A stretch of DNA of 64,000 nt, taken from Pseudomonadota bacterium (GTDB lineage Bacteria; Pseudomonadota; Alphaproteobacteria; Micavibrionales; UBA2020). The notes beneath the pieces were generated by a model. That model had not been told where the DNA came from. It saw nothing but the letters and a program-made list of their open reading frames with translations, and searched no databases. The position numbers and the translations under genes were made by a program. The stretch is from the NCBI GenBank assembly GCA_021845905.1, contig JAJZVA010000001.1, forward strand, positions 1 through 64,000, given 5' to 3'. This document shows, one piece after another, positions 1 to 64,000 of this stretch (position 1 is the stretch's first letter; each line of letters begins with the position of its first letter).

Positions 1-53
1 TCCGGCGAAATGTACGAAAACAATTTTCCCTGATCTTCAAAATTACCGCGCAT
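1..53 (-). CDS. IS5-like transposase, N-terminal fragment cut by window edge
   Basis: The minus strand from 53 to 1 reads MRGNFEDQGKLFSYISP and is still open at the window edge. This start (MRG.F..QG.LFSYIS) resembles the first residues of DUF772/IS5-type transposases as I remember them. A strong ribosome binding site, GGAGGA, lies at 61-66 in plus coordinates, with good spacing to the ATG at 53-51. The gene points off the window, so the catalytic DDE core is not visible and intactness cannot be judged. The inner flank (about 95-125, with a cagcagactgct near-palindrome) may hold the end of the element, but no inverted repeat can be paired without the other end. The family call rests on 17 residues only. 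Confidence 0.5.
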   Translation of the reverse strand, partial: MRGNFEDQGKLFSYISP

Positions 54-131
54 GACAGTTCCTCCGTTAAAAACAGAGAATCATGTTTTTACCCCATTGG
101 CGAGGGGTTTTTCAGCAGACTGCTAAAGGAA

Positions 132-162
132 AAGCCCGGTCTGCTTTCGCAAGACCGGGCTT
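132..162 (-). terminator. Rho-independent terminator of phoH
   Basis: A perfect 11-bp inverted repeat (aagcccggtct / agaccgggctt) with a 9-nt loop sits 17 nt downstream of the phoH stop codon. On the minus strand it is followed by a weak T-rich stretch. It also insulates phoH from the insertion sequence at the window edge. Confidence 0.7.
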
Positions 163-178
163 CCCAGTGTGTAAAGTC

Positions 179-940
179 TTATATGACTTCGAGCATCTTC
201 GCCACCAGCGGGTGACGCACGATGTCCTTGTCCTTGAGGCGACAGACGGCGACGCCTGACAATTTTTCCAGCCGCTCCGCCATGTCGCGCAGACCGGAAA
301 TTCCCTCCAGCAAGTCGCTCTGGTCCGGATCGCCTGTGATGACCATCGTCGAGTTCCAGCCAAGGCGGCTGACGATCATCTTGATCTGTCCATAGGTGCA
401 GTTCTGCGCCTCGTCGATGACGACGAAGGCGTTGTTGAGCGTGCGCCCGCGCATGTAGCCGATCGGCGCGATTTCGATTTCGCCGGTATCGACAAGGTTT
501 TTCAGCCTTTTGAGACCGAGCCTGTCGTTCAGCGAGTCGTAGAGCGGGCGAAGATAAGGCGACATCTTGTCCTGCAAATCCCCTGGCAGGAAGCCGATCT
601 TCTCGCCCGCTTCGACGGCGGGGCGCGAAAGGATGATGCGGTCCACCTTGCCTTTTTCAAACGCCTCGACGGCGGCGCAGATCGCAAGATATGTCTTGCC
701 CGAACCCGCGGGGCCGATGGCCATCACGAGATTGTGCCTCTCCATGGCTTCCATCAGCGTCTTTTGTCCGTCGCTGCGCGGCCGGACGTTTTTCACGTAG
801 CTTTGGTCGCGCCTGTCCATGGCGCCTGCCAGCGGATCCCATGCGCGCTGGTCACGCTGGTCGCCGAAAAGCGCATGCACGCTGTTGACCTCGGGCGCGC
901 GATTTGCACGATAGCCTGCGATTTTGGATTTTTTCCCCAT
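179..940 (-). CDS. phoH: PhoH-like ATPase
   Basis: This is a 253-residue P-loop NTPase of the PhoH family, cytoplasmic, linked in the family to RNA metabolism and phosphate or stress responses; the precise substrate is unknown. Walker A is GPAGSGKT (residues 76-83) and Walker B is AFVVIDEAQN (171-180). The TGDPDQSDL segment near residue 215 is a further family motif. The ORF track opens earlier, at 1048, but the ATG at 940 (MGKKSKIAGY) is chosen because GGGAGAAAG lies just upstream and the earlier 36 residues look non-coding. It lacks the N-terminal KH/RNA-binding part of the longer PhoL/YbeZ proteins and so is the short PhoH type. It is a single-gene unit followed by a terminator hairpin. 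Confidence 0.92.
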   Translation of the reverse strand: MGKKSKIAGYRANRAPEVNSVHALFGDQRDQRAWDPLAGAMDRRDQSYVKNVRPRSDGQKTLMEAMERHNLVMAIGPAGSGKTYLAICAAVEAFEKGKVDRIILSRPAVEAGEKIGFLPGDLQDKMSPYLRPLYDSLNDRLGLKRLKNLVDTGEIEIAPIGYMRGRTLNNAFVVIDEAQNCTYGQIKMIVSRLGWNSTMVITGDPDQSDLLEGISGLRDMAERLEKLSGVAVCRLKDKDIVRHPLVAKMLEVI

Positions 941-1033
941 ATTCAGTGCTTTCTCCCTTTCTGTGGCGGTAAGTTGCGTGGACGACGTCTGTGATTGTAG
1001 TGAATTGAGACGCGCGGCGCATGCGCGGGGCAC

Positions 1034-1055
1034 AAAAAAACCTCCCACGGGGAGG
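1034..1055 (-). terminator. Intrinsic terminator with no coding gene upstream
   Basis: On the minus strand the sequence is CCTCCC-cgt-GGGAGG followed by seven Ts, a compact intrinsic terminator. The nearest minus-strand gene that could read into it is at 1455, almost 400 nt away. A dedicated short transcript ending here is therefore likely (see the ncRNA candidate). Confidence 0.75.
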
Positions 1056-1215
1056 CTTTGTAACTTTTGACGACGCGGGTGGCGGGGCTTGCTATGATGT
1101 GGCGCGCCAGAGCTTGCGTGCCGCTGATGGGTGGAAAGACGTGCAGTCTTATCAGATCCAAGTGATTACTCCCTCGTAACCTAACCCTGATTAAACAGTA
1201 CACCCGCAACAGATT
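1034..1215 (-). ncRNA. Candidate small RNA of about 180 nt
   Basis: The 941-1454 gap has no convincing ORF but has transcript-like structure on the minus strand. There is a promoter-like pair (TTGCAT, about 18 nt, TTTAAT) near 1250-1222 and an intrinsic terminator at 1034-1055. Between them a 7-bp closing stem (GCGGGTG/CACCCGC at 1201-1207 and 1075-1081) encloses a nested CTGAT/ATCAG and AAGAC/GTCTT hairpin. Size and shape recall 6S RNA, but I could not find conserved 6S sequence, so identity is open. Confidence 0.35.
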
Positions 1216-1454
1216 CGTGTCATTAAAAAAGTTAAAAAGAAGTTAATGCAATGAACTGCTTTTTAATTCCCGTGCGGGCGGGGATCCGGTTTTTATAAAT
1301 TCGCTGATGCGATTCAACATTCCATTGTCGCGCGCGGCGTTTTTCTTCGGGCGCTCATCTGAAACATATGCGCATCATCACGCGTGTTGATAAAAACAAA
1401 ACGCGCTGGCGCATTCACGGCAACGGCGCGATAAAAATCATGCGGGAATGAAAA

Positions 1455-1760
1455 TCAAAAAGCGTCGGTGATATAGCAGGGCATGCAACGCACGGGCGAC
1501 TGCCCTTCGAATTCCATGACCATGATGACGCCGCGTTCGCGCGCCGTGCTCACGATATCTGCGTTCACGCCTTCGAACACGACGTGATGAGCCTGCGTGC
1601 CGACGCGTATGCTATTGTCGTTGTGAACGGAAAACCAGAACGGACCGACGGAGTCGTTCTGGTCGAGGGCGGGGCTGTGGTAGAGGAAAAACGCCAGAGC
1701 GTTCTTTTCGTTCTTGAAGACTTCGTAGTCCTGAACGACCGTGGCTGCCGTCTCTGTCAT
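1455..1760 (-). CDS. Hypothetical protein, 101 aa
   Basis: I do not recognise the family. The protein is soluble, without signal peptide or membrane segment, and ends in a cysteine-containing tail (RCMPCYITDAF). The segment around residues 40-75 (PFWFSVHNDNSIRVGT and following) looks like a beta-rich domain. The ATG at 1760 lies 4 nt after the stop of the 55-codon gene at 1765-1932, so the two almost certainly form one minus-strand operon. Codon usage is like the neighbours. Confidence 0.6.
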   Translation of the reverse strand: MTETAATVVQDYEVFKNEKNALAFFLYHSPALDQNDSVGPFWFSVHNDNSIRVGTQAHHVVFEGVNADIVSTARERGVIMVMEFEGQSPVRCMPCYITDAF

Positions 1761-1764
1761 GTGC

Positions 1765-1932
1765 TTAGCCCGGGTTGTTTACGCCGCCGGGAACGGACTG
1801 TGCGGGCGCTTCTGGCTTGGCCGCGTGCGTTTGCACGATGCCGGGGCCTGTTTTCAAATATTCGGAGAGAATTTCTCCGGCTTCATCGCGCCCAAGCGCG
1901 CCCACGGCGTCTTTTTTCAGTACGTCTGACAT
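1765..1932 (-). CDS. Small protein, 55 aa, missing from the ORF track
   Basis: Too short for the ORF track. It begins MSDVLKKDAVGALGRDEAGE and ends in a proline- and glycine-rich tail (VPGGVNNPG). GGGAGGT stands 8 nt upstream of the ATG, one of the best Shine-Dalgarno sequences in the window. The TAA stop is 4 nt before the ATG of the 101-aa gene. The N-terminal half is predicted helical and the tail disordered. Function unknown; coupling suggests it works with the downstream protein. Confidence 0.6.
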   Translation of the reverse strand: MSDVLKKDAVGALGRDEAGEILSEYLKTGPGIVQTHAAKPEAPAQSVPGGVNNPG

Positions 1933-2030
1933 GAATCGGCACCTCCCATTGATTTATCCATTGTACCCTATAATGGATGAAAATTCTAATAAGGTTATAT
2001 TTACCCAGATAAAACAATGATTTAAACGGA

Positions 2031-3017
2031 TCAGGCGGCGTGGAAAACATCGTTTTCGAAGGCTTCCTCCCACGTCCCCTGCGTCGAAGCCTTGGAGTAT
2101 TCCGTGGCGCGGTTTTCGAAGAAGTTGGTGTGCTCCGCGCCGTTGAGAATAGCGTCCATCCACGACAGCGGATTCTTGCCGATATTGAACATCGGCTGAA
2201 GACCGAGCTGAATCAGGCGGCGGTCGCCGATGTAGCGGATGTAGTCTTTCACTTCTTGTGCCGTGAGTCCTTCGATGCCGCCCAATTCAAAAGCGAGATC
2301 GATAAAAGCATCTTCATGCGTAATGATTGTCCTGCAGGCTTGCGAGATGTCCTGCTTCAGGTCTTCCGTCCAGACTTCCGGATTTTCTTCAACGAAGGTC
2401 TTGAACAGGCGAATGATGGAGAGCGTGTGCAGCGTTTCGTCGCGCACCGACCAGGTGACGATCTGCCCCATGCCTTTCATCTTGTTGAAGCGCTGGAAGT
2501 TCATCAGCATCGCGAAGGATGCGAACAGCTGCAGGCCTTCGGTGAAGCCGCCGAAAACGGCCATGGTCAGCGCGATGTCGCGCTTTGAATCCATGTTGAA
2601 CTGCTGCATGTAGTCGTATTTGTCCTTCATCTCTTTGTATTTGAGGAAGGCGGAATATTCCGTTTCCGGCATGCCGATGGTGTCGAGCAGGTGCGAATAG
2701 GCGGCGATGTGGATCGTCTCCATGTTCGAGAAGGCGGCGAGCATCATCTGCACTTCCGTTGGTTTGAAGACGCGGGAATACTGCTTCATGTAGCAGTTGT
2801 TGACCTCGACGTCGGCCTGCGTGAAGAAGCGGAAGATCTGCGTGAGCAGGTTCTTTTCGGCTGGCGTGAGTTTCTTCTTCCAGTCGCGGATGTCCTCCGC
2901 CAGAGGTACTTCTTCCGGCAGCCAGTGGATGCGCTGCTGCGTCAGCCATGCCTCGTAAGCCCACGGATAGTGGAACGGTTTGTAAACGTGGTTGTTTTCT
3001 TCAAGTAAGCGGGACAT
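2031..3017 (-). CDS. nrdB: Class I ribonucleotide reductase, beta subunit
   Basis: The 328-residue radical-generating subunit of the aerobic ribonucleoside-diphosphate reductase; it pairs with NrdA (3252-5057) to make dNDPs. All six metal ligands expected for the ferritin-like fold can be placed: D69, E100, H103, E160, E194 and H197. A tyrosine (Y107 in HIAAYSHLL) occupies the radical position seven residues after the second ligand, so a tyrosyl-radical (class Ia) mechanism is expected rather than the class Ic Phe variant. The start at 3017 has AAGGAAT upstream. The order nrdA - 60-aa ORF - nrdB is on one strand with short gaps, so one operon. Confidence 0.95.
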   Translation of the reverse strand: MSRLLEENNHVYKPFHYPWAYEAWLTQQRIHWLPEEVPLAEDIRDWKKKLTPAEKNLLTQIFRFFTQADVEVNNCYMKQYSRVFKPTEVQMMLAAFSNMETIHIAAYSHLLDTIGMPETEYSAFLKYKEMKDKYDYMQQFNMDSKRDIALTMAVFGGFTEGLQLFASFAMLMNFQRFNKMKGMGQIVTWSVRDETLHTLSIIRLFKTFVEENPEVWTEDLKQDISQACRTIITHEDAFIDLAFELGGIEGLTAQEVKDYIRYIGDRRLIQLGLQPMFNIGKNPLSWMDAILNGAEHTNFFENRATEYSKASTQGTWEEAFENDVFHAA

Positions 3018-3038
3018 GGATTATTCCTTAAGGTTGAA

Positions 3039-3221
3039 TTATTTCGTTCTCACCAAAATTTTCTTCCCCACTCCGGTCAGGGCGATGCTGAAGCCGCAAG
3101 GTTCGATCAGGTCGAGACGCGAGAGCTTTTCAAGATGTACGCGCGGAATCTCCGCATCGCGGTCGCCTTTGGAGATCGCCGCCAGCGTTTGCAGTTCGTC
3201 TGTCGAAAGTTGCGTTTGCAT
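3039..3221 (-). CDS. Small protein inside the nrdAB operon, 60 aa
   Basis: A 60-codon ORF between nrdA and nrdB, same strand, with a good GAGAGGA ribosome binding site. The sequence (LSTDELQTLAAISKGDRDAE, then a conserved-looking RLDLIEP and LTGVGKKIL) looks like a miniature winged-helix domain: a helix pair followed by a beta-wing. I know no named family. Its place in the operon suggests a role linked to ribonucleotide reductase, for example in regulation, but that is inference. Confidence 0.6.
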   Translation of the reverse strand: MQTQLSTDELQTLAAISKGDRDAEIPRVHLEKLSRLDLIEPCGFSIALTGVGKKILVRTK

Positions 3222-3251
3222 GAGGAAATCCTCTCGATGAACGGTTCTATG

Positions 3252-5057
3252 TTATTGGCAGGCCAGACATTCGTCGTATTTGTTGGCGATGCTGCTTTCC
3301 GTTTTTTTGAGCTTGCCGTTGCCGGTGGCGCTTTCTGCACGCTGGATGGATTTGGAACGGCAATAGTAAAGCGATTTCACGCCGCGCTTCCACGCCATCC
3401 AGTGAATCTGGTGCAGGTCGCGCTTGTGAACGTCGGCGGGAACGAAGATGTTCAGCGACTGCGCCTGACAAATATAAGGCGCGCGGTCGGCGGCGTGCTC
3501 GATCAGCCAGCGCTGGTCGAGCTCGAACGCGGTTTTGAACACGTCTTTCTCATCCTGCGTCAGGAAGTCGAGGTGTTGCACGGAGCCTTCGTTGATGGTG
3601 ATGCTCGTCCAGACATCCTCGTTGTTCTTGCCTTTCTCTTCGAGAAGCTTGGCGAGATAAGGGTTGCGCACCGCGTGCGATCCGCAGAGGGTCTTGTGCG
3701 TGTAGGCGTTTGCGGAGTTCGGTTCGATGCCCGGACTGGCGCCGCCGGTGATGATCGAGATGCTCGCGGTCGGCGCGATGGCGATCTTGTTGGAGAAGCG
3801 CTCCATGATGCCGTATTCCTTGGCGTCGGGGCACGGCCCGCGTTCGTGCGCCAGTTTGACGGAGGCGAGATCGGCGCGCGTCTTGATGTGCTTGAACATG
3901 CGCTTGTTCCAGACCTTCGCCATCACGCTTTCCAGCGGGATGCGGCGGCTTTGCAGGAACGAGTGGAATCCCATCACGCCGAGGCCGACGGAACGTTCGC
4001 GCATCGCGGCGTATTTGGCGCGCATCATGCTGTCCGGCGCGCGGCGGATGAAGTCCTCCAGCACGTTGTCGAGGAAGCGCATGATGTCTTCAACGAAGTT
4101 TTCCTGGTCTTCCCATTCGTCGAACTTCTCGAGGTTGACGGACGAGAGGCAGCAAACCGCCGAGCGCTCCTGCCCGTGATGGTCTTTACCGGTCGGCAAT
4201 GTGATTTCGCTGCAAAGGTTGGACATCTTCACGTTCAGGCCCGCGAGCTTGTGGTGCTCGGGGATGACGCGGTTCACGTGGTCGATGAAAACGAGGTAGG
4301 GCTCGCCGGTCTCGATGCGGGCGGTCAGAATGCGGATCCACAGGCTGCGGGCGGATACGCGCTCGATCACGCTGCCGTCTTTCGGACTGGTCAGAGCCCA
4401 TTCCTCGTCTTTCTCCACGGCGCGCATGAACGCGTCGGGAATCAAAATGCCGTGATGCAGGTTCAAGGCCTTGCGGTTCGGGTCGCCGCCGGTCGGGCGG
4501 CGCAGCTCGATGAATTCCTCGATCTCGGGATGGCTGACCGGCAGATAGACCGCCGCCGAGCCGCGGCGCAACGAGCCTTGTGAAATCGCCAGCGTTAGAC
4601 TGTCCTGCACGCGGATGAACGGGATGATGCCGGAGGTTTTGCCGTTGCGGCCGACCTTCTCGCCGATCGAGCGCAGGTTGCCCCAGTAGGAGCCGATGCC
4701 GCCGCCGCGCGAGGCCAGCCAGACGTTCTCGTTCCACAGATCGACGATGCCGTTCAAGGAGTCGTCGCACTCGTTGAGGAAGCAGGAGATCGGCAGGCCG
4801 CGATCCGTCCCGCCGTTGCTCAAAACGGGTGTCGCGGGCATGAACCACAGCTTCGACATATAATCGTAAAGGCGCTGGGCGTGAGCGGAATCGTCGCCGT
4901 AATACATCGCCACGCGGGCAAAAAGGTCCTGAAACGATTCCTCGGGGAGCAGATAGCGGTCCTTGAGAGTGGCTTTACCGAATTCTGTTAAATTAGAATC
5001 GCGGTCGCGGTCGATCTGGACCTTTGCGCCTTTGGCTAATTGTGCGACGTCAAACAT
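3252..5057 (-). CDS. nrdA: Class I ribonucleotide reductase, alpha subunit
   Basis: The 601-residue catalytic subunit of aerobic ribonucleotide reductase. Visible family signatures are the PISCFLNECDDSL segment (redox cysteine), NLCSEI (the N-x-C-x-E active-site loop with the thiyl cysteine), the APTASISIITGGASPGIEP loop, and the C-terminal CLAC cysteine pair that accepts electrons from thioredoxin or glutaredoxin. It is about 150 residues shorter than E. coli NrdA and has no N-terminal ATP cone, so classical dATP activity control through that cone should be absent. The start at 5057 follows GGGGAG. First gene of the nrdA-ORF-nrdB unit. Confidence 0.95.
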   Translation of the reverse strand: MFDVAQLAKGAKVQIDRDRDSNLTEFGKATLKDRYLLPEESFQDLFARVAMYYGDDSAHAQRLYDYMSKLWFMPATPVLSNGGTDRGLPISCFLNECDDSLNGIVDLWNENVWLASRGGGIGSYWGNLRSIGEKVGRNGKTSGIIPFIRVQDSLTLAISQGSLRRGSAAVYLPVSHPEIEEFIELRRPTGGDPNRKALNLHHGILIPDAFMRAVEKDEEWALTSPKDGSVIERVSARSLWIRILTARIETGEPYLVFIDHVNRVIPEHHKLAGLNVKMSNLCSEITLPTGKDHHGQERSAVCCLSSVNLEKFDEWEDQENFVEDIMRFLDNVLEDFIRRAPDSMMRAKYAAMRERSVGLGVMGFHSFLQSRRIPLESVMAKVWNKRMFKHIKTRADLASVKLAHERGPCPDAKEYGIMERFSNKIAIAPTASISIITGGASPGIEPNSANAYTHKTLCGSHAVRNPYLAKLLEEKGKNNEDVWTSITINEGSVQHLDFLTQDEKDVFKTAFELDQRWLIEHAADRAPYICQAQSLNIFVPADVHKRDLHQIHWMAWKRGVKSLYYCRSKSIQRAESATGNGKLKKTESSIANKYDECLACQ

Positions 5058-5419
5058 TCCCTGGACTCCCCTAATACTTTTTCTTGTTCTTTTTTATACG
5101 CTTCGTGTTATTTCTTCAGGCGGCATTGCACCGCTTTCGCGGCCGGAGCCAAGAGATACTATACCTTGTTGTCCGACAGTTCCAACCATACCACATGTAG
5201 GATTCCTGTCCACGGCACCGCCTAGCAAAATATTTTTGTTTTGGCTTGGGAATCATCTTGACGAAGCACCAAACCGAGACAATTCCTTGGGTTAGGCATG
5301 ATGAAAAAAACTTCCCCGCATGCGCCAAAAATTGCATAACTGACAGAATACCCCAGTGTAGCATTTAAAAATAAAAAATCGGTTAAACTGCCCACAGAAT
5401 CAATAAGGAGAATCCGGCC
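5058..5419. other. Divergent promoter region nrdA / HIT gene
   Basis: 362 bp with no coding ORF I can support. It must hold the promoters for nrdA (minus) and the HIT gene (plus). An acaaggtatagtatct stretch near 5157-5172 is vaguely like an NrdR box, but a second, properly spaced box is not apparent, so none is annotated. Confidence 0.6.
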
Positions 5420-5782
5420 ATGGCTTATGACACCAACAATATATTCGCGAAAATCCTGCGTGGCGAAATCCCTTGCCAGAAGGTTTATGAGGACGAACAT
5501 GTTCTGGCCTTTCCCGACATCGCGCCCAAGGCGCCGGTGCATATTCTCGTCCTGCCGAAGGGCGCTTATGTGAGCATGGACGATTTCACCGCCAATGCGA
5601 GCGCGGAAGAAATCGCCGCCCTCTTCCGCGCGCTCGGCAACATCGCCCGCGAAAAAGGCATCGACAAAACCGGCTATCGCGTGATTTCAAATTGCGGCGA
5701 GAACGGCGGTCAGGAAGTTCCGCATCTGCATTTGCATTTGCTGGGCGGGAGAACGCTTGGACGGATGGTTGAGGCGGCTTAA
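5420..5782 (+). CDS. HIT family nucleotide hydrolase (Hint-like)
   Basis: A 120-residue histidine-triad protein. The triad HLHLH is at residues 102-106 (VPHLHLHLLGG), and the N-terminal IFAKILRGEIP motif is typical of the Hint/PKCI branch. Members hydrolyse AMP-N-linked phosphoramidates such as aminoacyl-adenylates bound to lysine; they are small cytoplasmic homodimers. Start supported by AAGGAG 9 nt upstream. The last four bases overlap the 3' end of the convergent broken gene at 5779-6179. Confidence 0.92.
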   Translation: MAYDTNNIFAKILRGEIPCQKVYEDEHVLAFPDIAPKAPVHILVLPKGAYVSMDDFTANASAEEIAALFRALGNIAREKGIDKTGYRVISNCGENGGQEVPHLHLHLLGGRTLGRMVEAA

Positions 5783-6179
5783 CCCGCAATTTTTTTAAGG
5801 TTGGAAAAAACGGTTTTTGAGTCGCTCCAAACGTCCAGTAAGGTTCCTTCCCAAAAGTATAATGTTGTGTTTGCCGAGTCTGGATACAAATATATGCTCC
5901 ATCCCAATTCGATGCTGAGTTCATTTATATGCGAGACAAGTTCTCCATGCTGATCGGACGTATAGAGAAAACCTAATCCACCATCGAAATATGGACGTTG
6001 TTTGGAAACTATGGTCTGAAACATTTCTATAAACGGCAACTGATGGGGCTTATATATCGCCCGTCACCCGGATGGTAAAATAACCAATCCATAAATATTA
6101 AAAGCCCTTCCTTAAAGGGTTCTAGCGTTTCTACTATGTTAGATACTAAATTTTCTGTTTCTAGAATTTTATATTTCAT
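5779..6179 (-). pseudogene. Hypothetical gene split by a one-base frameshift
   Basis: The ORF track shows only the 3' part (86 codons from a TTG at 6039). The missing 5' part reads from an ATG at 6179 (MKYKILETENLVSNIVETLE and on to GDGRYISP) and stops at 6027. The two frames overlap near a CCCC run at about 6044-6047. One additional C there joins them into a single protein of about 135 residues, ...RYISP-HQLPFIEMFQ... . Neither half has a good ribosome binding site of its own except possibly the upstream one. The protein is acidic with no signal peptide; I do not recognise it. It may be a true pseudogene or an error in a homopolymer. The region is more AT-rich than its surroundings, which hints at acquisition. 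Confidence 0.6.
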
Positions 6180-6290
6180 ACTGATCGCAATATTTGCTTT
6201 TCACCTCTTTGGAACCATATGGCGCTTCCATGATATTACGATCCTGAAGCTATTTCGTACACTCAGTAGGGGATATATATTGAGGCATAC

Positions 6291-7811
6291 TCATTCTTTC
6301 CTCCGCAACCCCTCACCCACTGCCGCAAACACAACCAGCATCAGGAAAAAGAGCTTATCCCCATACCGCGCATAAAGCGTCGGCGGGAGGGGCGCGGGCA
6401 GGATGGTGTCGAGGTCGGCGCTCACATCCAGCGGCCTGATGCCGATGATGCGCCCGAGCGGGTCGATGGTCGCGGAAATACCGGTGTTGGCGGCGCGCAC
6501 CAACGGCAAACCCTCCTCGATCGCCCGCACGCGCGCGCTCTGGAAATGCTGGTGCGGACCGGTGGTTTTGCCGTACCACGCGTCGTTCGTCACATTGACC
6601 AGCCAGTCGGGGCGCTCCTTGCCGCGCAAGGCCACCGCATCCGGAAAAATTGCCTCGTAACAAATCAGCGGGCTGGGCTTCGGCAGGCCGCCGAGATTGT
6701 CGAGCGTCGTGACGCCTTTGCCGGGCGTGAAGTCGCCGATGCCGGAGATGCCCGCCGCGATGGGCGTCATGTCGATGTATTTGCGAAACGGAATATATTC
6801 GCCGAACGGCACGAGATGATGCTTGTTGTAGATGTCGAGCACTTTGGCTTTCTTGTCCAGCACGGCGACGCTGTTGTAATAATGCGTGCCGAGGTTACGC
6901 AGGTCGCCGAGAATGCCGATGCTGTTATCCGGCAGGCGCGCGGCGACGTATTTTGCAAGGTCGGGCGATTGATCGAGATCGCCGATCAGCGCCGTCTCCG
7001 GCCAGATGACGAAGGTGAGCGGTTGCGGCAACTGCGACGGCGCGGCGGTGAGCTTCAGAATATGATTGAAGTTATTCTCCATTTCGGCGCGGTTCCATTT
7101 AAACGATTCCGCGATGTTCGGCTGCACGATGCGCACGGTGTAGTTTTTGAACTGCATCACCGGATGGAACATCAGCCGCGCCTTGCCTGCGCCTTCGACA
7201 AGCAGGAACGAGAGCAACAGCGCAAGCGCGGTTTTTTTGCCGAACGCGGGCGTCGCCGACCACAGAAGCGTCAGCAGCGTCAGGCCGTAAATGCCGATGG
7301 CGGCGCTGACCTGCATCACGGGCAGAACGTGCATCCAGGCATAGCCCGGCAAATTCCACGGAAATCCGGTGAAGGCGTGCCCGCGCACCCATTCGACGGC
7401 GGCGAAGGCCGTGACGAACATCAGCGCGTAGGCCGCGTCGTGGGTGCGGTAGCACCACGCGAGCAACGGGATCAGCCCGTAATAGAGCGCGACGATCACG
7501 GGGCCGATAATGAGCGACAACGGCAACACCCACCAGAACTGGTGAATGTCGACGAACAGCGCATCGCTGATCCAGTAAAGCCCGAAAATGAAATACCCCG
7601 CGCCGAACGCCCATCCGGTGAAGAAGGCTTTGGCCTTATTGGGCGCGCCTTGGCAAAGCCACACCATCGCCGGAATGACGAACAGCAAAACCGGAAACGC
7701 CCCGAACGGCGGCATAGACAGCACCATCACCGCGCCGAGCGCAAACGCCAGCGCGTAGCGTTTGAAGCCGGTCAGGGATTGGATTTTGGGTTTAGTGTTG
7801 GAGAGGTTCAT
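6291..7811 (-). CDS. lnt: Apolipoprotein N-acyltransferase
   Basis: A 506-residue inner-membrane enzyme that adds the third acyl chain to lipoproteins, required for Lol sorting to the outer membrane. The N-terminal half is a bundle of transmembrane helices (about residues 15-210), followed by a periplasmic nitrilase-like domain. The catalytic triad can be placed: Glu in VIWPETALIG, Lys in the IYNKHHLVPFGEY segment and Cys in PLICYEAIFPD. Length is as usual for the family. Start at 7811 directly precedes the family-like RYALAFALGAVMVLS first helix. Confidence 0.93.
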   Translation of the reverse strand: MNLSNTKPKIQSLTGFKRYALAFALGAVMVLSMPPFGAFPVLLFVIPAMVWLCQGAPNKAKAFFTGWAFGAGYFIFGLYWISDALFVDIHQFWWVLPLSLIIGPVIVALYYGLIPLLAWCYRTHDAAYALMFVTAFAAVEWVRGHAFTGFPWNLPGYAWMHVLPVMQVSAAIGIYGLTLLTLLWSATPAFGKKTALALLLSFLLVEGAGKARLMFHPVMQFKNYTVRIVQPNIAESFKWNRAEMENNFNHILKLTAAPSQLPQPLTFVIWPETALIGDLDQSPDLAKYVAARLPDNSIGILGDLRNLGTHYYNSVAVLDKKAKVLDIYNKHHLVPFGEYIPFRKYIDMTPIAAGISGIGDFTPGKGVTTLDNLGGLPKPSPLICYEAIFPDAVALRGKERPDWLVNVTNDAWYGKTTGPHQHFQSARVRAIEEGLPLVRAANTGISATIDPLGRIIGIRPLDVSADLDTILPAPLPPTLYARYGDKLFFLMLVVFAAVGEGLRRKE

Positions 7812-7827
7812 AAGAAAGCAAACCTGA

Positions 7828-8139
7828 TCATGGTATATGCTTCCAAAGCTTATAAATTTCGATCAAGGGTAATGCCAGCGTAGAAAACATGATTACAAAG
7901 CCGTAAATAATCTGCAAGCAAGACAGCGTAATTTTCTTTTCAACCTCAAGCTTCTTTCCATCCCAATATAAACGGCCATTTTCGTCAAAACCTAAGAATT
8001 CTAAGGAATCTACACTCACGGGCTTTACACCTTTCGGCCACCCTTGTTTTCCTATACCAAGAGCTTGAGAGTGGGCCGTAGAAACCTTAGTTCGTGTAAA
8101 CACTTCTCGGGTTGCATCATCAATTTCATAGTCGTTCAT
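7828..8139 (-). CDS. Hypothetical protein with one C-terminal membrane helix, 103 aa
   Basis: No recognised family. The first about 75 residues are hydrophilic (a short EIDDATREVFTRTK helix, then a small beta segment FDENGRLYWDGKKLEV), followed by one hydrophobic helix (about 78-98, IIYGFVIMFSTLALPLIEI). This suggests an inner-membrane protein anchored by its tail, with the N-terminus in the cytoplasm. GAAAGGC precedes the ATG. It is more AT-rich than lnt and the carboxylase gene on either side. Confidence 0.55.
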   Translation of the reverse strand: MNDYEIDDATREVFTRTKVSTAHSQALGIGKQGWPKGVKPVSVDSLEFLGFDENGRLYWDGKKLEVEKKITLSCLQIIYGFVIMFSTLALPLIEIYKLWKHIP

Positions 8140-8167
8140 TTATAGCCTTTCAAGAAATGGAATAAAA

Positions 8168-9766
8168 TCACATCCTGAATATCCCGAACTTCGGCTCGCC
8201 GATTGGCGCGTTCAAGGCTGCCGACAATGACAACCCAAGCACCATGCGCGTGTCAGCGGGGTCGATGATGCCGTCGTCCCACAGGCGCGCGGAGGCGTAA
8301 TACGGATGCCCTTGCGTTTCGTATTGCTCACGGATGGGTTTTTTGAAGGCTTCTTCTTCCTTGGCGGGCCATTCGCCTTTCATCGCATCTTTTTTCACCT
8401 GCGCCAGAACGCTTGCCGCCTGCTCGCCGCCCATGACGGAGATGCGCGCGTTCGGCCACATCCAGAGGAAGCGCGGATTGAAAGCTCTGCCGCACATCCC
8501 GTAGTTGCCCGCGCCGAAGCTGCCGCCGATGACGACGGTGAGTTTCGGCACCTGCGCGCAGGAGACGGCGTGGACGAGCTTGGCGCCGTCCTTGGCGATG
8601 CCGCCGGTTTCGTATTTCCGCCCGACCATAAAGCCGGTGATGTTTTGCAGGAAGACCAGCGGGATTTTGCGCTGACAGCACATCTCGACGAAGTGCGCGC
8701 CTTTCAGCGCGGATTCCGAGAATAAAATCCCGTTGTTGGCGATAATGCCGACAGGCATTCCAAATAAATGGGCAAAGCCGCAGACCAGCGTCTCGCCATA
8801 GAGTTTCTTGAACTCGTCGAATTCGCTGCCGTCGACGATGCGGGCGATGACCTCGCGCACGTCATAGGGCTTGCGGCTGTCCTGCGGGATGATGCCGTAA
8901 AGCTCTTTCGCGTCGAACTTCGGCGGCACGACCTCCTTCATCGCCAGCGGATTGTTTTTCGTCCGGTTCAAATTGGCGATGATCTGCCGGACGATGGAAA
9001 GCGCGTGCCCGTCGTTCTGCGCGTAATGGTCGGTGACGCCCGACATGCGGCAATGCACGTCCGCGCCGCCGAGATCTTCCGCCGACACTTCCTCGCCCGT
9101 CGCGGCCTTGACCAGCGGCGGGCCGCCGAGGAAAATCGTGCCTTGATTTTTGACGATGATCGATTCATCCGACATGGCGGGCACATAAGCGCCGCCCGCG
9201 GTGCAGGAGCCCATCACCGCCGCGATCTGCGGAATGCCCTGCGCCGACATATTCGCCTGATTGAAAAAGATGCGGCCGAAATGTTCTTTGTCGGGAAAGA
9301 CTTCGTCCTGCAACGGCAAAAACGCGCCGCCGCTGTCCACCAGATAAATGCACGGCAGATTGTTTTGCGCCGCGATCTCCTGCGCGCGGAGGTGCTTTTT
9401 CACCGTCAGCGGATAATAGGTGCCGCCCTTGACCGTCGCGTCGTTGGCGACGATCACGCACTCCTGCCCCGAGACGCGGCCGATGCCGGTGATGACGCCT
9501 GCCGCCGGAACGGCATCTTCATAAACGCCGTAAGCGGCAAAAGCCGAAAATTCGAGAAACGGCGCGCCGGGATCGATCAGGTTCTTCACGCGGTCGCGCG
9601 GCAGCATCTTGCCCCGCGCCAGATGCTTCGCCCGCGCATTCTCGCTCCCGCCCTGCTGGATGATGTGGAGTTTGTCTTTAAAATCCTCCACCACCGTCTC
9701 TATGGCGGTGCGATTGCCTTTAAATTCCGCTGCCTGCGCGGAAAGGTTTGATGCGATCTGTGCCAT
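8168..9766 (-). CDS. Acyl-CoA carboxylase, carboxyltransferase (beta) subunit, MCC-like
   Basis: 532 residues with two crotonase-fold halves. The motifs [30 protein letters not shown] and the C-terminal [19 protein letters not shown] match the methylcrotonyl-CoA carboxylase beta subunit (leucine degradation) better than propionyl-CoA carboxylase. It carboxylates the acyl-CoA from biotin on the alpha subunit. The partner alpha subunit and other leucine-pathway genes are not in this window, so the substrate (3-methylcrotonyl- or geranyl-CoA) is inferred from sequence alone. Start at 9766 with a GAGG element upstream. Confidence 0.88.
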
Positions 9767-9917
9767 GGACTGAACCTCATTTTAATGTTTGTTCCGGAGG
9801 ATTTTAGAGGAAATACACAGGCTTGGAAACCGGACATCTTTTTATTTACGTAATAATATAATGAAAACTTTTATGAAATAGTTGCGGATTTTTTCAAGTG
9901 GCGTATTAAATTGAGCC

Positions 9918-10874
9918 ATGGAACAAGAAACGACTAAAAAGACGCGCGAACAGCGCCATCCGGAAAAACAACGCCGTGCAGACAGCCCGATTCCACGCAA
10001 GCCGGAGTGGATCCGCGTCAAGGCGCCGACCTCGCCGGAATATCACGAGACGCGCAAGCTGATGCGCAACCTCAACCTTGCCACGGTTTGCGAAGAGGCC
10101 GCCTGTCCCAACATTGGTGAATGCTGGAAGGTCAGGCACGCCACCTTCATGATCCTGGGCGAGACCTGCACGCGCGCCTGCTCGTTCTGCAACGTCTCGA
10201 CCGGCCAGCCGGATGCGCTCGATCCGATGGAACCGTCCCGCGTGGCGATCGCCGTGCAAAAGCTGGGCCTCAAGCACGTCGTCATCACCTCGGTTGACCG
10301 CGACGATCTGGACGACGGCGGCGCGGAGCAGTTCGTGAAAGTCATCTCCGAAATCCGCCGCCTCTCGCCCGGCACGACCATCGAAATTCTTACGCCCGAC
10401 TTCAAGGACAAAGGCGACGCGGTGGAGAAAGTCGCCCGCGCCCGTCCGGACGTTTTCAACCACAACCTCGAAACCGTGCCGAAGCTTTATCCGACCATCC
10501 GCCCCGGCGCGCGCTATTTCACCTCGCTGGAATTGCTCAACCGCGTGAAAAAGGTCGATCCGACGATCTTCACCAAATCCGGCCTGATGGTGGGTTTGGG
10601 TGAAGAAAAAATTGAAATCATGCAGGTGATGGACGACCTTCGCGCCGCCGACGTCGATTTCCTTACCATCGGGCAATATCTCCAGCCAACTCCCAAGCAC
10701 GCGCCCGTCGCCCGCTTCGTCACGCCGGACGAGTTCAAATCTTACGAAACCATTGCCCGCGCCAAGGGCTTTTTGATGGTCTCGGCCTCGCCGCTGACGC
10801 GCTCCTCGTACCACGCCGACGCCGACTTCGAAAAGATGCGCGCGGCGCGGGAAGCGCAGCTGGCCGCAAGCTAG
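9918..10874 (+). CDS. lipA: Lipoyl synthase
   Basis: A 318-residue radical-SAM enzyme that inserts two sulfurs into the octanoyl group on lipoyl domains of pyruvate and 2-oxoglutarate dehydrogenase. The auxiliary [4Fe-4S] cysteines are C58, C63 and C69 (CX4CX5C) and the radical-SAM cluster cysteines are C84, C88 and C91 (CX3CX2C). The C-terminal RSSYHAD motif supplies the serine ligand of the auxiliary cluster. The ratA-like gene starts 2 nt after the stop, as in many alphaproteobacteria. Confidence 0.96.
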
Positions 10875-10876
10875 AC

Positions 10877-11323
10877 ATGCCGACCCATTCCGAAACCCGC
10901 ATCCTGCCCTATTCCGCCCAGCAGATGTTCGATCTGGTCATGGACATCGGCAAATATCCGGAATTTTTGCCGTGGTGCATCGGCGCGCGCATCAACAGCC
11001 GGAACAAAAACAATCTCGATGCCGACGTGCTGGTCGGCTACAAGATGCTCCGCGAAAGATTCTCCTCCCGTGTGCATTTCACCGCCGCCAAAGAGATCGA
11101 AGTCGAATACCTCAAAGGCCCGATGCGCCACCTGCACAACAAATGGGCATTCAGGGATTTGGAGGAAAACCGGTGCCAGGTGGATTTTTACGTCGATTTC
11201 TCGCTCAGCACCAAATTGCTTGAAAGTCTGGTCGACCAGTTCTTTCAAAAAGCGCTGATGAAGATGATCAACGCTTTCGAGGCGCGCGCGCTCGAGGTTT
11301 ACGGCGCCAAAGCGTCAAGCTGA
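10877..11323 (+). CDS. RatA/Coq10-type START-domain protein
   Basis: 148 residues of the polyketide cyclase/START family, closest to RatA and Coq10. The opening [17 protein letters not shown] and the later FYVDFSLST and C-terminal helix ([17 protein letters not shown]) are family signatures. Coq10-type members bind coenzyme Q and aid respiration; the RatA name comes from a reported anti-association effect on ribosomes. In an operon with lipA. Its last nine bases overlap the convergent arsenite transporter gene. Confidence 0.85.
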
Positions 11324-12376
11324 GACCGCACCGTTCCCGCTAAAAAACTTTCGCCTGAACCAAAAAGCCACATTCACCATGAGGATCAGGACGGGCACCT
11401 CCACCAGCGGGCCGATGACGGTCGCGAAGGCCACCGGCGAGGCTAGGCCGAACGCCGCGATGGCGACCGCGACCGCCAGCTCGAAGTTGTTGCTGGCGGC
11501 GGTGAAAGAGACCGCCGTCGTCTTGCCGTAGTCCGCGCCGATCGCTTTGCCCGTCAGGAAGCTGACAAAAAACATGATGATAAAGTAAATGGAAAGCGGA
11601 ACGGCGATGCGGACGACGTCAAGCGGCAGGCGCAGAACCATGCCGCCCTTCAGGCTGAACATGGCGACGATGGTCAGCAGCAAGGCGACGAGCGTCATGG
11701 GCGCTATTTTTGGCAGAAAATGATTTTCATACCATGGACGGCCTTTTCGCCCGATCAAAACCCTGCGGCTCACGAAGCCCGCCAGAAACGGTATGCCGAG
11801 ATATACCAAAACGCTTCCGGCGATCGTGCGAAAATCGACATGCACGATCCGCCCCGCCATGCCGAACAGCGGCGGCAGCACGCTGAGAAAAAACCACGCG
11901 TAAACGCTGTAAAACAAAAGCTGGAAGACGCTGTTGAAGGCCACGAGCGCGGCGGCGTATTGATTGTCGCCCTCGGCGAGCTGGTTCCAGACGATCACCA
12001 TGGCGATGCAGCGGGCAAGGCCGATCAAAATCAGGCCGGTCATATATTCGGGATAGCCCCGCAAAAACACAACGGCGAGGCCGAACATCAGAAACGGGCC
12101 GATAACCCAGTTTTGCGCCAGCGACAAAAGCAGGATTTTCCAGTCTTTGAAGACAACCGGCAGCTCTTCATATTTCACCCGCGCCAGCGGCGGATACATC
12201 ATCAGGATCAGCCCGATGGCGATGGGCACGTTCGTCGTGCCGACGGAAAGCCTGTCGAGAAATGCGGGCGCGCCCTTGAAAGCGGAACCGATACCCACGC
12301 CGAGGGCCATCGCCAGAAAGATCCACAGCGTCAGGTAACGGTCAAGGAAAGACAGGCGGCGGTTGCAGGACGTCAT
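11315..12376 (-). CDS. ACR3-family arsenite efflux transporter
   Basis: 353 residues with about ten transmembrane helices. The motifs [29 protein letters not shown] (with the ACR3-typical cysteine) and [16 protein letters not shown] are diagnostic. It exports arsenite (and sometimes antimonite) using the proton-motive force. The start at 12376 has GAGG five bases upstream. No arsR, arsC or arsH gene is next to it, which is unusual since acr3 normally sits in an ars operon; control is therefore unclear. Confidence 0.9.
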
Positions 12377-12395
12377 GGAAACCTCGTATTTTCGT

Positions 12396-13121
12396 TCAGG
12401 GCGCGTCGCACGAATCCGACGTCACGCGGATGAAGGAACGCTCGCCCGCCGCGACGGTAAAGCGGTATTCCTTCTTGCCCACGACGACGGAATATTCGAT
12501 CGGCAACAGGCCGTGCCGCGTGGCGCTTTTGCCGCCCGCGGCGGTGAAAGTCACGGTGACGGGCTTGCCGGGATCGTACCACGCGTCCTCGCGTCCGCTC
12601 GGGTTGACCGACGGCACGCCCTCGCCCGTGATCGTGACCGCGCCTTTGCCGAAGCTGACGTTGCCGTGCGGTCCTTTGTAAACCGGCGTCTGCATGACGA
12701 AACGCTTGGTGACCGGATCGGTGCAACCGCGCGGCGGGTGGACGGACTGGATGACGTAAAGCAGTCTTTCCGGCTTGATGCCGTCGTCAAGCTGTTGCTT
12801 GACGGCGTCGGTCATCTGTTTGAAAACGCCGGACGGCACATCCTGCTGATATTGCGCCTGCAACTGCTGGTAGCGAACCTGGGTCGACTGCACGGTGGAG
12901 CGCAAGGCGGTGATTTTCTGTTCGAGATCGTCCTTTTGCGCTTGCAAGGCCGCGGCCTGCTGCTTGTACGCCGCCTCCTCGTCGCGCATGTTCGCCGCGC
13001 CCATCCGGTAGGCGATGAAGCAGAAGAAACCGACGAGGCAGACGAGCAAAATAAAGCGCCGCCGCGCCGCCGCCGCCCGCCGCTGGTATCTGCCGCCCGG
13101 ATCCTGCAAAATGAAATTCAT
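12396..13121 (-). CDS. Membrane-anchored coiled-coil protein, 241 aa
   Basis: The track ORF begins at 13385 inside lptD; the ATG at 13121 ([15 protein letters not shown]) is chosen because the upstream residues are out-of-frame lptD. The protein has a basic N-terminus, one transmembrane helix (about residues 26-44), a coiled coil (about 50-95, rich in Q, A, K and E), and a periplasmic beta-rich domain with two cysteines (CTDP and SDSCDAP) that could form a disulfide. No family recognised. It follows lptD by 49 nt on the same strand, so a role in the envelope is plausible but unproven. Confidence 0.7.
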
Positions 13122-13170
13122 GACCGTGCACAATAAGCCATAAGCGGCGGCAGGACAAGGGCGCGCATGA

Positions 13171-15477
13171 TCAGGGCCCCGTGCTTTGCGTTTTGTGCAG
13201 GCCGATGCCGGGAGAGAACTCGCCGAGCCCCTTGAACCCGATTTCCAGCATGATCCGGCTGTCGCTGATGCCCGAGGCCACGGTGGCGATGTTGCGGCTG
13301 CCTTCAAGCCCGAAGGTGAAGCATTCGTCGGTATAGTCGATCCCCGCCGAGGCGTTGCGCAGGCCCGGCTGGTTGCCCATGTCATACAGGCCGGCGGTGT
13401 GGAATTTCCATGTTTTCGTGATGTTGTAGGTCTGGTCGATTTCTATTTGCTGGCGCGTGTCGGTGAAGTCCGCGCCGACGCCGGGCTGGTAGTTGGCGGG
13501 CGCGAGGCCGACCACCGGTTTCAGGAAGAAATAGCGGACATTGAAGCGGAAGCGTTTGTCGCCGCCGCTGGCCTGAATCTCGTGGCGGCGCGCGGCGAAC
13601 GACGATCCGTCGAGCAACACGCGGTAATCGGCGAAAAAGTATTTGGACAGACCGAGCTGAATCTGCCCGACGACATCCGAGCGGTTGTTGGCAAGGCCGG
13701 AGCCGTAGGGATAGACCGAATTGCCGTAGAGACGGTAGCTTTCGCCGAGAAAGGCCTTGCCGTATCTTCCGTCGTCTCCGTACAGGCCGCCGCGCAGGCC
13801 GTAGTTGACGCGTCCGCCGTCTTCCTCGCGGTCAAGCCCCGGATAGCGGTTGGTCTGGAAGAGATTGTCGGCGTCCAGCTGCACGTCGACGCTATTGATG
13901 TTCGGAATGGCGGCATAACTGCTCGACGGAAGATCAGGGCTGAGATTGATGGCCACTTCGGGCGCGATCACGGCCTGCGCATGGGCCAGCTCCCTGACCA
14001 GCGGATAGCTGGAAACGAAGCTCGCCGTCGCCATGCCGCGCAGGGTGTTGGGGTTGTTGTTCTGCCCCGGAAGAGCGGTGGCGAGATTTTGCACGGCGTA
14101 CATGTCGGCGCGCCCGTCGAGCGAGACGGTGTTGGAGAAACCGTCCGCCGAGGTGCCGTGCCGCTGCCAGCCGAGGTCGACCGAGCCGGTTTGCTCGTTT
14201 TGCATGTTGGCGTTCTGGCGCAACACCAAAGCCTCGCTCTTCAGCGACCAGCGCCCGCCCCACAAAGCATCGGGCGCGCCCAGCATGTCGCTTTCGACCA
14301 TTGGCAGGATGTCCGGCTGCGTCGTGCCCGTGTTCAGGCGCAAGTCCTGAAAGCCCATGGCGCTGATCAGCGTGTAGTCGCGCCCGGCGAAGCGTTCCGC
14401 GTAGACGTCTGAGGTCAGCACGCCGCTGTTCCTGACGCCCTCGCGCGGCTGGTAATTGCCGTTGTAGAGATCGTAGAAATTGAGATACTGCTGGTCGGAG
14501 GCGCGCTGCAAGTCAAACCCCGTGCGCCATTCGCTGTTGAGGTCGAACCGGCCCTTGGCGAAGATGCTGGCGCGCTGGCGGTTGGGGACGATCGTGCCGT
14601 CCACGTCGCTGCGGTTGGAATTGACCGTGTTGGCGTCGATGCTGAGCTCGCCGTTGGAAAAGCGCTCGCGGTACTGCCCTTTATAAACCGTGCCGGCGAG
14701 AGACGTCGGCTCGACCGCGAGGGTCAGGTCCTTGTCCTTGCTGATGGCGTAATAATAGCCCACCTGCATGTGCGTTCCGACGTCGTTCGACCAGCCATAT
14801 TGCGGGCGCAGGAAGCCGCTTTTCTGCTTTTCCGTCGGATCGGGGTGCGAGAAGATCGGCGACCAGAAAATCGGCACGCCCTCGAAATCCAGCCGCGCGT
14901 TCTTGTAATAAACCATCTTGGTTTTCGTGTTGTCGGTGATCTGCGACGCGCGGATCACCCAGAGCGGGTGCGGGTTGTTCTCGCACACCTTGCAGGCGGT
15001 GTAGGTCGCGTCGGTCATGACGATCTTCGTGCCGCCGTCCTCGCGCTTCGCCTCCGCCGCCGTGAAGCGCGAGCCGTCCGCCAGAAGCGACAAGAGGCCT
15101 TGTATGAAGCCTTCTTTCAGGTGGTCGTGCAACTCCACATATTGCATGAAGTGCACGTCGCCCTTGGCATCGAGCAGGGAAACGTTGCCGATGGCCGTGA
15201 CTTTGTCTTCCGCGAGGTAATAGACCATTTTGTCGGCGCGGAGGATCTGCCTGCCCTGCACGAGCTCGACGTGGCCGATGGCCGTCACCGTCTGGCTGGC
15301 GTCGTCGTGCGTCAGGGAATCCGCCTTGAAATGCACGGGGGTCGTGCTCAAATCCGCCTTTTTGAAAGCGGTTGTCGCCTCCTCCGCCCGCGCGGCGGGC
15401 AACCCTGCAAGCAACAGCGTTCCCGCCACGGTAGCCATGGCGCATAATCTGTATAAACGGGAACGGCGGGAAAACAT
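13171..15477 (-). CDS. lptD: LPS-assembly outer-membrane protein LptD
   Basis: 768 residues. An N-terminal signal peptide (MFSRRSRLYRLCAMATVAG, cleavage after ...PAARA) is followed by an OstA/LptA-like jellyroll (about 45-200, VTAIGHVELVQGRQILRADK) and a large C-terminal beta-barrel. It inserts LPS into the outer leaflet with LptE. The track start at 15504 is a TTG; the ATG at 15477 gives a clean signal peptide and is preferred. Cysteines CKVCENN near residue 160 are candidates for the disulfide that family members need. Confidence 0.92.
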   Translation of the reverse strand: MFSRRSRLYRLCAMATVAGTLLLAGLPAARAEEATTAFKKADLSTTPVHFKADSLTHDDASQTVTAIGHVELVQGRQILRADKMVYYLAEDKVTAIGNVSLLDAKGDVHFMQYVELHDHLKEGFIQGLLSLLADGSRFTAAEAKREDGGTKIVMTDATYTACKVCENNPHPLWVIRASQITDNTKTKMVYYKNARLDFEGVPIFWSPIFSHPDPTEKQKSGFLRPQYGWSNDVGTHMQVGYYYAISKDKDLTLAVEPTSLAGTVYKGQYRERFSNGELSIDANTVNSNRSDVDGTIVPNRQRASIFAKGRFDLNSEWRTGFDLQRASDQQYLNFYDLYNGNYQPREGVRNSGVLTSDVYAERFAGRDYTLISAMGFQDLRLNTGTTQPDILPMVESDMLGAPDALWGGRWSLKSEALVLRQNANMQNEQTGSVDLGWQRHGTSADGFSNTVSLDGRADMYAVQNLATALPGQNNNPNTLRGMATASFVSSYPLVRELAHAQAVIAPEVAINLSPDLPSSSYAAIPNINSVDVQLDADNLFQTNRYPGLDREEDGGRVNYGLRGGLYGDDGRYGKAFLGESYRLYGNSVYPYGSGLANNRSDVVGQIQLGLSKYFFADYRVLLDGSSFAARRHEIQASGGDKRFRFNVRYFFLKPVVGLAPANYQPGVGADFTDTRQQIEIDQTYNITKTWKFHTAGLYDMGNQPGLRNASAGIDYTDECFTFGLEGSRNIATVASGISDSRIMLEIGFKGLGEFSPGIGLHKTQSTGP

Positions 15478-15594
15478 TCTCAGAATATGCCTTGGTTGGA
15501 CCAAAAGCCAATAATCCTGAAAAATCAGTAGGATGTCAACCGCACACTACATTTCTGTCCGTGTATTTTTATCCAAGATGCCCGAAGGTATGCA

Positions 15595-15786
15595 CTAGCC
15601 TAAACGGAACAGCTTTTTTATCGCATAGACATGGCTTGAGACTTTTACACCAAGCTGAAGAGCTTTAATTTCAGCCGCTTCATCTTTCGGATTAAGTTGC
15701 TTTGCTTGGGTTTTTGACGTTTCAACTTCAAGTCTTTTATTGCCAACATCTTTCATGAACTCTTCTCTGAGTGATCCGTATGACAT
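15595..15786 (-). CDS. Small hydrophilic protein, 63 aa
   Basis: An ORF with a very good AAGGAGAT ribosome binding site. The protein is charged and helical (LREEFMKDVGNKRLEVETSK) without membrane segments. No family recognised. It sits in a distinctly AT-rich pocket (15505-16010) between lptD and the next plus-strand gene; the 225 bp upstream hold no other ORF and probably only its promoter. Confidence 0.55.
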   Translation of the reverse strand: MSYGSLREEFMKDVGNKRLEVETSKTQAKQLNPKDEAAEIKALQLGVKVSSHVYAIKKLFRLG

Positions 15787-16017
15787 TTCTAATCTCCTTT
15801 TTTGTTTATTTAGTTTTTATAGTTTTTATATATTACGAAAATATAAAAATTCTGTAAATCTAAATTCTAAAAATAAAAAATTTTTATTATCAGTATATTA
15901 AGTTATATTTTTCTAACAAACTTTTAAGATGCTCCCATAGGAACTGTCATTATGAAGGCATTTAGCTATGAGAAATCTTGAGCTTCTTTGCTAGAGTGAT
16001 TTTGACAGGAGATGGAC

Positions 16018-16521
16018 ATGGACGGATTTAGGCTCAGCGGTGATTTTTACTTTAATGGACAGAATATCCAGTCGACGGATGAGTTCAGTTTTCGGCTCGG
16101 CATTGATTTCGTGAAGCTGTCGAAAGAAGAGCATGTTTTCATGCGCTCAAGAATTTCGGAATATTTGGGGTTGAAAGCCCATGAGATTCCCGTGCCTTGG
16201 GGAGATAATCCCGCGCAATACGAGCATCTGGGCTTTGATACCAAGCCGAAGGATGTGGAGCGTTGCAAAACGATGATCGGACTTTTGAAAGAAGCCTGTC
16301 TTGCCTCGAGCGAGGACGGCGTTGAGCTAAAGGCCAATGGCCGCCGCTACCCGCTGGATTCCGATCATCCGCGGATGGCATCGATAAATGAGTCGGAAGA
16401 GTTGCGCGGGCGCGTGAAAGACTTCAATGCGCTGAAAGCTTTCATAGCGCAAACGCATGCCGACGCATTGCAAGATATGGCCGTAACCGCGAAGAAAAAG
16501 CCGCAAAACCCTGCGCTTTAG
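16018..16521 (+). CDS. Hypothetical protein, 167 aa
   Basis: Not recognised. It is soluble, with a beta-rich N-terminal part (FRLSGDFYFNGQNI) and a helical remainder, ending in a lysine-rich tail. Two ATGs are six bases apart; the second (16018) is chosen because ACAGGAG is six bases before it and abuts the first. Its TAG stop is created by the end of the MITE-like element (16521-16796). In the reconstructed empty site it would be TAA at the same codon, so the protein is unchanged. Confidence 0.65.
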   Translation: MDGFRLSGDFYFNGQNIQSTDEFSFRLGIDFVKLSKEEHVFMRSRISEYLGLKAHEIPVPWGDNPAQYEHLGFDTKPKDVERCKTMIGLLKEACLASSEDGVELKANGRRYPLDSDHPRMASINESEELRGRVKDFNALKAFIAQTHADALQDMAVTAKKKPQNPAL

Positions 16522-16796
16522 GCTCAGGACCTGTTCATTTCGCGAAATTCCGTAAGGTCAAAATAGTAAAGAGGCAAGGGAAAGCAACGCAGGCGGGCAT
16601 GTATGCCCCCGGCAAGTTGATTTTCCCGCCGCATATTTGCCATTTTCACCTCATCCCTTCGAGACGCGGCGAAAATGCCGCCGCGCGTCGTCAAAGCCCT
16701 TGCGCGTACGCTTCCGCTACGCGTCACCGGGCTTTTCCTAGCGTGATCGGTATTTTCGCTCCGCGCGGAATTCACGAAATGAACAGGTCCTGAGCC
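16521..16796. mobile_element. MITE-like element, copy 1 (276 bp, 22-bp perfect inverted ends, TA duplication)
   Basis: The ends are perfect inverted repeats (ggctcaggacctgttcatttcg at 16521-16542 and its complement at 16775-16796), flanked on each side by TA (16519-16520 and 16797-16798). No transposase is encoded; the ORFs inside are short and arginine-rich by chance. It shares ends and internal blocks with the copy at 50786-51057: GCAAGG.AAAGCAACG, GCGGCGAAAATG, CCGCTACGC and ATTTTCGCT.CGCG. The TA duplication is typical of IS630/Tc1-mariner mobilisation. It lies exactly between two convergent stop codons. Confidence 0.75.
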
Positions 16797-18193
16797 TAAC
16801 CCTTTTTGAGAAACGCGGGCATGTCGTCTGCACCAAAGCCGCCGTTGTTATCCTCGGCATGTTCGGGGCGATGTTTGCCGTGATTGCGGCGTTCTTCATG
16901 ACGTGCAGGCTTTTCGGAATACTGTTTCGCAGGCGAACGTTCATCCTTGCGTCCACGCCCGCCGTGACGGCGACCATTTCCAGAGCGCTCTGATTTTTCA
17001 TGTTGCGGCTTTTCGGGCGCATCAACCAGCTGTTGACCATCTTCGGCTTTAACCTTAACTTCGCCGCCGAATATATTGATTTTTTTGCCTATTAATTTCT
17101 CAATCTGTGCCACGGCTTTGAAGTCGTTCGGCGTCGAGAAGGTGAAAGCTCGGCCTGTCGCCCCTGCTCTGCCCGTGCGGCCGATGCGGTGAACGTAGTC
17201 CTCGGCGTGGAATGGCACGTCCCAGTTGAAAACGTGGCTCATGCCCTGCACATCGAGGCCGCGTGCGGCGACGTCACTGCAAACAAGGACTTGCACGAGA
17301 TCATTCTTAAAAGCATTGAGCGCGACAGTGCGCTCGGACTGTTCCATGTCGCCGTGCAACTTGTCGGTCTTGATGCCCTTCGAGCGCATGAACTTGCAAA
17401 CATCGTTGATGTCGCGCTTGCGGTTGCAGAAGACGAAGGCGTTCTTGACGTCTTCCTGCTGGAAAATACGTATGAATTCCGACGATTTGTTTTTGGAATG
17501 ATCGATGTTGACGAGGAAGTGCTCGACGCTCGTCGAAGCCGATGACGGTGGAGAAACGCTGACAGTTTTTGGGTTTACGAGGAATCTATCAGCCAGTTTC
17601 TTAATTTCTGGCGGCATCGTAGCAGAAAAGAACAAAGTTTGGCGGATTGGCGGCAGAAGAGAAGCGATTTTTTCCAGATCGGGTATAAAACCCATATCCA
17701 GCATGCGGTCTGCTTCATCTATAACCAAAATCTTAATATCGGCCAGCAAGATCTTGCCGCGGCTGAATAAATCCAGCAAACGGCCGGGCGTGGCGATCAG
17801 CACGTCCACTCCGCGGTCGAGAAGCTTGACCTGCTCATCCATCGACGTGCCGCCGACGATCAGCGCATGGGTCAGTGGGTGATATTTGCCGTATTGGTCG
17901 AAATTCTCGGCGATCTGCGCCGCCAGCTCGCGCGTCGGTGACAGAATCAGGGAGCGCGGCATCCTTGCCTTGGCGCGGCCGCCCGCCAGAATGTCTATCA
18001 TCGGCATGGTGAAGGCGGCGGTCTTGCCCGTGCCCGTCTGCGCGAGACCCAGCACATCCCTGCACATCAGCACGATGGGAATGGCTTGCGCCTGAATGGG
18101 TGTGGGGTGTTCGTATCCGACGTCTTTAATCGCTCTAAGGACCGGCTCGCTGAGGCCGAGATCCGTAAAAGTCGTAGTCTCTTTAAATTCCAT
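16796..18193 (-). CDS. DEAD-box RNA helicase, RhlE-like
   Basis: 465 residues, ATP-dependent RNA helicase of the RhlE type, acting in ribosome assembly or RNA turnover. Motifs in order: Q motif (GYEHPTPIQAQAIP), Walker A AQTGTGKT, PTRELAAQ, DEAD in LVIDEADRMLD, SAT in FFSATMP, ARGLDVQG and HRIGRTGRAG. A basic, low-complexity tail (about 385-460) fits RNA binding. The long track ORF starts at 18757, but the ATG at 18193 (MEFKETTTFTDLGL) is where homology starts. Its TAG stop is formed by the MITE-like element end; the empty site would read TAA. Confidence 0.92.
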   Translation of the reverse strand: MEFKETTTFTDLGLSEPVLRAIKDVGYEHPTPIQAQAIPIVLMCRDVLGLAQTGTGKTAAFTMPMIDILAGGRAKARMPRSLILSPTRELAAQIAENFDQYGKYHPLTHALIVGGTSMDEQVKLLDRGVDVLIATPGRLLDLFSRGKILLADIKILVIDEADRMLDMGFIPDLEKIASLLPPIRQTLFFSATMPPEIKKLADRFLVNPKTVSVSPPSSASTSVEHFLVNIDHSKNKSSEFIRIFQQEDVKNAFVFCNRKRDINDVCKFMRSKGIKTDKLHGDMEQSERTVALNAFKNDLVQVLVCSDVAARGLDVQGMSHVFNWDVPFHAEDYVHRIGRTGRAGATGRAFTFSTPNDFKAVAQIEKLIGKKINIFGGEVKVKAEDGQQLVDAPEKPQHEKSERSGNGRRHGGRGRKDERSPAKQYSEKPARHEERRNHGKHRPEHAEDNNGGFGADDMPAFLKKG

Positions 18194-18386
18194 AATGTGA
18201 CGAGGACTTGCCTCTAAATACCCTTTCTCATTTCTGTATAAGCCGTATATACATTGCAAACAGGGGTTTTTCAATGTATTTTGAGTTTTATTTTTACTTA
18301 AATGCAAAGCCTGAGCGCGTGGAGGGCTCGCGCGACGATGGTTTGCTTTGTGAAACAAAGCGTTTTTAAAAAAACGAGGTATCCGT

Positions 18387-19421
18387 ATGGCAAAAAACAA
18401 CCCACAGATGACCATCACGCCGTCTGTCAGCAATCTGCCCGTCAAACTGCCCGTGGCCGCCAACAAGCATGACCATGCGCGCAACCCGGGCACAGAGCTG
18501 AACCTCGACTGGATCGACAACCTGCAAGTTAATTTAAGCGCCGTCGAGCGCCGCACAAGCTCGCTTCTTGGCCGCCGCACGGTCAAGAAGGACTGGCAGG
18601 CGGCATGGTTGCTGAAAGCCCTCTCCTGCATCGACCTCACCACTTTAAGCGGCGACGACACCCCGGGCCGCGTGAAACGCCTCTGCGCCAAGGCGCGCAG
18701 CCCCCTGCGGCATGATCTGGTCGAAGCCCTCGGCATCGAGAGCCTCAACCTCACCACCGGCGCGGTCTGCGTCTATCACGAAATGGTGCCGACCGCCGTA
18801 AAGGCGCTTGAAGGCGCGAACATTCCCGTCGCCGCCGTCGCGGCCGGTTTCCCGCACGGGCTTTCGCCGATGAAGCAACGCCTCGCCGAGATCCGCGCCT
18901 CTGTTTCGGAAGGAGCGAAGGAAATCGACATCGTCATCACACGCGGCCATGTGCTCACCGGCAACTGGAAAGCGCTTTATGAAGAAGTCAAAGCCTTCCG
19001 CGAAGCCTGTGGCGACGCGCATTTGAAATCCATCCTCGCCACCGGCGAACTTGCCACCATGCGCAACGTCGCGAAAGCAAGCATGGTCGCGATGATGGCG
19101 GGCTCGGACTTCATCAAAACATCGACCGGAAAGGAAAGCGTCAACGCCAACCTCGACGTCTCGATGGTCATGGCGCGCATGATCCGCGAATATCTCGACC
19201 AGACCGGCTTCAAGGTCGGCTACAAGCCCGCGGGCGGCATCAGTACTGCCAAGAGCGTGATGGGCTTCCAGTTTTTGATGAAAGAGGAACTTGGGGCAGA
19301 ATGGCTCCAGCCGGATTTGTTCCGCGTCGGCGCCTCTTCGCTGCTCGCCGACATCGAACGCCAGCTCGAACATTTCGTCACCGGCCGCTATTCGGCGAAC
19401 AACAGGCATCCGGTGGGGTGA
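18387..19421 (+). CDS. deoC: Deoxyribose-phosphate aldolase
   Basis: 344 residues; cleaves 2-deoxyribose 5-phosphate to acetaldehyde and glyceraldehyde 3-phosphate. The Schiff-base lysine is in GSDFIKTSTGK, with the usual VGYKPAGGI lysine motif downstream and CIDLTTL near the N-terminus. It belongs to the longer, eukaryote-like DeoC group. GAGG precedes the start. The neighbouring ALDH16-type dehydrogenase (20124-22535) could oxidise the acetaldehyde. The stop overlaps the start of the GIY-YIG gene by one base. Confidence 0.93.
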   Translation: MAKNNPQMTITPSVSNLPVKLPVAANKHDHARNPGTELNLDWIDNLQVNLSAVERRTSSLLGRRTVKKDWQAAWLLKALSCIDLTTLSGDDTPGRVKRLCAKARSPLRHDLVEALGIESLNLTTGAVCVYHEMVPTAVKALEGANIPVAAVAAGFPHGLSPMKQRLAEIRASVSEGAKEIDIVITRGHVLTGNWKALYEEVKAFREACGDAHLKSILATGELATMRNVAKASMVAMMAGSDFIKTSTGKESVNANLDVSMVMARMIREYLDQTGFKVGYKPAGGISTAKSVMGFQFLMKEELGAEWLQPDLFRVGASSLLADIERQLEHFVTGRYSANNRHPVG

Positions 19422-19714
19422 TGGTGAAACAGTTCTATGTGTATATACTAACAAAAGAGAGAAACAGCACGTTTTACGTCGGCATAACTTCGGATTTGGT
19501 AAAAAGAACATGGGAACACAAGAATGAAGTCGCCGACGGCTTCACTAAAAAATACGGGATTAAAACGCTGGTTTATTACGAAGTGTTCGTAGATGCCGAA
19601 AATGCAATCAAACGAGAAAAACGTCTGAAAAGATGGCCAAGGGCATGAAAGATGAAAGTGATCGAGCAACTAAACCCGGAATGGGAAGATTTATACGAAA
19701 AAATTGCACAATAA
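19421..19714 (+). pseudogene. GIY-YIG endonuclease-like gene interrupted by one TGA
   Basis: The reading frame starts MVKQFYVYILTKERNSTFYVG and has the family features YVYIL...FYVGIT, the LVKRTWEHKN region and KRLKRWPRA (UPF0213/YhbQ-like). It stops at a TGA at 19646-19648 after 75 codons. The same frame continues K-M-K-V-I-E-Q-L-N-P-E-W-E-D-L-Y-E and ends at a TAA at 19712-19714, matching the usual family end (...RAWKI..IEE.NPEW.DLYE). The TGA falls where the family has Trp, so a single TGG-to-TGA change explains it. TGA is a normal stop in neighbouring genes (for example deoC), so recoding is unlikely. Confidence 0.8.
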
Positions 19715-19722
19715 CCTCATTC

Positions 19723-19774
19723 GTCATGCCCGCCTTGTACGGGCATCCGGATCCCCGCACAAGGCGGGGATGAC
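19723..19774. repeat. Long imperfect hairpin repeat (21-bp arms)
   Basis: Arms gtcatgcccgccttgtacggg (19723-19743) and the complement of gtcatccccgccttgtgcggg (19754-19774) pair with two mismatches around a 10-nt loop. It resembles the dispersed 'GTCATCCCCGC' intergenic repeats of many proteobacteria and may also act as a transcription terminator or mRNA stabiliser after deoC. Confidence 0.7.
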
Positions 19775-19787
19775 AGAAAGGGATTAA

Positions 19788-20105
19788 ATGTTTAAAGGCG
19801 CCACTATAAAAGACATCGGGATTTTTCTTATCGGCATTGCTGTCTGCGTAGGCGCGTTCAACTATACGCCAGCACGGTTTGAGATTGTTCAACTTGGATC
19901 GTTTCGTGCAGATCAATTCTTGCTAGACAAGTCTACTGGCCGTATCTGGCAAAGCGCGTGTGCAGGCACTCCAGAGGTTGGTGACTGTAAGGGAATGATG
20001 GTCTGGCAAGAAATGTTTGTATCCGGCATTACACCACAAGACTCTCCCGCTACATCAGAGTTTCAGGATTTTATAAACAAACATCAGAAAAAATCTAAAA
20101 AATAG
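19788..20105 (+). CDS. Hypothetical N-terminally anchored protein, 105 aa
   Basis: One hydrophobic helix (about residues 9-27, IGIFLIGIAVCVGAF) followed by a soluble periplasmic domain with two cysteines (SACAGTPEVGDCKG) that could pair. FRADQFLLDKSTGRIWQ resembles the short beta-hairpin (DT.TG..W) common in small exported proteins. AAAGGGA precedes the ATG. It ends 18 nt before the ALDH gene on the same strand. Family unknown. Confidence 0.6.
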   Translation: MFKGATIKDIGIFLIGIAVCVGAFNYTPARFEIVQLGSFRADQFLLDKSTGRIWQSACAGTPEVGDCKGMMVWQEMFVSGITPQDSPATSEFQDFINKHQKKSKK

Positions 20106-20123
20106 AGCATAAGGAAATATCTC

Positions 20124-22535
20124 ATGACCGCAAAAACAAAAGTCGCAGAAATTTTTGAAACCATGGAATACGGCCCCGCACCGGAGAGCGACGCGACGGC
20201 CAAAGACTGGCTCGCCCAGCATCACAACAAATTCGGCCATTTCATCAACGGCAAATGGGTCGTGCCTGCGAAAGGCAAATGGTTCGCGACCAAAAACCCC
20301 GCTACCGGCGAAACGCTGGCGAAAATCCTCACGGGCACGAAGGCGGACGTCAACGCCGCCGTCAAGGCCGCACGCGCGGCACAAAAGAAATGGCAGGCGC
20401 TGGAAGGTTTCGAACGCGCCAAATATCTTTATGCCCTCGCCCGTCTGATCCAGAAGAATTCGCGCCTGCTCGCCGTAGTCGAGAGCATGGACAACGGCAA
20501 GCCGATCCGCGAAACGCGCGATCTCGACGTCAACCTCGCCGCCCGCCACTTTTACCATCACGCGGGCTGGGCGCAGCTGCTGGACAAGGAATTCCAAGGC
20601 TATGAAGCCCACGGCGTCGTCGGGCAGGTCATTCCGTGGAACTTCCCGTTCCTGATGATGGCGTGGAAAATCGCGCCTGCGCTCGCCGCCGGCAATACGG
20701 TCGTCCTCAAACCGGCTGAATTCACGCCGCTCTCCGCCATTCTCTTCGCCGAGCTCTGCGAAGAAGCGGGATTGCCGCACGGCGTCGTCAACATCGTGCA
20801 GGGCGACGGCTCCACGGGCGCGGAAATCGTCAAGCACCCCGACATCGAAAAAATCGCTTTCACCGGCTCGACCGAGGTCGGCCGCATCATCCGCACCGCC
20901 ACGGCGGGCTCGGGCAAAGCCTTGACGCTCGAACTCGGCGGCAAATCGCCGACCATCGTGTTTGAAAACGCCGATCTCGACAGCGCCGTCGAAGGCGTGG
21001 TGGACGGCATCTGGCTCAATCAGGGCGAAGTCTGCTGCGCTGGCTCGCGCCTGCTGTTGCAGGAAGGCATCGCCGAGAAAATGATCGCCAAGCTCAAGGC
21101 CCGCATGAAAAACATGCGCGTCGGCCAGCCACTCGACAAAGCCATCGACATGGGCGCGATCGTCAGCGAAGAACAATGGAGCAAGATCGACGGCCTCGTG
21201 AAGCGCGGCGTCAAGGAAGGCGCGACGCTCGTTCAGCCTGGCAAGGATTCCTGCCCGAAGGACGGCTGCTTCTACCCGCCGACCATGCTGACCGACGTCC
21301 AGCCCGCCGCGACGGTGGCGCAGGAGGAAATCTTCGGCCCCGTGGTGTCGGTGCTGACCTTCCGCACGCCGGAAGAAGCGGTGCTGCTCGCCAACAACAC
21401 GCGCTACGGCCTCGCCGCCAGCATCTGGAGCGAGAACGTCAACCTCGCGCTCGACATCGCCCCGAAACTGAAGGCGGGCGTGGTGTGGATCAATTCCACC
21501 AACATGTTCGATGCGGCCTGCGGCTTCGGCGGCTATCGCGAATCCGGCTTCGGCCGCGAAGGCGGACGCGAGGGCATGTACGCCTATCTCAAACCCAAAT
21601 TCATCAAATCGCTTCCGGCTTATAAAGAAAGCAAGACCAAACAGAGCGCGGCGAAGCACGTTCCCGCCGCCATCGAAAACCTCGCCAACATCGACCGCAC
21701 GGCCAAGCTCTACATCGGAGGCAAGCAGGCGCGACCGGACGGCAACTACAGCCTCTCGGTCACGGGCAAAAACGGCAAGCTCATCGGTCAGGTCGGCGAA
21801 GGCAACCGCAAGGACATCCGCAATGCCGTCGAAGCCGCGAAGAAGGCCGAAGGCTGGAGCAAATCCGCCCATCACCTGCGCGCGCAGATCCTCTATTACA
21901 TCGCGGAAAATCTCTCCGCCCGCAAGGACGAGTTCAGGAAACGCCTGATCGAGATGACGGACGCGACGCCCGCCGCGGCCGCAAAAGAAGTGGACGAGAG
22001 CATCCGCCGCCTCTTCACCTATGCCGCATGGGCAGACAAATACGACGGCGACGTGCACACGCCGCCCGCCCGCCTTGTCGCCGTGGCGATGAAGGAAAGC
22101 GTCGGCATCCTCGGCCTCGTCTGCCCGGATGAAGCGCCGCTGCTCGGCTTCGTGTCGCTGTTCGCGCCCGCGATGGCGATGGGCAACCGCGCGGTCATCA
22201 TTCCGTCGGAAAAATATCCACTCTCGGCGACCGACTTCTATCAAGTGTTTGATACCTCGGACGTGCCCGCCGGCGTGGTCAATATCGTGACCGGCGACCG
22301 CGCGGCCTTGACCAAAACCCTTGCCGAACACGACGAAGTGGACGGCATCTGGTATTTCGGTTCGGATACGTCAGGCAGCAAGCTGGTGGAAGCATCCTCC
22401 GTCGGCAACTTGAAGCGCACCTGGGTCAACAACGGCAAGCAACGCGACTGGCTCGACCGCGATCAATCTGAAGGCGAAGAATTCCTCCGTCACGCGACTG
22501 AGATAAAAAACATCTGGGTGCCGTACGGGGAGTGA
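20124..22535 (+). CDS. Tandem-domain aldehyde dehydrogenase (ALDH16-like)
   Basis: 803 residues made of two ALDH units. The first (about 30-490) has all catalytic features: the PWNFPFLMM oxyanion loop, KPAEFTPLS, FTGSTEVGR, the glutamate in LELGGKSP and the nucleophile in GEVCCAGSRLL. The second (about 520-800) keeps part of the cofactor fold (KESVGILGLVCPDEAPLLGF, IPSEKYPLSA) but has no cysteine nucleophile and is shorter. This is the architecture of ALDH16 proteins, where the second domain is structural. NAD-dependent oxidation of an aldehyde, probably the acetaldehyde from DeoC given the context. AAGGAAA ribosome binding site. Confidence 0.88.
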   Translation: MTAKTKVAEIFETMEYGPAPESDATAKDWLAQHHNKFGHFINGKWVVPAKGKWFATKNPATGETLAKILTGTKADVNAAVKAARAAQKKWQALEGFERAKYLYALARLIQKNSRLLAVVESMDNGKPIRETRDLDVNLAARHFYHHAGWAQLLDKEFQGYEAHGVVGQVIPWNFPFLMMAWKIAPALAAGNTVVLKPAEFTPLSAILFAELCEEAGLPHGVVNIVQGDGSTGAEIVKHPDIEKIAFTGSTEVGRIIRTATAGSGKALTLELGGKSPTIVFENADLDSAVEGVVDGIWLNQGEVCCAGSRLLLQEGIAEKMIAKLKARMKNMRVGQPLDKAIDMGAIVSEEQWSKIDGLVKRGVKEGATLVQPGKDSCPKDGCFYPPTMLTDVQPAATVAQEEIFGPVVSVLTFRTPEEAVLLANNTRYGLAASIWSENVNLALDIAPKLKAGVVWINSTNMFDAACGFGGYRESGFGREGGREGMYAYLKPKFIKSLPAYKESKTKQSAAKHVPAAIENLANIDRTAKLYIGGKQARPDGNYSLSVTGKNGKLIGQVGEGNRKDIRNAVEAAKKAEGWSKSAHHLRAQILYYIAENLSARKDEFRKRLIEMTDATPAAAAKEVDESIRRLFTYAAWADKYDGDVHTPPARLVAVAMKESVGILGLVCPDEAPLLGFVSLFAPAMAMGNRAVIIPSEKYPLSATDFYQVFDTSDVPAGVVNIVTGDRAALTKTLAEHDEVDGIWYFGSDTSGSKLVEASSVGNLKRTWVNNGKQRDWLDRDQSEGEEFLRHATEIKNIWVPYGE

Positions 22536-22546
22536 TCCCTGAACGT

Positions 22547-22574
22547 CGTCATTCCTGCTCAGGCGGAAATGACG
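22547..22574. repeat. Small inverted repeat between convergent genes
   Basis: cgtcatt (22547-22553) and aatgacg (22568-22574) form a 7-bp stem around a loop. The sequence is a degenerate relative of the hairpin at 19723-19774 and probably terminates the ALDH transcript. Confidence 0.45.
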
Positions 22575-22585
22575 GTTAGGGAAAA

Positions 22586-24613
22586 CTATTCCACCACCCA
22601 GACCTTCTTGCTTTCGGCGAGTTTTTCGTTGTGGGCGCGGATGAATTCGAGGAACTTGTCTTCCGGCAGCGGCTTGGAATACTTGAAGCCCTGCACCTCG
22701 TCGCAGCCTTCTTCTTTCAGCAGGTCTTCGTGGTCTTTCATCTCGACGCCCTCGGCGATGATGCTGAGGTCGAGGCTGTGACCGAGATTGATGATCGCGC
22801 GGATGATCATGCGGTCGTTGGCGTTCATGAGCGAGTTGCGGACGAAAGACTGGTCTATCTTGAGCCGGTCGATCGGGAACTGGCGCAGATAGCTCAACGA
22901 GGAATAGCCGGTGCCGAAATCGTCCACGGCGAGCTGCACGCCCAGCTGGTGCAATTCGTCCATGATGTTGATGGCGGATTGCGTGTCTTCTATGAAGATG
23001 CTTTCCGTCAGCTCAAGCTCCAGCCATTCCGGAGGCAGTTGCGTTTCCGCCAGAACATCCCCGGTCAGCTGGACGATGTCCGCGCGGTGGAACTGGACGC
23101 CGGAAATATTGACCGCCATGCGCAAATGCGGCACGCCCGCGTCCTGCCAGGCCTTGGTGCGCGCGCAGGCATGGCGCAACACCCATTCGCCGATCGGCAC
23201 GATCAGCCCGGATTGTTCCGCGACCGGAATGAACTCTGCGGGAGAAATGAATTTTCCGCCTTCCTTGCTGTTGTCCGGCTTGAACCAGCGGAGCAACGCC
23301 TCTGCGCCGACGATCTCGCCTGTTTTGATGTCGAACTGCGGGTGATAGTGAAGCTGGAGCTGGTTTTCGTCGAGCGCCTTGCGCAGGTCGCGCAGCATTT
23401 GCGAGCGTTGCTGAACGGCTTCGTTGAAATCATGCGAATAGCGGCTGACGATGCCGCGCCCTTCGGATTTGGCGCGGTTCAGCGCGATATCGGAGTTCTT
23501 CAGGATGGTGCTGGCGGTTTCCCCGTCGCGCGGATAGCACGAAACGCCGATCGAGGCGCGCATCAAGAAGCTTTCCTGCATGATTTCCACGGGCTCTTGT
23601 ATCGCCGCGGAAACTTTCTCGGCCAGTTCCTGAATATCATCTTCCGTGTGCATCGGCGCCATCACCGCGAACTCGTCCGCGCTGAGGCGCGCCACGAGGG
23701 CATTTTCCGGCAGGGTTTTTTGCAGTTGTCCGCCGATGACCTCGAGGATCTTGTCGCCGACTTCGTGGCCCATCGAATCGTTGATCTCCCTGAAATGGTC
23801 GAGATCCACCGACAGGACGGCCAGAACGCCTTCCCTGCCAAACGGCTTCTGCGCTATGGTCTTGTCGAGATGCTCCAGAAAATACGTCCTGTTGGGCAGC
23901 CCCGTCAGGCTGTCGAAATAGGCCAGCCGATGAATCCTGTTTTCGGCCTGCTTGTGCATTTTTTTCAGCAGTTTGTCGTTCCTTTTCAGCAACGGCGCGA
24001 GGAGCAGCTGGTTCATGGCCAGCATCAGCACGCTTGTGATCAGTACCGATATCAGGAAAACAATCCCCGCCGCGCGCCATCTGTATCGCGCGATATTTTG
24101 CACGACGCTGCGCGAATTCAGCCTGACGGCAACCAAATAGGCCTGACCGATTTCGCTGGGCGTGAAAATGACATCGTAAAAGGAGCCGTCATCGGCCAGA
24201 AACGATCTCGCATAGTTCATGTCCAGCACCGGACGCAACCCCGGCATCTCGCCGTATTTTCTGATCAGGCTGTCATCTGTCATGCCATAGACGGCGACGC
24301 CCATGACGGGCGTATGATGCATCAGCTTGAACATGTCCCTATCGATGGAGGCCGGTTTTTGCGTGTCGAAATCGTTGATCACCGGCACGAGCGCCGCATG
24401 GGCTTCAGCGCGCAAATCTCCCAGACGTTCCGACTTGTATCTGTTGAGAATATTGAACGCGACCAAGCCTTGTACGATAAAGACAATCCCGAAGACCATC
24501 AAAACGACGCGCCAGCCGGCCCACCCAACCCACAGGTTGGCAAGGCCTTCCTTCCCGCCGCTTGTCACGGACGCGGCAAAAATCTCCGTATTTTGCTGAC
24601 CTGTTCCGCCCAA
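22586..24613 (-). CDS. Membrane c-di-GMP phosphodiesterase, degenerate GGDEF plus EAL
   Basis: 675 residues: a first transmembrane helix (about 33-55), a periplasmic sensor domain (about 60-180), a second helix (about 183-205), then GGDEF and EAL. The GGDEF motif reads SADEF in RLSADEFAVM, so cyclase activity is unlikely. The EAL domain keeps EALLRW, the ELTES motif and DDFGTGYSSL, so it should hydrolyse c-di-GMP. The TTG start at 24613 is supported by AAAGGGG. It is a paralogue of the protein at 29721-31907, with the same layout. Confidence 0.88.
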   Translation of the reverse strand: MGGTGQQNTEIFAASVTSGGKEGLANLWVGWAGWRVVLMVFGIVFIVQGLVAFNILNRYKSERLGDLRAEAHAALVPVINDFDTQKPASIDRDMFKLMHHTPVMGVAVYGMTDDSLIRKYGEMPGLRPVLDMNYARSFLADDGSFYDVIFTPSEIGQAYLVAVRLNSRSVVQNIARYRWRAAGIVFLISVLITSVLMLAMNQLLLAPLLKRNDKLLKKMHKQAENRIHRLAYFDSLTGLPNRTYFLEHLDKTIAQKPFGREGVLAVLSVDLDHFREINDSMGHEVGDKILEVIGGQLQKTLPENALVARLSADEFAVMAPMHTEDDIQELAEKVSAAIQEPVEIMQESFLMRASIGVSCYPRDGETASTILKNSDIALNRAKSEGRGIVSRYSHDFNEAVQQRSQMLRDLRKALDENQLQLHYHPQFDIKTGEIVGAEALLRWFKPDNSKEGGKFISPAEFIPVAEQSGLIVPIGEWVLRHACARTKAWQDAGVPHLRMAVNISGVQFHRADIVQLTGDVLAETQLPPEWLELELTESIFIEDTQSAINIMDELHQLGVQLAVDDFGTGYSSLSYLRQFPIDRLKIDQSFVRNSLMNANDRMIIRAIINLGHSLDLSIIAEGVEMKDHEDLLKEEGCDEVQGFKYSKPLPEDKFLEFIRAHNEKLAESKKVWVVE

Positions 24614-24882
24614 ATAAACCCCTTTGCCCGCATTTATTCTGCGGATCCCCTTATAGTTTGCATTTTAAATGAATTCTTTTAAAAATATGTGAAAGAGGGG
24701 AATTATTTTTAAATAATTGATATATATAAGCATTTTTAGACGTTCGGCTTGTTTTTGACCTTGAGCAAAAAACCATTGCTGACGAAATCCGCGCCGATTC
24801 TCTTTTCATGCGCACAAGGTTTGGAAACGCCGTTCATAAGGAATATAATGGAAGATATATTTGATTCTAAAAAAAGAGGTTC

Positions 24883-26115
24883 ATGACAGTGAATACAAAA
24901 CCCTCCATCGTTTTCGTCGATGACCAAAACAACATCCTTCAGGGCTTTCGCCGTTCGTTGCGCAATCTTGAGAACGAATGGGACATTCACTATTCCATCG
25001 GCGGCAAGGAAACCCTGCGCCTCATGGAAACCACGCCGATAGACATCATCGTCTCCGATACCAACATGCCAGGCATGCGCGGCACCGAGCTTTTGAAGGA
25101 AGTGCAGAGCCTTTATCCCCGGACGACGCGGCTGGTGCTTTCGGGCGGCGGCTCGCGCAGCGACGACATTTCAATCCTGCTCCGCACCAGCCACCAGTTT
25201 TTTTCAAAACCTTTCGATATCGACAAGCTGAAAAGCACCGTCGACCGTCTTCTCGCCTTGCGCGAAAAGGTCGGCGACCAAAAGCTGGTCGAGCTTGTGG
25301 CAGGGATTTCAAAACTTCCCTGCGCGCCGCATATCTACGAAGCCTTCAAAAAAGAGCGCGACGGCTCCAGCGCCGACCTTGACGTGATGGGCGGCTATAT
25401 CGCGCAGGATCCCGGCCTGACCGCCAAGATGCTCCAGAGCCTGAATTCCACTTATTTCGGCGTCAACAAGGCGGGCATTCATCCCTTCAAAGCCGCGCAG
25501 AGCATGGGCCCGGGCACGATCAATTACCTTTTCGACGAGGACAACCACTTCCACACCATAGAAAAAAGCCATCCTAACCATGATTTTCTGGCGCAGGTTT
25601 ACAAGCAGAGCCTGCATGCGGCGCTGTTGCTCGAGGCGCTGGCCTCTGCCGAAAATCTGTCCGAAAGCCTTAAGAATATTTCCTATACCGCGGGCATGCT
25701 CTCAAACGTCGGCGCGATCATTCTCGCGTGCGGCCAGCCGGAGGCCTATGCGAAGCTGACGCCGGAGTTCAAGTCTCCCGCGCAGCAAATGCAGCTGGAG
25801 AGCAAGACTTTCGGCGCCAGCAGCGCCAACGTAGGTGCCTACTTTCTCGGACTGTGGGGTTTTCCCGAGGCGATTTGCACAGCCACAGGCCATTGCCAGT
25901 CTCCGGAGACGGCGCCGCAACAGGCGCTGGATCTCACCGCCTTGCTGCATGTCGCGCAAGCACTGGCCAGGGCGGACGATCTTGAAACGCAGAAATCCTT
26001 CCTGAGCATGCCGTACCTTGAAAAAATCGGCGCGGCGGACAAGCTGCAAAAATGGCACGATCTTGATAAAAACGAGATCAGGTCCCTGCCTGCCTTGAAA
26101 GACTGGACGTTCTGA
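24883..26115 (+). CDS. Response regulator with HDOD output domain
   Basis: 410 residues. The REC domain (about 8-125) has the acidic pair in FVDDQ, the phospho-acceptor Asp in IIVSDTNMPGM and the conserved Lys in FFSKPF. The C-terminal part (about 140-400) is an HDOD domain, a catalytically inactive relative of HD phosphohydrolases used in signalling output. It is a paralogue of the protein at 26117-27295, and the two genes converge with one base between them. AGAGG precedes the ATG at 24883. No partner kinase is transcribed with it; the kinase at 27305-29443 is a candidate. Confidence 0.85.
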   Translation: MTVNTKPSIVFVDDQNNILQGFRRSLRNLENEWDIHYSIGGKETLRLMETTPIDIIVSDTNMPGMRGTELLKEVQSLYPRTTRLVLSGGGSRSDDISILLRTSHQFFSKPFDIDKLKSTVDRLLALREKVGDQKLVELVAGISKLPCAPHIYEAFKKERDGSSADLDVMGGYIAQDPGLTAKMLQSLNSTYFGVNKAGIHPFKAAQSMGPGTINYLFDEDNHFHTIEKSHPNHDFLAQVYKQSLHAALLLEALASAENLSESLKNISYTAGMLSNVGAIILACGQPEAYAKLTPEFKSPAQQMQLESKTFGASSANVGAYFLGLWGFPEAICTATGHCQSPETAPQQALDLTALLHVAQALARADDLETQKSFLSMPYLEKIGAADKLQKWHDLDKNEIRSLPALKDWTF

Positions 26116-26116
26116 T

Positions 26117-27295
26117 CTAAATCCTGTCCGCGATCGCCCGCCAGTCGGCTTCTCTGGCGGCGTACCCTGCGGTTTCGAGAAAATCTCCCCGCAGATACTC
26201 TTTTTCCGTCGCCGGCGGGTATGTTTTCGCCATGGCGTAGGCGCGCGCGGCATGAACGATGGCGAGAATGCTCTTGTCGCATGCGCCGCAACTGTCATCC
26301 GCCCGCAGGGGCTCCGCATGCCAGCGAATGATATGCCGGATATCCTGCGGCAATCCCCATAACGTTGACAGGAACATGCCTGCATCGACGTAAGAGTCAG
26401 CGGGTTTCGCCGCGTCGAGAAGGTCGGCGCATTCCGGCGTTCCGGACTTTTTCCGCCTGTATTCGTAAAGCGCGACCGCGCCGATCGCATGCAAAAGTCC
26501 GGCGACCCAGGCTTTGTCGCATGATTTTTGCGGCAGGTTTTCAGCCTTGGCGATCAGGCGGGCGATCCGCGCCGTCATCAGACTGAAGCGCCACAAGCCG
26601 GTGATGAAAGGATCGTTTTCCAGCGATTTGTCGGGCGGTGCGGCGATGCGCCCTTCCGTGAACAGCGCCTTCAGCCGTTCGACACCCAATGACTCCCAGA
26701 CATAAGAGACCGTGTTGATGTCGCCGCCGGATCCGAAATAGGAAGAGTTCAGGATCTGGAAGATTTTGGCGACGAGGCTGATATCGCGGAGCAGAAGCTG
26801 TTCGACCGTTTGCGTCGACGGATGATCCGCGCGCAACGCGGCGGAAATCTCCGCGTACAGCAACGGCAGGGAAGGAAGCGACGACACGCCAGTCAGGAAA
26901 CTTTTAAGCTCCTGATCCTGCAACGTGTCGCGCGCGGACAAAATGGGTTTTATCGCCGCAACCAGCGCATCCGTGTCCATCGGCTTGGCCATATACTGAT
27001 GGCTGACTTCAAGCAACTGCGCGACGTCCTTGTCCTCGCACTGTCCGGACAGGACGATGCGGACGGCATGGCCGTGCTTTTTTGAGGCTTCGGTCAGAAG
27101 CGCGACGCCGTCCATGCCGGGCATACGGATATCCGAAACGACCACGTCGACGCGCGTTCCGTCCATGGTTTTGAGGGCTTCCGCGCCGCCGGCGGCGAAG
27201 AGCAAATCCCATTCATTGCGGGCGGAGCGCAAATTGCGGCGCAGGCCCTGCAGGATATTTTCGTTATCGTCCACGAAAAGAACAACCGGTTTCAT
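26117..27295 (-). CDS. Response regulator with HDOD output domain
   Basis: 392 residues. REC domain: FVDDN, phospho-acceptor Asp in VVVSDIRMPGMDG, and the Lys in YMAKPMD. HDOD domain from about residue 135, with the SLPSLPLLYAEI entry and ILNSSYFG typical of HDOD. A cluster of cysteines (SCGACDKS) near residue 345 is uncommon. It starts 10 nt after the end of the histidine kinase gene, so the two form a two-component pair in one operon. Confidence 0.87.
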   Translation of the reverse strand: MKPVVLFVDDNENILQGLRRNLRSARNEWDLLFAAGGAEALKTMDGTRVDVVVSDIRMPGMDGVALLTEASKKHGHAVRIVLSGQCEDKDVAQLLEVSHQYMAKPMDTDALVAAIKPILSARDTLQDQELKSFLTGVSSLPSLPLLYAEISAALRADHPSTQTVEQLLLRDISLVAKIFQILNSSYFGSGGDINTVSYVWESLGVERLKALFTEGRIAAPPDKSLENDPFITGLWRFSLMTARIARLIAKAENLPQKSCDKAWVAGLLHAIGAVALYEYRRKKSGTPECADLLDAAKPADSYVDAGMFLSTLWGLPQDIRHIIRWHAEPLRADDSCGACDKSILAIVHAARAYAMAKTYPPATEKEYLRGDFLETAGYAAREADWRAIADRI

Positions 27296-27304
27296 CGCAA
27301 GATC

Positions 27305-29443
27305 CTATGCCGTCGTTTTTCTGTTTTTCTGCTGCGGCTTCGCGTTCGCGACCTCCATGGGGAGCTCGATGATGAACGTCGTGCCTTTCCCCGGTTCCGA
27401 CTCGACCGTCAGGCTTCCGCCGTGCTTCTTGACGACGATGTCGTAGGAAATCGACAGACCCTGCCCCGTGCCTTTGCCCACTTCCTTGGTGGTGAAGAAC
27501 GGGTTGAATATCTTGCTCATGTTCTCCTTGGGGATGCCGCAACCGGTATCGGATACGGCGATGGTCACTTTCTTTTTGGTCGCCGAGGTGGAGATGATGA
27601 TTTTGTTGTTGTCCGGATCGGGCGTATTTCCCGATTTTTCCTCGATGGCGTGCGTGGCATTGACGATCAGGTTCAGGATCACTTGCGTGAGCTTGCCGGG
27701 TATGCACGGCACGGGCGGCAAATTCTCGTCGAATTTCATCTCGACCTGCGTGTAGGATTTCCACTGGTTGCGGGAGACGATAATGGTGTTTTTCAAAGCC
27801 TCGTTGAGGTCGGTGTAAACGATGTCTTCCGTGGCGGGATAGCTGAACCCGCGGATCGCGCCGACGATTTCTATGATCCGACCGACGCCTTCCAGAGACT
27901 GTTCGAGCGCCTGGGGCGTTTCATCGCTGAAAAATCCGATGTCCTGGTTTTTCGCCGACGCGTCGAGCGTCTGCTGCGCCTCCTGCGGCAGGCTTTCCCT
28001 GACGGAGAGGATATCCTTGTAAAACCCGTCATAAGCCTGAAACGCGTCGTTGAGGAACTTTATGTTGTCGCGGACGTATTGCGTCGGCGTGTTGATCTCA
28101 TGCGCTATGCCGCTTGAAAGGCTGCCGAGCGCCTCCATCTTTTGCGCCTGCACCAGCTGCCGTTCGAGGTCCTTGCGGTAGGCGATGTCGCGGAAGACGT
28201 TGACGAAAACGGGGTGACCGTCCTCGCGCGTGACGCTTGTCACGCCAAGCTCGACGGGAAATTCCGTGCCGTCGGATTTTACGCCGGTCACTTCCTGCAG
28301 GCCGCCGTCGACGTGATTGCTGACCCCGCCGCTGATGAAATCCTGCACTTCCTGCATGTATTGTATGGCGGTGTCGGGCGTCAGGAAGTCGCCGATCTTT
28401 TTCTGACGGATCGTCTGCCTGTCGTAGCCGAAAATGCTGCAGGCGCTTTTGTTGAAGGCGACGATGTCGCCCGCCGCATCTATGGTGATGAGGCCGTCCG
28501 CGACGCTGTTGAAGATGGCGTCCAGCTGCCGGGCCGCGGCGGTGCTTTGCTGTTCGGCTTCCTCGGCGCGGCGGAAACCTTCGTGCACCTGCAGCAAAAG
28601 GCTGTTCAGCGCCATGATCACCTCGCCCACCTCGTCGTCAGCGCCTTCGTGCCGGATGATGTAATTCTCCGTGTGGTGCGGGTCCTGGCTCGCGTCGACC
28701 ATGGTCGAGATGATGTTTTCCATCGGCTTGAAGATGTTGAAAAAGATCACCGCGTTGATCAGCAATATCCCGCCGATGCCGAAAACGAGGAACAGCAAGG
28801 GAAACTTGCGGAAGTGCGCCGATTCCGTGAAAGCCCGCGCGGAGAGATCCGACGACTCCTCGTTGATCTTCGTTGAGATCGCGCGAAGATCATTGTCGAT
28901 CACGGCGATCCTGCTATAGGCTTCGGCCATCACTTTTTGGCCCTGCTGCGGGTTGCCGCTGATATAATCGTTCATCGCCACGCGCGGCAGGTCGCGCATC
29001 ATTTTATAGTTCTTCTCGACCGCCGCGCCTTCTGTCGTGAAATCCTCGAGGTTTTGCAGGTAGTCGCCGAACCTGCTGAGATTGCATCTAACGCCGCGCT
29101 CGGCGCTTTGGTCGGGGAGCTGGACGGGCGTTTTGCGCAGGCCGTTGTCGAGGATGGCGAACCAGAACTTGACGGCGCCGAAGCAGCTGATGGTGTCGGA
29201 CAAGACGGCCTGATTGGCCATGATCCGGCTTTGGCTTTCGATCGACTTGTTGCTGGCCCGGGTCTGGGCGATGATGACCTTGTTGGCGTAGAACAAGCCC
29301 GCGAACATCAGGACGCAGATGCCGAGAAGCTTGGTGCGCGTTTTGAAGACGGTGACCTTTTTAAAGGATGTTTCCCGCCCTTTCAGCGGCTCCGCTGGCG
29401 GATTTTGCGACAACCTGTCGGATAACGGGCCATTGTCCATCAT
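27305..29443 (-). CDS. Membrane PAS-domain sensor histidine kinase
   Basis: 712 residues from the ATG at 29443 (the track ORF starts earlier, at 29506). Order: a transmembrane helix (about 35-52), a periplasmic sensor region (about 55-225), a second helix, a HAMP-like linker, a PAS domain (about 315-430, IFNSVADGLITIDAAGDIVAFN), and a kinase core. The phospho-acceptor His is in SSGIAHEINTP, the N box in LNLIVNATHAIEE, and the G boxes in DTGCGIP and GTGQGLS. AHEINTPTQ is typical of the HisKA subgroup that pairs with stand-alone REC proteins. The REC-HDOD gene follows after 9 nt. Confidence 0.9.
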   Translation of the reverse strand: MMDNGPLSDRLSQNPPAEPLKGRETSFKKVTVFKTRTKLLGICVLMFAGLFYANKVIIAQTRASNKSIESQSRIMANQAVLSDTISCFGAVKFWFAILDNGLRKTPVQLPDQSAERGVRCNLSRFGDYLQNLEDFTTEGAAVEKNYKMMRDLPRVAMNDYISGNPQQGQKVMAEAYSRIAVIDNDLRAISTKINEESSDLSARAFTESAHFRKFPLLFLVFGIGGILLINAVIFFNIFKPMENIISTMVDASQDPHHTENYIIRHEGADDEVGEVIMALNSLLLQVHEGFRRAEEAEQQSTAAARQLDAIFNSVADGLITIDAAGDIVAFNKSACSIFGYDRQTIRQKKIGDFLTPDTAIQYMQEVQDFISGGVSNHVDGGLQEVTGVKSDGTEFPVELGVTSVTREDGHPVFVNVFRDIAYRKDLERQLVQAQKMEALGSLSSGIAHEINTPTQYVRDNIKFLNDAFQAYDGFYKDILSVRESLPQEAQQTLDASAKNQDIGFFSDETPQALEQSLEGVGRIIEIVGAIRGFSYPATEDIVYTDLNEALKNTIIVSRNQWKSYTQVEMKFDENLPPVPCIPGKLTQVILNLIVNATHAIEEKSGNTPDPDNNKIIISTSATKKKVTIAVSDTGCGIPKENMSKIFNPFFTTKEVGKGTGQGLSISYDIVVKKHGGSLTVESEPGKGTTFIIELPMEVANAKPQQKNRKTTA

Positions 29444-29720
29444 TGCTTTTCTTTCGTCTCCCCGCCGGAAAAATCCGGCTTTGCCAGTTATAAAGATTAA
29501 CATCACTCTCTTAACAAATTCACAATATAATTTCCCACGGCTTCATATCCGGCTGAAAAAGAACGGAGTTTGCAGTCTTTAAAAGTAAAAAAACGGTTAA
29601 TTTATGAATGTATTCTTTCCAACGTTATGCAGTTGTTAATCAATAATTCAAGAAAATGGAATAGAATGAATATCATATATAGCTTTCAGCGCGCATGCTG
29701 GAATCGTGGGGGTTCAGGCT

Positions 29721-31907
29721 GTGAAAAACAAACTGTCAGGATGGAATACGCCTCCTTTTCGCGCAAGGGCGACGGAAGGGATGCAGGGCGAGCCGCCACC
29801 GCATCTGGAGGGCGTTCCGCACATGTGGCGCAGCCGTTTGAGCTGGCGCATCACGCTGACCGTTTTTGCCGTGATCCTGCTCGTTCAGGGCGCGGCGCTT
29901 TATTATTCGAAACACAGCTTCGAGGCGACCCAACTGGCGCAACTGCGCGCCGTCGCGCGCACGGCCATCGTGCAGCATCTTGAAAAAACCACTTCCGAAA
30001 GCTTGCGGAGAAACGCCATTCCGCTTGATCTTGCCGCCGCCAGCCGCATCATGGCGACCAGCCCTGTGCGCGGCCTCACGATATACGGGCTTGACGACAA
30101 CCAGATCATTTCCTACGGCGAAGGCACCACCTTGCCGCCGCAGGGCATAAAGAACTACCTGACCTCAGCGCAAAACAGATACGAAGTCGTCTACCGTCCT
30201 TCGGATATAAACAGCCCGTTCAACATCGTCGCCTCGATCGACTCGTCGCGGGTGCTCGCTGCGGTCGCGCGTTTCACGGAGAAATCCATCGTCATATTCC
30301 TTCTCATGGCGGGGCTTGTCACCAGCATCCTGATGCTCGTGCTCGGCCAGTGGCTGCTGGAGCCTGTATTGACGCTGCAGAAAAATCTCATTAACGCGGC
30401 AAAAAATCCCAAGGAGCCGGACATTCTCGGCGCGGGAAAGGAAGGACGCGACGAGATCGGCGTCACCTTGCGCATCGCCAACAGCCTGATCCGCAAAAAC
30501 GCCTGGAACATAAAGCAAATGGAACGTCAGACGGAAGAGCGTATCCACCGCCTCGCCTATTACGATACGCTGACCGGCCTGCCGAACAGGATCCTTTTCA
30601 TGGAAAAACTCGAAGAGGCGATCAAGCGCAAGGTCAAGGGAGAAAACAGGCGTCTCAGCGTGTTTTTTATCGACATCGACCATTTCCGCGATCTCAACAA
30701 CACCATGGGGCAGGAAATAGGAGACCGGTTCCTCGAAGCGGTCGGCAGACGGCTGGTCGGCGCCGCGCCGGCCTCCGCCGTCGTGTCGCGGCTGAATGCG
30801 GATACGTTTGCCGTCATGACGCTTCTCGATTATACGGACCAGGATGGTTCGGAAATTCTCGGCCATTTTCTCGAGTCTCTCGCGGCGCCGGTCAATATCC
30901 TTCAGGAGGAATTCGCCGTGCGCGTCTCCGTGGGCGTGGCGACGGCGCCTTACGACGGCCACGATTCGCATGCCATCATGAAAAACGCCGACATCGCGCT
31001 CAGCCGCGCCAAGGACGACGGGCGCGACGCGATACGTTATTATTCCGACGATCTCGATCTCGCCGTGCACAAGCGTTTCCACCTTCTCGGCGATTTGCGC
31101 GAGGCGATGCAGACCGACCAGCTACAACTTTACTTCCAGCCGCAATTCGATCTTGCCACCGGCGCGATCGTCGGCTCGGAGGCGTTGCTGCGCTGGCACT
31201 GCCCCGACAACAGCCCGGAAGGCAGCCATCTCGTGCCGCTTGAAGAGTTCGTGCAGGTCGCGGAGCAAACCGGGCTCATCATTCCGCTTGGCGAATGGGT
31301 ATTGCGCAGGGCCTGCAAGACCGGAAAGGAATGGCGGGACAAAGGCGGCGCGCCCATTTCCATCGCCGTCAACATCACCTCGATGCAGTTTCACCGCGGC
31401 GATATCGTCGCGTCTGTCGCGCGCATCCTCGGCGAGACGGGATTCGACGCCCGCCTTCTGGAGCTTGAGATCACGGAAAGCGTCTTCATGGAAGACATGC
31501 CGACGTCGATAGACACCTTGCGCCAGTTGCACGAGTTGGGGGTTCGCCTCGCCGTCGACGACTTCGGCACGGGCTATTCGTCGCTCGCGGCGTTGCGCTC
31601 CTTCCCCGTCGACCGGCTGAAGATCGACCCGTCGTTCATCCGCAACGCGCTGATCAACGAGGAAGACGCCGCCATCGTCAAGACCATCATTACCCTCGGC
31701 CACAGCCTCGGCGTGAAAGTGCTCGCCGAAGGGGTTGAAACCGCTTTCCACCTCTCGTTCCTCAAGGATCAGGGGTGCGACGAGGCGCAAGGCTTCCAGT
31801 ATACCCGCCCGCTGCCTTCGGCCAGGTTCGAAGAATACGTGGCCGCCTATAACCGCGGGCTTGTGCGCGACAGATTGCACGTCGTCGGCAAGGATACCGC
31901 GTCATAG
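29721..31907 (+). CDS. Membrane c-di-GMP phosphodiesterase, degenerate GGDEF plus EAL
   Basis: 728 residues from a GTG at 29721, preceded by GGGGG; the ATG at 29779 is an alternative. Layout: transmembrane helix (about 44-62), periplasmic domain, second helix (about 195-215), HAMP (LLEPVLTLQKNL and following), GGDEF and EAL. The GGDEF motif is NADTF (RLNADTFAVM), which cannot be an active cyclase. The EAL part has EALLRW, the ITESVF motif and DDFGTGYSSL, so phosphodiesterase activity is expected. It is a paralogue of 22586-24613, and the two flank the HDOD/kinase genes. Confidence 0.87.
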   Translation: MKNKLSGWNTPPFRARATEGMQGEPPPHLEGVPHMWRSRLSWRITLTVFAVILLVQGAALYYSKHSFEATQLAQLRAVARTAIVQHLEKTTSESLRRNAIPLDLAAASRIMATSPVRGLTIYGLDDNQIISYGEGTTLPPQGIKNYLTSAQNRYEVVYRPSDINSPFNIVASIDSSRVLAAVARFTEKSIVIFLLMAGLVTSILMLVLGQWLLEPVLTLQKNLINAAKNPKEPDILGAGKEGRDEIGVTLRIANSLIRKNAWNIKQMERQTEERIHRLAYYDTLTGLPNRILFMEKLEEAIKRKVKGENRRLSVFFIDIDHFRDLNNTMGQEIGDRFLEAVGRRLVGAAPASAVVSRLNADTFAVMTLLDYTDQDGSEILGHFLESLAAPVNILQEEFAVRVSVGVATAPYDGHDSHAIMKNADIALSRAKDDGRDAIRYYSDDLDLAVHKRFHLLGDLREAMQTDQLQLYFQPQFDLATGAIVGSEALLRWHCPDNSPEGSHLVPLEEFVQVAEQTGLIIPLGEWVLRRACKTGKEWRDKGGAPISIAVNITSMQFHRGDIVASVARILGETGFDARLLELEITESVFMEDMPTSIDTLRQLHELGVRLAVDDFGTGYSSLAALRSFPVDRLKIDPSFIRNALINEEDAAIVKTIITLGHSLGVKVLAEGVETAFHLSFLKDQGCDEAQGFQYTRPLPSARFEEYVAAYNRGLVRDRLHVVGKDTAS

Positions 31908-31954
31908 CAACGAAAATCATTGCTTTTTCGGGTTTTTGCGGGATATAAGAAGCC

Positions 31955-32884
31955 ATGAAAAACAGTCCGGAAAGATACGTCGTCGCCGCCCTCTACGCGT
32001 TCGCCTCGCTTGACGGGCTGGAAGAATTGCGCGCAGAAACCGCTTCCGTCTGCGCGCGGCACGATATCTGCGGCACGCTGTTGCTGGCGGAGGAAGGCGT
32101 CAACGGCACGATCGCCGGCACGCGGGCGGGCATCGATGCCGTCCTCTCTTTTTTGCGCGCCTGCCCGGGATTGCATGACCTCGAACACAAGGAATCCGCC
32201 GCGGAAGAAACGCCTTTTCACCGCATGAAGGTGCGCGTCAAAAAAGAGATCGTTACCATCGGTTTGCCGGACGTGAACCCGAATGAAATCGTTGGCGCCT
32301 ATGTCGATCCGCGCGAATGGAACGCGCTGATTTCGGATCCTGAAACCATCCTTATCGACACGCGCAACGATTATGAAGTCGCCGTCGGCACGTTCAGGGG
32401 CGCGGTCAATCCCGAAACGCAAAGCTTCCGCGAATTCCCTTCCTACGTCGCGCGCAACCTCGACAACCAAAAACACAGGAAAGTCGCCATGTTCTGCACC
32501 GGCGGCATCCGCTGCGAAAAGGCCTCGGCCTACATGAAGAAGCTCGGGTTCGAGGAAGTCTATCACCTCAAGGGCGGCATCCTCAAATATCTTGAAACGG
32601 TGCCGGAAAAAGACAGCCTGTGGCAGGGCGAATGCTTCGTCTTCGACCGCCGCGTGACGGTGAAGCACGGGCTGGAAACAGGCTCTTACGCGCTTTGTCC
32701 GTCGTGCCGCCGCCCCGTCGGCGCGGAAGACAAAAAGAGCCCCAAATATATCGAAGGCGTCGCCTGCCCGTGTTGCCACGACATCCTGACGCCGGAGAAA
32801 AAAGCCGCGGCGGCGGAGCGTCACAAGCAGGTGCTGCTGGCGGAAGAACGCGGCGAAAAGCACATCGGCGCAAGGCAGCGGTGA
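31955..32884 (+). CDS. trhO: tRNA uridine(34) hydroxylase, rhodanese family
   Basis: 309 residues of the YceA/TrhO family, which makes 5-hydroxyuridine at the tRNA wobble position using oxygen. It has the N-terminal ferredoxin-like region (LLLAEEGVNGTIAGT), a rhodanese domain (ILIDTRNDYEVAVGTF) with the active cysteine in MFCTGGIRCEKAS, and the C-terminal CPSCRR...CPCCHD cysteine pairs. Length and motif order match the family. Confidence 0.92.
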   Translation: MKNSPERYVVAALYAFASLDGLEELRAETASVCARHDICGTLLLAEEGVNGTIAGTRAGIDAVLSFLRACPGLHDLEHKESAAEETPFHRMKVRVKKEIVTIGLPDVNPNEIVGAYVDPREWNALISDPETILIDTRNDYEVAVGTFRGAVNPETQSFREFPSYVARNLDNQKHRKVAMFCTGGIRCEKASAYMKKLGFEEVYHLKGGILKYLETVPEKDSLWQGECFVFDRRVTVKHGLETGSYALCPSCRRPVGAEDKKSPKYIEGVACPCCHDILTPEKKAAAAERHKQVLLAEERGEKHIGARQR

Positions 32885-32894
32885 CGCCTGGCGG

Positions 32895-33614
32895 TTATAA
32901 AGTTCCGGCTTCGTCGTTCGCTGCATCGTTTGAATTCACATGGCGCGCCTCGCGCCCTGAATCGCCGGGCGTTTCGCGCCCTGAATCGCCGGGCGTTTCG
33001 CGCCCTGAATCTATGTGCGGCGTTTCCTGCATGCGGGATTTCTCGCGCTGGATGCGGTATTTCCTGCTGAAATTTTCGCTGTCGCCGTATTCGATGAAAT
33101 CGTTGTAGCATCTGTGCGCGCCGGTCACCTTGCGGGCGTGCTTGATCGGGCACCAGAACTGCTCCGTGCGGCAGGCGATCTCGCGGGCGTAGGCGATCAC
33201 GCCGTTGGCGTATTCGCAATAGATGCAGTTGACCTTCTGGATGATGTTGAGATAAGCGAGATATTTCCTGTCCATGACGATGAATTCCGCGCGCTTCACC
33301 CGCGGTATGCGGTAAACGCGGAAGTTGACGTGCTGGTAGACGGTCATGAAAAGATCCAGCAGCGCGATCGGCACGATCAGGCTGTAAATCAGCGGCGCGG
33401 TGATCACGGCGCCGAGTTTGGAATCGATGAGGAACTTTGAGAGCTTCATCCGCGCCAGGCGGTGGCGCAACACGGCCGCCTGTTCGAAGACGACCTTGCC
33501 CTGCTCGATACTGTAGCGGAATTTCTTGCGCCGTTCTTCCGCGTTCTTGTCGAATTCTTCTTGCAGTTCGGCGACTTTTTCGCGGATTTTGACGACGAAT
33601 TTATCTATTTTCAT
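32895..33614 (-). CDS. Conserved hypothetical membrane protein, 239 aa
   Basis: A basic, coiled-coil N-terminus (about 1-60), a hydrophobic stretch (about 68-95), then a cysteine-containing region with CIYCEYANG and CRTEQFWCPIKHARK. These are distinctive and occur in a conserved alphaproteobacterial family of unknown function as I remember it. The tail contains 24-bp tandem repeats in the DNA (32951-33011) that give repeated GRETPGDS units. The minus-strand gene converges with trhO and diverges from kbl, so it has its own promoter; no clear ribosome binding site. Confidence 0.7.
   Translation of the reverse strand: MKIDKFVVKIREKVAELQEEFDKNAEERRKKFRYSIEQGKVVFEQAAVLRHRLARMKLSKFLIDSKLGAVITAPLIYSLIVPIALLDLFMTVYQHVNFRVYRIPRVKRAEFIVMDRKYLAYLNIIQKVNCIYCEYANGVIAYAREIACRTEQFWCPIKHARKVTGAHRCYNDFIEYGDSENFSRKYRIQREKSRMQETPHIDSGRETPGDSGRETPGDSGREARHVNSNDAANDEAGTL
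32951..33011. repeat. 24-bp tandem repeat in a coding sequence
   Basis: The unit cgcgccctgaatcgccgggcgttt is present twice in full and then as about half a unit, all exact. The period is divisible by three, so copy-number change would lengthen or shorten the protein tail in frame (GRETPGDS repeats). Confidence 0.85.
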
Positions 33615-33678
33615 TTTATATATTCCGTAAAATATATGCGCGTGTCATTCCGCTATTTTATATGCTACACCGTAAGGC

Positions 33679-34881
33679 ATGACAAAGCCTATTTTAAAAC
33701 ACCTTGCCGCCGAAGCGCAGGCGCTCGAAACGCAAGGCCTCTTCAAGTCCGAACGGATCATCGTCTCGCCGCAGGAAGCGGAAATCCGCGTAGAGGCGGC
33801 GAACAGCAACGCCCGAAGCGTGATTAATTTATGCGCCAACAACTATCTCGGCCTCGCCAACCACCCGACGCTGATTGCCGCCGCTCACAAGGCGCTGGAC
33901 GATCACGGCCTCGGCATGGCCTCGGTGCGCTTCATCTGCGGCACGCAGGACCTGCACAAGAAGCTGGAGAAAACAGTCAGCGACTTCCTCAAGACCGAAG
34001 ACACGATTTTGTACAGCTCCTGCTTCGACGCCAACGGCGGCCTCTTCGAAACGCTGCTCGGCGAGGAAGACGCCGTCATCAGCGACGAGCTCAACCACGC
34101 CAGCATCATCGACGGCATAAGATTATGCAAGGCCAAACGCTTCCGCTACAAGAACAACAATATGGACGACCTCGAGACGCAGCTGAAAGCCGCCAAGGAC
34201 GCCCGCTATAAACTGATCGTCACCGACGGTGTGTTCTCGATGGACGGCATAATCGCCAATCTGCAGGGCATCTGCGCGCTGGCTGAAAAATACGGCGCGA
34301 TCGTGATGGTCGACGACAGCCACGCCATCGGCTTCATCGGCAAGAGCGGCGCAGGCACGCCAGAGCGTTGCGGCGTCGCCGACAAAGTGGATATCGTCAC
34401 CGGCACGTTCGGCAAGGCGCTGGGCGGGGCGTCCGGAGGCTACACGTCGGGCAAAAAGGAAATCATCGGCTGGCTGCGCCAGCGCTCGCGGCCTTACCTT
34501 TTCTCCAACACCATGGCGCCGCCGATCGTCGCCTCCTCCATCGCAGCGATCGAGCTTATCAAGTCCGAACCGCAGCGGCTGGAAAAGCTCCGCGCCAACG
34601 CTCAATATTTCCGCGCCGGCATGACGAAGCTGGGGTTTGATTTGGTGCCGGGTGAACATCCCATCGTGCCGGTCATGCTCTATGACGCGCCGCTGGCCAA
34701 AAAATTCGCCGACGAGATGCTGAAGGAAGATGTTTACGTCATCGCCTTTTCATACCCCGTCGTGCCGCAGGGCAAGGCCAGAATCCGCACGCAGATGTCC
34801 GCCGCGCACGACACCGCGCACCTCGACAAGGCCGTCGCCGCGTTCGAAAAAGTCGGCAAGGCGCTTCAGGTCATCAAATAA
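33679..34881 (+). CDS. kbl: Glycine C-acetyltransferase (2-amino-3-ketobutyrate CoA ligase)
   Basis: 400 residues of the alpha-oxoamine synthase family (PLP-dependent fold type I). The PLP lysine is in [13 protein letters not shown], with [23 protein letters not shown] and [10 protein letters not shown] typical of Kbl. It splits 2-amino-3-ketobutyrate with CoA to glycine and acetyl-CoA, the second step after Tdh (35643-36671). The two genes are on the same strand but 760 bp apart, separated by two small genes. Confidence 0.95.
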
Positions 34882-35159
34882 TGATCGCTGCCTTCATGCT
34901 GTTTCTGGCCTACATTCTCCCCGTGCCGATCGCGGCGGCGTGCTTTTATTATCACGTCTTCGGCGGCGTCGCGGCAGTCGGCGCGCGGCTGATTTACATC
35001 GGGGTTTTAAGCGTCGCGCCGTCTGTATTGCTGATGATCTTCGCGCTCGACCGCATCATCCACTCGATCTTTCACGTCATCGGATACGCGATGGTTTTTT
35101 ACGTGATCTATCATCTGGGATTGCCGGGGCATGCCCATACGCTCGTCCGCGCGAAATAA
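34881..35159 (+). CDS. Small integral membrane protein, 92 aa
   Basis: Three hydrophobic helices (about 3-27, 33-55 and 62-82) and almost no soluble part, ending in a short basic tail. The start overlaps the kbl stop (TAATG), so it is translationally coupled to kbl. Family unknown. Confidence 0.65.
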   Translation: MIAAFMLFLAYILPVPIAAACFYYHVFGGVAAVGARLIYIGVLSVAPSVLLMIFALDRIIHSIFHVIGYAMVFYVIYHLGLPGHAHTLVRAK

Positions 35160-35161
35160 AC

Positions 35162-35488
35162 TTAGAGCTTGTGTTTTCTTTTCTTGTCGGCTACCGCGAC
35201 AACGACGCCAGCCGCGCCCAGAAGCAGAATCCCGCCGCCTGAGATTTCGCTTGCGAGAACCAGCCCGGGCTGCACGGTTTTTTCAAAAGGGTCATCCTGC
35301 ATGCAATCCGCCGCCTGATTGTTTGCGGCGCGACATTGCGTCGCCTGCGCGGAGAGCTCAAAGGTTTCGGCAAAGGCCATGGCGTTCGCCTGCGGCGCTG
35401 TCAGGGCAATGGCGCTTCCGCCCAGAGCGGCGGCGCTGAAAACGCCGCAGAGCGCTTTTTTCATTTTAAGTTTCATTTGGTTGGTCAT
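35162..35488 (-). CDS. Small exported protein with C-terminal membrane helix, 108 aa
   Basis: The ATG at 35488 is chosen over the track start because GGGGGAT stands seven bases before it. A signal peptide (MTNQMKLKMKKALCGVFSAA..., cleavage near QANA-MAF) is followed by a short domain with two cysteines (TQCRAANNQAADCMQ) and a hydrophobic helix (about 80-100, GGGILLLGAAGVVVAVA) with a KKRKHKL tail. It should be anchored in the inner membrane with the cysteine domain in the periplasm. It points against kbl and tdh. Not recognised. Confidence 0.6.
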   Translation of the reverse strand: MTNQMKLKMKKALCGVFSAAALGGSAIALTAPQANAMAFAETFELSAQATQCRAANNQAADCMQDDPFEKTVQPGLVLASEISGGGILLLGAAGVVVAVADKKRKHKL

Positions 35489-35642
35489 GGCGATATCCCC
35501 CTTCATGATTGAATAGTAAAGCTATTCTAAATTATATTTAACATAAAGTAAAGAAAAATATACTATGTAAATATTAAGCGAAAACAACGGGTTGAGAGCG
35601 CGTGAAAGTTGGTGCATGGTTCTCTACAAGGAATCAGGACCC

Positions 35643-36671
35643 ATGAAAGCCCTCTACAAAAAAGAAGCCAAACCCGGAATCTGGATGAAGACCGATGCGG
35701 CGGTGCCCGACATCGGACACAACGACATCCTCATCAAGATCAGAAAAACCGCCATCTGCGGCACCGACATCCATATTTTCAAATGGGACGACTGGTCGGC
35801 CAAACATGTGCCGGTCGGGCTGATCACCGGTCACGAATATGTCGGCGTGGTGGAAAAAGTCGGCTCGGAAGTCAAGGGCTTCAAGCCCGGCGACCGCGTT
35901 TCCGGCGAAGGCCACATCACTTGCGGCCTCTGCCGCAACTGCCGCAGCGGCAAAAAGCATCTCTGCATCGAGCAAAAAGGCATCGGCGTCAACCGTCAGG
36001 GCGCGTTCGCGGAATATCTTTGCCTGCCCGCCAAGAACGCCGTCAAAATCCCCGACAACATCAGCGACGATTTCGCCGCCATCTTCGATCCGTTCGGCAA
36101 CGCGGCGCATACCGCCCTGTCGTTCGATCTGGTCGGCGAGGACCTGCTGATCACCGGCGCGGGGCCGATCGGCGTGATGGCGGCGGCGATAGCCAAATTC
36201 GCGGGCGCGCGCAACGTCGTCGTCACCGATGTGAACGCCTACCGCCTCGATCTTGCGAAAAAAATGGGCGCGACGCGCGCCGTCGACGTGACGAAGGAAA
36301 ACCTCCGCGACGTCATGGCGGATCTTAAAATGACCGAAGGGTTCGACGTCGGGCTTGAAATGTCCGGCAACCCCGACGCTTTCCGACAGATGATCGCGAC
36401 CATGCGCCCCGCCGGAAACATCGCCCTGCTCGGCATTCCGCCCGGCGACATGAGCATCGACTGGGGCAGTTTCATCTTCAAGGGGCTGACGCTGAAAGGC
36501 ATCTATGGCCGCGAGATGTTCGAGACATGGCACAAGATGATCGCGATGGTGCAGTCCGGGCTCGACCTTTCGCCGATCATCACGCACCATTTCGCCGCGA
36601 ACGACTTCCAGCAGGGTTTCGAGACGATGGCGTCCGGACAGTCCGGCAAAGTCATTCTGGACTGGGCGTAA
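35643..36671 (+). CDS. tdh: L-threonine 3-dehydrogenase
   Basis: 342 residues of the zinc MDR family. Catalytic zinc ligands are in [10 protein letters not shown] and GHEYVG; structural zinc cysteines are in [15 protein letters not shown]; the Rossmann motif is [15 protein letters not shown]. It oxidises threonine to 2-amino-3-ketobutyrate, which Kbl cleaves to glycine and acetyl-CoA. The ATG at 35643 is used ([14 protein letters not shown]) in place of the track start because AAGGAATCAGGA precedes it and homology begins there. Confidence 0.94.
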
Positions 36672-36679
36672 AGAACGAT

Positions 36680-37084
36680 TTAAAAACCGGGGTTATTTCT
36701 TTTGAATTCCGCGGCGCGTTTTAAGGCGGCGGTGTGTTTGTTTTCCTCGGCCCTGATCATCTCTTCGACGCGCGCGGAAATGTCCTGCCCGGCGAAGCTC
36801 TCAATGATGAAGTCAGCGATGTTCTTTTCCGACGGTTCCTGTCCGCTGGCGCAAGTGACCACTTTGGATTTGCGCGGTTTCTCCGCGTCATAGGCAAGAA
36901 TGGCAATCGCGCCGGCGTCATTCCGGTAGATGGAAAGATCGGGGTTTCCGCCCCGCCACGCAGAGAACGCGAAGCCGGTGTTCACAAAGATATCAAGAAC
37001 CGTGTTGGCAAGGTCGTTTCCGGGTTTGAAACTTGTCAGTTCCGTGCCAGGCTTCAAGGACAAATGGTTAAATGCGTGTTTCAT
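36680..37084 (-). CDS. Hypothetical soluble protein, 134 aa
   Basis: A mixed alpha/beta protein without signal or membrane segment. The central part (TGFAFSAWRGGNPDLSIYRN) looks beta-rich and the C-terminal 40 residues helical and charged. AAGGAAG precedes the ATG. It converges with tdh. No family recognised. Confidence 0.6.
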   Translation of the reverse strand: MKHAFNHLSLKPGTELTSFKPGNDLANTVLDIFVNTGFAFSAWRGGNPDLSIYRNDAGAIAILAYDAEKPRKSKVVTCASGQEPSEKNIADFIIESFAGQDISARVEEMIRAEENKHTAALKRAAEFKRNNPGF

Positions 37085-37212
37085 GTAAAATCTTCCTTTG
37101 TATGATATGGCATGTATATCACGCTGTAAATTTTATGTCAATAAACAACTATTGAAACATAAATGTAAATTATATATTGCGTATTTAGAAATTATATGCG
37201 ATAAATAGAATT

Positions 37213-37498
37213 ATGGAGCCTTGCGCTCCGCCCGCAAACAGACCAGCGAAAGGGGGTCGCGGACAAAAGATTTTCATCGCCTTTCCTCAACATCCATTGC
37301 CTGGGGAGACAGAGCTTTGGAGGTGACGCCGGATCGAAACCGTCGCGGCGGATGATGAGGGGAAAGAATGATTTCAGGCCAAAATCGCCCCGCAGGCCGT
37401 TATGCGGGGCCGGTTATTGAACATCGTGAATAATTTTTTGGGGCGCCCCCGCATCCTGCATAAAAAAACGCCCTCCGTTTCCGGAGAGCGCCTTTTTT
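37213..37498 (+). ncRNA. Candidate structured non-coding RNA, about 285 nt
   Basis: The 37085-37517 gap has no ORF but a transcript-like layout. A promoter-like region (TTGCGT near 37177, ATAAAT/TAGAAT near 37201-37211) is followed by a GGAGC/GCTCC hairpin (37215-37229). A long stem (CTTTCCTCAACATCC at 37281-37295 with GGATGATGAGGGGAAAG at 37350-37366) encloses a CGCCG/CGGCG hairpin. Next comes a 7-bp CCCCGCA/TGCGGGG hairpin (37388-37409), then an intrinsic terminator. The GC content rises sharply from the AT-rich upstream region at the predicted start. It does not show the conserved sequences I know for RNase P RNA, tmRNA or SRP RNA. Could be a 6S-like or novel RNA. Confidence 0.5.
37463..37498. 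terminator. Bidirectional intrinsic terminator
   Basis: AAAAAA-CGCCCTCCG-ttt-CCGGAGAGCG-CC-TTTTTT: an eight-pair stem with one mismatch, flanked by an A-run and a T-run. It can end both the plus-strand RNA candidate and the minus-strand transcript of the glycine-rich gene at 37518-38066. Confidence 0.85.
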
Positions 37499-37517
37499 GA
37501 ATATTCCGCAGTACCGG

Positions 37518-38066
37518 TTATTGCTTCGGCGCACCATGACCGCGCGGCGTCGCCTCATTCTTCATATGCTTGGGCAATACCGATTGCAGCTCAAATGTCG
37601 TCTGGCTCTGTTGAGCTTTCTCAAAAGCGGGCTTCGACGTAACGCTCTTGAAGCTTGTGCCGGACTGTTGTTGCGCCGGAGCGGCAGGAGCGCTCGCGCG
37701 CGATGCTGGTTTAATGCCGATCAGTTTGCCAAGGCCTTTGACGCCCATGCTTGCCAGCTTGACCACGCCGCTGACAGCCGCGCCGATGATGCCTCCGACC
37801 GCCGAGCCGACACCCATGACACCGATACCTGCGTAAACACACAAAGGGCTTGTTATAATGGCCGCGCCAAAACCCAGCACGCCGCCTGTGATGGCGCCCG
37901 CCACGCCGTGTGCTACGCTTGTAATCAGCGTATACGTCGTGATCCCGATCGCGAACGGCGCGGCGATCATAAGACCGATGCCTGCAATGATGGATAACCC
38001 TGCGATGAATCCGCCAACAGCACCGCCTGTGGCTTTGGCTACACTCAACCTCTCATTTAATTTCAT
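37518..38066 (-). CDS. Glycine-rich multi-helix membrane protein, 182 aa
   Basis: The ATG at 38066 (MKLNERLSVAKATGG) is chosen; GAGAGAAG precedes it and the track's earlier start adds an unlikely leader. Residues about 10-125 are almost continuous hydrophobic, glycine/alanine-rich helices with small-xxx-small patterns (GGAVGGFIAGLSIIAGIGLM; VGSAVGGIIGAAVSGVV), the glycine-zipper style of pore- or bilayer-inserting proteins. The C-terminal 55 residues are polar and Q/S/A-rich, probably disordered and cytoplasmic. No family recognised. Confidence 0.6.
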   Translation of the reverse strand: MKLNERLSVAKATGGAVGGFIAGLSIIAGIGLMIAAPFAIGITTYTLITSVAHGVAGAITGGVLGFGAAIITSPLCVYAGIGVMGVGSAVGGIIGAAVSGVVKLASMGVKGLGKLIGIKPASRASAPAAPAQQQSGTSFKSVTSKPAFEKAQQSQTTFELQSVLPKHMKNEATPRGHGAPKQ

Positions 38067-38248
38067 AATTTCTTCTCTCGAATATAAGTCAAATGTTACT
38101 GGAAAGAGATAATGCATGGATAGACCTTTGCCATTTGCCTGTCAATAAGCATCGTCGGGTTGAATTATGTGCAATATGCTATACCTTGAGCCGCTCACCC
38201 TCTTCAGGCAAACTGAAACAATAAAGCATTCATAGAAGGAGATTTCTC

Positions 38249-39799
38249 ATGGCCGTAAAAAGAAAATCCGCCGACATCGCGCATATTCATTCCTCCGCCA
38301 CGGCGGCGCAGCTGCTCGAAAAAATCGGCGTGCCTGCGAAAAATTTTTCCTCCGGCACGCTGAAGGTTTTTTCCCCCATCGACGGCAGAGAGATCGGGCG
38401 CGTAACGCCCGACACTGCCAAAACCCTCGATGCGAAAATCTCCCGCGCGCGCAAGGCGTTTCTGCAATGGCGCTCCGTTCCCGCGCCGAAGCGCGGCGAG
38501 CTGATCCGCCTCTTCGGCGAGACCTTGCGCGAACATAAAGAAGACCTTGGCAAACTCGTCACGCTCGAATGCGGAAAAATCCTCACCGAAGGGCTCGGCG
38601 AAGTGCAGGAGATGATCGACATTTGCGATTTCGCCGTCGGCCTCTCGCGCCAACTCTACGGCCTGACCATCGCCTCCGAGCGCCCCGGCCACAAGATGCA
38701 GGAAAACTGGCATCCGGCGGGCGTCGTCGGCGTGATCTCGGCGTTCAATTTTCCCGTCGCGGTGTGGTGCTGGAACTTCGCGCTCGCCATCGTCTGCGGC
38801 GACAGCGTGGTGTGGAAGCCGTCGGAAAAAACGCCGCTCACCGCCCTCGCCTGCCAGGCCTTGTTCGAAAAGACGCTGGAACGTTATGAAGACGCGCCCG
38901 CGGGATTGTCCGAAGTCGTCATCGGCCTGCGCGATATCGGCGAAAAACTCGTCGACGACAAGCGCGTGCCCGTCGTCAGCGCCACCGGCTCTACCCGCAT
39001 GGGGCGTGAAGTGGCTCCGCGCGTCGCGGCGCGCTTCGGCAAGTGCATCCTCGAGCTTGGCGGCAACAACGCCATGATCCTCAGCAACACCGCCAACCTC
39101 GACCTCGCGCTGATGGCGACCGTCTTCGGCGCGGTCGGCACGGCGGGGCAGCGCTGCACCTCGCAGCGCCGCCTGATCGCGCACAAGGACGTCGCCGACA
39201 AATTCGTCGCCCGCGTCAAAAAAGCCTGCGGCTCCGTGCGCATCGGCAACCCGCTCGACAAAAACACGCTGCTCGGCCCGCTGATCGACAAACAGGCGTT
39301 CGACAACATGCAGGCCGCACTTAAAAAAGCCAAGGCCGCGGGCGGCAAGGTCAGCGGCGGCGAGCGCGTACTGGCGAAGGAATATCCGGACGCCTATTAC
39401 GTCACGCCCGCCGTGGTCGAGATGCCCAAACAGGCCGACGTGGTGCAGCACGAGACCTTCGCGCCGATCCTTTACGTGATGAAATACGCGAAGTTCGACG
39501 ACGCGCTTGCCATGCACAACGACGTGCCGCAGGGATTGTCCTCCTGCATCTTCACCAACGACCTGCGCGAGGCGGAACTGTTCACGTCCTGCACGGGGAG
39601 CGATTGCGGCATCGCCAACGTCAACCTCGGCACCTCGGGCGCGGAAATCGGCGGCGCGTTCGGCGGCGAAAAGGAAACCGGCGGCGGGCGCGAAAGCGGC
39701 TCGGACGCGTGGAAATCCTACATGCGCCGCTCCACCAACACCGTCAACTATTCCAGCGTTCTTCCGCTGGCGCAGGGCGTTCAATTTGACCTCGACTAG
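38249..39799 (+). CDS. ALDH7-family aldehyde dehydrogenase (aminoadipate-semialdehyde type)
   Basis: 516 residues. The ALDH7 signature is clear: ENWHPAGVVGVISAFNFPVAVWCWN, GSTRMGREVAPRVAARFGK, LELGGNNA and the nucleophile in GTAGQRCTSQRRL. Family members oxidise 2-aminoadipate 6-semialdehyde (lysine degradation) or related semialdehydes with NAD. AGAAGGAG precedes the ATG. The 3' end overlaps the likely TTG start of ispDF by 14 bases, so the two are transcribed together. Confidence 0.9.
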   Translation: MAVKRKSADIAHIHSSATAAQLLEKIGVPAKNFSSGTLKVFSPIDGREIGRVTPDTAKTLDAKISRARKAFLQWRSVPAPKRGELIRLFGETLREHKEDLGKLVTLECGKILTEGLGEVQEMIDICDFAVGLSRQLYGLTIASERPGHKMQENWHPAGVVGVISAFNFPVAVWCWNFALAIVCGDSVVWKPSEKTPLTALACQALFEKTLERYEDAPAGLSEVVIGLRDIGEKLVDDKRVPVVSATGSTRMGREVAPRVAARFGKCILELGGNNAMILSNTANLDLALMATVFGAVGTAGQRCTSQRRLIAHKDVADKFVARVKKACGSVRIGNPLDKNTLLGPLIDKQAFDNMQAALKKAKAAGGKVSGGERVLAKEYPDAYYVTPAVVEMPKQADVVQHETFAPILYVMKYAKFDDALAMHNDVPQGLSSCIFTNDLREAELFTSCTGSDCGIANVNLGTSGAEIGGAFGGEKETGGGRESGSDAWKSYMRRSTNTVNYSSVLPLAQGVQFDLD

Positions 39800-40952
39800 A
39801 AAAAAAATCGCCGCGCTGATCGTCGCGGGCGGATCGGGCACGCGTTTCGGCGCGCCCAAGCAATATCTGCCCCTGCTCGGCAAAAGCGTTCTGCAATGGA
39901 GCGTCGATGCATTCGGCGGCATCGCGGACGAGATCGTGGCTGTCACGAACCCCGGCCATCCGCAGCCGGAAAGCGTCCGTTGCGTCGCGGGCGGCGCGAC
40001 GAGACAGCAATCCGTGCGCAGCGGACTTGCGGCATTGCGCGCGTCGAAGCCGGATATCGTCCTGATCCACGACGCGGCGCGGCCTTTGGTCACCCGCGCG
40101 CTCATCGAAACACTTGTCGCGGCGGCGGAGAAATCCGGCGCCGCCATTCCCGCGCTCGCCGTCACCGACACGGTCAAAAGAAACGGGCAAACCGAAAGCC
40201 GCGACAATCTTTTTACCGTGCAGACGCCGCAAGCGTTCGACTTCGCGCTGATCGACACGCTGCATGAGAAATATAAAGATAAATCCTTCACCGACGACGC
40301 GGCGCTGTGCGAAGCGGAAGGGCGCGACGTTACGCTGGCCGCGGGTCAGCCGGACAATATCAAGATCACCCACCAGCAAGATCTCGCCCGCGCCGAAAGC
40401 CTGCTCTCGCTCCGCAACGGCGACGTGCGCACCGGTCAGGGTTATGACGTGCACAAGCTCGTGCCCGCGCAGGGAAAAAAGCTCATGCTCTGCGGCGTTC
40501 CCATTCCTCATGATTTCACGCTCGAAGGCCATTCGGATGCGGACGCCGGGTTGCACGCCCTCACCGACGCGCTGCTCGCCGCCATCGGCGCAGGCGACAT
40601 CGGCCAGCACTTCAGTCCGTCCGATCCGCGCTGGAAGAACGCCGACAGCGCATTGTTTTTGAGGCATGCGGCTCACCTCGTCATCGCGCAGGGCGGGTTG
40701 ATCTCGCATGTCGACGTCACCATCGTCTGCGAAGCGCCGAAAATCGCCCCGCACCGCGCCGCCATGCAACAGCGCATCGCCGATATTTTGAACCTGCCGC
40801 CCGCGCGCGTCAGCGTGAAAGCCACCACGACCGAAGGCCTCGGCTTCACCGGCAGGCGCGAAGGCATCGCCGCGCAGGCGATCGCCACCGTACGCCTGCC
40901 GTTCCTTTTCGCAACCGCGCAAAAAGACGAGGATCTGAAATGGGCAAGCTGA
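39786..40952 (+). CDS. ispDF: Bifunctional IspD/IspF
   Basis: 388 residues of the fused enzyme typical of alphaproteobacteria. The IspD part (about 1-225) has the nucleotide-binding ALIVAGGSGTRFG, HDAARPLV and TVQTPQAF. The IspF part (about 230-388) has GQGYDVHKL (zinc ligands D and H), GHSDADAGLHALTDALL and the C-terminal TTTEGLGFTGR. It catalyses the third and fifth steps of MEP isoprenoid synthesis. The best start is a TTG at 39786 (MTSTRKKIAALIV), inside the end of the ALDH7 gene; no ATG is available before the IspD fold. Followed by pgpA with a 13-base overlap. Confidence 0.93.
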   Translation: MTSTRKKIAALIVAGGSGTRFGAPKQYLPLLGKSVLQWSVDAFGGIADEIVAVTNPGHPQPESVRCVAGGATRQQSVRSGLAALRASKPDIVLIHDAARPLVTRALIETLVAAAEKSGAAIPALAVTDTVKRNGQTESRDNLFTVQTPQAFDFALIDTLHEKYKDKSFTDDAALCEAEGRDVTLAAGQPDNIKITHQQDLARAESLLSLRNGDVRTGQGYDVHKLVPAQGKKLMLCGVPIPHDFTLEGHSDADAGLHALTDALLAAIGAGDIGQHFSPSDPRWKNADSALFLRHAAHLVIAQGGLISHVDVTIVCEAPKIAPHRAAMQQRIADILNLPPARVSVKATTTEGLGFTGRREGIAAQAIATVRLPFLFATAQKDEDLKWAS

Positions 40953-41449
40953 AACCTTCCCTCAAACCCGTGCCGCCGGGTACGACATTTTCCGATCCGC
41001 GCGTGCTGCTGTGCACATGGTTCGGCTCGGGCCTCATCCGCCCCGCGCCGGGCACGATGGGCACCATCGCAGGCATGCCGTTCGGCTATTTCATTTTCCA
41101 GCAATGGGGCATGAAAGGCCTCGCCATCGCCGCGCTTGTCCTGCTCGTCGCCGCGACGCCGTTCGCGACATGGTACGGCAAAAAGTCCGGCACCGTGGAC
41201 GACCAGTCCATCGTCGTCGACGAAGTCGTCGGCGTGTGGATCGCCGGGATCTTCGCGGGAAACAGCATCGGCCTGTGGATCTGGGCTGGGTTTTTGTTCC
41301 GTCTGTTCGACATCTGGAAGCCGTGGCCGGCGTCGTTCTACGACAACCGTTCCAAAGGCGGATTCGACGTGATGATGGACGACGTCGTCGCCGGATTTTA
41401 CGCGCTGTTCGGGGTCGCCATCGTCGCGCTTGCGCTCATGCATACATAA
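40940..41449 (+). CDS. pgpA: Phosphatidylglycerophosphatase A
   Basis: 169 residues. The N-terminal FGSGLIRPAPGTMGT, the central DDQSIVVDEVVGVWIA and the C-terminal DIWKPWPASFYDN...GGFDVMMDDVVAG motifs identify PgpA. It is an inner-membrane enzyme with about four helices that removes phosphate from phosphatidylglycerol phosphate. GAGGA before the ATG, which lies inside the end of ispDF. The order ispDF-pgpA-cinA is usual in alphaproteobacteria. Confidence 0.93.
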   Translation: MGKLKPSLKPVPPGTTFSDPRVLLCTWFGSGLIRPAPGTMGTIAGMPFGYFIFQQWGMKGLAIAALVLLVAATPFATWYGKKSGTVDDQSIVVDEVVGVWIAGIFAGNSIGLWIWAGFLFRLFDIWKPWPASFYDNRSKGGFDVMMDDVVAGFYALFGVAIVALALMHT

Positions 41450-41458
41450 GGACAGGGC

Positions 41459-41956
41459 ATGCCGCTTTTCTCACCGCAACTGCTCTCGCTGTCGGAGAGC
41501 GTCATCCGCTCCGCCGCCGCGAAAAAACTGAAGCTCGCCACGGCGGAATCGTGCACCGGCGGGCTGATCTCGGGCTGCCTCACCGCCATCGCCGGATCGT
41601 CGGAGGTTTTCGACCGCGGGTTCATCACCTATTCCTACGCCGCCAAAACAGACATGCTCGGCGTGCCGCGCAAAACCATCATCGATCGCGGGGCGGTCAG
41701 CCCGGAAGTCGCGCACGCCATGGCGGAAGGCGCGCTGGAAAATTCCGATGCCGACATCGTCGTCGCGGTGACGGGCATCGCCGGCCCCGGCGGCGGAACG
41801 ACGGAAAAACCCGTCGGCCTCGTCTGGCTCGGTTGCGCCATGAAGGGCAAGATATACACCGTCAGCAGGAATTTTTCCGGAGACCGCTCGGACGTGCGCC
41901 TGCAAACGGTTGAAACCGCGCTCAATATCCTCAAAGACGAAATAGAAGGAGCATAA
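41459..41956 (+). CDS. CinA-type nicotinamide-nucleotide amidase
   Basis: 165 residues, the C-terminal CinA domain alone (PncC-like). The motifs TAESCTGGLISG, GGFITYS-like RGFITYSYAAK, and GIAGPGGGTTEKPVG are the family signatures. It deamidates NMN to NaMN in NAD salvage. AAGGACAGGGC precedes the ATG. In the ispDF operon, 9 nt after pgpA; the pip gene begins 2 nt after the stop. Confidence 0.92.
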   Translation: MPLFSPQLLSLSESVIRSAAAKKLKLATAESCTGGLISGCLTAIAGSSEVFDRGFITYSYAAKTDMLGVPRKTIIDRGAVSPEVAHAMAEGALENSDADIVVAVTGIAGPGGGTTEKPVGLVWLGCAMKGKIYTVSRNFSGDRSDVRLQTVETALNILKDEIEGA

Positions 41957-41957
41957 A

Positions 41958-43091
41958 ATGCCGAACACCAGCAGCATCACCGACAAAGACTGGAAATATC
42001 CGCAAAAGAAATGCAACCGCGAGGGCTTTTTGCAAGTCGATACAAATCCGCCGCATAAAATCCACTGGGAGGAATACGGCAACCCCGACGGCGAGCCGGT
42101 GATGTTTCTGCACGGTGGCCCGGGCGGCGCGTGCGATCCTGTCTTGTCGCGCTTTTTCGATCCCGAACGCTACCGCGTCATCCTCTTCGACCAGCGGGGT
42201 TGCGGAAAAAGCACGCCGACCGTCGCCGCCGACGGGCCGGAGATCGCGCTCAAAAACAACGACACCGATCATCTCATCGAAGACATCGTCAAGCTCCGCG
42301 CGGAGCTCGGCATCGAAGGAAAAATGCACGTCTTCGGCGGCTCGTGGGGCTCGACGCTGTCGCTCACTTACGCCATCCGCCATCCGGAAACGGTGGAAAC
42401 GCTGATCTTGCGCGGCATCTTCCTCGGCAACCGCGAAGACCTCGACTTCATGTATCAGGGCAACGCCGCAACCTATGCCCGGAATCCCAATGTCATCACC
42501 GCGCCCGGCAGCTACATCTGCTATCCGGAGGCGTGGAAAAAATTCGTCGAGATCATTCCGCCGGAAAAGCGCGGCGACATGGCAAAAGCCTATAAGGAAA
42601 TCTTCGACATGAAGCCCAAAAACGACGAAGAGCGCGCATTGCAGCAAAAAGCCGCCGTCGCATGGTCGGTCTGGGAGGGCACGATCAGCCACCTCATCCC
42701 CGACGTCGCGGAAGCCGAAAGCCATTTCGGCGAGGACAGCTTCGCCGTCTGCTTCGCGCAGATCGAGGCGCACTTCTTCGCCAACAAGCTTTTTTTGCCG
42801 TCAAATTACATCATCGACAACGCTGTCAAACTGAAAGACATTCCGGTGCACATCGTCCATGGCCGCTTCGACCTTGTCTGCCCGCTTTCGCAGGGCGAGG
42901 CGCTGGCCGCCGCGCTCTCCAAATCCGGCAATCCGCCAAAAACCTATAACAAAACCACGGCGGGCCACAGCATGCTGGAGCGCGAAAACTGTCTTGCCCT
43001 GACGGAGATCATGGAAACGCTGCCGCGCATGGCGGGCTTTGCGCCAAAAACCGTTCCGGCAAAACAACGCAAGCACAACAACGGACTATGA
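41958..43091 (+). CDS. pip: Proline iminopeptidase
   Basis: 377 residues of the alpha/beta-hydrolase S33 family. Oxyanion motif HGGPGGACDP, nucleophile serine in GGSWGSTLSL, acid in HGRFDLVCP and His in TAGHSMLE. It releases N-terminal proline from peptides. The length is longer than the usual about 320 residues, mainly by about 30 residues at the C-terminus (lysine-rich, PAKQRKHNNGL) and in the cap. AGAAGGAG before the ATG. Last member of the ispDF-pgpA-cinA-pip run. Confidence 0.9.
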   Translation: MPNTSSITDKDWKYPQKKCNREGFLQVDTNPPHKIHWEEYGNPDGEPVMFLHGGPGGACDPVLSRFFDPERYRVILFDQRGCGKSTPTVAADGPEIALKNNDTDHLIEDIVKLRAELGIEGKMHVFGGSWGSTLSLTYAIRHPETVETLILRGIFLGNREDLDFMYQGNAATYARNPNVITAPGSYICYPEAWKKFVEIIPPEKRGDMAKAYKEIFDMKPKNDEERALQQKAAVAWSVWEGTISHLIPDVAEAESHFGEDSFAVCFAQIEAHFFANKLFLPSNYIIDNAVKLKDIPVHIVHGRFDLVCPLSQGEALAAALSKSGNPPKTYNKTTAGHSMLERENCLALTEIMETLPRMAGFAPKTVPAKQRKHNNGL

Positions 43092-43142
43092 CAACGCATA
43101 TCGGGGATTCGCCTTTTCGCAAATAAATGCTAATCTTGAGAC

Positions 43143-44582
43143 ATGCCTGATCACATTCACACGACGGACAAAATTTTCTTCGATAAAACCGGCCTCGATC
43201 CCGCGGGCGTCGCGAGGATCGTCGACGACAGCCTCACCGGCGCGGACGACGGCGAGCTTTATCTGCAATACGTGCAGTCGGAGTTTTTTTCCTGGGACGA
43301 CGGGCGGCTGAAAAACAGCTCTTACGACACGGATACCGGCTTCGGTTTGCGCTCCGTCGCGGGCGAGACGTTCGGCTTCGCCCATTCGTCGGAGATGACG
43401 GACGCCGCGCTGAAACGCGCGGGCGAAACCGTCCGCGCCACGCAGAAAGGCTATGCGGGCAAGATGGATCTCAATCCGCAGAAAACCAACAGCCAGCTCT
43501 ATATCGACGAGAACCCCCTGCCCGCCCTCGCGTTTGAAAAGAAAATAAAGTTGCTGCAGGACATCGACGCCTACGCCCGCGCCAAAGACCCGCGCGTCAA
43601 ACAGGTTTCCATCTCTCTGTCCGCATCGTGGAACGCGGTGCAGATTTTGCGCGCGGGCGATCACAAGGCCGCCGACATCCGCCCGCTGGTGCGCCTCAAC
43701 GTCACGGTTTATGTGGATGACGGAAACGGTCGCATGGAAGAAGGCTACACCGGCCTCGGCGGACGCTATGCCTACGACCGCCTGTTCGATGAAAAAACCT
43801 GGAAGGCGACCGTGGACGAAGCTTACCGGCAAGCCGTGGTCAATCTCTCCTCGGTCGCCGCGCCCGCGGGCGAGATGGTCGTCGTGCTCGGCGCGGGCTG
43901 GCCCGGCATTTTGCTGCACGAGGCGATCGGCCACGGCCTTGAGGGCGATTTCAACCGCAAGGGCACATCCGCTTTCTCCGGCCTGATCGGCAAACAGGTC
44001 GCCGCCAAAGGTGTCACCGTGGTCGACGACGGCACGCTCCCCGACAGGCGCGGCTCCATCACCATCGACGACGAAGGCACGCCTTCGCAACGCAACGTCC
44101 TGATCGAGGACGGCATCCTCGTCGGCTACCTGCAGGATCGCATGAACGCGCGTCTGATGGGCGGCAAATCCACCGGCAACGGACGGCGCGAAAGCTACGC
44201 CGACAACCCCATGCCGCGCATGACCAACACCATGATGCTCGGCGGAGACCATGCGCCCGATGAAATCATCGCATCGGTGAAAAAAGGTCTCTATGCCGTC
44301 AACTTCGGCGGCGGACAGGTGGACATCACCTCGGGCAAGTTCGTCTTCTCGGCGACGGAAGCTTACATGATAGAGGATGGAAAAATCGGCGCGCCGGTCA
44401 AGGGCGCGACGCTGATCGGCAACGGGCCGGACGTCCTCACCAAAGTCAAAATGGTCGGCAACGACATGAAGCTCGACGAAGGCGTCGGCACCTGCGGCAA
44501 GGACGGGCAGAGCGTTCCCGTCGGCGTTGGGCAGCCGACCCTGCGCGTGGACGGACTCACCGTGGGAGGTACGCAGACATGA
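43143..44582 (+). CDS. tldD: Metalloprotease TldD
   Basis: 479 residues with the zinc motif HEAIGHGLEGDF (HExxxH), the DDGTLPDRRGSI segment and the C-terminal GTCGKDGQSVPVGVGQPTLRV of TldD. With TldE (PmbA) it forms a heterodimeric protease that trims small peptides such as microcin precursors and some antitoxins. No tldE is visible in this window. The stop overlaps the start of the MAPEG gene by 4 nt. Confidence 0.94.
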   Translation: MPDHIHTTDKIFFDKTGLDPAGVARIVDDSLTGADDGELYLQYVQSEFFSWDDGRLKNSSYDTDTGFGLRSVAGETFGFAHSSEMTDAALKRAGETVRATQKGYAGKMDLNPQKTNSQLYIDENPLPALAFEKKIKLLQDIDAYARAKDPRVKQVSISLSASWNAVQILRAGDHKAADIRPLVRLNVTVYVDDGNGRMEEGYTGLGGRYAYDRLFDEKTWKATVDEAYRQAVVNLSSVAAPAGEMVVVLGAGWPGILLHEAIGHGLEGDFNRKGTSAFSGLIGKQVAAKGVTVVDDGTLPDRRGSITIDDEGTPSQRNVLIEDGILVGYLQDRMNARLMGGKSTGNGRRESYADNPMPRMTNTMMLGGDHAPDEIIASVKKGLYAVNFGGGQVDITSGKFVFSATEAYMIEDGKIGAPVKGATLIGNGPDVLTKVKMVGNDMKLDEGVGTCGKDGQSVPVGVGQPTLRVDGLTVGGTQT

Positions 44583-44992
44583 CGGGACACATCACCTTCA
44601 TCACGCCGGTCTATGCAGGGTTTTTCGGCATCCTGCTGGTCGTGTTGTCGCGGCGCGTCACCAATTTGCGCCGGAAGTACGAAAGCTCCAACAAAATGCG
44701 CGAATCCGGCCATAACGAGCTGAACGCCGCCGTGCGCGCGCGGGACAACATCGTGGAATATGTGCCTTATGCCCTGCTCCTGATGTGGATGCTCGAAACC
44801 ATGCAGTTCAGCGCGCATCTGATTCACGGCCTTGGCATTCTGCTGGTGGTGGCGCGCATGGCGCACCTTCACGGTTTGAGCCAGCCGGGCGGCGACGGGT
44901 TTGGCCGCCGTCTGGGTAATAATCTTACCTGGGCGCATATTATTATCTGTAGCGCATTTTGCTTTTCCGGCGCGTTTGGATTTGTTTTTTAA
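44579..44992 (+). CDS. MAPEG-family membrane protein
   Basis: 137 residues with four hydrophobic helices. The ELNAAVRARDNIVEYVPYALLLMWMLE segment and RMAHLHG are MAPEG signatures (membrane-associated eicosanoid and glutathione metabolism). The bacterial role is unclear; members may have glutathione transferase or peroxidase activity. GGGAGG precedes the ATG inside the end of tldD. Confidence 0.85.
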   Translation: MTGHITFITPVYAGFFGILLVVLSRRVTNLRRKYESSNKMRESGHNELNAAVRARDNIVEYVPYALLLMWMLETMQFSAHLIHGLGILLVVARMAHLHGLSQPGGDGFGRRLGNNLTWAHIIICSAFCFSGAFGFVF

Positions 44993-45087
44993 TCCATAAG
45001 AAATAAAATTACAGAAATATACATTGACATATCTATAATGTTCCGTTAAATTCCAGATACATAAAATTCCCAAAAAGGAAATGCAAC

Positions 45088-46872
45088 ATGGCTAGACCAG
45101 ATCCTTCGGCGCATATTGTTGGAATTATTGTCGAAGATCATGGCGCTTTGCATTTCAAGCCTTGCAGTAAAAAAGAAAGATCAAAGACTTACGCGTTGAA
45201 TTCTCTTGGTTCATCCGGCGCAAAAGATGGCGATATTGTCGTCGCAAAACGAATCCCAAGCACACAGTCAAACCCCAAAGTGAGCGTGACACGGGTCCTC
45301 GGGCAAAAAACGACGCCGGGAATACTTACAACGATAAGTATTTATGAACATGGGCTTAGTGAAATATTCTCATCTAACGCTTTAAAAGATGCGAGCTCCC
45401 ATGCCGTGCCGGATCTCGGCAACCGTGAGGATTTGCGCGATATTCCGCTGGTCACCGTGGACGGGCCAGACTCCCGTGATTTCGATGACGCCATATTCGC
45501 CGAGCCGACGCAGGACGGAGGCATGCACCTGATCGTCGCGATCGCCGACGTTTCGTGGTACGTGCGCCCGGGAAGCAAGCTGGATGATGAAGCCTACGAG
45601 CGCGGCAATTCCACCTATCTGCCCGACCGCGCCGTGCCGATGCTGCCCGAAAGCCTCTCCAACGGCCTTTGCTCTTTGAAGCCACATGAGGACCGCGCCG
45701 TCATGGCGGCGCATCTCTGGATCGACCGGGACGGCAACCTGACCAAAAAGAAGGTCACGCGCGGCCTGATGCGTTCAGCCGCCCGCCTCACCTACACGCA
45801 GCTGCAGGCCGCGAAAGACGGCAACCCGGACGCAACTACAACACCGTTGATGGACAGCGTGGTCACGCCGCTTTATGAAGCTTATGACATTCTCAAAAAG
45901 GCCAGCGTGGCGCGCGGCGCGCTGGATCTCGCCCTGCCTGAGTACAAAGCGCAAGTGAACGACAAGGGCGAAACCGTCGCTGTCGCCAAAGGCGACGAGT
46001 CGGAGAGCCATCAGGTCATCGCCGAGTTCATGATTCTCGCCAACAGCGCCGTCGACCAGTTGCTGCATGAAGCCCATGCGCCCTGCGTGCACCGCCATCA
46101 TGCGCCGCCGCCGGATGAAAAGCTTGAAATCCTCCGCGCTCAACTGAAGGTCGCCGGCATCGAATTGCCCGCCAAGGGCGCGATCAAAAGCGCCGCTGAT
46201 TTCAAAGAACTCACTGAAAAGGCGCGTCAGCTCCCCACGGAGGAAGCCGTTGAAACCATTCAGAACGTCGCGCGCGCCCAGTCCAAGGCCAAATACGATA
46301 CGCAAAACGCCGCGCATTTCGGCCTCGCGCTGGAACGCTACGCCCATTTCACTTCACCGATCCGCCGTTATGCCGACCTGCTGAACCATCGCAGTCTCGC
46401 AGAAGCTTTCAACCTCGGCGGCGGCGGGCTGGACGCGACGCAAAAAGGCCGCCTTCCTGAGATGGCGGCTCATGTCAACGACACGGAGATGCGTTCCGTC
46501 AAAATCGAACGCGCGGCGGACGCCCGTTATGCGGCAGATTACCTCTCGAAAAAAACCGGCAGCGCTTTTAAAGGCCACATCACCGGAGTCATCAACGGCG
46601 CCGTGTTCGTCCGTCTCGACGGCCTCGGTTGCGAAGGCATGCTGCCGGTCAAGTTTCTGCCCAAGGACGACTACAGCTTCGATGAGTTCAAAAAAATCCT
46701 CGTCGGCGCGAACAGCGGACGCACCTTCCGCGCGGGCGACGAGATGACCGTGCGCGTGAAAGTCGCGGACGGGCTGAGCGGCGCGATCATCCTGACGCCC
46801 GTCAACGACAACGAGGCCACGGCAACGCCACAGCCGAAACGGCGCCGCAAAGCGGCTTTCTCGCCAAAGTAA
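45088..46872 (+). CDS. RNase II/R-family exoribonuclease, short form
   Basis: 594 residues. The RNB catalytic motif TVDGPDSRDFDDAIFAE carries the metal-binding aspartates. YLPDRAVPMLPESLSNGLCSLKP and HFTSPIRRYADLLNHR are further RNB signatures, and an S1-like domain (about 500-575) and a basic tail (PKRRRKAAFSPK) follow. It degrades RNA 3' to 5'. It is about 150 residues shorter than E. coli RNase R and lacks the N-terminal helix-turn-helix and first cold-shock domain. A near-perfect TATAAT lies about 45 nt upstream, and AAGGAAA precedes the ATG. Confidence 0.88.
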   Translation: MARPDPSAHIVGIIVEDHGALHFKPCSKKERSKTYALNSLGSSGAKDGDIVVAKRIPSTQSNPKVSVTRVLGQKTTPGILTTISIYEHGLSEIFSSNALKDASSHAVPDLGNREDLRDIPLVTVDGPDSRDFDDAIFAEPTQDGGMHLIVAIADVSWYVRPGSKLDDEAYERGNSTYLPDRAVPMLPESLSNGLCSLKPHEDRAVMAAHLWIDRDGNLTKKKVTRGLMRSAARLTYTQLQAAKDGNPDATTTPLMDSVVTPLYEAYDILKKASVARGALDLALPEYKAQVNDKGETVAVAKGDESESHQVIAEFMILANSAVDQLLHEAHAPCVHRHHAPPPDEKLEILRAQLKVAGIELPAKGAIKSAADFKELTEKARQLPTEEAVETIQNVARAQSKAKYDTQNAAHFGLALERYAHFTSPIRRYADLLNHRSLAEAFNLGGGGLDATQKGRLPEMAAHVNDTEMRSVKIERAADARYAADYLSKKTGSAFKGHITGVINGAVFVRLDGLGCEGMLPVKFLPKDDYSFDEFKKILVGANSGRTFRAGDEMTVRVKVADGLSGAIILTPVNDNEATATPQPKRRRKAAFSPK

Positions 46873-46886
46873 AACGGAAACATGGC

Positions 46887-48128
46887 ATGAAAAAAGTTTC
46901 GGCGGACACAATCACAGAGTTGACGATTTCCGCCGCGACCACGCCGGAAAACGTCGGCGCGCCGCCCACCGTTCAAGAACTGATCGACGGCATCCGCGCC
47001 ACGCTGACCGGCAAAATAAAGGCGCTTTCCGCCTCTGAAAAAAATGCCGAGGAAACCGCGCCGCCGGAGAAAAAAGCCCAGCCGACCGCGTTTCATATTT
47101 CACGCGAACATCTGGTCCGCGAGCTTGAGGACTTCGAGAATATCATCGCCGATTTGCCGGTCGGTTTCCGTCTCGCGCCGGTTTTGTATTCCACGATCAA
47201 GCATAGAGAGAATGCCGGCATCTATTCGCAATTCAGTTCCTGCGTGAAGCCGCAATTCTTCCGTTTCCTCGCCGAGAACCATGCGGAAGAGCTGAAGGCG
47301 CTCGGCATCTGCTCCAAAGGCATCAAGCGTATGACGCAAGGGCAGAAGCCGGTCGATGAGAGCAACAGGCCTTACGACGTCAACGTCGACCATATCATAG
47401 AGCGGTTCGGCGGCGGCAGGGCTTCGCTCACGGAAGAGGTCGATCCGCAGATGCCGCGCGGCAGCCAGCCGACGCACCTCACCAACCATTTCGCCAATCT
47501 CATGCTCATGCCGCGCGACGTTCATGAGCGTAAAAACAAGCTGAATGAAATTCAGGGTGCGTCGAAGACGCCGTTCGGAGAGAGCAAATGGGTGCTGATG
47601 ATTGTGCCTGAGGTGGACGCGAAACACGCCGGATATGTTTCCCAGCCGCAGCCGACGCCGCTTTCTTCTGTGCCCGGCGTTCCGCAGCGGTCGCGCCGCG
47701 AAACCGCGTTGCAGAACCTGGTCGACGCGACGGCCCAGCTTAACCGCATGATCAATCTGGTGCTTAAGTCTGACGACCCGAAAGCCGTCAATGTCGATCT
47801 GTCGATTGACAGGATGGAAAGAAGCCTGATGGCGGTCTTTAACACGGCGGCGCACAGCCCGCGGGATTTGAAGGATTTGCGCAGGTTCTGCGACCACAGG
47901 AATTTCAGAAGCGTGCGCGAGGATCTTGTCCTTTTGCCGCGGGAAAAAACGGAAAAGTTGCGCCATGCGCTGGATTTGCTGGATACAAAAATCAGCAAGC
48001 GCTTCAACGACAATGCCGATGGCGCAAAAACGCAGCCGGTGATTGTTTCCTGTGCGCCCGCGATGCAGCAAAGACCGGACAAGAAAAAGAAGCACAAGAA
48101 AAAAAGCAAGCGTTACAACAGGCGATAG
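46887..48128 (+). CDS. HNH-endonuclease-like protein, 413 aa
   Basis: No named family recognised. The centre contains what looks like an HNH/beta-beta-alpha metal motif: VDHIIERFGGG (D168-H169), then NHFANLMLMPRDVHERKNKL with N204, H213 and lysines. This is the D-H...N...H...K order of HNH nucleases. The N-terminal 60 residues are low-complexity; the region 225-345 is proline-rich and then helical; the tail (KKKKHKKKSKRYNRR) is strongly basic, as for nucleic-acid binding. It starts 15 nt after the RNB exoribonuclease, so co-transcribed and perhaps a partner in RNA or DNA processing (inference). Confidence 0.6.
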   Translation: MKKVSADTITELTISAATTPENVGAPPTVQELIDGIRATLTGKIKALSASEKNAEETAPPEKKAQPTAFHISREHLVRELEDFENIIADLPVGFRLAPVLYSTIKHRENAGIYSQFSSCVKPQFFRFLAENHAEELKALGICSKGIKRMTQGQKPVDESNRPYDVNVDHIIERFGGGRASLTEEVDPQMPRGSQPTHLTNHFANLMLMPRDVHERKNKLNEIQGASKTPFGESKWVLMIVPEVDAKHAGYVSQPQPTPLSSVPGVPQRSRRETALQNLVDATAQLNRMINLVLKSDDPKAVNVDLSIDRMERSLMAVFNTAAHSPRDLKDLRRFCDHRNFRSVREDLVLLPREKTEKLRHALDLLDTKISKRFNDNADGAKTQPVIVSCAPAMQQRPDKKKKHKKKSKRYNRR

Positions 48129-48188
48129 CCCGCCCGCGCAACCGCGCGGTGTTTGGCGCGGGTTTCAGATTTCTTTGCGAAATGCCGG

Positions 48189-49871
<1,683 letters not shown>

Positions 49872-49947
49872 CTATTTGATTTCCTTATGTTTTTTGTCAG
49901 CGCCATTCAGGCTGTGATATAAATAATATCCTTGTTATAGTTATAAA

Positions 49948-49979
49948 AAGCTTGTTCTGCAAGCTTCGGTTTTTTTTTA
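49948..49979 (+). terminator. Orphan terminator-like hairpin upstream of ettA
   Basis: AAGCTTG-ttctg-CAAGCTT-cgg-T(10): a 7-bp stem and long T-run on the plus strand. On the minus strand it is a stem followed by TTTTTATAA. No plus-strand gene reads into it, so it may end a short antisense RNA or form part of the ettA leader. Confidence 0.55.
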
Positions 49980-50144
49980 TTAAAAATAATCAAAATCGAT
50001 GCATAGACCTGATTTTATCGCCCGGATAGCGCGCGCTCATAAGGCGGCGTGTTAGTTTTATTGAAGCTGCCGCTATAATCCTCTAGGATTTAACGAAGTT
50101 CTGACATCAAACCCAAGCCAGTCCACCATTTCGAGGATCCCGCA

Positions 50145-50786
50145 ATGTTGCCGCGCATGCCAGCCTCCAGACACGACACGGATACCGCGCGTCTTATTCT
50201 CGTCGGGCCCATGCAAAAGAGCATTTTGCGCCCCGCGCGGCTCAAATCTCTCACATTGCAAAAAGCCCCGCAAGTCGCGGTGGACGGCGGCGGTGCGTTT
50301 GCCGTCGATCCTGTTTTATGGGTGGGGGACGGCGATTCCGGCATCGTTCCGAAGTCGGTGCCGGTCTGCTTCAAAAGCGATCAGGGTATGACGGATTTCC
50401 GCTTCTGTCTGGAAACGGTGCGTATCTGGAACTGGCGCGAACTACACATCTTCGGCTTTCTCGATGGACGGAAGGATCATGAACTCGCCAACCTCGGCGA
50501 ACTCCACGCGGCTTTGAAAAAACGCCGCGTGCCATCGTCCGCCGTTTTTTATGACGCGAAAAATCGTCCGGTCATCCGTTTCTTTCAGGCGAGGCAACAC
50601 AAAATCAATCTGCACGGGACGTTTTCAGTCTTGGTTATCGAAGCCGCGAAGATCAGCCTCGCGGGGAAATGCAAATATCCGGCGCGCAACGTCGCCCTCG
50701 CTCCGCTGTCCGGCCGCGGCGTTTCCAACGTCGCTTCCGGCGACGTGCGGATCAGCGCGACCAAGCCGTTTTTTATTATTGGCTAG
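50145..50786 (+). CDS. Thiamine pyrophosphokinase-like protein
   Basis: 213 residues. The catalytic-fold motifs of thiamine diphosphokinase can be aligned: VAVDGGG, WVGDGDSG, SDQGMTDFRFCLE (usual K-D-x-T-D) and GFLDGRKDHELANLGEL (usual GxxGGRxDHxxxN). The first lysine of the KDxTD motif is replaced (SDQGMTD), so activity is uncertain. It should convert thiamine to thiamine diphosphate. GAGGATCC precedes the ATG. Its TAG stop is formed by the left end of MITE-like copy 2; the empty site would read TAA. A TATAAT element lies near 50072. Confidence 0.7.
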   Translation: MLPRMPASRHDTDTARLILVGPMQKSILRPARLKSLTLQKAPQVAVDGGGAFAVDPVLWVGDGDSGIVPKSVPVCFKSDQGMTDFRFCLETVRIWNWRELHIFGFLDGRKDHELANLGELHAALKKRRVPSSAVFYDAKNRPVIRFFQARQHKINLHGTFSVLVIEAAKISLAGKCKYPARNVALAPLSGRGVSNVASGDVRISATKPFFIIG

Positions 50787-51057
50787 GGTCAGACCTCATT
50801 AATCTATGGAATTATATAAGCCCTGCGCCGTATTGGATGCAAGGAAAAGCAACGAAAGCGTGGTGGATCCCACGCTGAGTTGCTTTGACGCCGCAGACGG
50901 TGCGGCCGAGGGCTTACCCTTCCGGGCGCGGCGAAAATGACGCCCTGCGGCTTCCAAGGCTTTGACCGTAGCAACCGCTACGCTCTGCAGCCTTGTCATT
51001 GCAGGATCGCCATTTTCGCTTCGCGTAGAATTGCCATAGATTAATGAGGTCTGACCC
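50786..51057. mobile_element. MITE-like element, copy 2 (272 bp, 24-bp perfect inverted ends, TA duplication)
   Basis: Ends gggtcagacctcattaatctatgg (50786-50809) and its complement (51034-51057), with TA on both sides (50784-50785 and 51058-51059). Non-coding inside. It shares end layout (GG-TCAG-ACCT) and several internal blocks with copy 1 at 16521-16796, although most of the rest differs, so they are divergent members of one family. Like copy 1 it fills the gap between two convergent genes exactly: the TPK-like gene on the left and ubiD on the right. Confidence 0.75.
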
Positions 51058-51060
51058 TAA

Positions 51061-52584
51061 TCACGCGCGGCGGCGCGGCTTTTTCTTTTCGTCGTCAAAA
51101 ATCTCGTCCCACAGTGCATTGACGCGGGCGACAGTCTTTTCATCCATAGCGAGCGGTCTGCCCCATGTGCGGTCGGTCTCGCCAAAGGTTTTGTTGGTGG
51201 CATCAAAGCCGATCTTGCCGCCGAGGCCGCTTTTCGGCGAAGCAAAATCGAGATAGTCGATCGGCATATTTTCCAGCGTCACGACGTCGCGCGACGCGTC
51301 CATGCGCGTCGAGAGCGCCCAGAGAACGTCCTCCCAGTTGCGCACATTGATATCCTCATCAACGACAATAATCATTTTCGTGTAGCTGAACTGATAAAGA
51401 TACGACCAGAAGGCGAGCATCATCCGCCGCGCGTGTCCGGTATAACGCTTTTTGATGGAAATGACGGCGATGCGGTACGAGCAGGCCTCCGGCGGCAGCC
51501 AGCAATCGACGATCTCGGGAAACTGCTGTTGCAGCAACGGCAGAAAAACATCGTTCATCGCGACCGCCATGGTCGAGGCTTCATCCGGCGGGCGACCGAG
51601 ATAGGTGGAAAGATAAACAGGCTTCTTGCGCATTGTAATCGTAGAAACGGTGAAAACAGGAAACGGCTCGACGCTGTTGAAATAGCCGGTATGGTCGCCA
51701 TACGGGCCTTCCATCGCGGTTTCCGTCGCCGAAACATGGCCTTCCAGCACGATTTCGGCCTCCGCCGGCACCAGCATCGGCACGGTCTTGCATGGCGTGA
51801 GCGAGAGTTTCTCCCGCCGGATCAAACCGGAGAAATGATACTCGGAAAGCGTATCAGGCAGCGGCATCACGCCGGAGAGGAGCGTTGCGGGATCGGCGCC
51901 GATCGTTACCGCCAGCGGCATGTCCATGCCGCGTTCCTGCCACTGCCTGAAGTGCCGCGCCCCGCCGCGATGCGGCAGCCAGCGCGCGATCAACTTGTTT
52001 TTGCCGATCACCTGCATGCGGTAAATGCCGACATTGTAATCCGCCGTGTCGGCACTGTCCGGCGGGCGGGTCATGACGAGGTTGAAGGTGATCAGCGGCG
52101 CGGGCTCGCCCGGCCAGAAAGATTGTACCGGCAGCTTGTGCAAATCAACGTCCTTGCCGCGCAAAACGCATTCCTGCACCGGCGCTGGCGCGCGGCGTAC
52201 TTCAGGCTTCATCGCCATCACCGCCTTGAGATCGCCATATTTGCCCAGTGTAGAGAGAATTCCCGACGGAGGGTCGGGTTGCTTCATCGCCGCGAGCCAG
52301 CGTCCGTAATCCTGAAAGCCGTTGACATCACACCCCAGCCCGCGCGCGACGCGCTCCACCGTGCCGAAGAGATTGCACACCACGGGGATGGGGCTGAGCT
52401 TGCCGTTTTTCATGATGGGTTTTTCGAACAGCAAAACGGGCCCGTGGTTTTCAAGCACGCGCTTGTGGATCTCGGTCATTTCCAGAACAGTGGAAACCGG
52501 ATACGCGATGCGTTTCAGTTGCCCTTCGGCTTCCAAAGAGTCCAGAAAATGCTGCAACGACTGATGATCTGCGTTTTTCGTCAT
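51061..52584 (-). CDS. ubiD: 4-hydroxy-3-polyprenylbenzoate decarboxylase UbiD
   Basis: 507 residues, prenylated-FMN-dependent decarboxylase of ubiquinone synthesis. Family features: ENHGPVLLFEKP, LNLVMTRP-like NLVMTRP, RWLPHRGGARH, the glutamate-containing EGPYGDHTGYF and the C-terminal WGRPLAMDE. The ATG at 52584 (MTKNADHQSLQHFL) is preferred to the track's TTG at 52632. It lacks a good Shine-Dalgarno (only a GCGGGC), and an FNR-type palindrome is centred 41.5 nt upstream, so a leaderless anaerobically induced mRNA is predicted. It diverges from ubiTUV. Confidence 0.92.
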   Translation of the reverse strand: MTKNADHQSLQHFLDSLEAEGQLKRIAYPVSTVLEMTEIHKRVLENHGPVLLFEKPIMKNGKLSPIPVVCNLFGTVERVARGLGCDVNGFQDYGRWLAAMKQPDPPSGILSTLGKYGDLKAVMAMKPEVRRAPAPVQECVLRGKDVDLHKLPVQSFWPGEPAPLITFNLVMTRPPDSADTADYNVGIYRMQVIGKNKLIARWLPHRGGARHFRQWQERGMDMPLAVTIGADPATLLSGVMPLPDTLSEYHFSGLIRREKLSLTPCKTVPMLVPAEAEIVLEGHVSATETAMEGPYGDHTGYFNSVEPFPVFTVSTITMRKKPVYLSTYLGRPPDEASTMAVAMNDVFLPLLQQQFPEIVDCWLPPEACSYRIAVISIKKRYTGHARRMMLAFWSYLYQFSYTKMIIVVDEDINVRNWEDVLWALSTRMDASRDVVTLENMPIDYLDFASPKSGLGGKIGFDATNKTFGETDRTWGRPLAMDEKTVARVNALWDEIFDDEKKKPRRRA

Positions 52585-52618
52585 GCCCGCAAGAATGACG
52601 CAGCCAGCGATGCGGTAC

Positions 52619-52632
52619 TTGATCTGGGTCAA
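52619..52632. promoter_or_regulatory. FNR/DNR-type operator between ubiD and ubiT
   Basis: TTGAT-CTGG-GTCAA, one base from the TTGAT-N4-ATCAA consensus. It is 35 nt from both start codons (52584 minus, 52667 plus). With activator at -41.5, the start site falls on the A of each ATG. A TATCTT -10 element lies at 52654-52659 for ubiT and CATTCT at 52597-52592 for ubiD. Confidence 0.8.
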
Positions 52633-52666
52633 GTCACGCTAAAAATTCCGCGCTATCTTTGTGCGC

Positions 52667-53149
52667 ATGAAAAAAGATCAGCAGCGTTTGAAGTTCCTCG
52701 AGCCCGCCGTCCGCCGTGTGTTTTGCGCGGTGCTGGACGCGCATCCCGAGATCGTCGACCGGCTGGACGATTATGCCGCCAGCCGCATCCGCATCGACGT
52801 GCGCGACGCGCCTTTTTGCATGGTTATGCAAGTGTCAAAACGCGAGATCGGCGTTTACCGTCGTGATGCGAAAGTGAAATCCGATGCGCGGATCGGCGGC
52901 TCCTTCATGACCTTGCTGAAGCTTGCCGAAGGCGGCGGCGACGGCGATTCTCTGTTCTTCAGCCGCGACATCGAAATTTCCGGCGATACGGAGGCGGTGG
53001 TCGCCTTGCGCAATGCGCTGGATGATTCCGACATGAACATTGTCCGCGAAAGCCTCGCCGCGTTCGGCGTCCTCGGTCTGCCTTTGCGCATCTGTTACAG
53101 GGTTTTTCAGGACATGCGGCCGCTCGTCGCGGGCATGTTCGCGCCATGA
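52667..53149 (+). CDS. ubiT: Ubiquinone anaerobic biosynthesis accessory factor UbiT
   Basis: 160 residues with an SCP2 sterol-carrier domain (about 40-140: IDVRDAPFCMVMQVSKREIGV, GGSFMTLLKLAEGGGDGDSLFFSRDIEISGDTE). UbiT works with UbiU and UbiV in oxygen-independent ubiquinone synthesis and binds lipid intermediates. The ATG at 52667 is used in place of the track GTG at 52661; there is no Shine-Dalgarno, in keeping with a leaderless mRNA. ubiU begins with an ATGA overlap. Confidence 0.9.
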   Translation: MKKDQQRLKFLEPAVRRVFCAVLDAHPEIVDRLDDYAASRIRIDVRDAPFCMVMQVSKREIGVYRRDAKVKSDARIGGSFMTLLKLAEGGGDGDSLFFSRDIEISGDTEAVVALRNALDDSDMNIVRESLAAFGVLGLPLRICYRVFQDMRPLVAGMFAP

Positions 53150-54153
53150 CGAAGCAACAAGGACGCAAAACGCCTGAGCTGGTCTGCCCCGCGGGCACGC
53201 CGTCGGCCTTGCGCGTCGCGGTGGATGCGGGCGCTGACGTGGTCTATTGCGGATTTCGTGACGAGACCAACGCGCGCAATTTCCCCGGCCTCAATTTCAG
53301 CCGCGCGGAAATGGCTGAAGCGACGGAGTACGCGCACAAGCGCAAGGCGCAAGTTTATGTGACGGTCAACACCTTCCCGCAGGCCGGAAAGACGGATCTG
53401 TGGCGCAAAGCCGTCGACGACGCGGTCGGTTGCGGGGCGGACGCGCTGATCGTCGCCGACATGGGGCTTGCATCTTACGCCGCGAAAACGCACCCCGATA
53501 CGCGCCTCCATCTTTCGGTGCAGGCCTCGGCCTCCAATCCCGACGCCATCAAATATTATTGCGAGACGTTCAACGTCAAACGCGTCGTATTGCCGCGCGT
53601 TTTGAGCGTAACGGAAATCACCGCGCTCAATGACGAGATCCCTTGCGAGACGGAAGTGTTCGTTTTCGGCGGGCTCTGCGTGATGGCGGAAGGCCGCTGC
53701 CTGTTGTCTTCCTACGCGACGGGAAAATCGCCCAACATGAACGGCGTCTGCTCGCCCGCGGGCGACGTGCGCTACGAACAGGGTAAGGATGGCAGCATGG
53801 ATTCCAAGCTCGGCGTCTTCACCATCAACCGCTTCGCAGAGAGCGAGACCACAGGGTACCCGACCATCTGCAAAGGCCGTTTCAAATGCGGCGGCAATAC
53901 AGGCTATATCTTCGAAGAGCCGAGCAGCCTCGATGCGCTCTCGATGATGCCTGACCTGCTGCAATCCGGTGTTGCGGCATTCAAGATCGAAGGCCGCCAG
54001 CGCGGACGCGCCTACACGGAAGCCGTGGTCAAAGCTTTCCGCAAGGCGCTTAGCGATTATGCGCGCGGCTGGCCGGTAAAAACCGACGCGCTGATCGCCC
54101 TCGCCGAAGGCGGGCAATTGACCGAAGGAGCATACAAAAAAACATGGCGGTAA
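53146..54153 (+). CDS. ubiU: Ubiquinone anaerobic hydroxylation protein UbiU (U32 family)
   Basis: 335 residues of the peptidase-U32 family: ELVCPAGTPSALRVAVDAGADVVYCG, the FGGLCVMAEGRCLLSSYA segment, NGVCSPAGDVRYE and CKGRFKCGG. These contain the four cysteines that bind the [4Fe-4S] cluster in UbiU. With UbiV it hydroxylates the ubiquinone ring without oxygen. It overlaps ubiT and ubiV by 4 and 10 nt, so the operon is tight. Confidence 0.93.
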   Translation: MTKQQGRKTPELVCPAGTPSALRVAVDAGADVVYCGFRDETNARNFPGLNFSRAEMAEATEYAHKRKAQVYVTVNTFPQAGKTDLWRKAVDDAVGCGADALIVADMGLASYAAKTHPDTRLHLSVQASASNPDAIKYYCETFNVKRVVLPRVLSVTEITALNDEIPCETEVFVFGGLCVMAEGRCLLSSYATGKSPNMNGVCSPAGDVRYEQGKDGSMDSKLGVFTINRFAESETTGYPTICKGRFKCGGNTGYIFEEPSSLDALSMMPDLLQSGVAAFKIEGRQRGRAYTEAVVKAFRKALSDYARGWPVKTDALIALAEGGQLTEGAYKKTWR

Positions 54154-55037
54154 AATTGACATTGGGCCCTGTGCTGTTCAACTGGGCACCTGAAAAATGG
54201 CGAGATTTCTATTTCCGCATGGCGGACGAAGCGCCTGTGGACATCGTTTACGTCGGCGAAGTCGTCTGCTCGAAGCGTCAGCCGTTTTACAACAAATTAC
54301 TGCCCGAGGTCGTTGAACGTCTGCAAAAAGCGGGCAAGGACGCGGTGCTTTCGTCCCTCGCCATGGTGATGAACAAGCGCGAGGCAAAAACAATGCGCGA
54401 ACTCGCCGCAAACGACAAGCTGCCCGTCGAAGTCAACGACGTTTCGGCGCTCGCAAAGCTTGACGGGCGCGATCATGTCATCGGGCCGTATATCAATGTC
54501 TATAACGAGGACACGCTGGCGCATCTCGCAGAGCGCGGCGCGCGGCGTGTCTGCCTTGCGCCGGAAATTTCTTTCGCGACGGCGAAAATTCTCAGCACGG
54601 CGGGAAAAAAATACAAAACCGACATCGAAGCGCAGGTCTTCGGCCGCATGCCGCTGGCCGTCTCCGCGCGCTGCTATCACGCCCGTCTGCACAACCTTTC
54701 CAAAGACAACTGCCTTTTCGTCTGCAACAAGGACCCGGATGGGCTGCCGCTGAAGACGCTCGACGAGCGGGGCTTCCTCGCCGTGAACGGCATCCAGACG
54801 CTCTCCGCCGCCTGTCTCGACCTTGCGGAAAAAATGGGCGAAATGCAGCTTGCTGGCATCCGCCATTTCCGCCTCTCGCCGCACGACTGCGACATGGTGA
54901 AAGTCGCCACTCTCTACCGTCAGGCCGCGGACGGCGACGCAAGCGTGGCGGAGAAGCTCAGGCAACTTCTCCCCGCAATGGAATTCTCCAATGGTTATTT
55001 CGCCAGTGAGGCCGGTTATAAATGGATTTCAGCGTGA
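54144..55037 (+). CDS. ubiV: Ubiquinone anaerobic hydroxylation protein UbiV (U32 family)
   Basis: 297 residues, second U32-type partner. TLGPVLFNWAPEKWRDFYFRMADEAPVDIVYVGEVVCSKR and the cysteines in SARCYHARLHNLSKDNCLFVCNKD (Cx10-12CxxxC) are UbiV-like Fe-S ligands, along with the cysteine in EVVCSKR. Last gene of ubiTUV. A regulator gene follows 110 nt downstream. Confidence 0.93.
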   Translation: MAVKLTLGPVLFNWAPEKWRDFYFRMADEAPVDIVYVGEVVCSKRQPFYNKLLPEVVERLQKAGKDAVLSSLAMVMNKREAKTMRELAANDKLPVEVNDVSALAKLDGRDHVIGPYINVYNEDTLAHLAERGARRVCLAPEISFATAKILSTAGKKYKTDIEAQVFGRMPLAVSARCYHARLHNLSKDNCLFVCNKDPDGLPLKTLDERGFLAVNGIQTLSAACLDLAEKMGEMQLAGIRHFRLSPHDCDMVKVATLYRQAADGDASVAEKLRQLLPAMEFSNGYFASEAGYKWISA

Positions 55038-55147
55038 TTTCTTTTATGATTATCTGATTTTTATGCAAAAAAAAGAGGCTGTGATACTGGACAAAAATAA
55101 CATCACAATGTAACTTCCTTTTGGAATAAAGAGGAAGATAGTCTGTT

Positions 55148-55939
55148 ATGCTTAAATCCACCCAGTCGCCAGACGCTTTTTTGCGCGGATTGAACTTTTT
55201 TACTGGCCTGGCAGAGGCTGACATGGAAGCTTTTCGCGCCGCCATGGTGGTTAAAGACTATACAAAAGGCCAGCATCTCTTTCACCAGGGTGACTTGGCC
55301 GACCGCTTCTTCATCATTCTCAAGGGGTGGTGCAAGCTTTATCGCGGCACGACGGAAGGCGAAGAATCCATCGTCGCCGTCTTCACGCGCGGAGACGTGT
55401 TCGGCGAGGCCGCCATTTTCGACAACGCCGACTATCCCGTCTCGGCGGAAGCGGCGGAAGACTTGAGCCTGATCGAAATTCCCGCAAAAATCCTCAAAGA
55501 GCGCGCGCGTGAAAACATCGACATCACCTCGCGCCTCATGGCCTCGATGTCGCGCGAGATGTACAAACTGCAAATCGAAAACGAGCACAAGGCGCTGATG
55601 GATGCCCCTCAGCGCGTGGGCTGCCTTTTGCTGCAACTGTCGTCAGACATGGTCGGCAGCGGCGGCACGTTCCACTTCCCTTACGATAAATCCCTCGCCG
55701 CGCAACGCCTCGGCATGAAATCCGAAACCTTTTCCCGCGCGCTGGCCAATCTCAAGACAGTGGGCGTCACGGTTCGCGGGCCGGAAATTACCATCGACAA
55801 TTTCGATCGTCTGATCGACTACAGTTGCGGCCATTGCACGGCGACGCAAAGCGACTGCCGCGGCTCCTGTCGCGAGAACGACTGCGCTTCGTGCGGACAG
55901 AAGCTCATCCGCTTCGGCGCCCCGCAAAAAGAAAGATAA
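55148..55939 (+). CDS. CRP/FNR regulator with six-cysteine C-terminal tail
   Basis: 263 residues. Cyclic-nucleotide-binding-like beta-barrel (about 20-125), dimerisation helix, and a winged helix (about 155-220). The recognition helix has ETFSR (E193, S196, R197), the E-xx-S-R pattern that reads TTGAT half-sites. None of the N-terminal FNR cysteines is present. The C-terminal tail holds C227, C230, C237, C241, C246 and C249 (CX2CX6CX3CX4CX2C), an unusual cluster that could bind metal or Fe-S. Probably regulates the nearby anaerobic genes. AGAGGAAG upstream of the ATG. Confidence 0.87.
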   Translation: MLKSTQSPDAFLRGLNFFTGLAEADMEAFRAAMVVKDYTKGQHLFHQGDLADRFFIILKGWCKLYRGTTEGEESIVAVFTRGDVFGEAAIFDNADYPVSAEAAEDLSLIEIPAKILKERARENIDITSRLMASMSREMYKLQIENEHKALMDAPQRVGCLLLQLSSDMVGSGGTFHFPYDKSLAAQRLGMKSETFSRALANLKTVGVTVRGPEITIDNFDRLIDYSCGHCTATQSDCRGSCRENDCASCGQKLIRFGAPQKER

Positions 55940-55943
55940 CCTT

Positions 55944-56276
55944 TCAAAACCAGAGGATTTTCTCCAGTTCCCGTTTCAGCTCCGCCTGCGTGAGCGTTTC
56001 GAGATCGCGGTGTATCTCGGCGATCACCTGCGCGCAAACCGGGCTTTTGATCGTCTGGCGCAATGCGTGCAGCATGCGCGGCGCGCCGAGCAAAACGAAA
56101 CGGTCGGCATGCTCGCGCGGCGCGGCTTTTTCTTCGAGCCATGCGGCGATCCTTTGCGCGAAGGCTTCGTCCGACATCTCGAAGAAGATTTGATCGTTCA
56201 CGGCAATGCCGTCCGCCTGACGGCTGAACAGGCGCGCCGCATGCGGTTCAACCGCCACTACAGAAATTATTGACAT
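55944..56276 (-). CDS. Host-attachment-family protein, 110 aa
   Basis: RFVLLGAPRMLHALRQTI and VIAEIHRDLETLTQAELKREL match the baeRF12/host attachment protein family, proteins of unsettled role (related to archaeo-eukaryotic release factor domains) often found near redox or stress genes. It is shorter than the usual about 145 residues, mainly at the N-terminus. Convergent with the first CRP/FNR gene (4 nt apart). An FNR-type site lies about 70 nt upstream. Confidence 0.75.
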   Translation of the reverse strand: MSIISVVAVEPHAARLFSRQADGIAVNDQIFFEMSDEAFAQRIAAWLEEKAAPREHADRFVLLGAPRMLHALRQTIKSPVCAQVIAEIHRDLETLTQAELKRELEKILWF

Positions 56277-56342
56277 TTTGTAATAATAAAACCTCGTTTA
56301 CTGCAACTATCTTTATTTGACACTGAATGGGTCCGGTCGTGA

Positions 56343-56356
56343 TTGATGAATGTCAA
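56343..56356. promoter_or_regulatory. FNR/DNR-type operator
   Basis: TTGAT-GAAT-GTCAA, the same asymmetric form as the ubi operator. It sits in the 203-bp divergent region between the host-attachment gene and the second CRP/FNR gene. It is centred about 73 nt from the first and 130 nt from the second start codon. Which gene it controls is unclear. Confidence 0.7.
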
Positions 56357-56479
56357 TTTTTGAAAAAAACACAATAAGGACTTCTCCTGTACAGATTTGA
56401 CATGCGGATTTATTGGCGGTGTGGAAGTGCAAAGCGTATAATCGCAGTGCCGCAAAAAATATAGAAACCAGGCAAGACC

Positions 56480-57229
56480 ATGAAAAACAAAAATTGCACC
56501 GACCATTCCCTGCGCGATCTGCCCTTCTTTTCAGGACTGAAGGAAGAAGACATGCACGTGCTTTTTGCGGCAGGAAAAGTGAGAGACTACAGCAAAAGCG
56601 AGCATATCTTCCGTCAGGGCGACGCCGCCGACCGGCTTTTCATTGTCCTTCAGGGGCAGGTGAAACGTTATTGCGTCACGGCGGACGGCGAGGAAACCAC
56701 GGTCATGCTTTGCATGCGCGGGGATGTTCTCGGAGAAGCGTGCATCTTTGAAAGCTCCAGTCATACCTTTTCAAGCGAAGCCACTACCGACGCGCGGATG
56801 CTGGAAATCCCCGACGAAGCCTTGCGCGAACGCGCGAGAGAGAATTCCGACATCCCGATCCGCGTGATGGCAGCTCTGTCGCGCGACATGCACAGGATGC
56901 AAATGGAAAACGAGCACAGGGCACTTATGAACGCGCCGCAACGCATAGGATGTCTGTTGCTGCAAGCCTCATCCGGCATTGAAAGCGAAGGCGCTGGAGG
57001 CACGTTCGGTCTGCCTTATAGCAAGGCTCTCGCCGCCCAGATTCTCGGGATGCGGCCGGAAACTTTTTCACGCGCGCTGATGCAGCTCAGATCCTTCGGC
57101 GTCTCCGCCCCGCGCGAGCGGGATGTCACCATTGCCGATTATAACAGGCTCATTGATTATTGTTGCCAGCATTGCACGTCCCTGCCCGGCGAATGCCGCG
57201 GCTCGAAGCGCCAGAGGAAAGTTCATTAA
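56480..57229 (+). CDS. CRP/FNR regulator with C-terminal CX2CX6C motif
   Basis: 249 residues and a close paralogue of the regulator at 55148-55939. Same layout: effector beta-barrel (about 20-125), helix, winged helix with ETFSR (residues about 194-198). The tail carries C228, C229, C232 and C239, so CX2CX6C is shared with the paralogue. It also has a single N-terminal cysteine (C6), not the FNR set. Candidate heme/NO- or redox-sensing activator of hemN, nrdD and ubi genes. Confidence 0.87.
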   Translation: MKNKNCTDHSLRDLPFFSGLKEEDMHVLFAAGKVRDYSKSEHIFRQGDAADRLFIVLQGQVKRYCVTADGEETTVMLCMRGDVLGEACIFESSSHTFSSEATTDARMLEIPDEALRERARENSDIPIRVMAALSRDMHRMQMENEHRALMNAPQRIGCLLLQASSGIESEGAGGTFGLPYSKALAAQILGMRPETFSRALMQLRSFGVSAPRERDVTIADYNRLIDYCCQHCTSLPGECRGSKRQRKVH

Positions 57230-57234
57230 TGAGA

Positions 57235-58605
57235 TCAAACCGCCTGAGCGTGGCGGGGTGCCTCTGCGGCGCCTGAGGGCTTTAAATAAGCATCGAACGC
57301 GGAAGCCACAAGCCGCGTCAACGGGCGGCCCGTTTCGGTGATTTCGGTTTTCTTGTCACCCAGATTCACGAGTCCGTCGGCGGCGTAACCTTGCAACGCC
57401 TTTTGCGCGGATGCCCATGTTTTTTCCGCCCAGTCCGCACCTCCGGAAACCGCCGCGAGATCGACCGAACCATAGCACATCACCTCGCTTATCACCGCGC
57501 GGCGATAGATGTCTTCTGCCGAGAGGATGCAGGCCTTGATGGCGGGAAACGCGCCGTTTTCAACTTTTTCGCGATAGTCGCGGTTCATCGCAGTGTTCTG
57601 CACATAAGCGTTGCCGTAGTCTGAAATCGCAGTCTGGCCGAAGCCGATCAGATAGTCTTCCATATCCGTCGTGTATCCTTGAAAGTTGCGGCGCAGACGA
57701 TGTTCCTTATAGGCGACGGCGAGATCGTCCTCCGTCAGAGCGAAATGGTCGATGCCGACGGGCACGTAGCCCTGCGCGATCAGGTCGGCACGCGCGGTCT
57801 CGGCCATATCGAACCGCTCGAGCGTGCCGGGCAGCGGGTGCGCTTCCAGCTTCTTTTGGTGTTCCTTGAACCACGGCACATGCGCATAACCGAACAGCGC
57901 GACGCGCTCGGGTTTGAGCGTTTGCAGCATTTTCATGCCGTCATGGATTTTCTCGGATGTTTGCAGCGGCAGACCGTAGATCATGTCGAAATTGATGCTC
58001 CTCACGCCTGCCTCGCGCAGCCAGCCGACGCATTGCTGAACGAATTCATAAGGCTGCACGCGGTTGATGGCCTGCTGCACATCGGCATGGAAATCCTGCA
58101 CGCCGAGGCTGGCGCGGTTGACCCCGAGCTTTACCAGAGATTGTACTTTGTCTTTATGCAGAATGCGCGGATCCATCTCCATGGCGACGACCGGCTGCTC
58201 CGCCAGCGTGAATTCTTTTGCGATCAGCACGAGCAAAGCCTCAAGATCTTTGGTCGGCGCGAAGTTCGGCGTGCCACCGCCGAAGTGAATATGCGACACG
58301 CGCTGCCGCCGCCCGATCGCCCGTGCCGTCAGCTTTATTTCCTCGCGCACGACGTCGAGATAGGCGCTGATCGGCTTCTCTTCGTTCACCACTTTTGTAT
58401 GGCAGCCGCAATAGGAGCAAAGATGACGGCAAAACGGAATGTGAATATAAAGCGATACGCTTTTTTCTTCAGGAATGGCATGAAGACGCGCGGCAAGATC
58501 CGGCTGAGCGGGTGCGTCCTTGAAGTGCGGCGCGGTCGGATAGCTGGTATAACGCGGCACCGGCGCATCATATTTCAACAATAAATCGCGCATAATTTCT
58601 TCCAT
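57235..58605 (-). CDS. hemN: Oxygen-independent coproporphyrinogen III dehydrogenase
   Basis: 456 residues, radical SAM. The cluster motif FCRHLCSYCGCHT (CX3CX2C-x-C), VPRYTSYPTAPHF at the N-terminus and RNFQGYTTD toward the C-terminus identify true HemN rather than HemW. It decarboxylates coproporphyrinogen III to protoporphyrinogen IX without oxygen. The ATG at 58605 (MEEIMRDLLLKYDAP) has GAGG upstream; ATG at 58593 is an alternative. An FNR-type operator lies 57 nt upstream. Confidence 0.94.
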   Translation of the reverse strand: MEEIMRDLLLKYDAPVPRYTSYPTAPHFKDAPAQPDLAARLHAIPEEKSVSLYIHIPFCRHLCSYCGCHTKVVNEEKPISAYLDVVREEIKLTARAIGRRQRVSHIHFGGGTPNFAPTKDLEALLVLIAKEFTLAEQPVVAMEMDPRILHKDKVQSLVKLGVNRASLGVQDFHADVQQAINRVQPYEFVQQCVGWLREAGVRSINFDMIYGLPLQTSEKIHDGMKMLQTLKPERVALFGYAHVPWFKEHQKKLEAHPLPGTLERFDMAETARADLIAQGYVPVGIDHFALTEDDLAVAYKEHRLRRNFQGYTTDMEDYLIGFGQTAISDYGNAYVQNTAMNRDYREKVENGAFPAIKACILSAEDIYRRAVISEVMCYGSVDLAAVSGGADWAEKTWASAQKALQGYAADGLVNLGDKKTEITETGRPLTRLVASAFDAYLKPSGAAEAPRHAQAV

Positions 58606-58661
58606 GAGATTCGCCTCGCTTTTTGACTGCATTGATTTTGGTCTACACCCGTACCGCAAGC

Positions 58662-58675
58662 TTGACTTATATCAA
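58662..58675. promoter_or_regulatory. FNR/DNR-type operator upstream of hemN
   Basis: TTGAC-TTAT-ATCAA, one change from consensus. A class II start would fall near 58627 on the minus strand, with a CAAAAT -10 element at 58640-58635. This leaves a leader of about 20 nt before the hemN ATG. Confidence 0.75.
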
Positions 58676-58798
58676 ATCACGTTAAAAAAAATTTAACCGT
58701 TTATGACGTCGGCAAGCGGTGTCTCATAAAAATTCCCGTTTCTTTTCATGCAACTGTTGGCCGTGTCATAAAAACGCCGGAAATCCCGCTCCTTTCAC

Positions 58799-58812
58799 TT
58801 GACCCAGGTCAA
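58799..58812. promoter_or_regulatory. FNR/DNR-type operator upstream of nrdD
   Basis: TTGAC-CCAG-GTCAA, a near-perfect palindrome. The track's nrdD start (TTG at 58799) is the first base of this operator, so that start is wrong. A CATCTT -10-like element at 58834-58839 puts the start site near 58847, leaving an 80-nt leader before the ATG at 58928. Confidence 0.75.
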
Positions 58813-58927
58813 GCGGGAAATCCGCATATGGGGCATCTTTGGCTTCTGGGGCACAACATCTGGTGTCATCAAATACAAAAACACTACGAAAAACAACGAA
58901 TTCATCGATTCGGGGAGTACGAGACCT

Positions 58928-60931
58928 ATGTCTGAAGCACAGCACGCCAAGCTTGAGGAAAAAACCAAAACAGCCGCCACACCTGACGACAACATCGTCA
59001 AAATTTTCGGAGGAACCATGGTCGATTGCAGCGAGGCCGTTTCCGAATATATCTCCGGCAGTGACTGGCGGATCAAGGCCAACGCCAACACCGGCTATTC
59101 CAACGCCGGATTGATCAGCAATGTCGCGGGCAAAGTCATCGCCAACTACTGGCTTGACGAAGTTTACTCGGCGGAAGAAGGCCGCGCTCACCGCGACGCA
59201 GACTATCATATCCACGATCTCGACTGCCTCACCGGCTATTGCGCGGGCTGGTCATTGCGCGCGTTGCTCAACGAAGGCTTCAACGGCCTGACGGGGCGCG
59301 TTTCCAGCCGTCCACCGAAGCATTTCCGCGAGGCTTTAGGGCAGATGTCCAACTTCCTCGGTATCTTGCAGTCCGAATGGGCTGGCGCGCAAGCCTTCAG
59401 CAGTTTCGACACCTATCTTGCACCTTACGTCTTCTATGACCGCTTGAATTTCAAAGAAGTGAAAAAGGCGATTAGGCAGTTCGTCTATAACCTCAATGTG
59501 CCCGCGCGCTGGGGGCAGTCTCCATTCACCAACATCACGCTCGATATCCTGCCGCCGGAAGACCTGAAACGTCAGGCGCCGACAAAGAACGACCTGCACC
59601 TCTTCGCAGGCGCGGACGATGCCGCGCTGCTGGCGGAGGCGCAAAAGCGTGACTTTGGCATCCGCAACCTCGAAGACATGCGCTATGAACATTTCTCACA
59701 TGAGATGGAAATGATCGACATCGCCTATTACGAAGTGATGACCGAAGGCGACAGCACCGGCCAGCCCTTCACCTTCCCCATCCCGACCGTCAATATCACT
59801 GAAGATTTCGATTGGGACAGCAAAACAGCACAGGCGATTTTCGAAAACACCGCCAAGGTCGGCAGTTCCTACTTCCAGAACTTCGTCGGCAGCCAGTGGA
59901 TGTGCAATGAAAAAGGCGAGCGCGTGCCCAATCCGGACGCTTATTCGCCCGGCGCGGTGCGTTCGATGTGCTGCCGTTTGCAGCTCGACTTGCGTGAGCT
60001 TCTCAAACGCGGCAACGGGCTGTTTGGTTCCGCCGAGATGACGGGCTCGATCGGCGTCGTCACCATCAATCTCGCCCGTCTTGGTTACAGATATAAAGGC
60101 GACCTCAAAGGCTTGATGGCCGAACTCGAACGCCTGATGGATCTTGCCAAGTCGACGCTGGAGAAAAAGCGCGTCTTCGTGCAAAAGATGTACAACCGCG
60201 GGCTTTACCCTTATACTGCGCGCTACCTGCCGTTTTTGCGCAACCATTTCAGCACCATCGGCGTTAACGGCATGAATGAGATGATTCGCAACTTCACCGG
60301 CGACGATCTCAACATCACCGACCCCACTGGCATCAGGCTTGCCACCGGCGTGCTCGACCACATGCGTGCGCGTATCCGTCAGTACCAGCAGGAAACAGGC
60401 AACCTCTACAACCTCGAAGCGACGCCCGCCGAAGGCACCACCTACCGCTTTGCCAAGGAAGACAAAAAACGCTTCCCCGATATCCTGCAGGCGGGAGCGG
60501 ACGAAAACATTTACTACACCAACTCCTCGCAAATCCCCGCCGGACACACGGACGATCCGTTCGAGGCGCTGGAGCTGCAAAACCAGTTGCAATGCAAATA
60601 CACCGGCGGAACGGTTTTGCACCTTTACATGGGCGAGAAACTCTCCAGCGGCGAAGCCTGCAAGCGCTTCGTCAGAAAAGTGATCGAAAATTACCAACTG
60701 CCCTACATCACCGTCACGCCTGTTTTTTCGACCTGCACCACGCACGGCTACCTCGACGGCGAACAGCCTGAATGCCCGCACTGCGGCGAGAAAACCAGCG
60801 TCTGGACGCGGGTGATGGGCTACTTCCGCCCCGTTTCCAGTTTCAATCTCGGCAAGAAGGGAGAACATGCTGAGCGCGAGCACTTCATAGAGCGGCGCAT
60901 CTTCACCGCCGACCTGTTCGATAAATGCTAA
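58928..60931 (+). CDS. nrdD: Anaerobic (class III) ribonucleoside-triphosphate reductase
   Basis: 667 residues from ATG 58928 (GGGGAG 11 nt upstream). The core is class III: WRIKANANTGYSNAG, DYHIHDLDCLTGYCAGWSLR, SPFTNITLDI. A zinc site (CTTHGYLDGEQPECPHCG) lies near the C-terminus and the glycyl-radical glycine is in TRVMGYFRPV. The usual N-terminal ATP cone is missing, so allosteric activity control by dATP is not expected through it. It makes dNTPs without oxygen, after activation by NrdG. nrdG overlaps by 7 nt. Confidence 0.93.
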   Translation: MSEAQHAKLEEKTKTAATPDDNIVKIFGGTMVDCSEAVSEYISGSDWRIKANANTGYSNAGLISNVAGKVIANYWLDEVYSAEEGRAHRDADYHIHDLDCLTGYCAGWSLRALLNEGFNGLTGRVSSRPPKHFREALGQMSNFLGILQSEWAGAQAFSSFDTYLAPYVFYDRLNFKEVKKAIRQFVYNLNVPARWGQSPFTNITLDILPPEDLKRQAPTKNDLHLFAGADDAALLAEAQKRDFGIRNLEDMRYEHFSHEMEMIDIAYYEVMTEGDSTGQPFTFPIPTVNITEDFDWDSKTAQAIFENTAKVGSSYFQNFVGSQWMCNEKGERVPNPDAYSPGAVRSMCCRLQLDLRELLKRGNGLFGSAEMTGSIGVVTINLARLGYRYKGDLKGLMAELERLMDLAKSTLEKKRVFVQKMYNRGLYPYTARYLPFLRNHFSTIGVNGMNEMIRNFTGDDLNITDPTGIRLATGVLDHMRARIRQYQQETGNLYNLEATPAEGTTYRFAKEDKKRFPDILQAGADENIYYTNSSQIPAGHTDDPFEALELQNQLQCKYTGGTVLHLYMGEKLSSGEACKRFVRKVIENYQLPYITVTPVFSTCTTHGYLDGEQPECPHCGEKTSVWTRVMGYFRPVSSFNLGKKGEHAEREHFIERRIFTADLFDKC

Positions 60932-61635
60932 CGGAAAATCTCACCCTGCCGATCTACGCGCTGACGCCCTTCACGCTACTCGACTTTCCGGGGCGGACGG
61001 CCTGCATCGTGTGGTTTTCAGGCTGCAATATGCGCTGCGGCTACTGCCACAATCCGGATATTGTGCGCGGCGGAAAGGGAAAATACACGATCCACGAAAC
61101 GCTGGCGTTTCTTGAAAAGCGGCAGGGATTGCTCGACGGCGTGGTGCTCTCTGGCGGCGAGGCAACGCTTTATAAAGATATCATGCCTTTCACTGAAAAG
61201 ACGAAAGAGCTTGGCTACGCAGTCAAGCTCGACACCAACGGCACGCGGCCAGGCATTGTCCGCATGATGCTCGAGAAAAACCTGCTGGATTACGTGGCGC
61301 TCGATTACAAAGCGCCGGAAACGGCCTATCGCAAAATCACGCAGACAGACCTCTTCGCGCCATTCGGAGAAACGCTCGAAATGCTCTGTATGCAAGATGA
61401 CGTGCCGTTCGAAGTGCGCACCACGGTACACAGCGACCTGCTCGGCGCTGAGGAGATCGACGCCATCACGGCGGATCTCGCGCACAAAGGCTATCGTGGC
61501 GCCTATTACGTGCAAAACTATATCAACAACAATGGAGAACAAGTGCTGGGCGCCTTGCCAGCGCAGAAAAAACCGCTCGACATAGAAGCTCTTGCCCGCC
61601 CGCGTGATTTCACGCTGGTGTTCCGGAATTTTTAA
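60925..61635 (+). CDS. nrdG: Anaerobic ribonucleotide reductase activating enzyme
   Basis: 236 residues, radical SAM. FSGCNMRCGYCHNPDI holds the CX3CX2C cluster motif, and VVLSGGEATLY is the SAM-binding GGE motif. It makes the glycyl radical on NrdD. In the same operon, starting within the last codons of nrdD. No terminator is obvious in the 135 nt before the tRNA gene. Confidence 0.93.
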   Translation: MLTENLTLPIYALTPFTLLDFPGRTACIVWFSGCNMRCGYCHNPDIVRGGKGKYTIHETLAFLEKRQGLLDGVVLSGGEATLYKDIMPFTEKTKELGYAVKLDTNGTRPGIVRMMLEKNLLDYVALDYKAPETAYRKITQTDLFAPFGETLEMLCMQDDVPFEVRTTVHSDLLGAEEIDAITADLAHKGYRGAYYVQNYINNNGEQVLGALPAQKKPLDIEALARPRDFTLVFRNF

Positions 61636-61770
61636 GGCTTTCCCGCCCGACGGTCATTTTAAAAATTTTCTATATAAAATCAAATAGATAGACAGGAATG
61701 TCTCCCGGCAAAAATCACTGTATAAAACAGCGGCGTTTATGTTATTAATACTGCACAACGCGCATCTGAC

Positions 61771-61844
61771 GCGGGTGTAGCTCAATGGTAGAGTTCTAGC
61801 CTTCCAAGCTAGCTATGCGGGTTCGATTCCCGTCACCCGCTCCA
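61771..61844 (+). tRNA. tRNA-Gly (UCC)
   Basis: A full cloverleaf: acceptor GCGGGTG/CACCCGC, D arm with AGCTCAATGGTAGAG, anticodon loop CTTCCAA giving anticodon UCC, T arm GGGTTCGATTCCC, discriminator T and encoded CCA. Its 3' end is the probable attachment site of the island that begins with the integrase 168 nt downstream. Confidence 0.95.
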
Positions 61845-61910
61845 AAAACCACTTCCAAAGACTTCTTGTAGCTTCCCAAGACATCCTTAAAACCACTGAA
61901 AATAAAGCAT

Positions 61911-62007
61911 TTACAGGCGTTTTATTGTCCTGTAAGATTTATCTTAATCCAAGAGCAGCCTAAAATTTTAGGGGTATGTTTTGGGGGTACTTTTAAGCGT
62001 GGGGGTA
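61911..62007. repeat. Palindromes and GGGGTA direct repeats upstream of the integrase
   Basis: Three structures sit between the tRNA and the integrase: an inverted repeat TTACAGG/CCTGTAA (61911-61917 and 61929-61935), a perfect 14-bp palindrome CCTAAAATTTTAGG (61959-61972), and three direct repeats of GGGGTA (61971-61976, 61984-61989, 62002-62007). The last GGGGG also serves as the integrase ribosome binding site. They may be integrase or excisionase arm sites or an autoregulatory operator. Confidence 0.5.
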
Positions 62008-62011
62008 TCTC

Positions 62012-63031
62012 ATGAAGCTAAATGATAAAAAATGCCATAATGCAAAGCCCGAATCCAAGCCATACAAGATGGTGGATGGTGGCGGCCTTTATCTGCTGGT
62101 AACACCGGAAGGTCAAAAATACTGGCGTTTGAAATACCGTTATTTGGGTAAGGAGAAGCTTCTCGCGTTGGGCGTATATCCGCTGACAACGCTGGCGGAA
62201 GCCCGAGAAGCACGGAATCAGGCGAAGAAAATGCTGGTGGCTGGAAAAGACCCGTCCGCCGTAAAGAAGGAAAACAAAAGAAAGGCTTTGCGAGCATCCA
62301 GAAACACCTTTGAAGCCGTTGCCCTTGAATGGCATGAAAAACAGAAAGATATATGGACACCGCATCATGCCGTCAACGTCATGCGCAGACTGAATATTGA
62401 TATATTCCCTTATATCGGGAAACGTCCGATTGCGGATATTGATCCACTGGAATTGCTGGACGAGGTTTTGAGAAAAATAGAAAAGCGGGATTCGCTTTAT
62501 ATGGCTTCCCGCGTCAAACAGATATGCGGACAGATTTTCCGTTATGGCGTTGCTACCGGAAGATGCAAGCGTGATCCATCCACAGACTTGCGCGGCGCTC
62601 TAAAAACGAACAAGACGCGGAATTATCCGGCATTGGATATCAAGGAAATGCCGGAATTTATGACCATACTGGAAAAGAATGATGCTCGCCTGTTTGCCAG
62701 TACGCGCCGCGCTATCCGTTTGCTCATGCTGACATTCACGCGCACAACGGAACTTATACATTCGACATGGGAAGAATTTGACCTTGTAAACGCCATGTGG
62801 GAAATCCCCGCTGAACGGATGAAAATGGGCAATCCGCATCTTGTGCCGTTATCGCTGCAAACAATAGCAATCCTGAAAGAGCAAAAAAAGGAAACGGGGC
62901 ATTTGAACGTGCCTTGGGTTTTTCCCAGCCAAGTCCGCCCCAGAGAACCTATGAGCAATAATACGGTTCTTTTCGCCATCGGGCGCATGGGATACAACAG
63001 GCCACAGCAACGCTGCCGGATGGTAGGTTGA
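62012..63031 (+). pseudogene. P4-type tyrosine integrase, C-terminus lost at the junction with cas1
   Basis: 339 codons, family length about 400. The N-terminal DUF4102-like domain (about 1-90, DGGGLYLLVTPEGQKYWRLKY), the SAM-like core-binding domain (about 98-185) and the first half of the catalytic domain are present, including R244 in TFTRTTEL and K271 in RMKMGNPHLVPLS. Homology ends at MGY (residue 328, base 62995); the usual GHGFR (H-x-x-R) and the tyrosine nucleophile are missing. The last 11 codons are antisense cas1. It cannot be an active recombinase. GGGGG precedes the ATG. Confidence 0.88.
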
Positions 63032-63238
63032 GCCGCAAAGTACAATCATGGCTCCGTCATCCATCAGGCGATTTATCAGGTTGAACGAGATGCCGCCATT
63101 CTTGCTTCCTAAAATCAGAACCCCAATATCTTCAACCGGAATTTGGGAAACTTCCTGCCCATCTTTTGAAACGACGAGGAAGCCCCTATTAAGGTTGAGG
63201 TAATGGCCGTCATTCTGGATTTCAATTACCCGTTCCAT
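62996..63238 (-). pseudogene. cas1: Type II-C-like cas1, N-terminal part only
   Basis: The first about 81 residues match type II Cas1: MERVIEIQNDGHYLNLNRGF, VEDIGVLIL, INRLMDDGAMIVLCG and the HPAALLWPV segment. The homology stops at about 62996, where the sequence becomes antisense integrase; the ORF runs on to 62849 by chance. All catalytic residues of Cas1 (the Glu/His/Asp-Glu set in the C-terminal helical domain) are lost, so spacer integration by this protein is impossible. Its ATG overlaps the cas9 stop by 17 nt, the normal tight coupling of cas9-cas1. Confidence 0.88.
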
Positions 63239-64000
63239 GCTTTTTAACGACTTCGGTGTTTAAGGAGCCGGGATCATGAATTCTACCCGTGGGAGAGACA
63301 AATATTTTCCTTGCATTAGTCTCTAGAATTTTATTGAAGGACAAAAATATTTGAATTTTTTCCTCTTTCTGCCGCTCCACTATATTTCCCCCTTCAAAGT
63401 GCTCAGTAAGGACTATGATTTCATTGGCGGGTCTAAGGCTCATAATCCGTGCCGTTTTTTCTTCGCCCTTGTGATCCAGTCTCAATAAGTCCCCCTTATG
63501 TACTTTTATTAAAAGCTTTGCGGCAGGGTGTGGGCGCAACGAGTTCTGATCTTTTTGGTTGGCATCAAAAAGGGAAACGCCCATGTGGACAATTTTCCCA
63601 TCCGGCATCTTCCAGAAAGATACATGGTGAATATCACCGGGGCTGACGCCTTTTATATGCTCCAAATGGCCTTGTTTATGCCGTATCAGTTTCACGGTGG
63701 CATCTTTCTTCAGAATGCGTACACGCCGTATCCCGTTTTCCTCTCCGTATTTTTGTAAGGCGGATTTCAGGGCCTCCGTATCAATTGTCTTCTTTTCCTT
63801 TTTGCCTTTTTGCTTTGTTTCTCCGGGCTGGGAATCAAGGATTTTTTCCAATTCAGCGCGGATCAATGGATCACGTATCTGTCCGACTTCGTTTTGAGTA
63901 AGGCCAGTCAGAGACTTGCGCGTAACAATATTAAATTCGTTTTCCTTTTCCCATTCTGTGCGTTTGTCGGCCTCCGGAGGCAGGGAGGGATGATAAATAA
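63222..64000 (-). CDS. cas9: Cas9, C-terminal 258 residues (runs off the window)
   Basis: The minus frame is open from the stop at 63222 to the window edge; the track's start at 63866 is an internal TTG. The upstream part reads IYHPSLPPEADKR...VTRKSLTGL...IRDPLIRAEL, and the rest includes RRVRILKKDATVKLIRHKQG, HVSFWKMPDGKIVHMGVSLFDANQK, HPAAKLLIKVHKGDLLRLDHKGE. This is the end of RuvC-III plus the WED/PAM-interacting region of type II-C Cas9. The HNH and the other RuvC motifs lie outside. Whether the whole protein is intact cannot be seen here. cas1 follows with an overlap; cas2 is absent on this side. Confidence 0.85.
   Translation of the reverse strand, partial: IYHPSLPPEADKRTEWEKENEFNIVTRKSLTGLTQNEVGQIRDPLIRAELEKILDSQPGETKQKGKKEKKTIDTEALKSALQKYGEENGIRRVRILKKDATVKLIRHKQGHLEHIKGVSPGDIHHVSFWKMPDGKIVHMGVSLFDANQKDQNSLRPHPAAKLLIKVHKGDLLRLDHKGEEKTARIMSLRPANEIIVLTEHFEGGNIVERQKEEKIQIFLSFNKILETNARKIFVSPTGRIHDPGSLNTEVVKKHGTGN

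Follow-up and report, generated by a model that had tools for sequence, protein, structure and literature searches.

IS711, an IS5-family element of the IS427 group from Brucella, a related genus, duplicates TA at YTAR targets (PMC2266754, PMC3163539). Insertion sequences (ISs) of the IS427 group, including IS1248, ISPaes1, and others of Paracoccus, are about 830-865 bp long, have 2-bp repeats, and mostly carry two overlapping open reading frames (ORFs) (PMC3281130). Among smaller repeats, the BOX repeats of Streptococcus pneumoniae encode the stop codon of 36 genes with no strong evidence of truncation, and RUP, linked to IS630-Spn1, is enriched between convergent genes (PMC3049150). Insertion of RU-1 at the 3' end of a gene removed the stop codon and extended the protein (PMC2759123).

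Here we describe a 276-bp element at the 3' ends of two convergent genes in a 64,000-nucleotide stretch (the window) of a 2.42 Mb genome in 26 contigs (G000 is this source genome, Cn are contigs, and G003, G004, G005, and G007 are genomes of the same genus). The element resembles the IS427 group in the TA duplication at YTAR, and IS copies bearing its ends are of similar size; it differs from these ISs in having no transposase and being mostly palindrome. As with BOX, the repeat provides a stop codon without truncation, but BOX is unrelated in sequence, has no link to YTAR or IS5, and carries its stops inside the repeat, not as the target TA plus the first base. RUP and ERIC/RU-1 are likewise small palindromic repeats with TA at their ends; RUP, however, is tied to IS630, and the RU-1 case, in which the stop is lost and the protein becomes longer, is the opposite of ours. 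The 276-bp element is an ordinary MITE of a known transposon group with an unusual distribution. In a limited search of the open-access literature, no published description turned up of IS427-type MITEs that cluster in stop codons, a result that speaks only weakly for novelty; on elements of this kind inserted at stop codons, the search yielded the BOX and RU-1 observations only. The locus provides a concrete, testable case of a mobile element that persists in a gene-dense genome while leaving the genes unbroken.

Anatomy and Copies of the Element

A base-by-base check places the element at positions 16521-16796, with 22-bp perfect inverted ends (GGCTCAGGACCTGTTCATTTCG; left, 16521-16542 on the plus strand; right, 16775-16796 on the minus strand, recovered by end search). 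The inverted arms reach 29 nt at 97% identity when flanking bases are counted. At up to three mismatches, the end sequence matches nothing in the window but the two element ends (0.01 matches expected), and an exact scan of the species-genome collection gave no matches. One TA borders the element on each side, at 16519-16520 and 16797-16798. The initial annotation had reported the same length, ends, and flanks, its range of 16519-16798 being the element plus both TAs, and excising the element with one TA gave us the empty site it had proposed, gcgctTTAAccc.

The element is a long snap-back palindrome for which no coding capacity was found; it holds no transposase gene and no internal ORF of 100 aa. 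Its RNA fold is far more stable than those of shuffled sequences (z = -11), as expected from a long palindrome. Neither an intrinsic terminator nor a promoter pattern rose above chance in the element region, and an Rfam search of the window matched only a tRNA. The earlier reading as a MITE-type element with TA duplication is supported by its ends, its TA flanks, and helicase orthologs (described below) that represent the site without the element.

A search of the genome for further copies, as the initial annotation had suggested, gave several. One copy of the same subtype lies at C11:102283, with A for G at its left end and a right end of another end type, and several more belong to related subtypes; the 276-bp subtype itself is low-copy. 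A second MITE in the window (50786-51057, 272 bp, TA at 50784-50785 and 51058-51059) has the ends GGGTCAGACCTCATTAATC and an inner part 74% identical over 118 bp; its subtype includes C13:44127 and C11:109409. Genome G007 contains a 155-bp element that shares 79% identity with the right half of the 276-bp element. Matches to a third end type, GGACCAATCGACAT, number 27 genome-wide and fall on IS copies as well as MITEs of 69-295 bp; this type (GGACCAATCG...) also borders IS copies with IS5-family transposase matches.

Flanking Genes and Their Stop Codons

To the left lies an orphan ORF of 169 aa (16012-16521, plus strand) that ends CTT TAG, the last G being the first base of the element. To the right, a DEAD-box helicase ORF (16796-18757, minus strand; the true start is probably near 18241) ends GGT TAG at 16798-16796, its last G being the last base of the element. 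The TAG of both genes thus consists of a target TA, which supplies the first two bases of the codon on the respective strand, plus the terminal G of the element. Were the element and one TA removed, the genes would end CTT TAA and GGT TAA on their respective strands, with TTAA in common.

The initial annotation had concluded from this arrangement that the element entered a TTAA shared by two convergent stops and left both proteins unchanged. For the helicase, this conclusion holds: orthologs in G004 and G005 end VPAFLKKG followed by GGC TAA, with the stop at the same codon and the element absent. The 169-aa ORF has no relative among 15 related genomes and no Pfam or PHROG match. As the left gene has no ortholog, we infer its half of the double stop, the former TAA, from the TA duplication. 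In G004 and G005, the sequence that follows the helicase looks, on visual comparison, like the LptD-like gene of the window (13171-15504), so the orphan gene sits where those relatives have no gene.

Other Insertions at Stop Codons

The second MITE of the window borders a thiamin-pyrophosphokinase-like (TPK) gene (50145-50786, plus strand) that ends GGC TAG, again with the target TA and the first G of the MITE as its stop. TPK orthologs end FFIVG, GGT TAA, and have no element. The convergent gene beyond this MITE has its TGA at 51061-51063, two bases past the right TA.

A methyltransferase gene and an HD-domain gene flank a MITE at C13:122461, and each ends in TAG at its border with the MITE. 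The corresponding junction in G004 reads GAA GCT TAA GCC GCC GC, in which the methyltransferase gene ends GCT TAA and, on the other strand, the HD gene ends GCG GCG GCT TAA. The empty site thus has convergent stops that share TTAA in G004 and CTAG in G005; the flank now present in the source genome is ATAA, which is not YTAR. This sister locus is direct evidence for the kind of empty double-stop site that the initial annotation had proposed.

Genes with MITEs or relics at their stops also encode GMP reductase, LpxL, CcmE, carbonic anhydrase, FadD, TilS, and a GST; IS ends border FolE and HemB genes, and the IS relic in G004 borders an autotransporter barrel gene. Two elements, at C11:102283 and G003:C12:28958, begin with A instead of G, giving TAA.

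Proposed Mechanism

The explanation that we regard as best, and in which we have considerable confidence, is that a non-autonomous MITE, moved in trans by an IS427-type IS5 transposase, persists at YTAR stop codons. The transposase would use YTAR and duplicate its central TA. YTAR holds TAR, which is a stop codon if in frame, and the site is palindromic; convergent genes with overlapping stops (TTAA, CTAG) would therefore offer a target at which neither gene is broken. Where TA fills codon positions 1 and 2 at a YTAR site, that codon reads as a stop before any insertion; every in-frame insertion therefore hits a stop, and an element end starting with G would rebuild TAG. In short, the target would contain the stop and the first base of the element would restore it, on both strands at once. 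Copies at such sites would persist, while copies within genes would be lost.

Stop-Codon Bias among MITE Insertions

In a hand-curated list of MITE and relic insertions in the genus, 16 of 19 are at stop codons. A first count gave 14 of 19; on inspection two loci were reclassified or added, C13:57579, where a frameshift lies upstream in the gene, and G003:C12. Four loci were left out: C5:13562, C6:121711, and C8:224533, whose end-like matches were judged to be ambiguous or due to chance, and C4:125, where an IS lies against a MITE and scoring was not possible. The C5 locus would add one stop and the others would be non-stops. The initial annotation had treated the helicase junction as an unusually harmless site; it is not a one-off, since most of the MITE's relatives in the genus also sit in stop codons.

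For comparison, we classified YTAR sites in 224 kb of contig C8, of which 55% are coding, 38% intergenic, and 7% at stops. Background stop rates are thus 7% of all YTAR sites and 16% of non-coding ones, rising to 26% for stop plus downstream-type intergenic sites and 30% for convergent regions; all give small p values. For 16 of 19, the binomial p is about 1e-10 at a background of 16% and 1e-6 at 30%, and for 14 of 19 it is 4e-8 and 1e-4, values that are indicative because events were taken as independent, the gene caller was simple, the list was made with the pattern in view, and the background is one contig. When long open frames are followed outward from element ends, the frame terminated by TA plus G is used at 20 ends versus 3 and 4 for the other frames, in a list that takes in IS ends and one probable chance match (C5:13562). 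Judged by open frames, the 224 kb contain as many as 7 unoccupied double-stop YTAR sites; such sites are not very rare, which makes two double-stop insertions notable, not extreme.

Survival accounts for the direction of this bias, and we infer that survival, through purifying selection, is its main cause. The observed 16 of 19 exceeds what survival predicts for non-coding YTAR sites (16%, or 30% in convergent regions), which may call for a cause besides survival. The size of the bias could reflect an older age of the MITEs, harm done by hairpins at promoters, a benefit at transcript ends, or targeting. We tentatively entertain, as a possibility that we doubt more than we credit, that the MITEs of this genus are in effect specialised on stop codons, with a YTAR transposase and G-starting ends, gene ends as a safe harbour, more retention or targeting than chance would give, and perhaps a function of the hairpin at transcript ends.

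Active targeting of gene ends, or positive retention beyond survival because the hairpin is useful (for example, as a two-way 3' end), would match both the strong hairpins and the gap between 16 of 19 MITE events and the 16-30% expected. Such targeting or retention is nonetheless unlikely in our estimation. IS copies with the same ends, in other genomes, show no clear excess at stops (at most 12 of 57, p = 0.19 against 16%, and several of the ORFs involved look spurious), and the terminator and promoter patterns give this reading nothing above chance; the excess itself depends on a one-contig background, a simple gene caller, and hand-curated events. MITE events lie at stops in 16 of 19 cases versus 12 of 57 for IS copies, a comparison across different genomes with a laxer ORF criterion on the IS side; counted per end, the figures are 18 of 31 for MITEs versus 5 of 24 for ISs (p = 0.007).

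It is far less probable still that the elements cut longer genes short and that each border TAG is a new, premature stop. Any TA-G insertion in the right frame makes a stop, as this reading would have it, but for the helicase, TPK, and methyltransferase genes, orthologs that lack the element have their stop at the same codon, indicating that stops were preserved at these three loci. Most of the other genes concerned are complete by family profiles, coverage extending mostly to or near the C-terminus, with some profiles spanning part of the protein only. In addition, with YTAR as target, a frame-0 insertion lands only on an existing stop. For annotation, persistence at preserved stops carries a warning: a gene is not necessarily truncated because its stop codon coincides with the border of a repeat. 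Any genome with IS427-type elements would allow an inexpensive check of the bias.

The Probable Transposase Partner

Of the first 20 bases at the end of the 276-bp MITE, 18 agree with the left end common among IS427-type IS copies. A search of named genomes kept 80 loci, and paired ends could be found for 57 IS copies in 53 genomes; CP018226.1 supplies three of these copies, two other genomes supply two each, and one (L225) is probably the G004 element again. The copies are about 820-860 bp long, and 55 of 57 are at YTAR, mostly CTAG, where only Y and R are independent evidence because end pairing demanded TA on both sides. Within the genus, 12 of 13 two-ended elements are at YTAR. Same-ended ISs that encode an IS5-family DDE transposase were found at L039, at L047, and at the named-genome loci. 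At L047, in another genus of the same order, an IS with the end GGGTCAGGACTCATT has two ORFs (129 and 124 aa) with matches to NF033580, PF13340, and PF01609. G004 harbors a 611-bp element with ends GGCTCAGGACT/GGCTCAGGACC and a degenerate IS5-family transposase. In the source genome, no intact transposase with exactly the ends of the 276-bp MITE was found; the genome's own IS5 copy (L050) has the ends GGGTCCAG.

These shared ends, the IS5 transposases, the IS427-group features, and the absence of DDE_3 matches point to a partner of the IS5 family and IS427 type, the group being assigned by features and not by a tree with ISfinder references. An IS630/Tc1-mariner-type MITE inserted at TA, the affiliation favored by the initial annotation, is highly improbable: TA duplication is typical of IS630/mariner elements too, but every transposon found with these ends encodes an IS5-family transposase, the IS630-type DDE_3 domain (PF13358) has no match in the genome, and the YTAR preference fits IS427-type elements.

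Additional Observations

Two MITEs in the source genome, at C11:102283-102454 (L014) and C13:124749-124914 (L131), are chimeric, each with one GGCTCAG/GGGTCAG end and one GGACCAATCGACAT end; they were probably joined at shared inner sequence. At C4:111-140 (L099), a single TA separates an IS with GGACCAATCG ends from a neighbouring MITE that shares this end type, as though the flanking TA of the MITE had served as target for the IS. At a convergent junction of fadD-like and lpxL-like genes, a MITE lies at the lpxL stop in the source genome (C11:~181200, L134), and G007 (C152, L041) has a different element end at a fadD-like gene's stop. Finally, at C13:57826-58383 (L130), a gene adjoining a MITE seems frameshifted at a T run (GGTTTTTTTCG), which could be real or a sequencing error; the other frame would end at the TAG of the MITE.

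What the first reader, a model, noticed from the sequence alone, without database searches (positions are those of the whole stretch)
37170..37500. Strong candidate for an unassigned structured RNA
Seen: a 430-bp gap without ORFs has an AT-rich promoter-like start, a GC-rich body with at least four nested or serial stems, including a 15-pair interrupted stem, and an intrinsic terminator that fits no plus-strand gene. I did not see the conserved sequences of RNase P, tmRNA or SRP RNA in it.
Basis: partly seen in the sequence, partly recalled or inferred. Interest (0 to 1): 0.6.

Follow-up and report, generated by a model that had tools for sequence, protein, structure and literature searches.

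The report
Repressor-controlled RNA unit with rRNA antiterminator
The gap holds one copy of a small repeated non-coding gene of a few related bacteria: a promoter with a phage-type repressor binding site, followed by the same short signal that ribosomal RNA genes use to keep RNA polymerase running; I found no description of such a combination.

Summary
The gap is real and holds a conserved non-coding transcription unit, but not the terminated, elaborately structured RNA proposed. Rfam finds nothing. The window copy is one of at least four in its genome; a sister species has more. On the + strand: an extended -10 promoter (37177-37205) overlapping a degenerate palindrome TTGC-N7-GCAA; a body whose inner 81 nt are 94% identical between species (silent sites of two genes: 59-79%); then a hairpin and GGTTATTGAACATCGTGAATA (37387-37432), which is the boxA antitermination signal of the genome's own rRNA operon and of rRNA leaders across the order. 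Three species of another genus carry 19 compact units in which this promoter runs straight into this boxA; several are conserved while their flanks are not. In five species the palindrome also lies about 130 bp upstream of a gene for a lambda-CI-like repressor. The terminator belongs to the minus-strand gene. Fold energy, covariation and codon pattern support neither an elaborate structure nor a peptide. Best reading: a repressor-controlled non-coding RNA carrying an rRNA-type Nus-factor site. Neither transcription nor protein binding has been shown.

The parts
37166..37176 (+). AT-rich stretch just upstream of the -35, shared by the copies of this genus
   Evidence: alignment A2 and the 92% match of the C3 end to 37166-37229
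37177..37205 (+). extended -10 promoter: TTGCGT (37177-37182), 17-nt spacer with TG at 37197-37198, GATAAA (37200-37205)
   Evidence: 22-sequence alignment A5 without internal gaps; coordinates checked
37177..37191 (.). degenerate copy of the palindromic operator TTGC-N7-GCAA (TTGCGTATTTAGAAA here; intact in the C3 copy)
   Evidence: same palindrome 128-139 bp upstream of a CI-like repressor gene in five species
37215..37229 (+). hairpin at the predicted RNA 5' end (GGAGC/GCTCC); kept in the G002 C233 copy as CGGAA/TTCCG
   Evidence: alignment A2; folds of -8.1 and -7.6 kcal/mol, z -2.8 and -2.3
37248..37391 (+). conserved non-coding body of the unit; inner core 37276-37356 is 94% identical to the G002 copy
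37299..37326 (+). invariant 28-mer GCCTGGGGAGACAGAGCTTTGGAGGTGA
   Evidence: 27 of its bases (37300-37326, up to 3 mismatches) found only in G000 and G002 among 142 genomes of the order; a 25-base part in one of 84,980 species genomes and a 23-base part in no viral contig
37387..37410 (+). boxB-like hairpin (GCCCCGCA / TGCGGGGC) ending just before the boxA
   Evidence: z -2.2; similar position, different sequence, in most rRNA leaders examined
37412..37432 (+). rRNA-type boxA GGTTATTGAACATCGTGAATA
   Evidence: same signal in the genome's own rRNA leader and spacer and in rRNA leaders of relatives
37465..37500 (-). intrinsic terminator of the minus-strand gene 37518-38117 (not part of the unit)

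Best explanation
The region is one copy of a dispersed non-coding transcription unit. A sigma-70-type extended -10 promoter overlaps a palindromic operator (TTGC-N7-GCAA), most likely bound by a chromosomal CI-like repressor (HTH_3 plus Peptidase_S24). When the repressor leaves, RNA polymerase makes an RNA that begins near 37211. In this lineage the RNA carries a conserved body of about 170 nt and then a boxB-like hairpin plus an rRNA-type boxA. The boxA should recruit NusB, NusE (S10) and their partners, so that the untranslated transcript escapes Rho and is completed. Shown here: the conserved promoter, the palindrome upstream of the repressor gene, identity of the boxA with the rRNA signal, repetition, and conservation. 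Inferred: binding by the repressor, transcription, Nus recruitment, and any target of the RNA.
For: BoxA identity: TTATTGAACATNGTGAATA (up to 1 mismatch) occurs in 28 of 135 genomes with no hit for the reversed control pattern; of 28 loci inspected, 17 lie 217-445 nt upstream of a 16S gene and 4 in the 16S-23S spacer; rRNA leaders of nine genomes of the family carry GGTTATTGAACATYGT. Promoter: 22 sequences align without internal gaps from -35 to -10 with fixed 17-nt spacing. Units: 19 compact promoter-plus-boxA units (6, 6 and 7 in G008, G015 and G013), E 3e-21 to 2e-9. Between units at shared loci promoter and boxA are 0.67-1.0 and 0.9-1.0 identical, several with upstream flanks near 0.5. Repressor: palindrome at -128 to -139 in 5 of 5 species; CI-like by PHROG (phrog_4), Pfam and PDB (lambda repressor 3bdn, E 4e-5). 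Inner core 94% identical against 59% and 79% at four-fold sites of tdh and pyrG.
Against: No expression data. The window copy of the palindrome has one decayed half, so repression here may be weak. The family's boxA differs from the gammaproteobacterial consensus GYTCTTTAANA at positions 4 and 7 (PMC5725501), though so does its own rRNA boxA. In the compact units the boxA is at the RNA 5' end, in the window copy about 200 nt downstream, so its role may differ. The repressor also occurs in species where no unit was found (G016, G012). The window promoter was in the training set of model R2; model R1, made without it, recovered the C3 copy only at E 0.097 and the window promoter not at all.
Confidence: 0.6

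Rival explanations
1. Nus-factor decoy: the RNAs are boxA carriers that titrate NusB/NusE away from rRNA operons when the repressor is relieved, linking a signal to ribosome synthesis.
For: Multiple dispersed units per genome; the assembled 3' parts in G000 and G002 run towards the 3' end of a convergent gene and so drive no gene; in the compact units the boxA is the first thing transcribed.
Against: Several compact units lie upstream of genes in the sense direction (fabD, an SDR gene, an ankyrin gene), which suits a leader better than a decoy. No abundance data.
Confidence: 0.15
2. Leader or promoter modules: the unit is an upstream promoter whose boxA-modified polymerase reads into neighbouring genes, sense or antisense.
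For: Units roughly 85-150 bp upstream of fabD, SDR and ankyrin genes in G008, G015 and G013; the same promoter without boxA precedes a conserved protein gene in three species.
Against: Some of those genes show promoter-like sequences of their own further down; in G000 and G002 the assembled 3' parts face convergent genes, and the window copy is followed by a terminator.
Confidence: 0.25
3. Mobile repeat: a small non-autonomous insertion element that happens to carry a promoter and boxA.
For: Three identical 3' tails in G000 end at the same TTCGCGTTAAA; contigs break inside the copies; the window locus lacks the element in four relatives.
Against: No clear terminal inverted repeats. In the other genus the units sit at the same loci in two or three species with the functional parts preserved.
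Confidence: 0.15
4. A classical structured RNA (riboswitch, 6S-like, ribozyme) not yet in Rfam.
For: Conserved inner core; hairpins near both ends.
Against: No credible Rfam match even at E up to 10; core fold energy like shuffles; no compensatory changes in the core; body known from only two species.
Confidence: 0.08

Closest known systems
rRNA operon antitermination signal (boxB-boxA, Nus complex)
   Same: Same boxA as this genome's rRNA leader and spacer; hairpin directly upstream.
   Different: Not next to rRNA genes; under another promoter; repeated at several loci.
Lambdoid phage early module (operator-promoter-nut, such as OL-PL-nutL with CI)
   Same: CI-like repressor gene, palindrome overlapping the promoter, boxA (nut) downstream.
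   Different: Chromosomal and dispersed, no N-like or other phage genes beside the window copy, rRNA-type boxA.
BoxA in non-rRNA transcripts: suhB leader (PMC5725501) and CRISPR array leaders (Stringer et al. as cited in PMC7862264)
   Same: BoxA used outside rRNA operons, including ahead of non-coding RNA.
   Different: Those are leaders of one gene or array; here small stand-alone units share a common operator-like palindrome.

Membership tests
rRNA-type boxA/Nus site | sequence equals the boxA of the organism's own rRNA operons | tested here: met
rRNA-type boxA/Nus site | hairpin (boxB-like) just upstream | tested here: met
   window z -2.2; clear in 3 of 4 element copies; most rRNA leaders similar
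rRNA-type boxA/Nus site | gammaproteobacterial consensus GYTCTTTAANA | tested here: not met
   GTTATTGAACA differs at positions 4 and 7; the family's own rRNA boxA differs in the same way (PMC5725501)
rRNA-type boxA/Nus site | binds NusB-NusE and antiterminates | not testable with these tools
   needs biochemistry or reporters
CI/S24 repressor regulon | repressor gene with HTH and Peptidase_S24 in the genome | tested here: met
CI/S24 repressor regulon | same palindrome at the repressor gene and at the unit | tested here: met
   one half is decayed in the window copy
CI/S24 repressor regulon | self-cleavage (Ala-Gly site, Ser-Lys dyad), hence damage induction | tested here: inconclusive
   read by eye: residues appear present in G008, G002 and G016; G000 appears to lack Ala-Gly and Lys
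Lambdoid phage early module | N-type antiterminator or other phage genes beside it | tested here: not met
   neighbours are tdh, a small ORF, an unknown ORF and an aldehyde dehydrogenase gene; no phage DNA match
Rfam families (6S, RNase P, tmRNA, SRP and others) | score above the gathering threshold | tested here: not met
Intrinsically terminated sRNA gene | own terminator | tested here: not met
   the terminator belongs to the minus-strand gene
MITE-like element | terminal inverted repeats | tested here: not met
   window copy only; target duplications were not tested

The most novel reading that the evidence does not exclude
A domesticated lambda-CI-like repressor governs a chromosome-wide set of non-coding RNAs that each carry the cell's own rRNA antitermination signal, so that whatever inactivates the repressor releases RNAs that exploit or compete for the Nus factors used by ribosome synthesis.
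Probability: 0.2. Interest if true: 0.8.

Novelty: new variant of a known kind. Interest (0 to 1): 0.55.

Why it matters
BoxA outside rRNA operons is known mainly from single leaders. The 2017 survey of Nus targets says that it did not consider non-coding RNAs and that the boxA consensus may differ in some species (PMC5725501). Here is a family of stand-alone units in alphaproteobacteria with the family's own boxA variant, tied by a shared palindrome to a CI-like repressor. It makes a direct test possible: whether a repressor can switch on RNAs that draw on the ribosomal antitermination machinery.

Tried and rejected
Rfam at gathering and permissive thresholds: nothing credible. Phage and plasmid BLAST: nothing. 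Conserved pattern in viral contigs: nothing. Coding: substitutions fall evenly over codon positions (6, 6, 7), so no peptide. Structure: the RNAalifold consensus of two sequences scored z -3.3 against shuffled columns, but that comparison is partly circular and the alignment has no compensatory change; single-sequence folds show no depletion of changes in paired columns (P 0.13 and 0.46). Short hits in G010 and in G002 C249 look like coding sequence and were discarded. A dif/Xer-site reading of the AT-rich part was considered (resemblance from memory) and dropped because spacing and copy number do not fit. The fold and PDB-fold tools were not used because the unit is not a protein.

Full report
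1. What is there. The gap between the minus-strand ORF 36680-37084 and the minus-strand ORF 37518-38117 is 433 bp and holds no ORF of 60 aa or more. No Rfam family matches, and permissive hits are chance-like. Fold energy over 37195-37500 is only slightly better than shuffles (z -1.5), and the conserved core equals shuffles (z about +0.3). The intrinsic terminator belongs to the minus-strand gene: on that strand it is an unbroken 13-bp stem, on the plus strand it has a mismatch. A terminator also lies beside the orthologous gene in relatives that lack the element; the order tdh - that gene - aldehyde dehydrogenase gene is shared.

2. It is a repeated element. Searching the window's own genome (G000, 26 contigs) finds a 92% match to 37166-37229 at the end of contig C3, and matches to 37408-37437 at both ends of C6, near the end of C7 and in an rRNA operon. 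Contigs therefore tend to break inside copies of this element; the C6L, C6R and C7 copies share an identical 3' tail ending in TTCGCGTTAAA. A species of the same genus, G002 (contig deposited as JAGXAX010000006.1, an alphaproteobacterial MAG), has three partial copies; one lies beside pyrG, as in G000. No other species of the genus has it at pyrG. The invariant pattern is confined to these two species among 142 genomes of the order, and in the 84,980-species collection only the G002 contig has it.

3. The 3' part is the rRNA boxA. GGTTATTGAACATCGTGAATA (37412-37432) has close copies in the 16S leader and the 16S-23S spacer of G000. Across the order, of 28 loci inspected, 17 lie 217-445 nt upstream of a 16S gene, 4 in the spacer, 3 are compact units and 4 are unassigned; the reversed control pattern never occurs. 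Nine genomes of the family carry GGTTATTGAACATYGT in the rRNA leader. In the window and two other copies a GC-rich hairpin ends just before it, as in most of the rRNA leaders.

4. The 5' part is a specific promoter. G008, G013 and G015 (another genus of the family) carry 19 compact units in which TTGCGT-N17-TAcGgT with an extended TG is followed within about 10-17 nt by the same boxA. The promoters of the window's genus, including the window's own, align to these without internal gaps. Between units at shared loci promoter and boxA are kept, several times with random-level flanks; one pair is 100% identical over both while its flanks are at about 50%. In the window's genus a conserved body of about 170 nt sits between promoter and boxA.

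5. The palindrome and its likely regulator. Promoter and spacer contain TTGC-N7-GCAA. Searches with the unit models also hit the upstream region of one gene in G000, G002, G012 and G016; that gene encodes an HTH_3 plus Peptidase_S24 repressor related to lambda CI. I then fetched 2.38 Mb of G008 (3.2 Mb) and found its homologue, 68% identical to that of G016, again with the palindrome at -138 and an imperfect second one at -41. Five of five species have the palindrome at -128 to -139. That the repressor binds the units is inference from this coincidence.

6. Constraint on the body. The inner core 37276-37356 is 94% identical between the G000 window copy and the G002 C233 copy, against 59% (tdh) and 79% (pyrG) at four-fold degenerate sites of the same species pair. 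Because the copies sit at different loci, recent spread or gene conversion could also contribute. Substitutions show no codon periodicity.

7. Mechanism. Most likely the repressor holds the promoter; when it leaves, an RNA starting near 37211 is made, and the boxB-boxA signal recruits Nus factors so that this untranslated RNA is not ended by Rho. Alternatives are a leader feeding neighbouring genes, a Nus decoy, or a mobile repeat. Transcription, repressor binding, Nus binding and targets are all untested. The window copy of the palindrome has one damaged half, and the G000 repressor appears to have lost self-cleavage residues, so regulation in this very genome may be altered.

8. Novelty. BoxA in non-rRNA transcripts is known (PMC5725501; PMC7862264), and operator-promoter-nut modules are textbook phage biology (own knowledge). 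A chromosomal, dispersed set of non-coding units with the rRNA-type boxA and a shared CI-type palindrome was not found in the paper library, which holds open-licence papers only, so absence there is weak evidence.

Noticed in passing
L135, L136, L137 (G008 C4:353758, G015 C101:5224, G013 C61:16604): The same promoter with palindrome but without boxA precedes a conserved short ORF and a membrane-protein gene that looks like a chemoreceptor, in three species.
   Followed up: partly
L168, L170, L174, L175, L177, L183: Further copies of the palindrome near other genes of G008, G015 and G013, several just upstream of a TTGACA promoter, suggest a wider regulon.
   Followed up: partly
L179:734-1396 (G000 C13): The G000 repressor appears to lack the Ala-Gly site and the catalytic Lys that its homologues retain.
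   Followed up: partly
window 37402-37412 and 37444-37454: The 3' arm of the boxB-like hairpin can instead pair with a stretch after the boxA, enclosing the boxA in a loop; a possible switch.
   Followed up: no
L003:1501-1795 (G000 C7 end): A transposase-like reading frame with an insertion-sequence-like end lies directly beside this copy of the element.
   Followed up: no
L007:540-990 (G002 C233): This copy lies just downstream of a sequence that reads as the RNase P RNA gene (recognised by eye, not tested).
   Followed up: no
window 28472-28574: ARAGORN calls a 103-nt tRNA-Phe that Rfam's tRNA model does not report; probably a false positive.
   Followed up: no
window 36680-37084: Small ORF with a weak, sub-threshold DUF2992 match; no match to it was found at this locus in the relatives examined.
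   Followed up: partly
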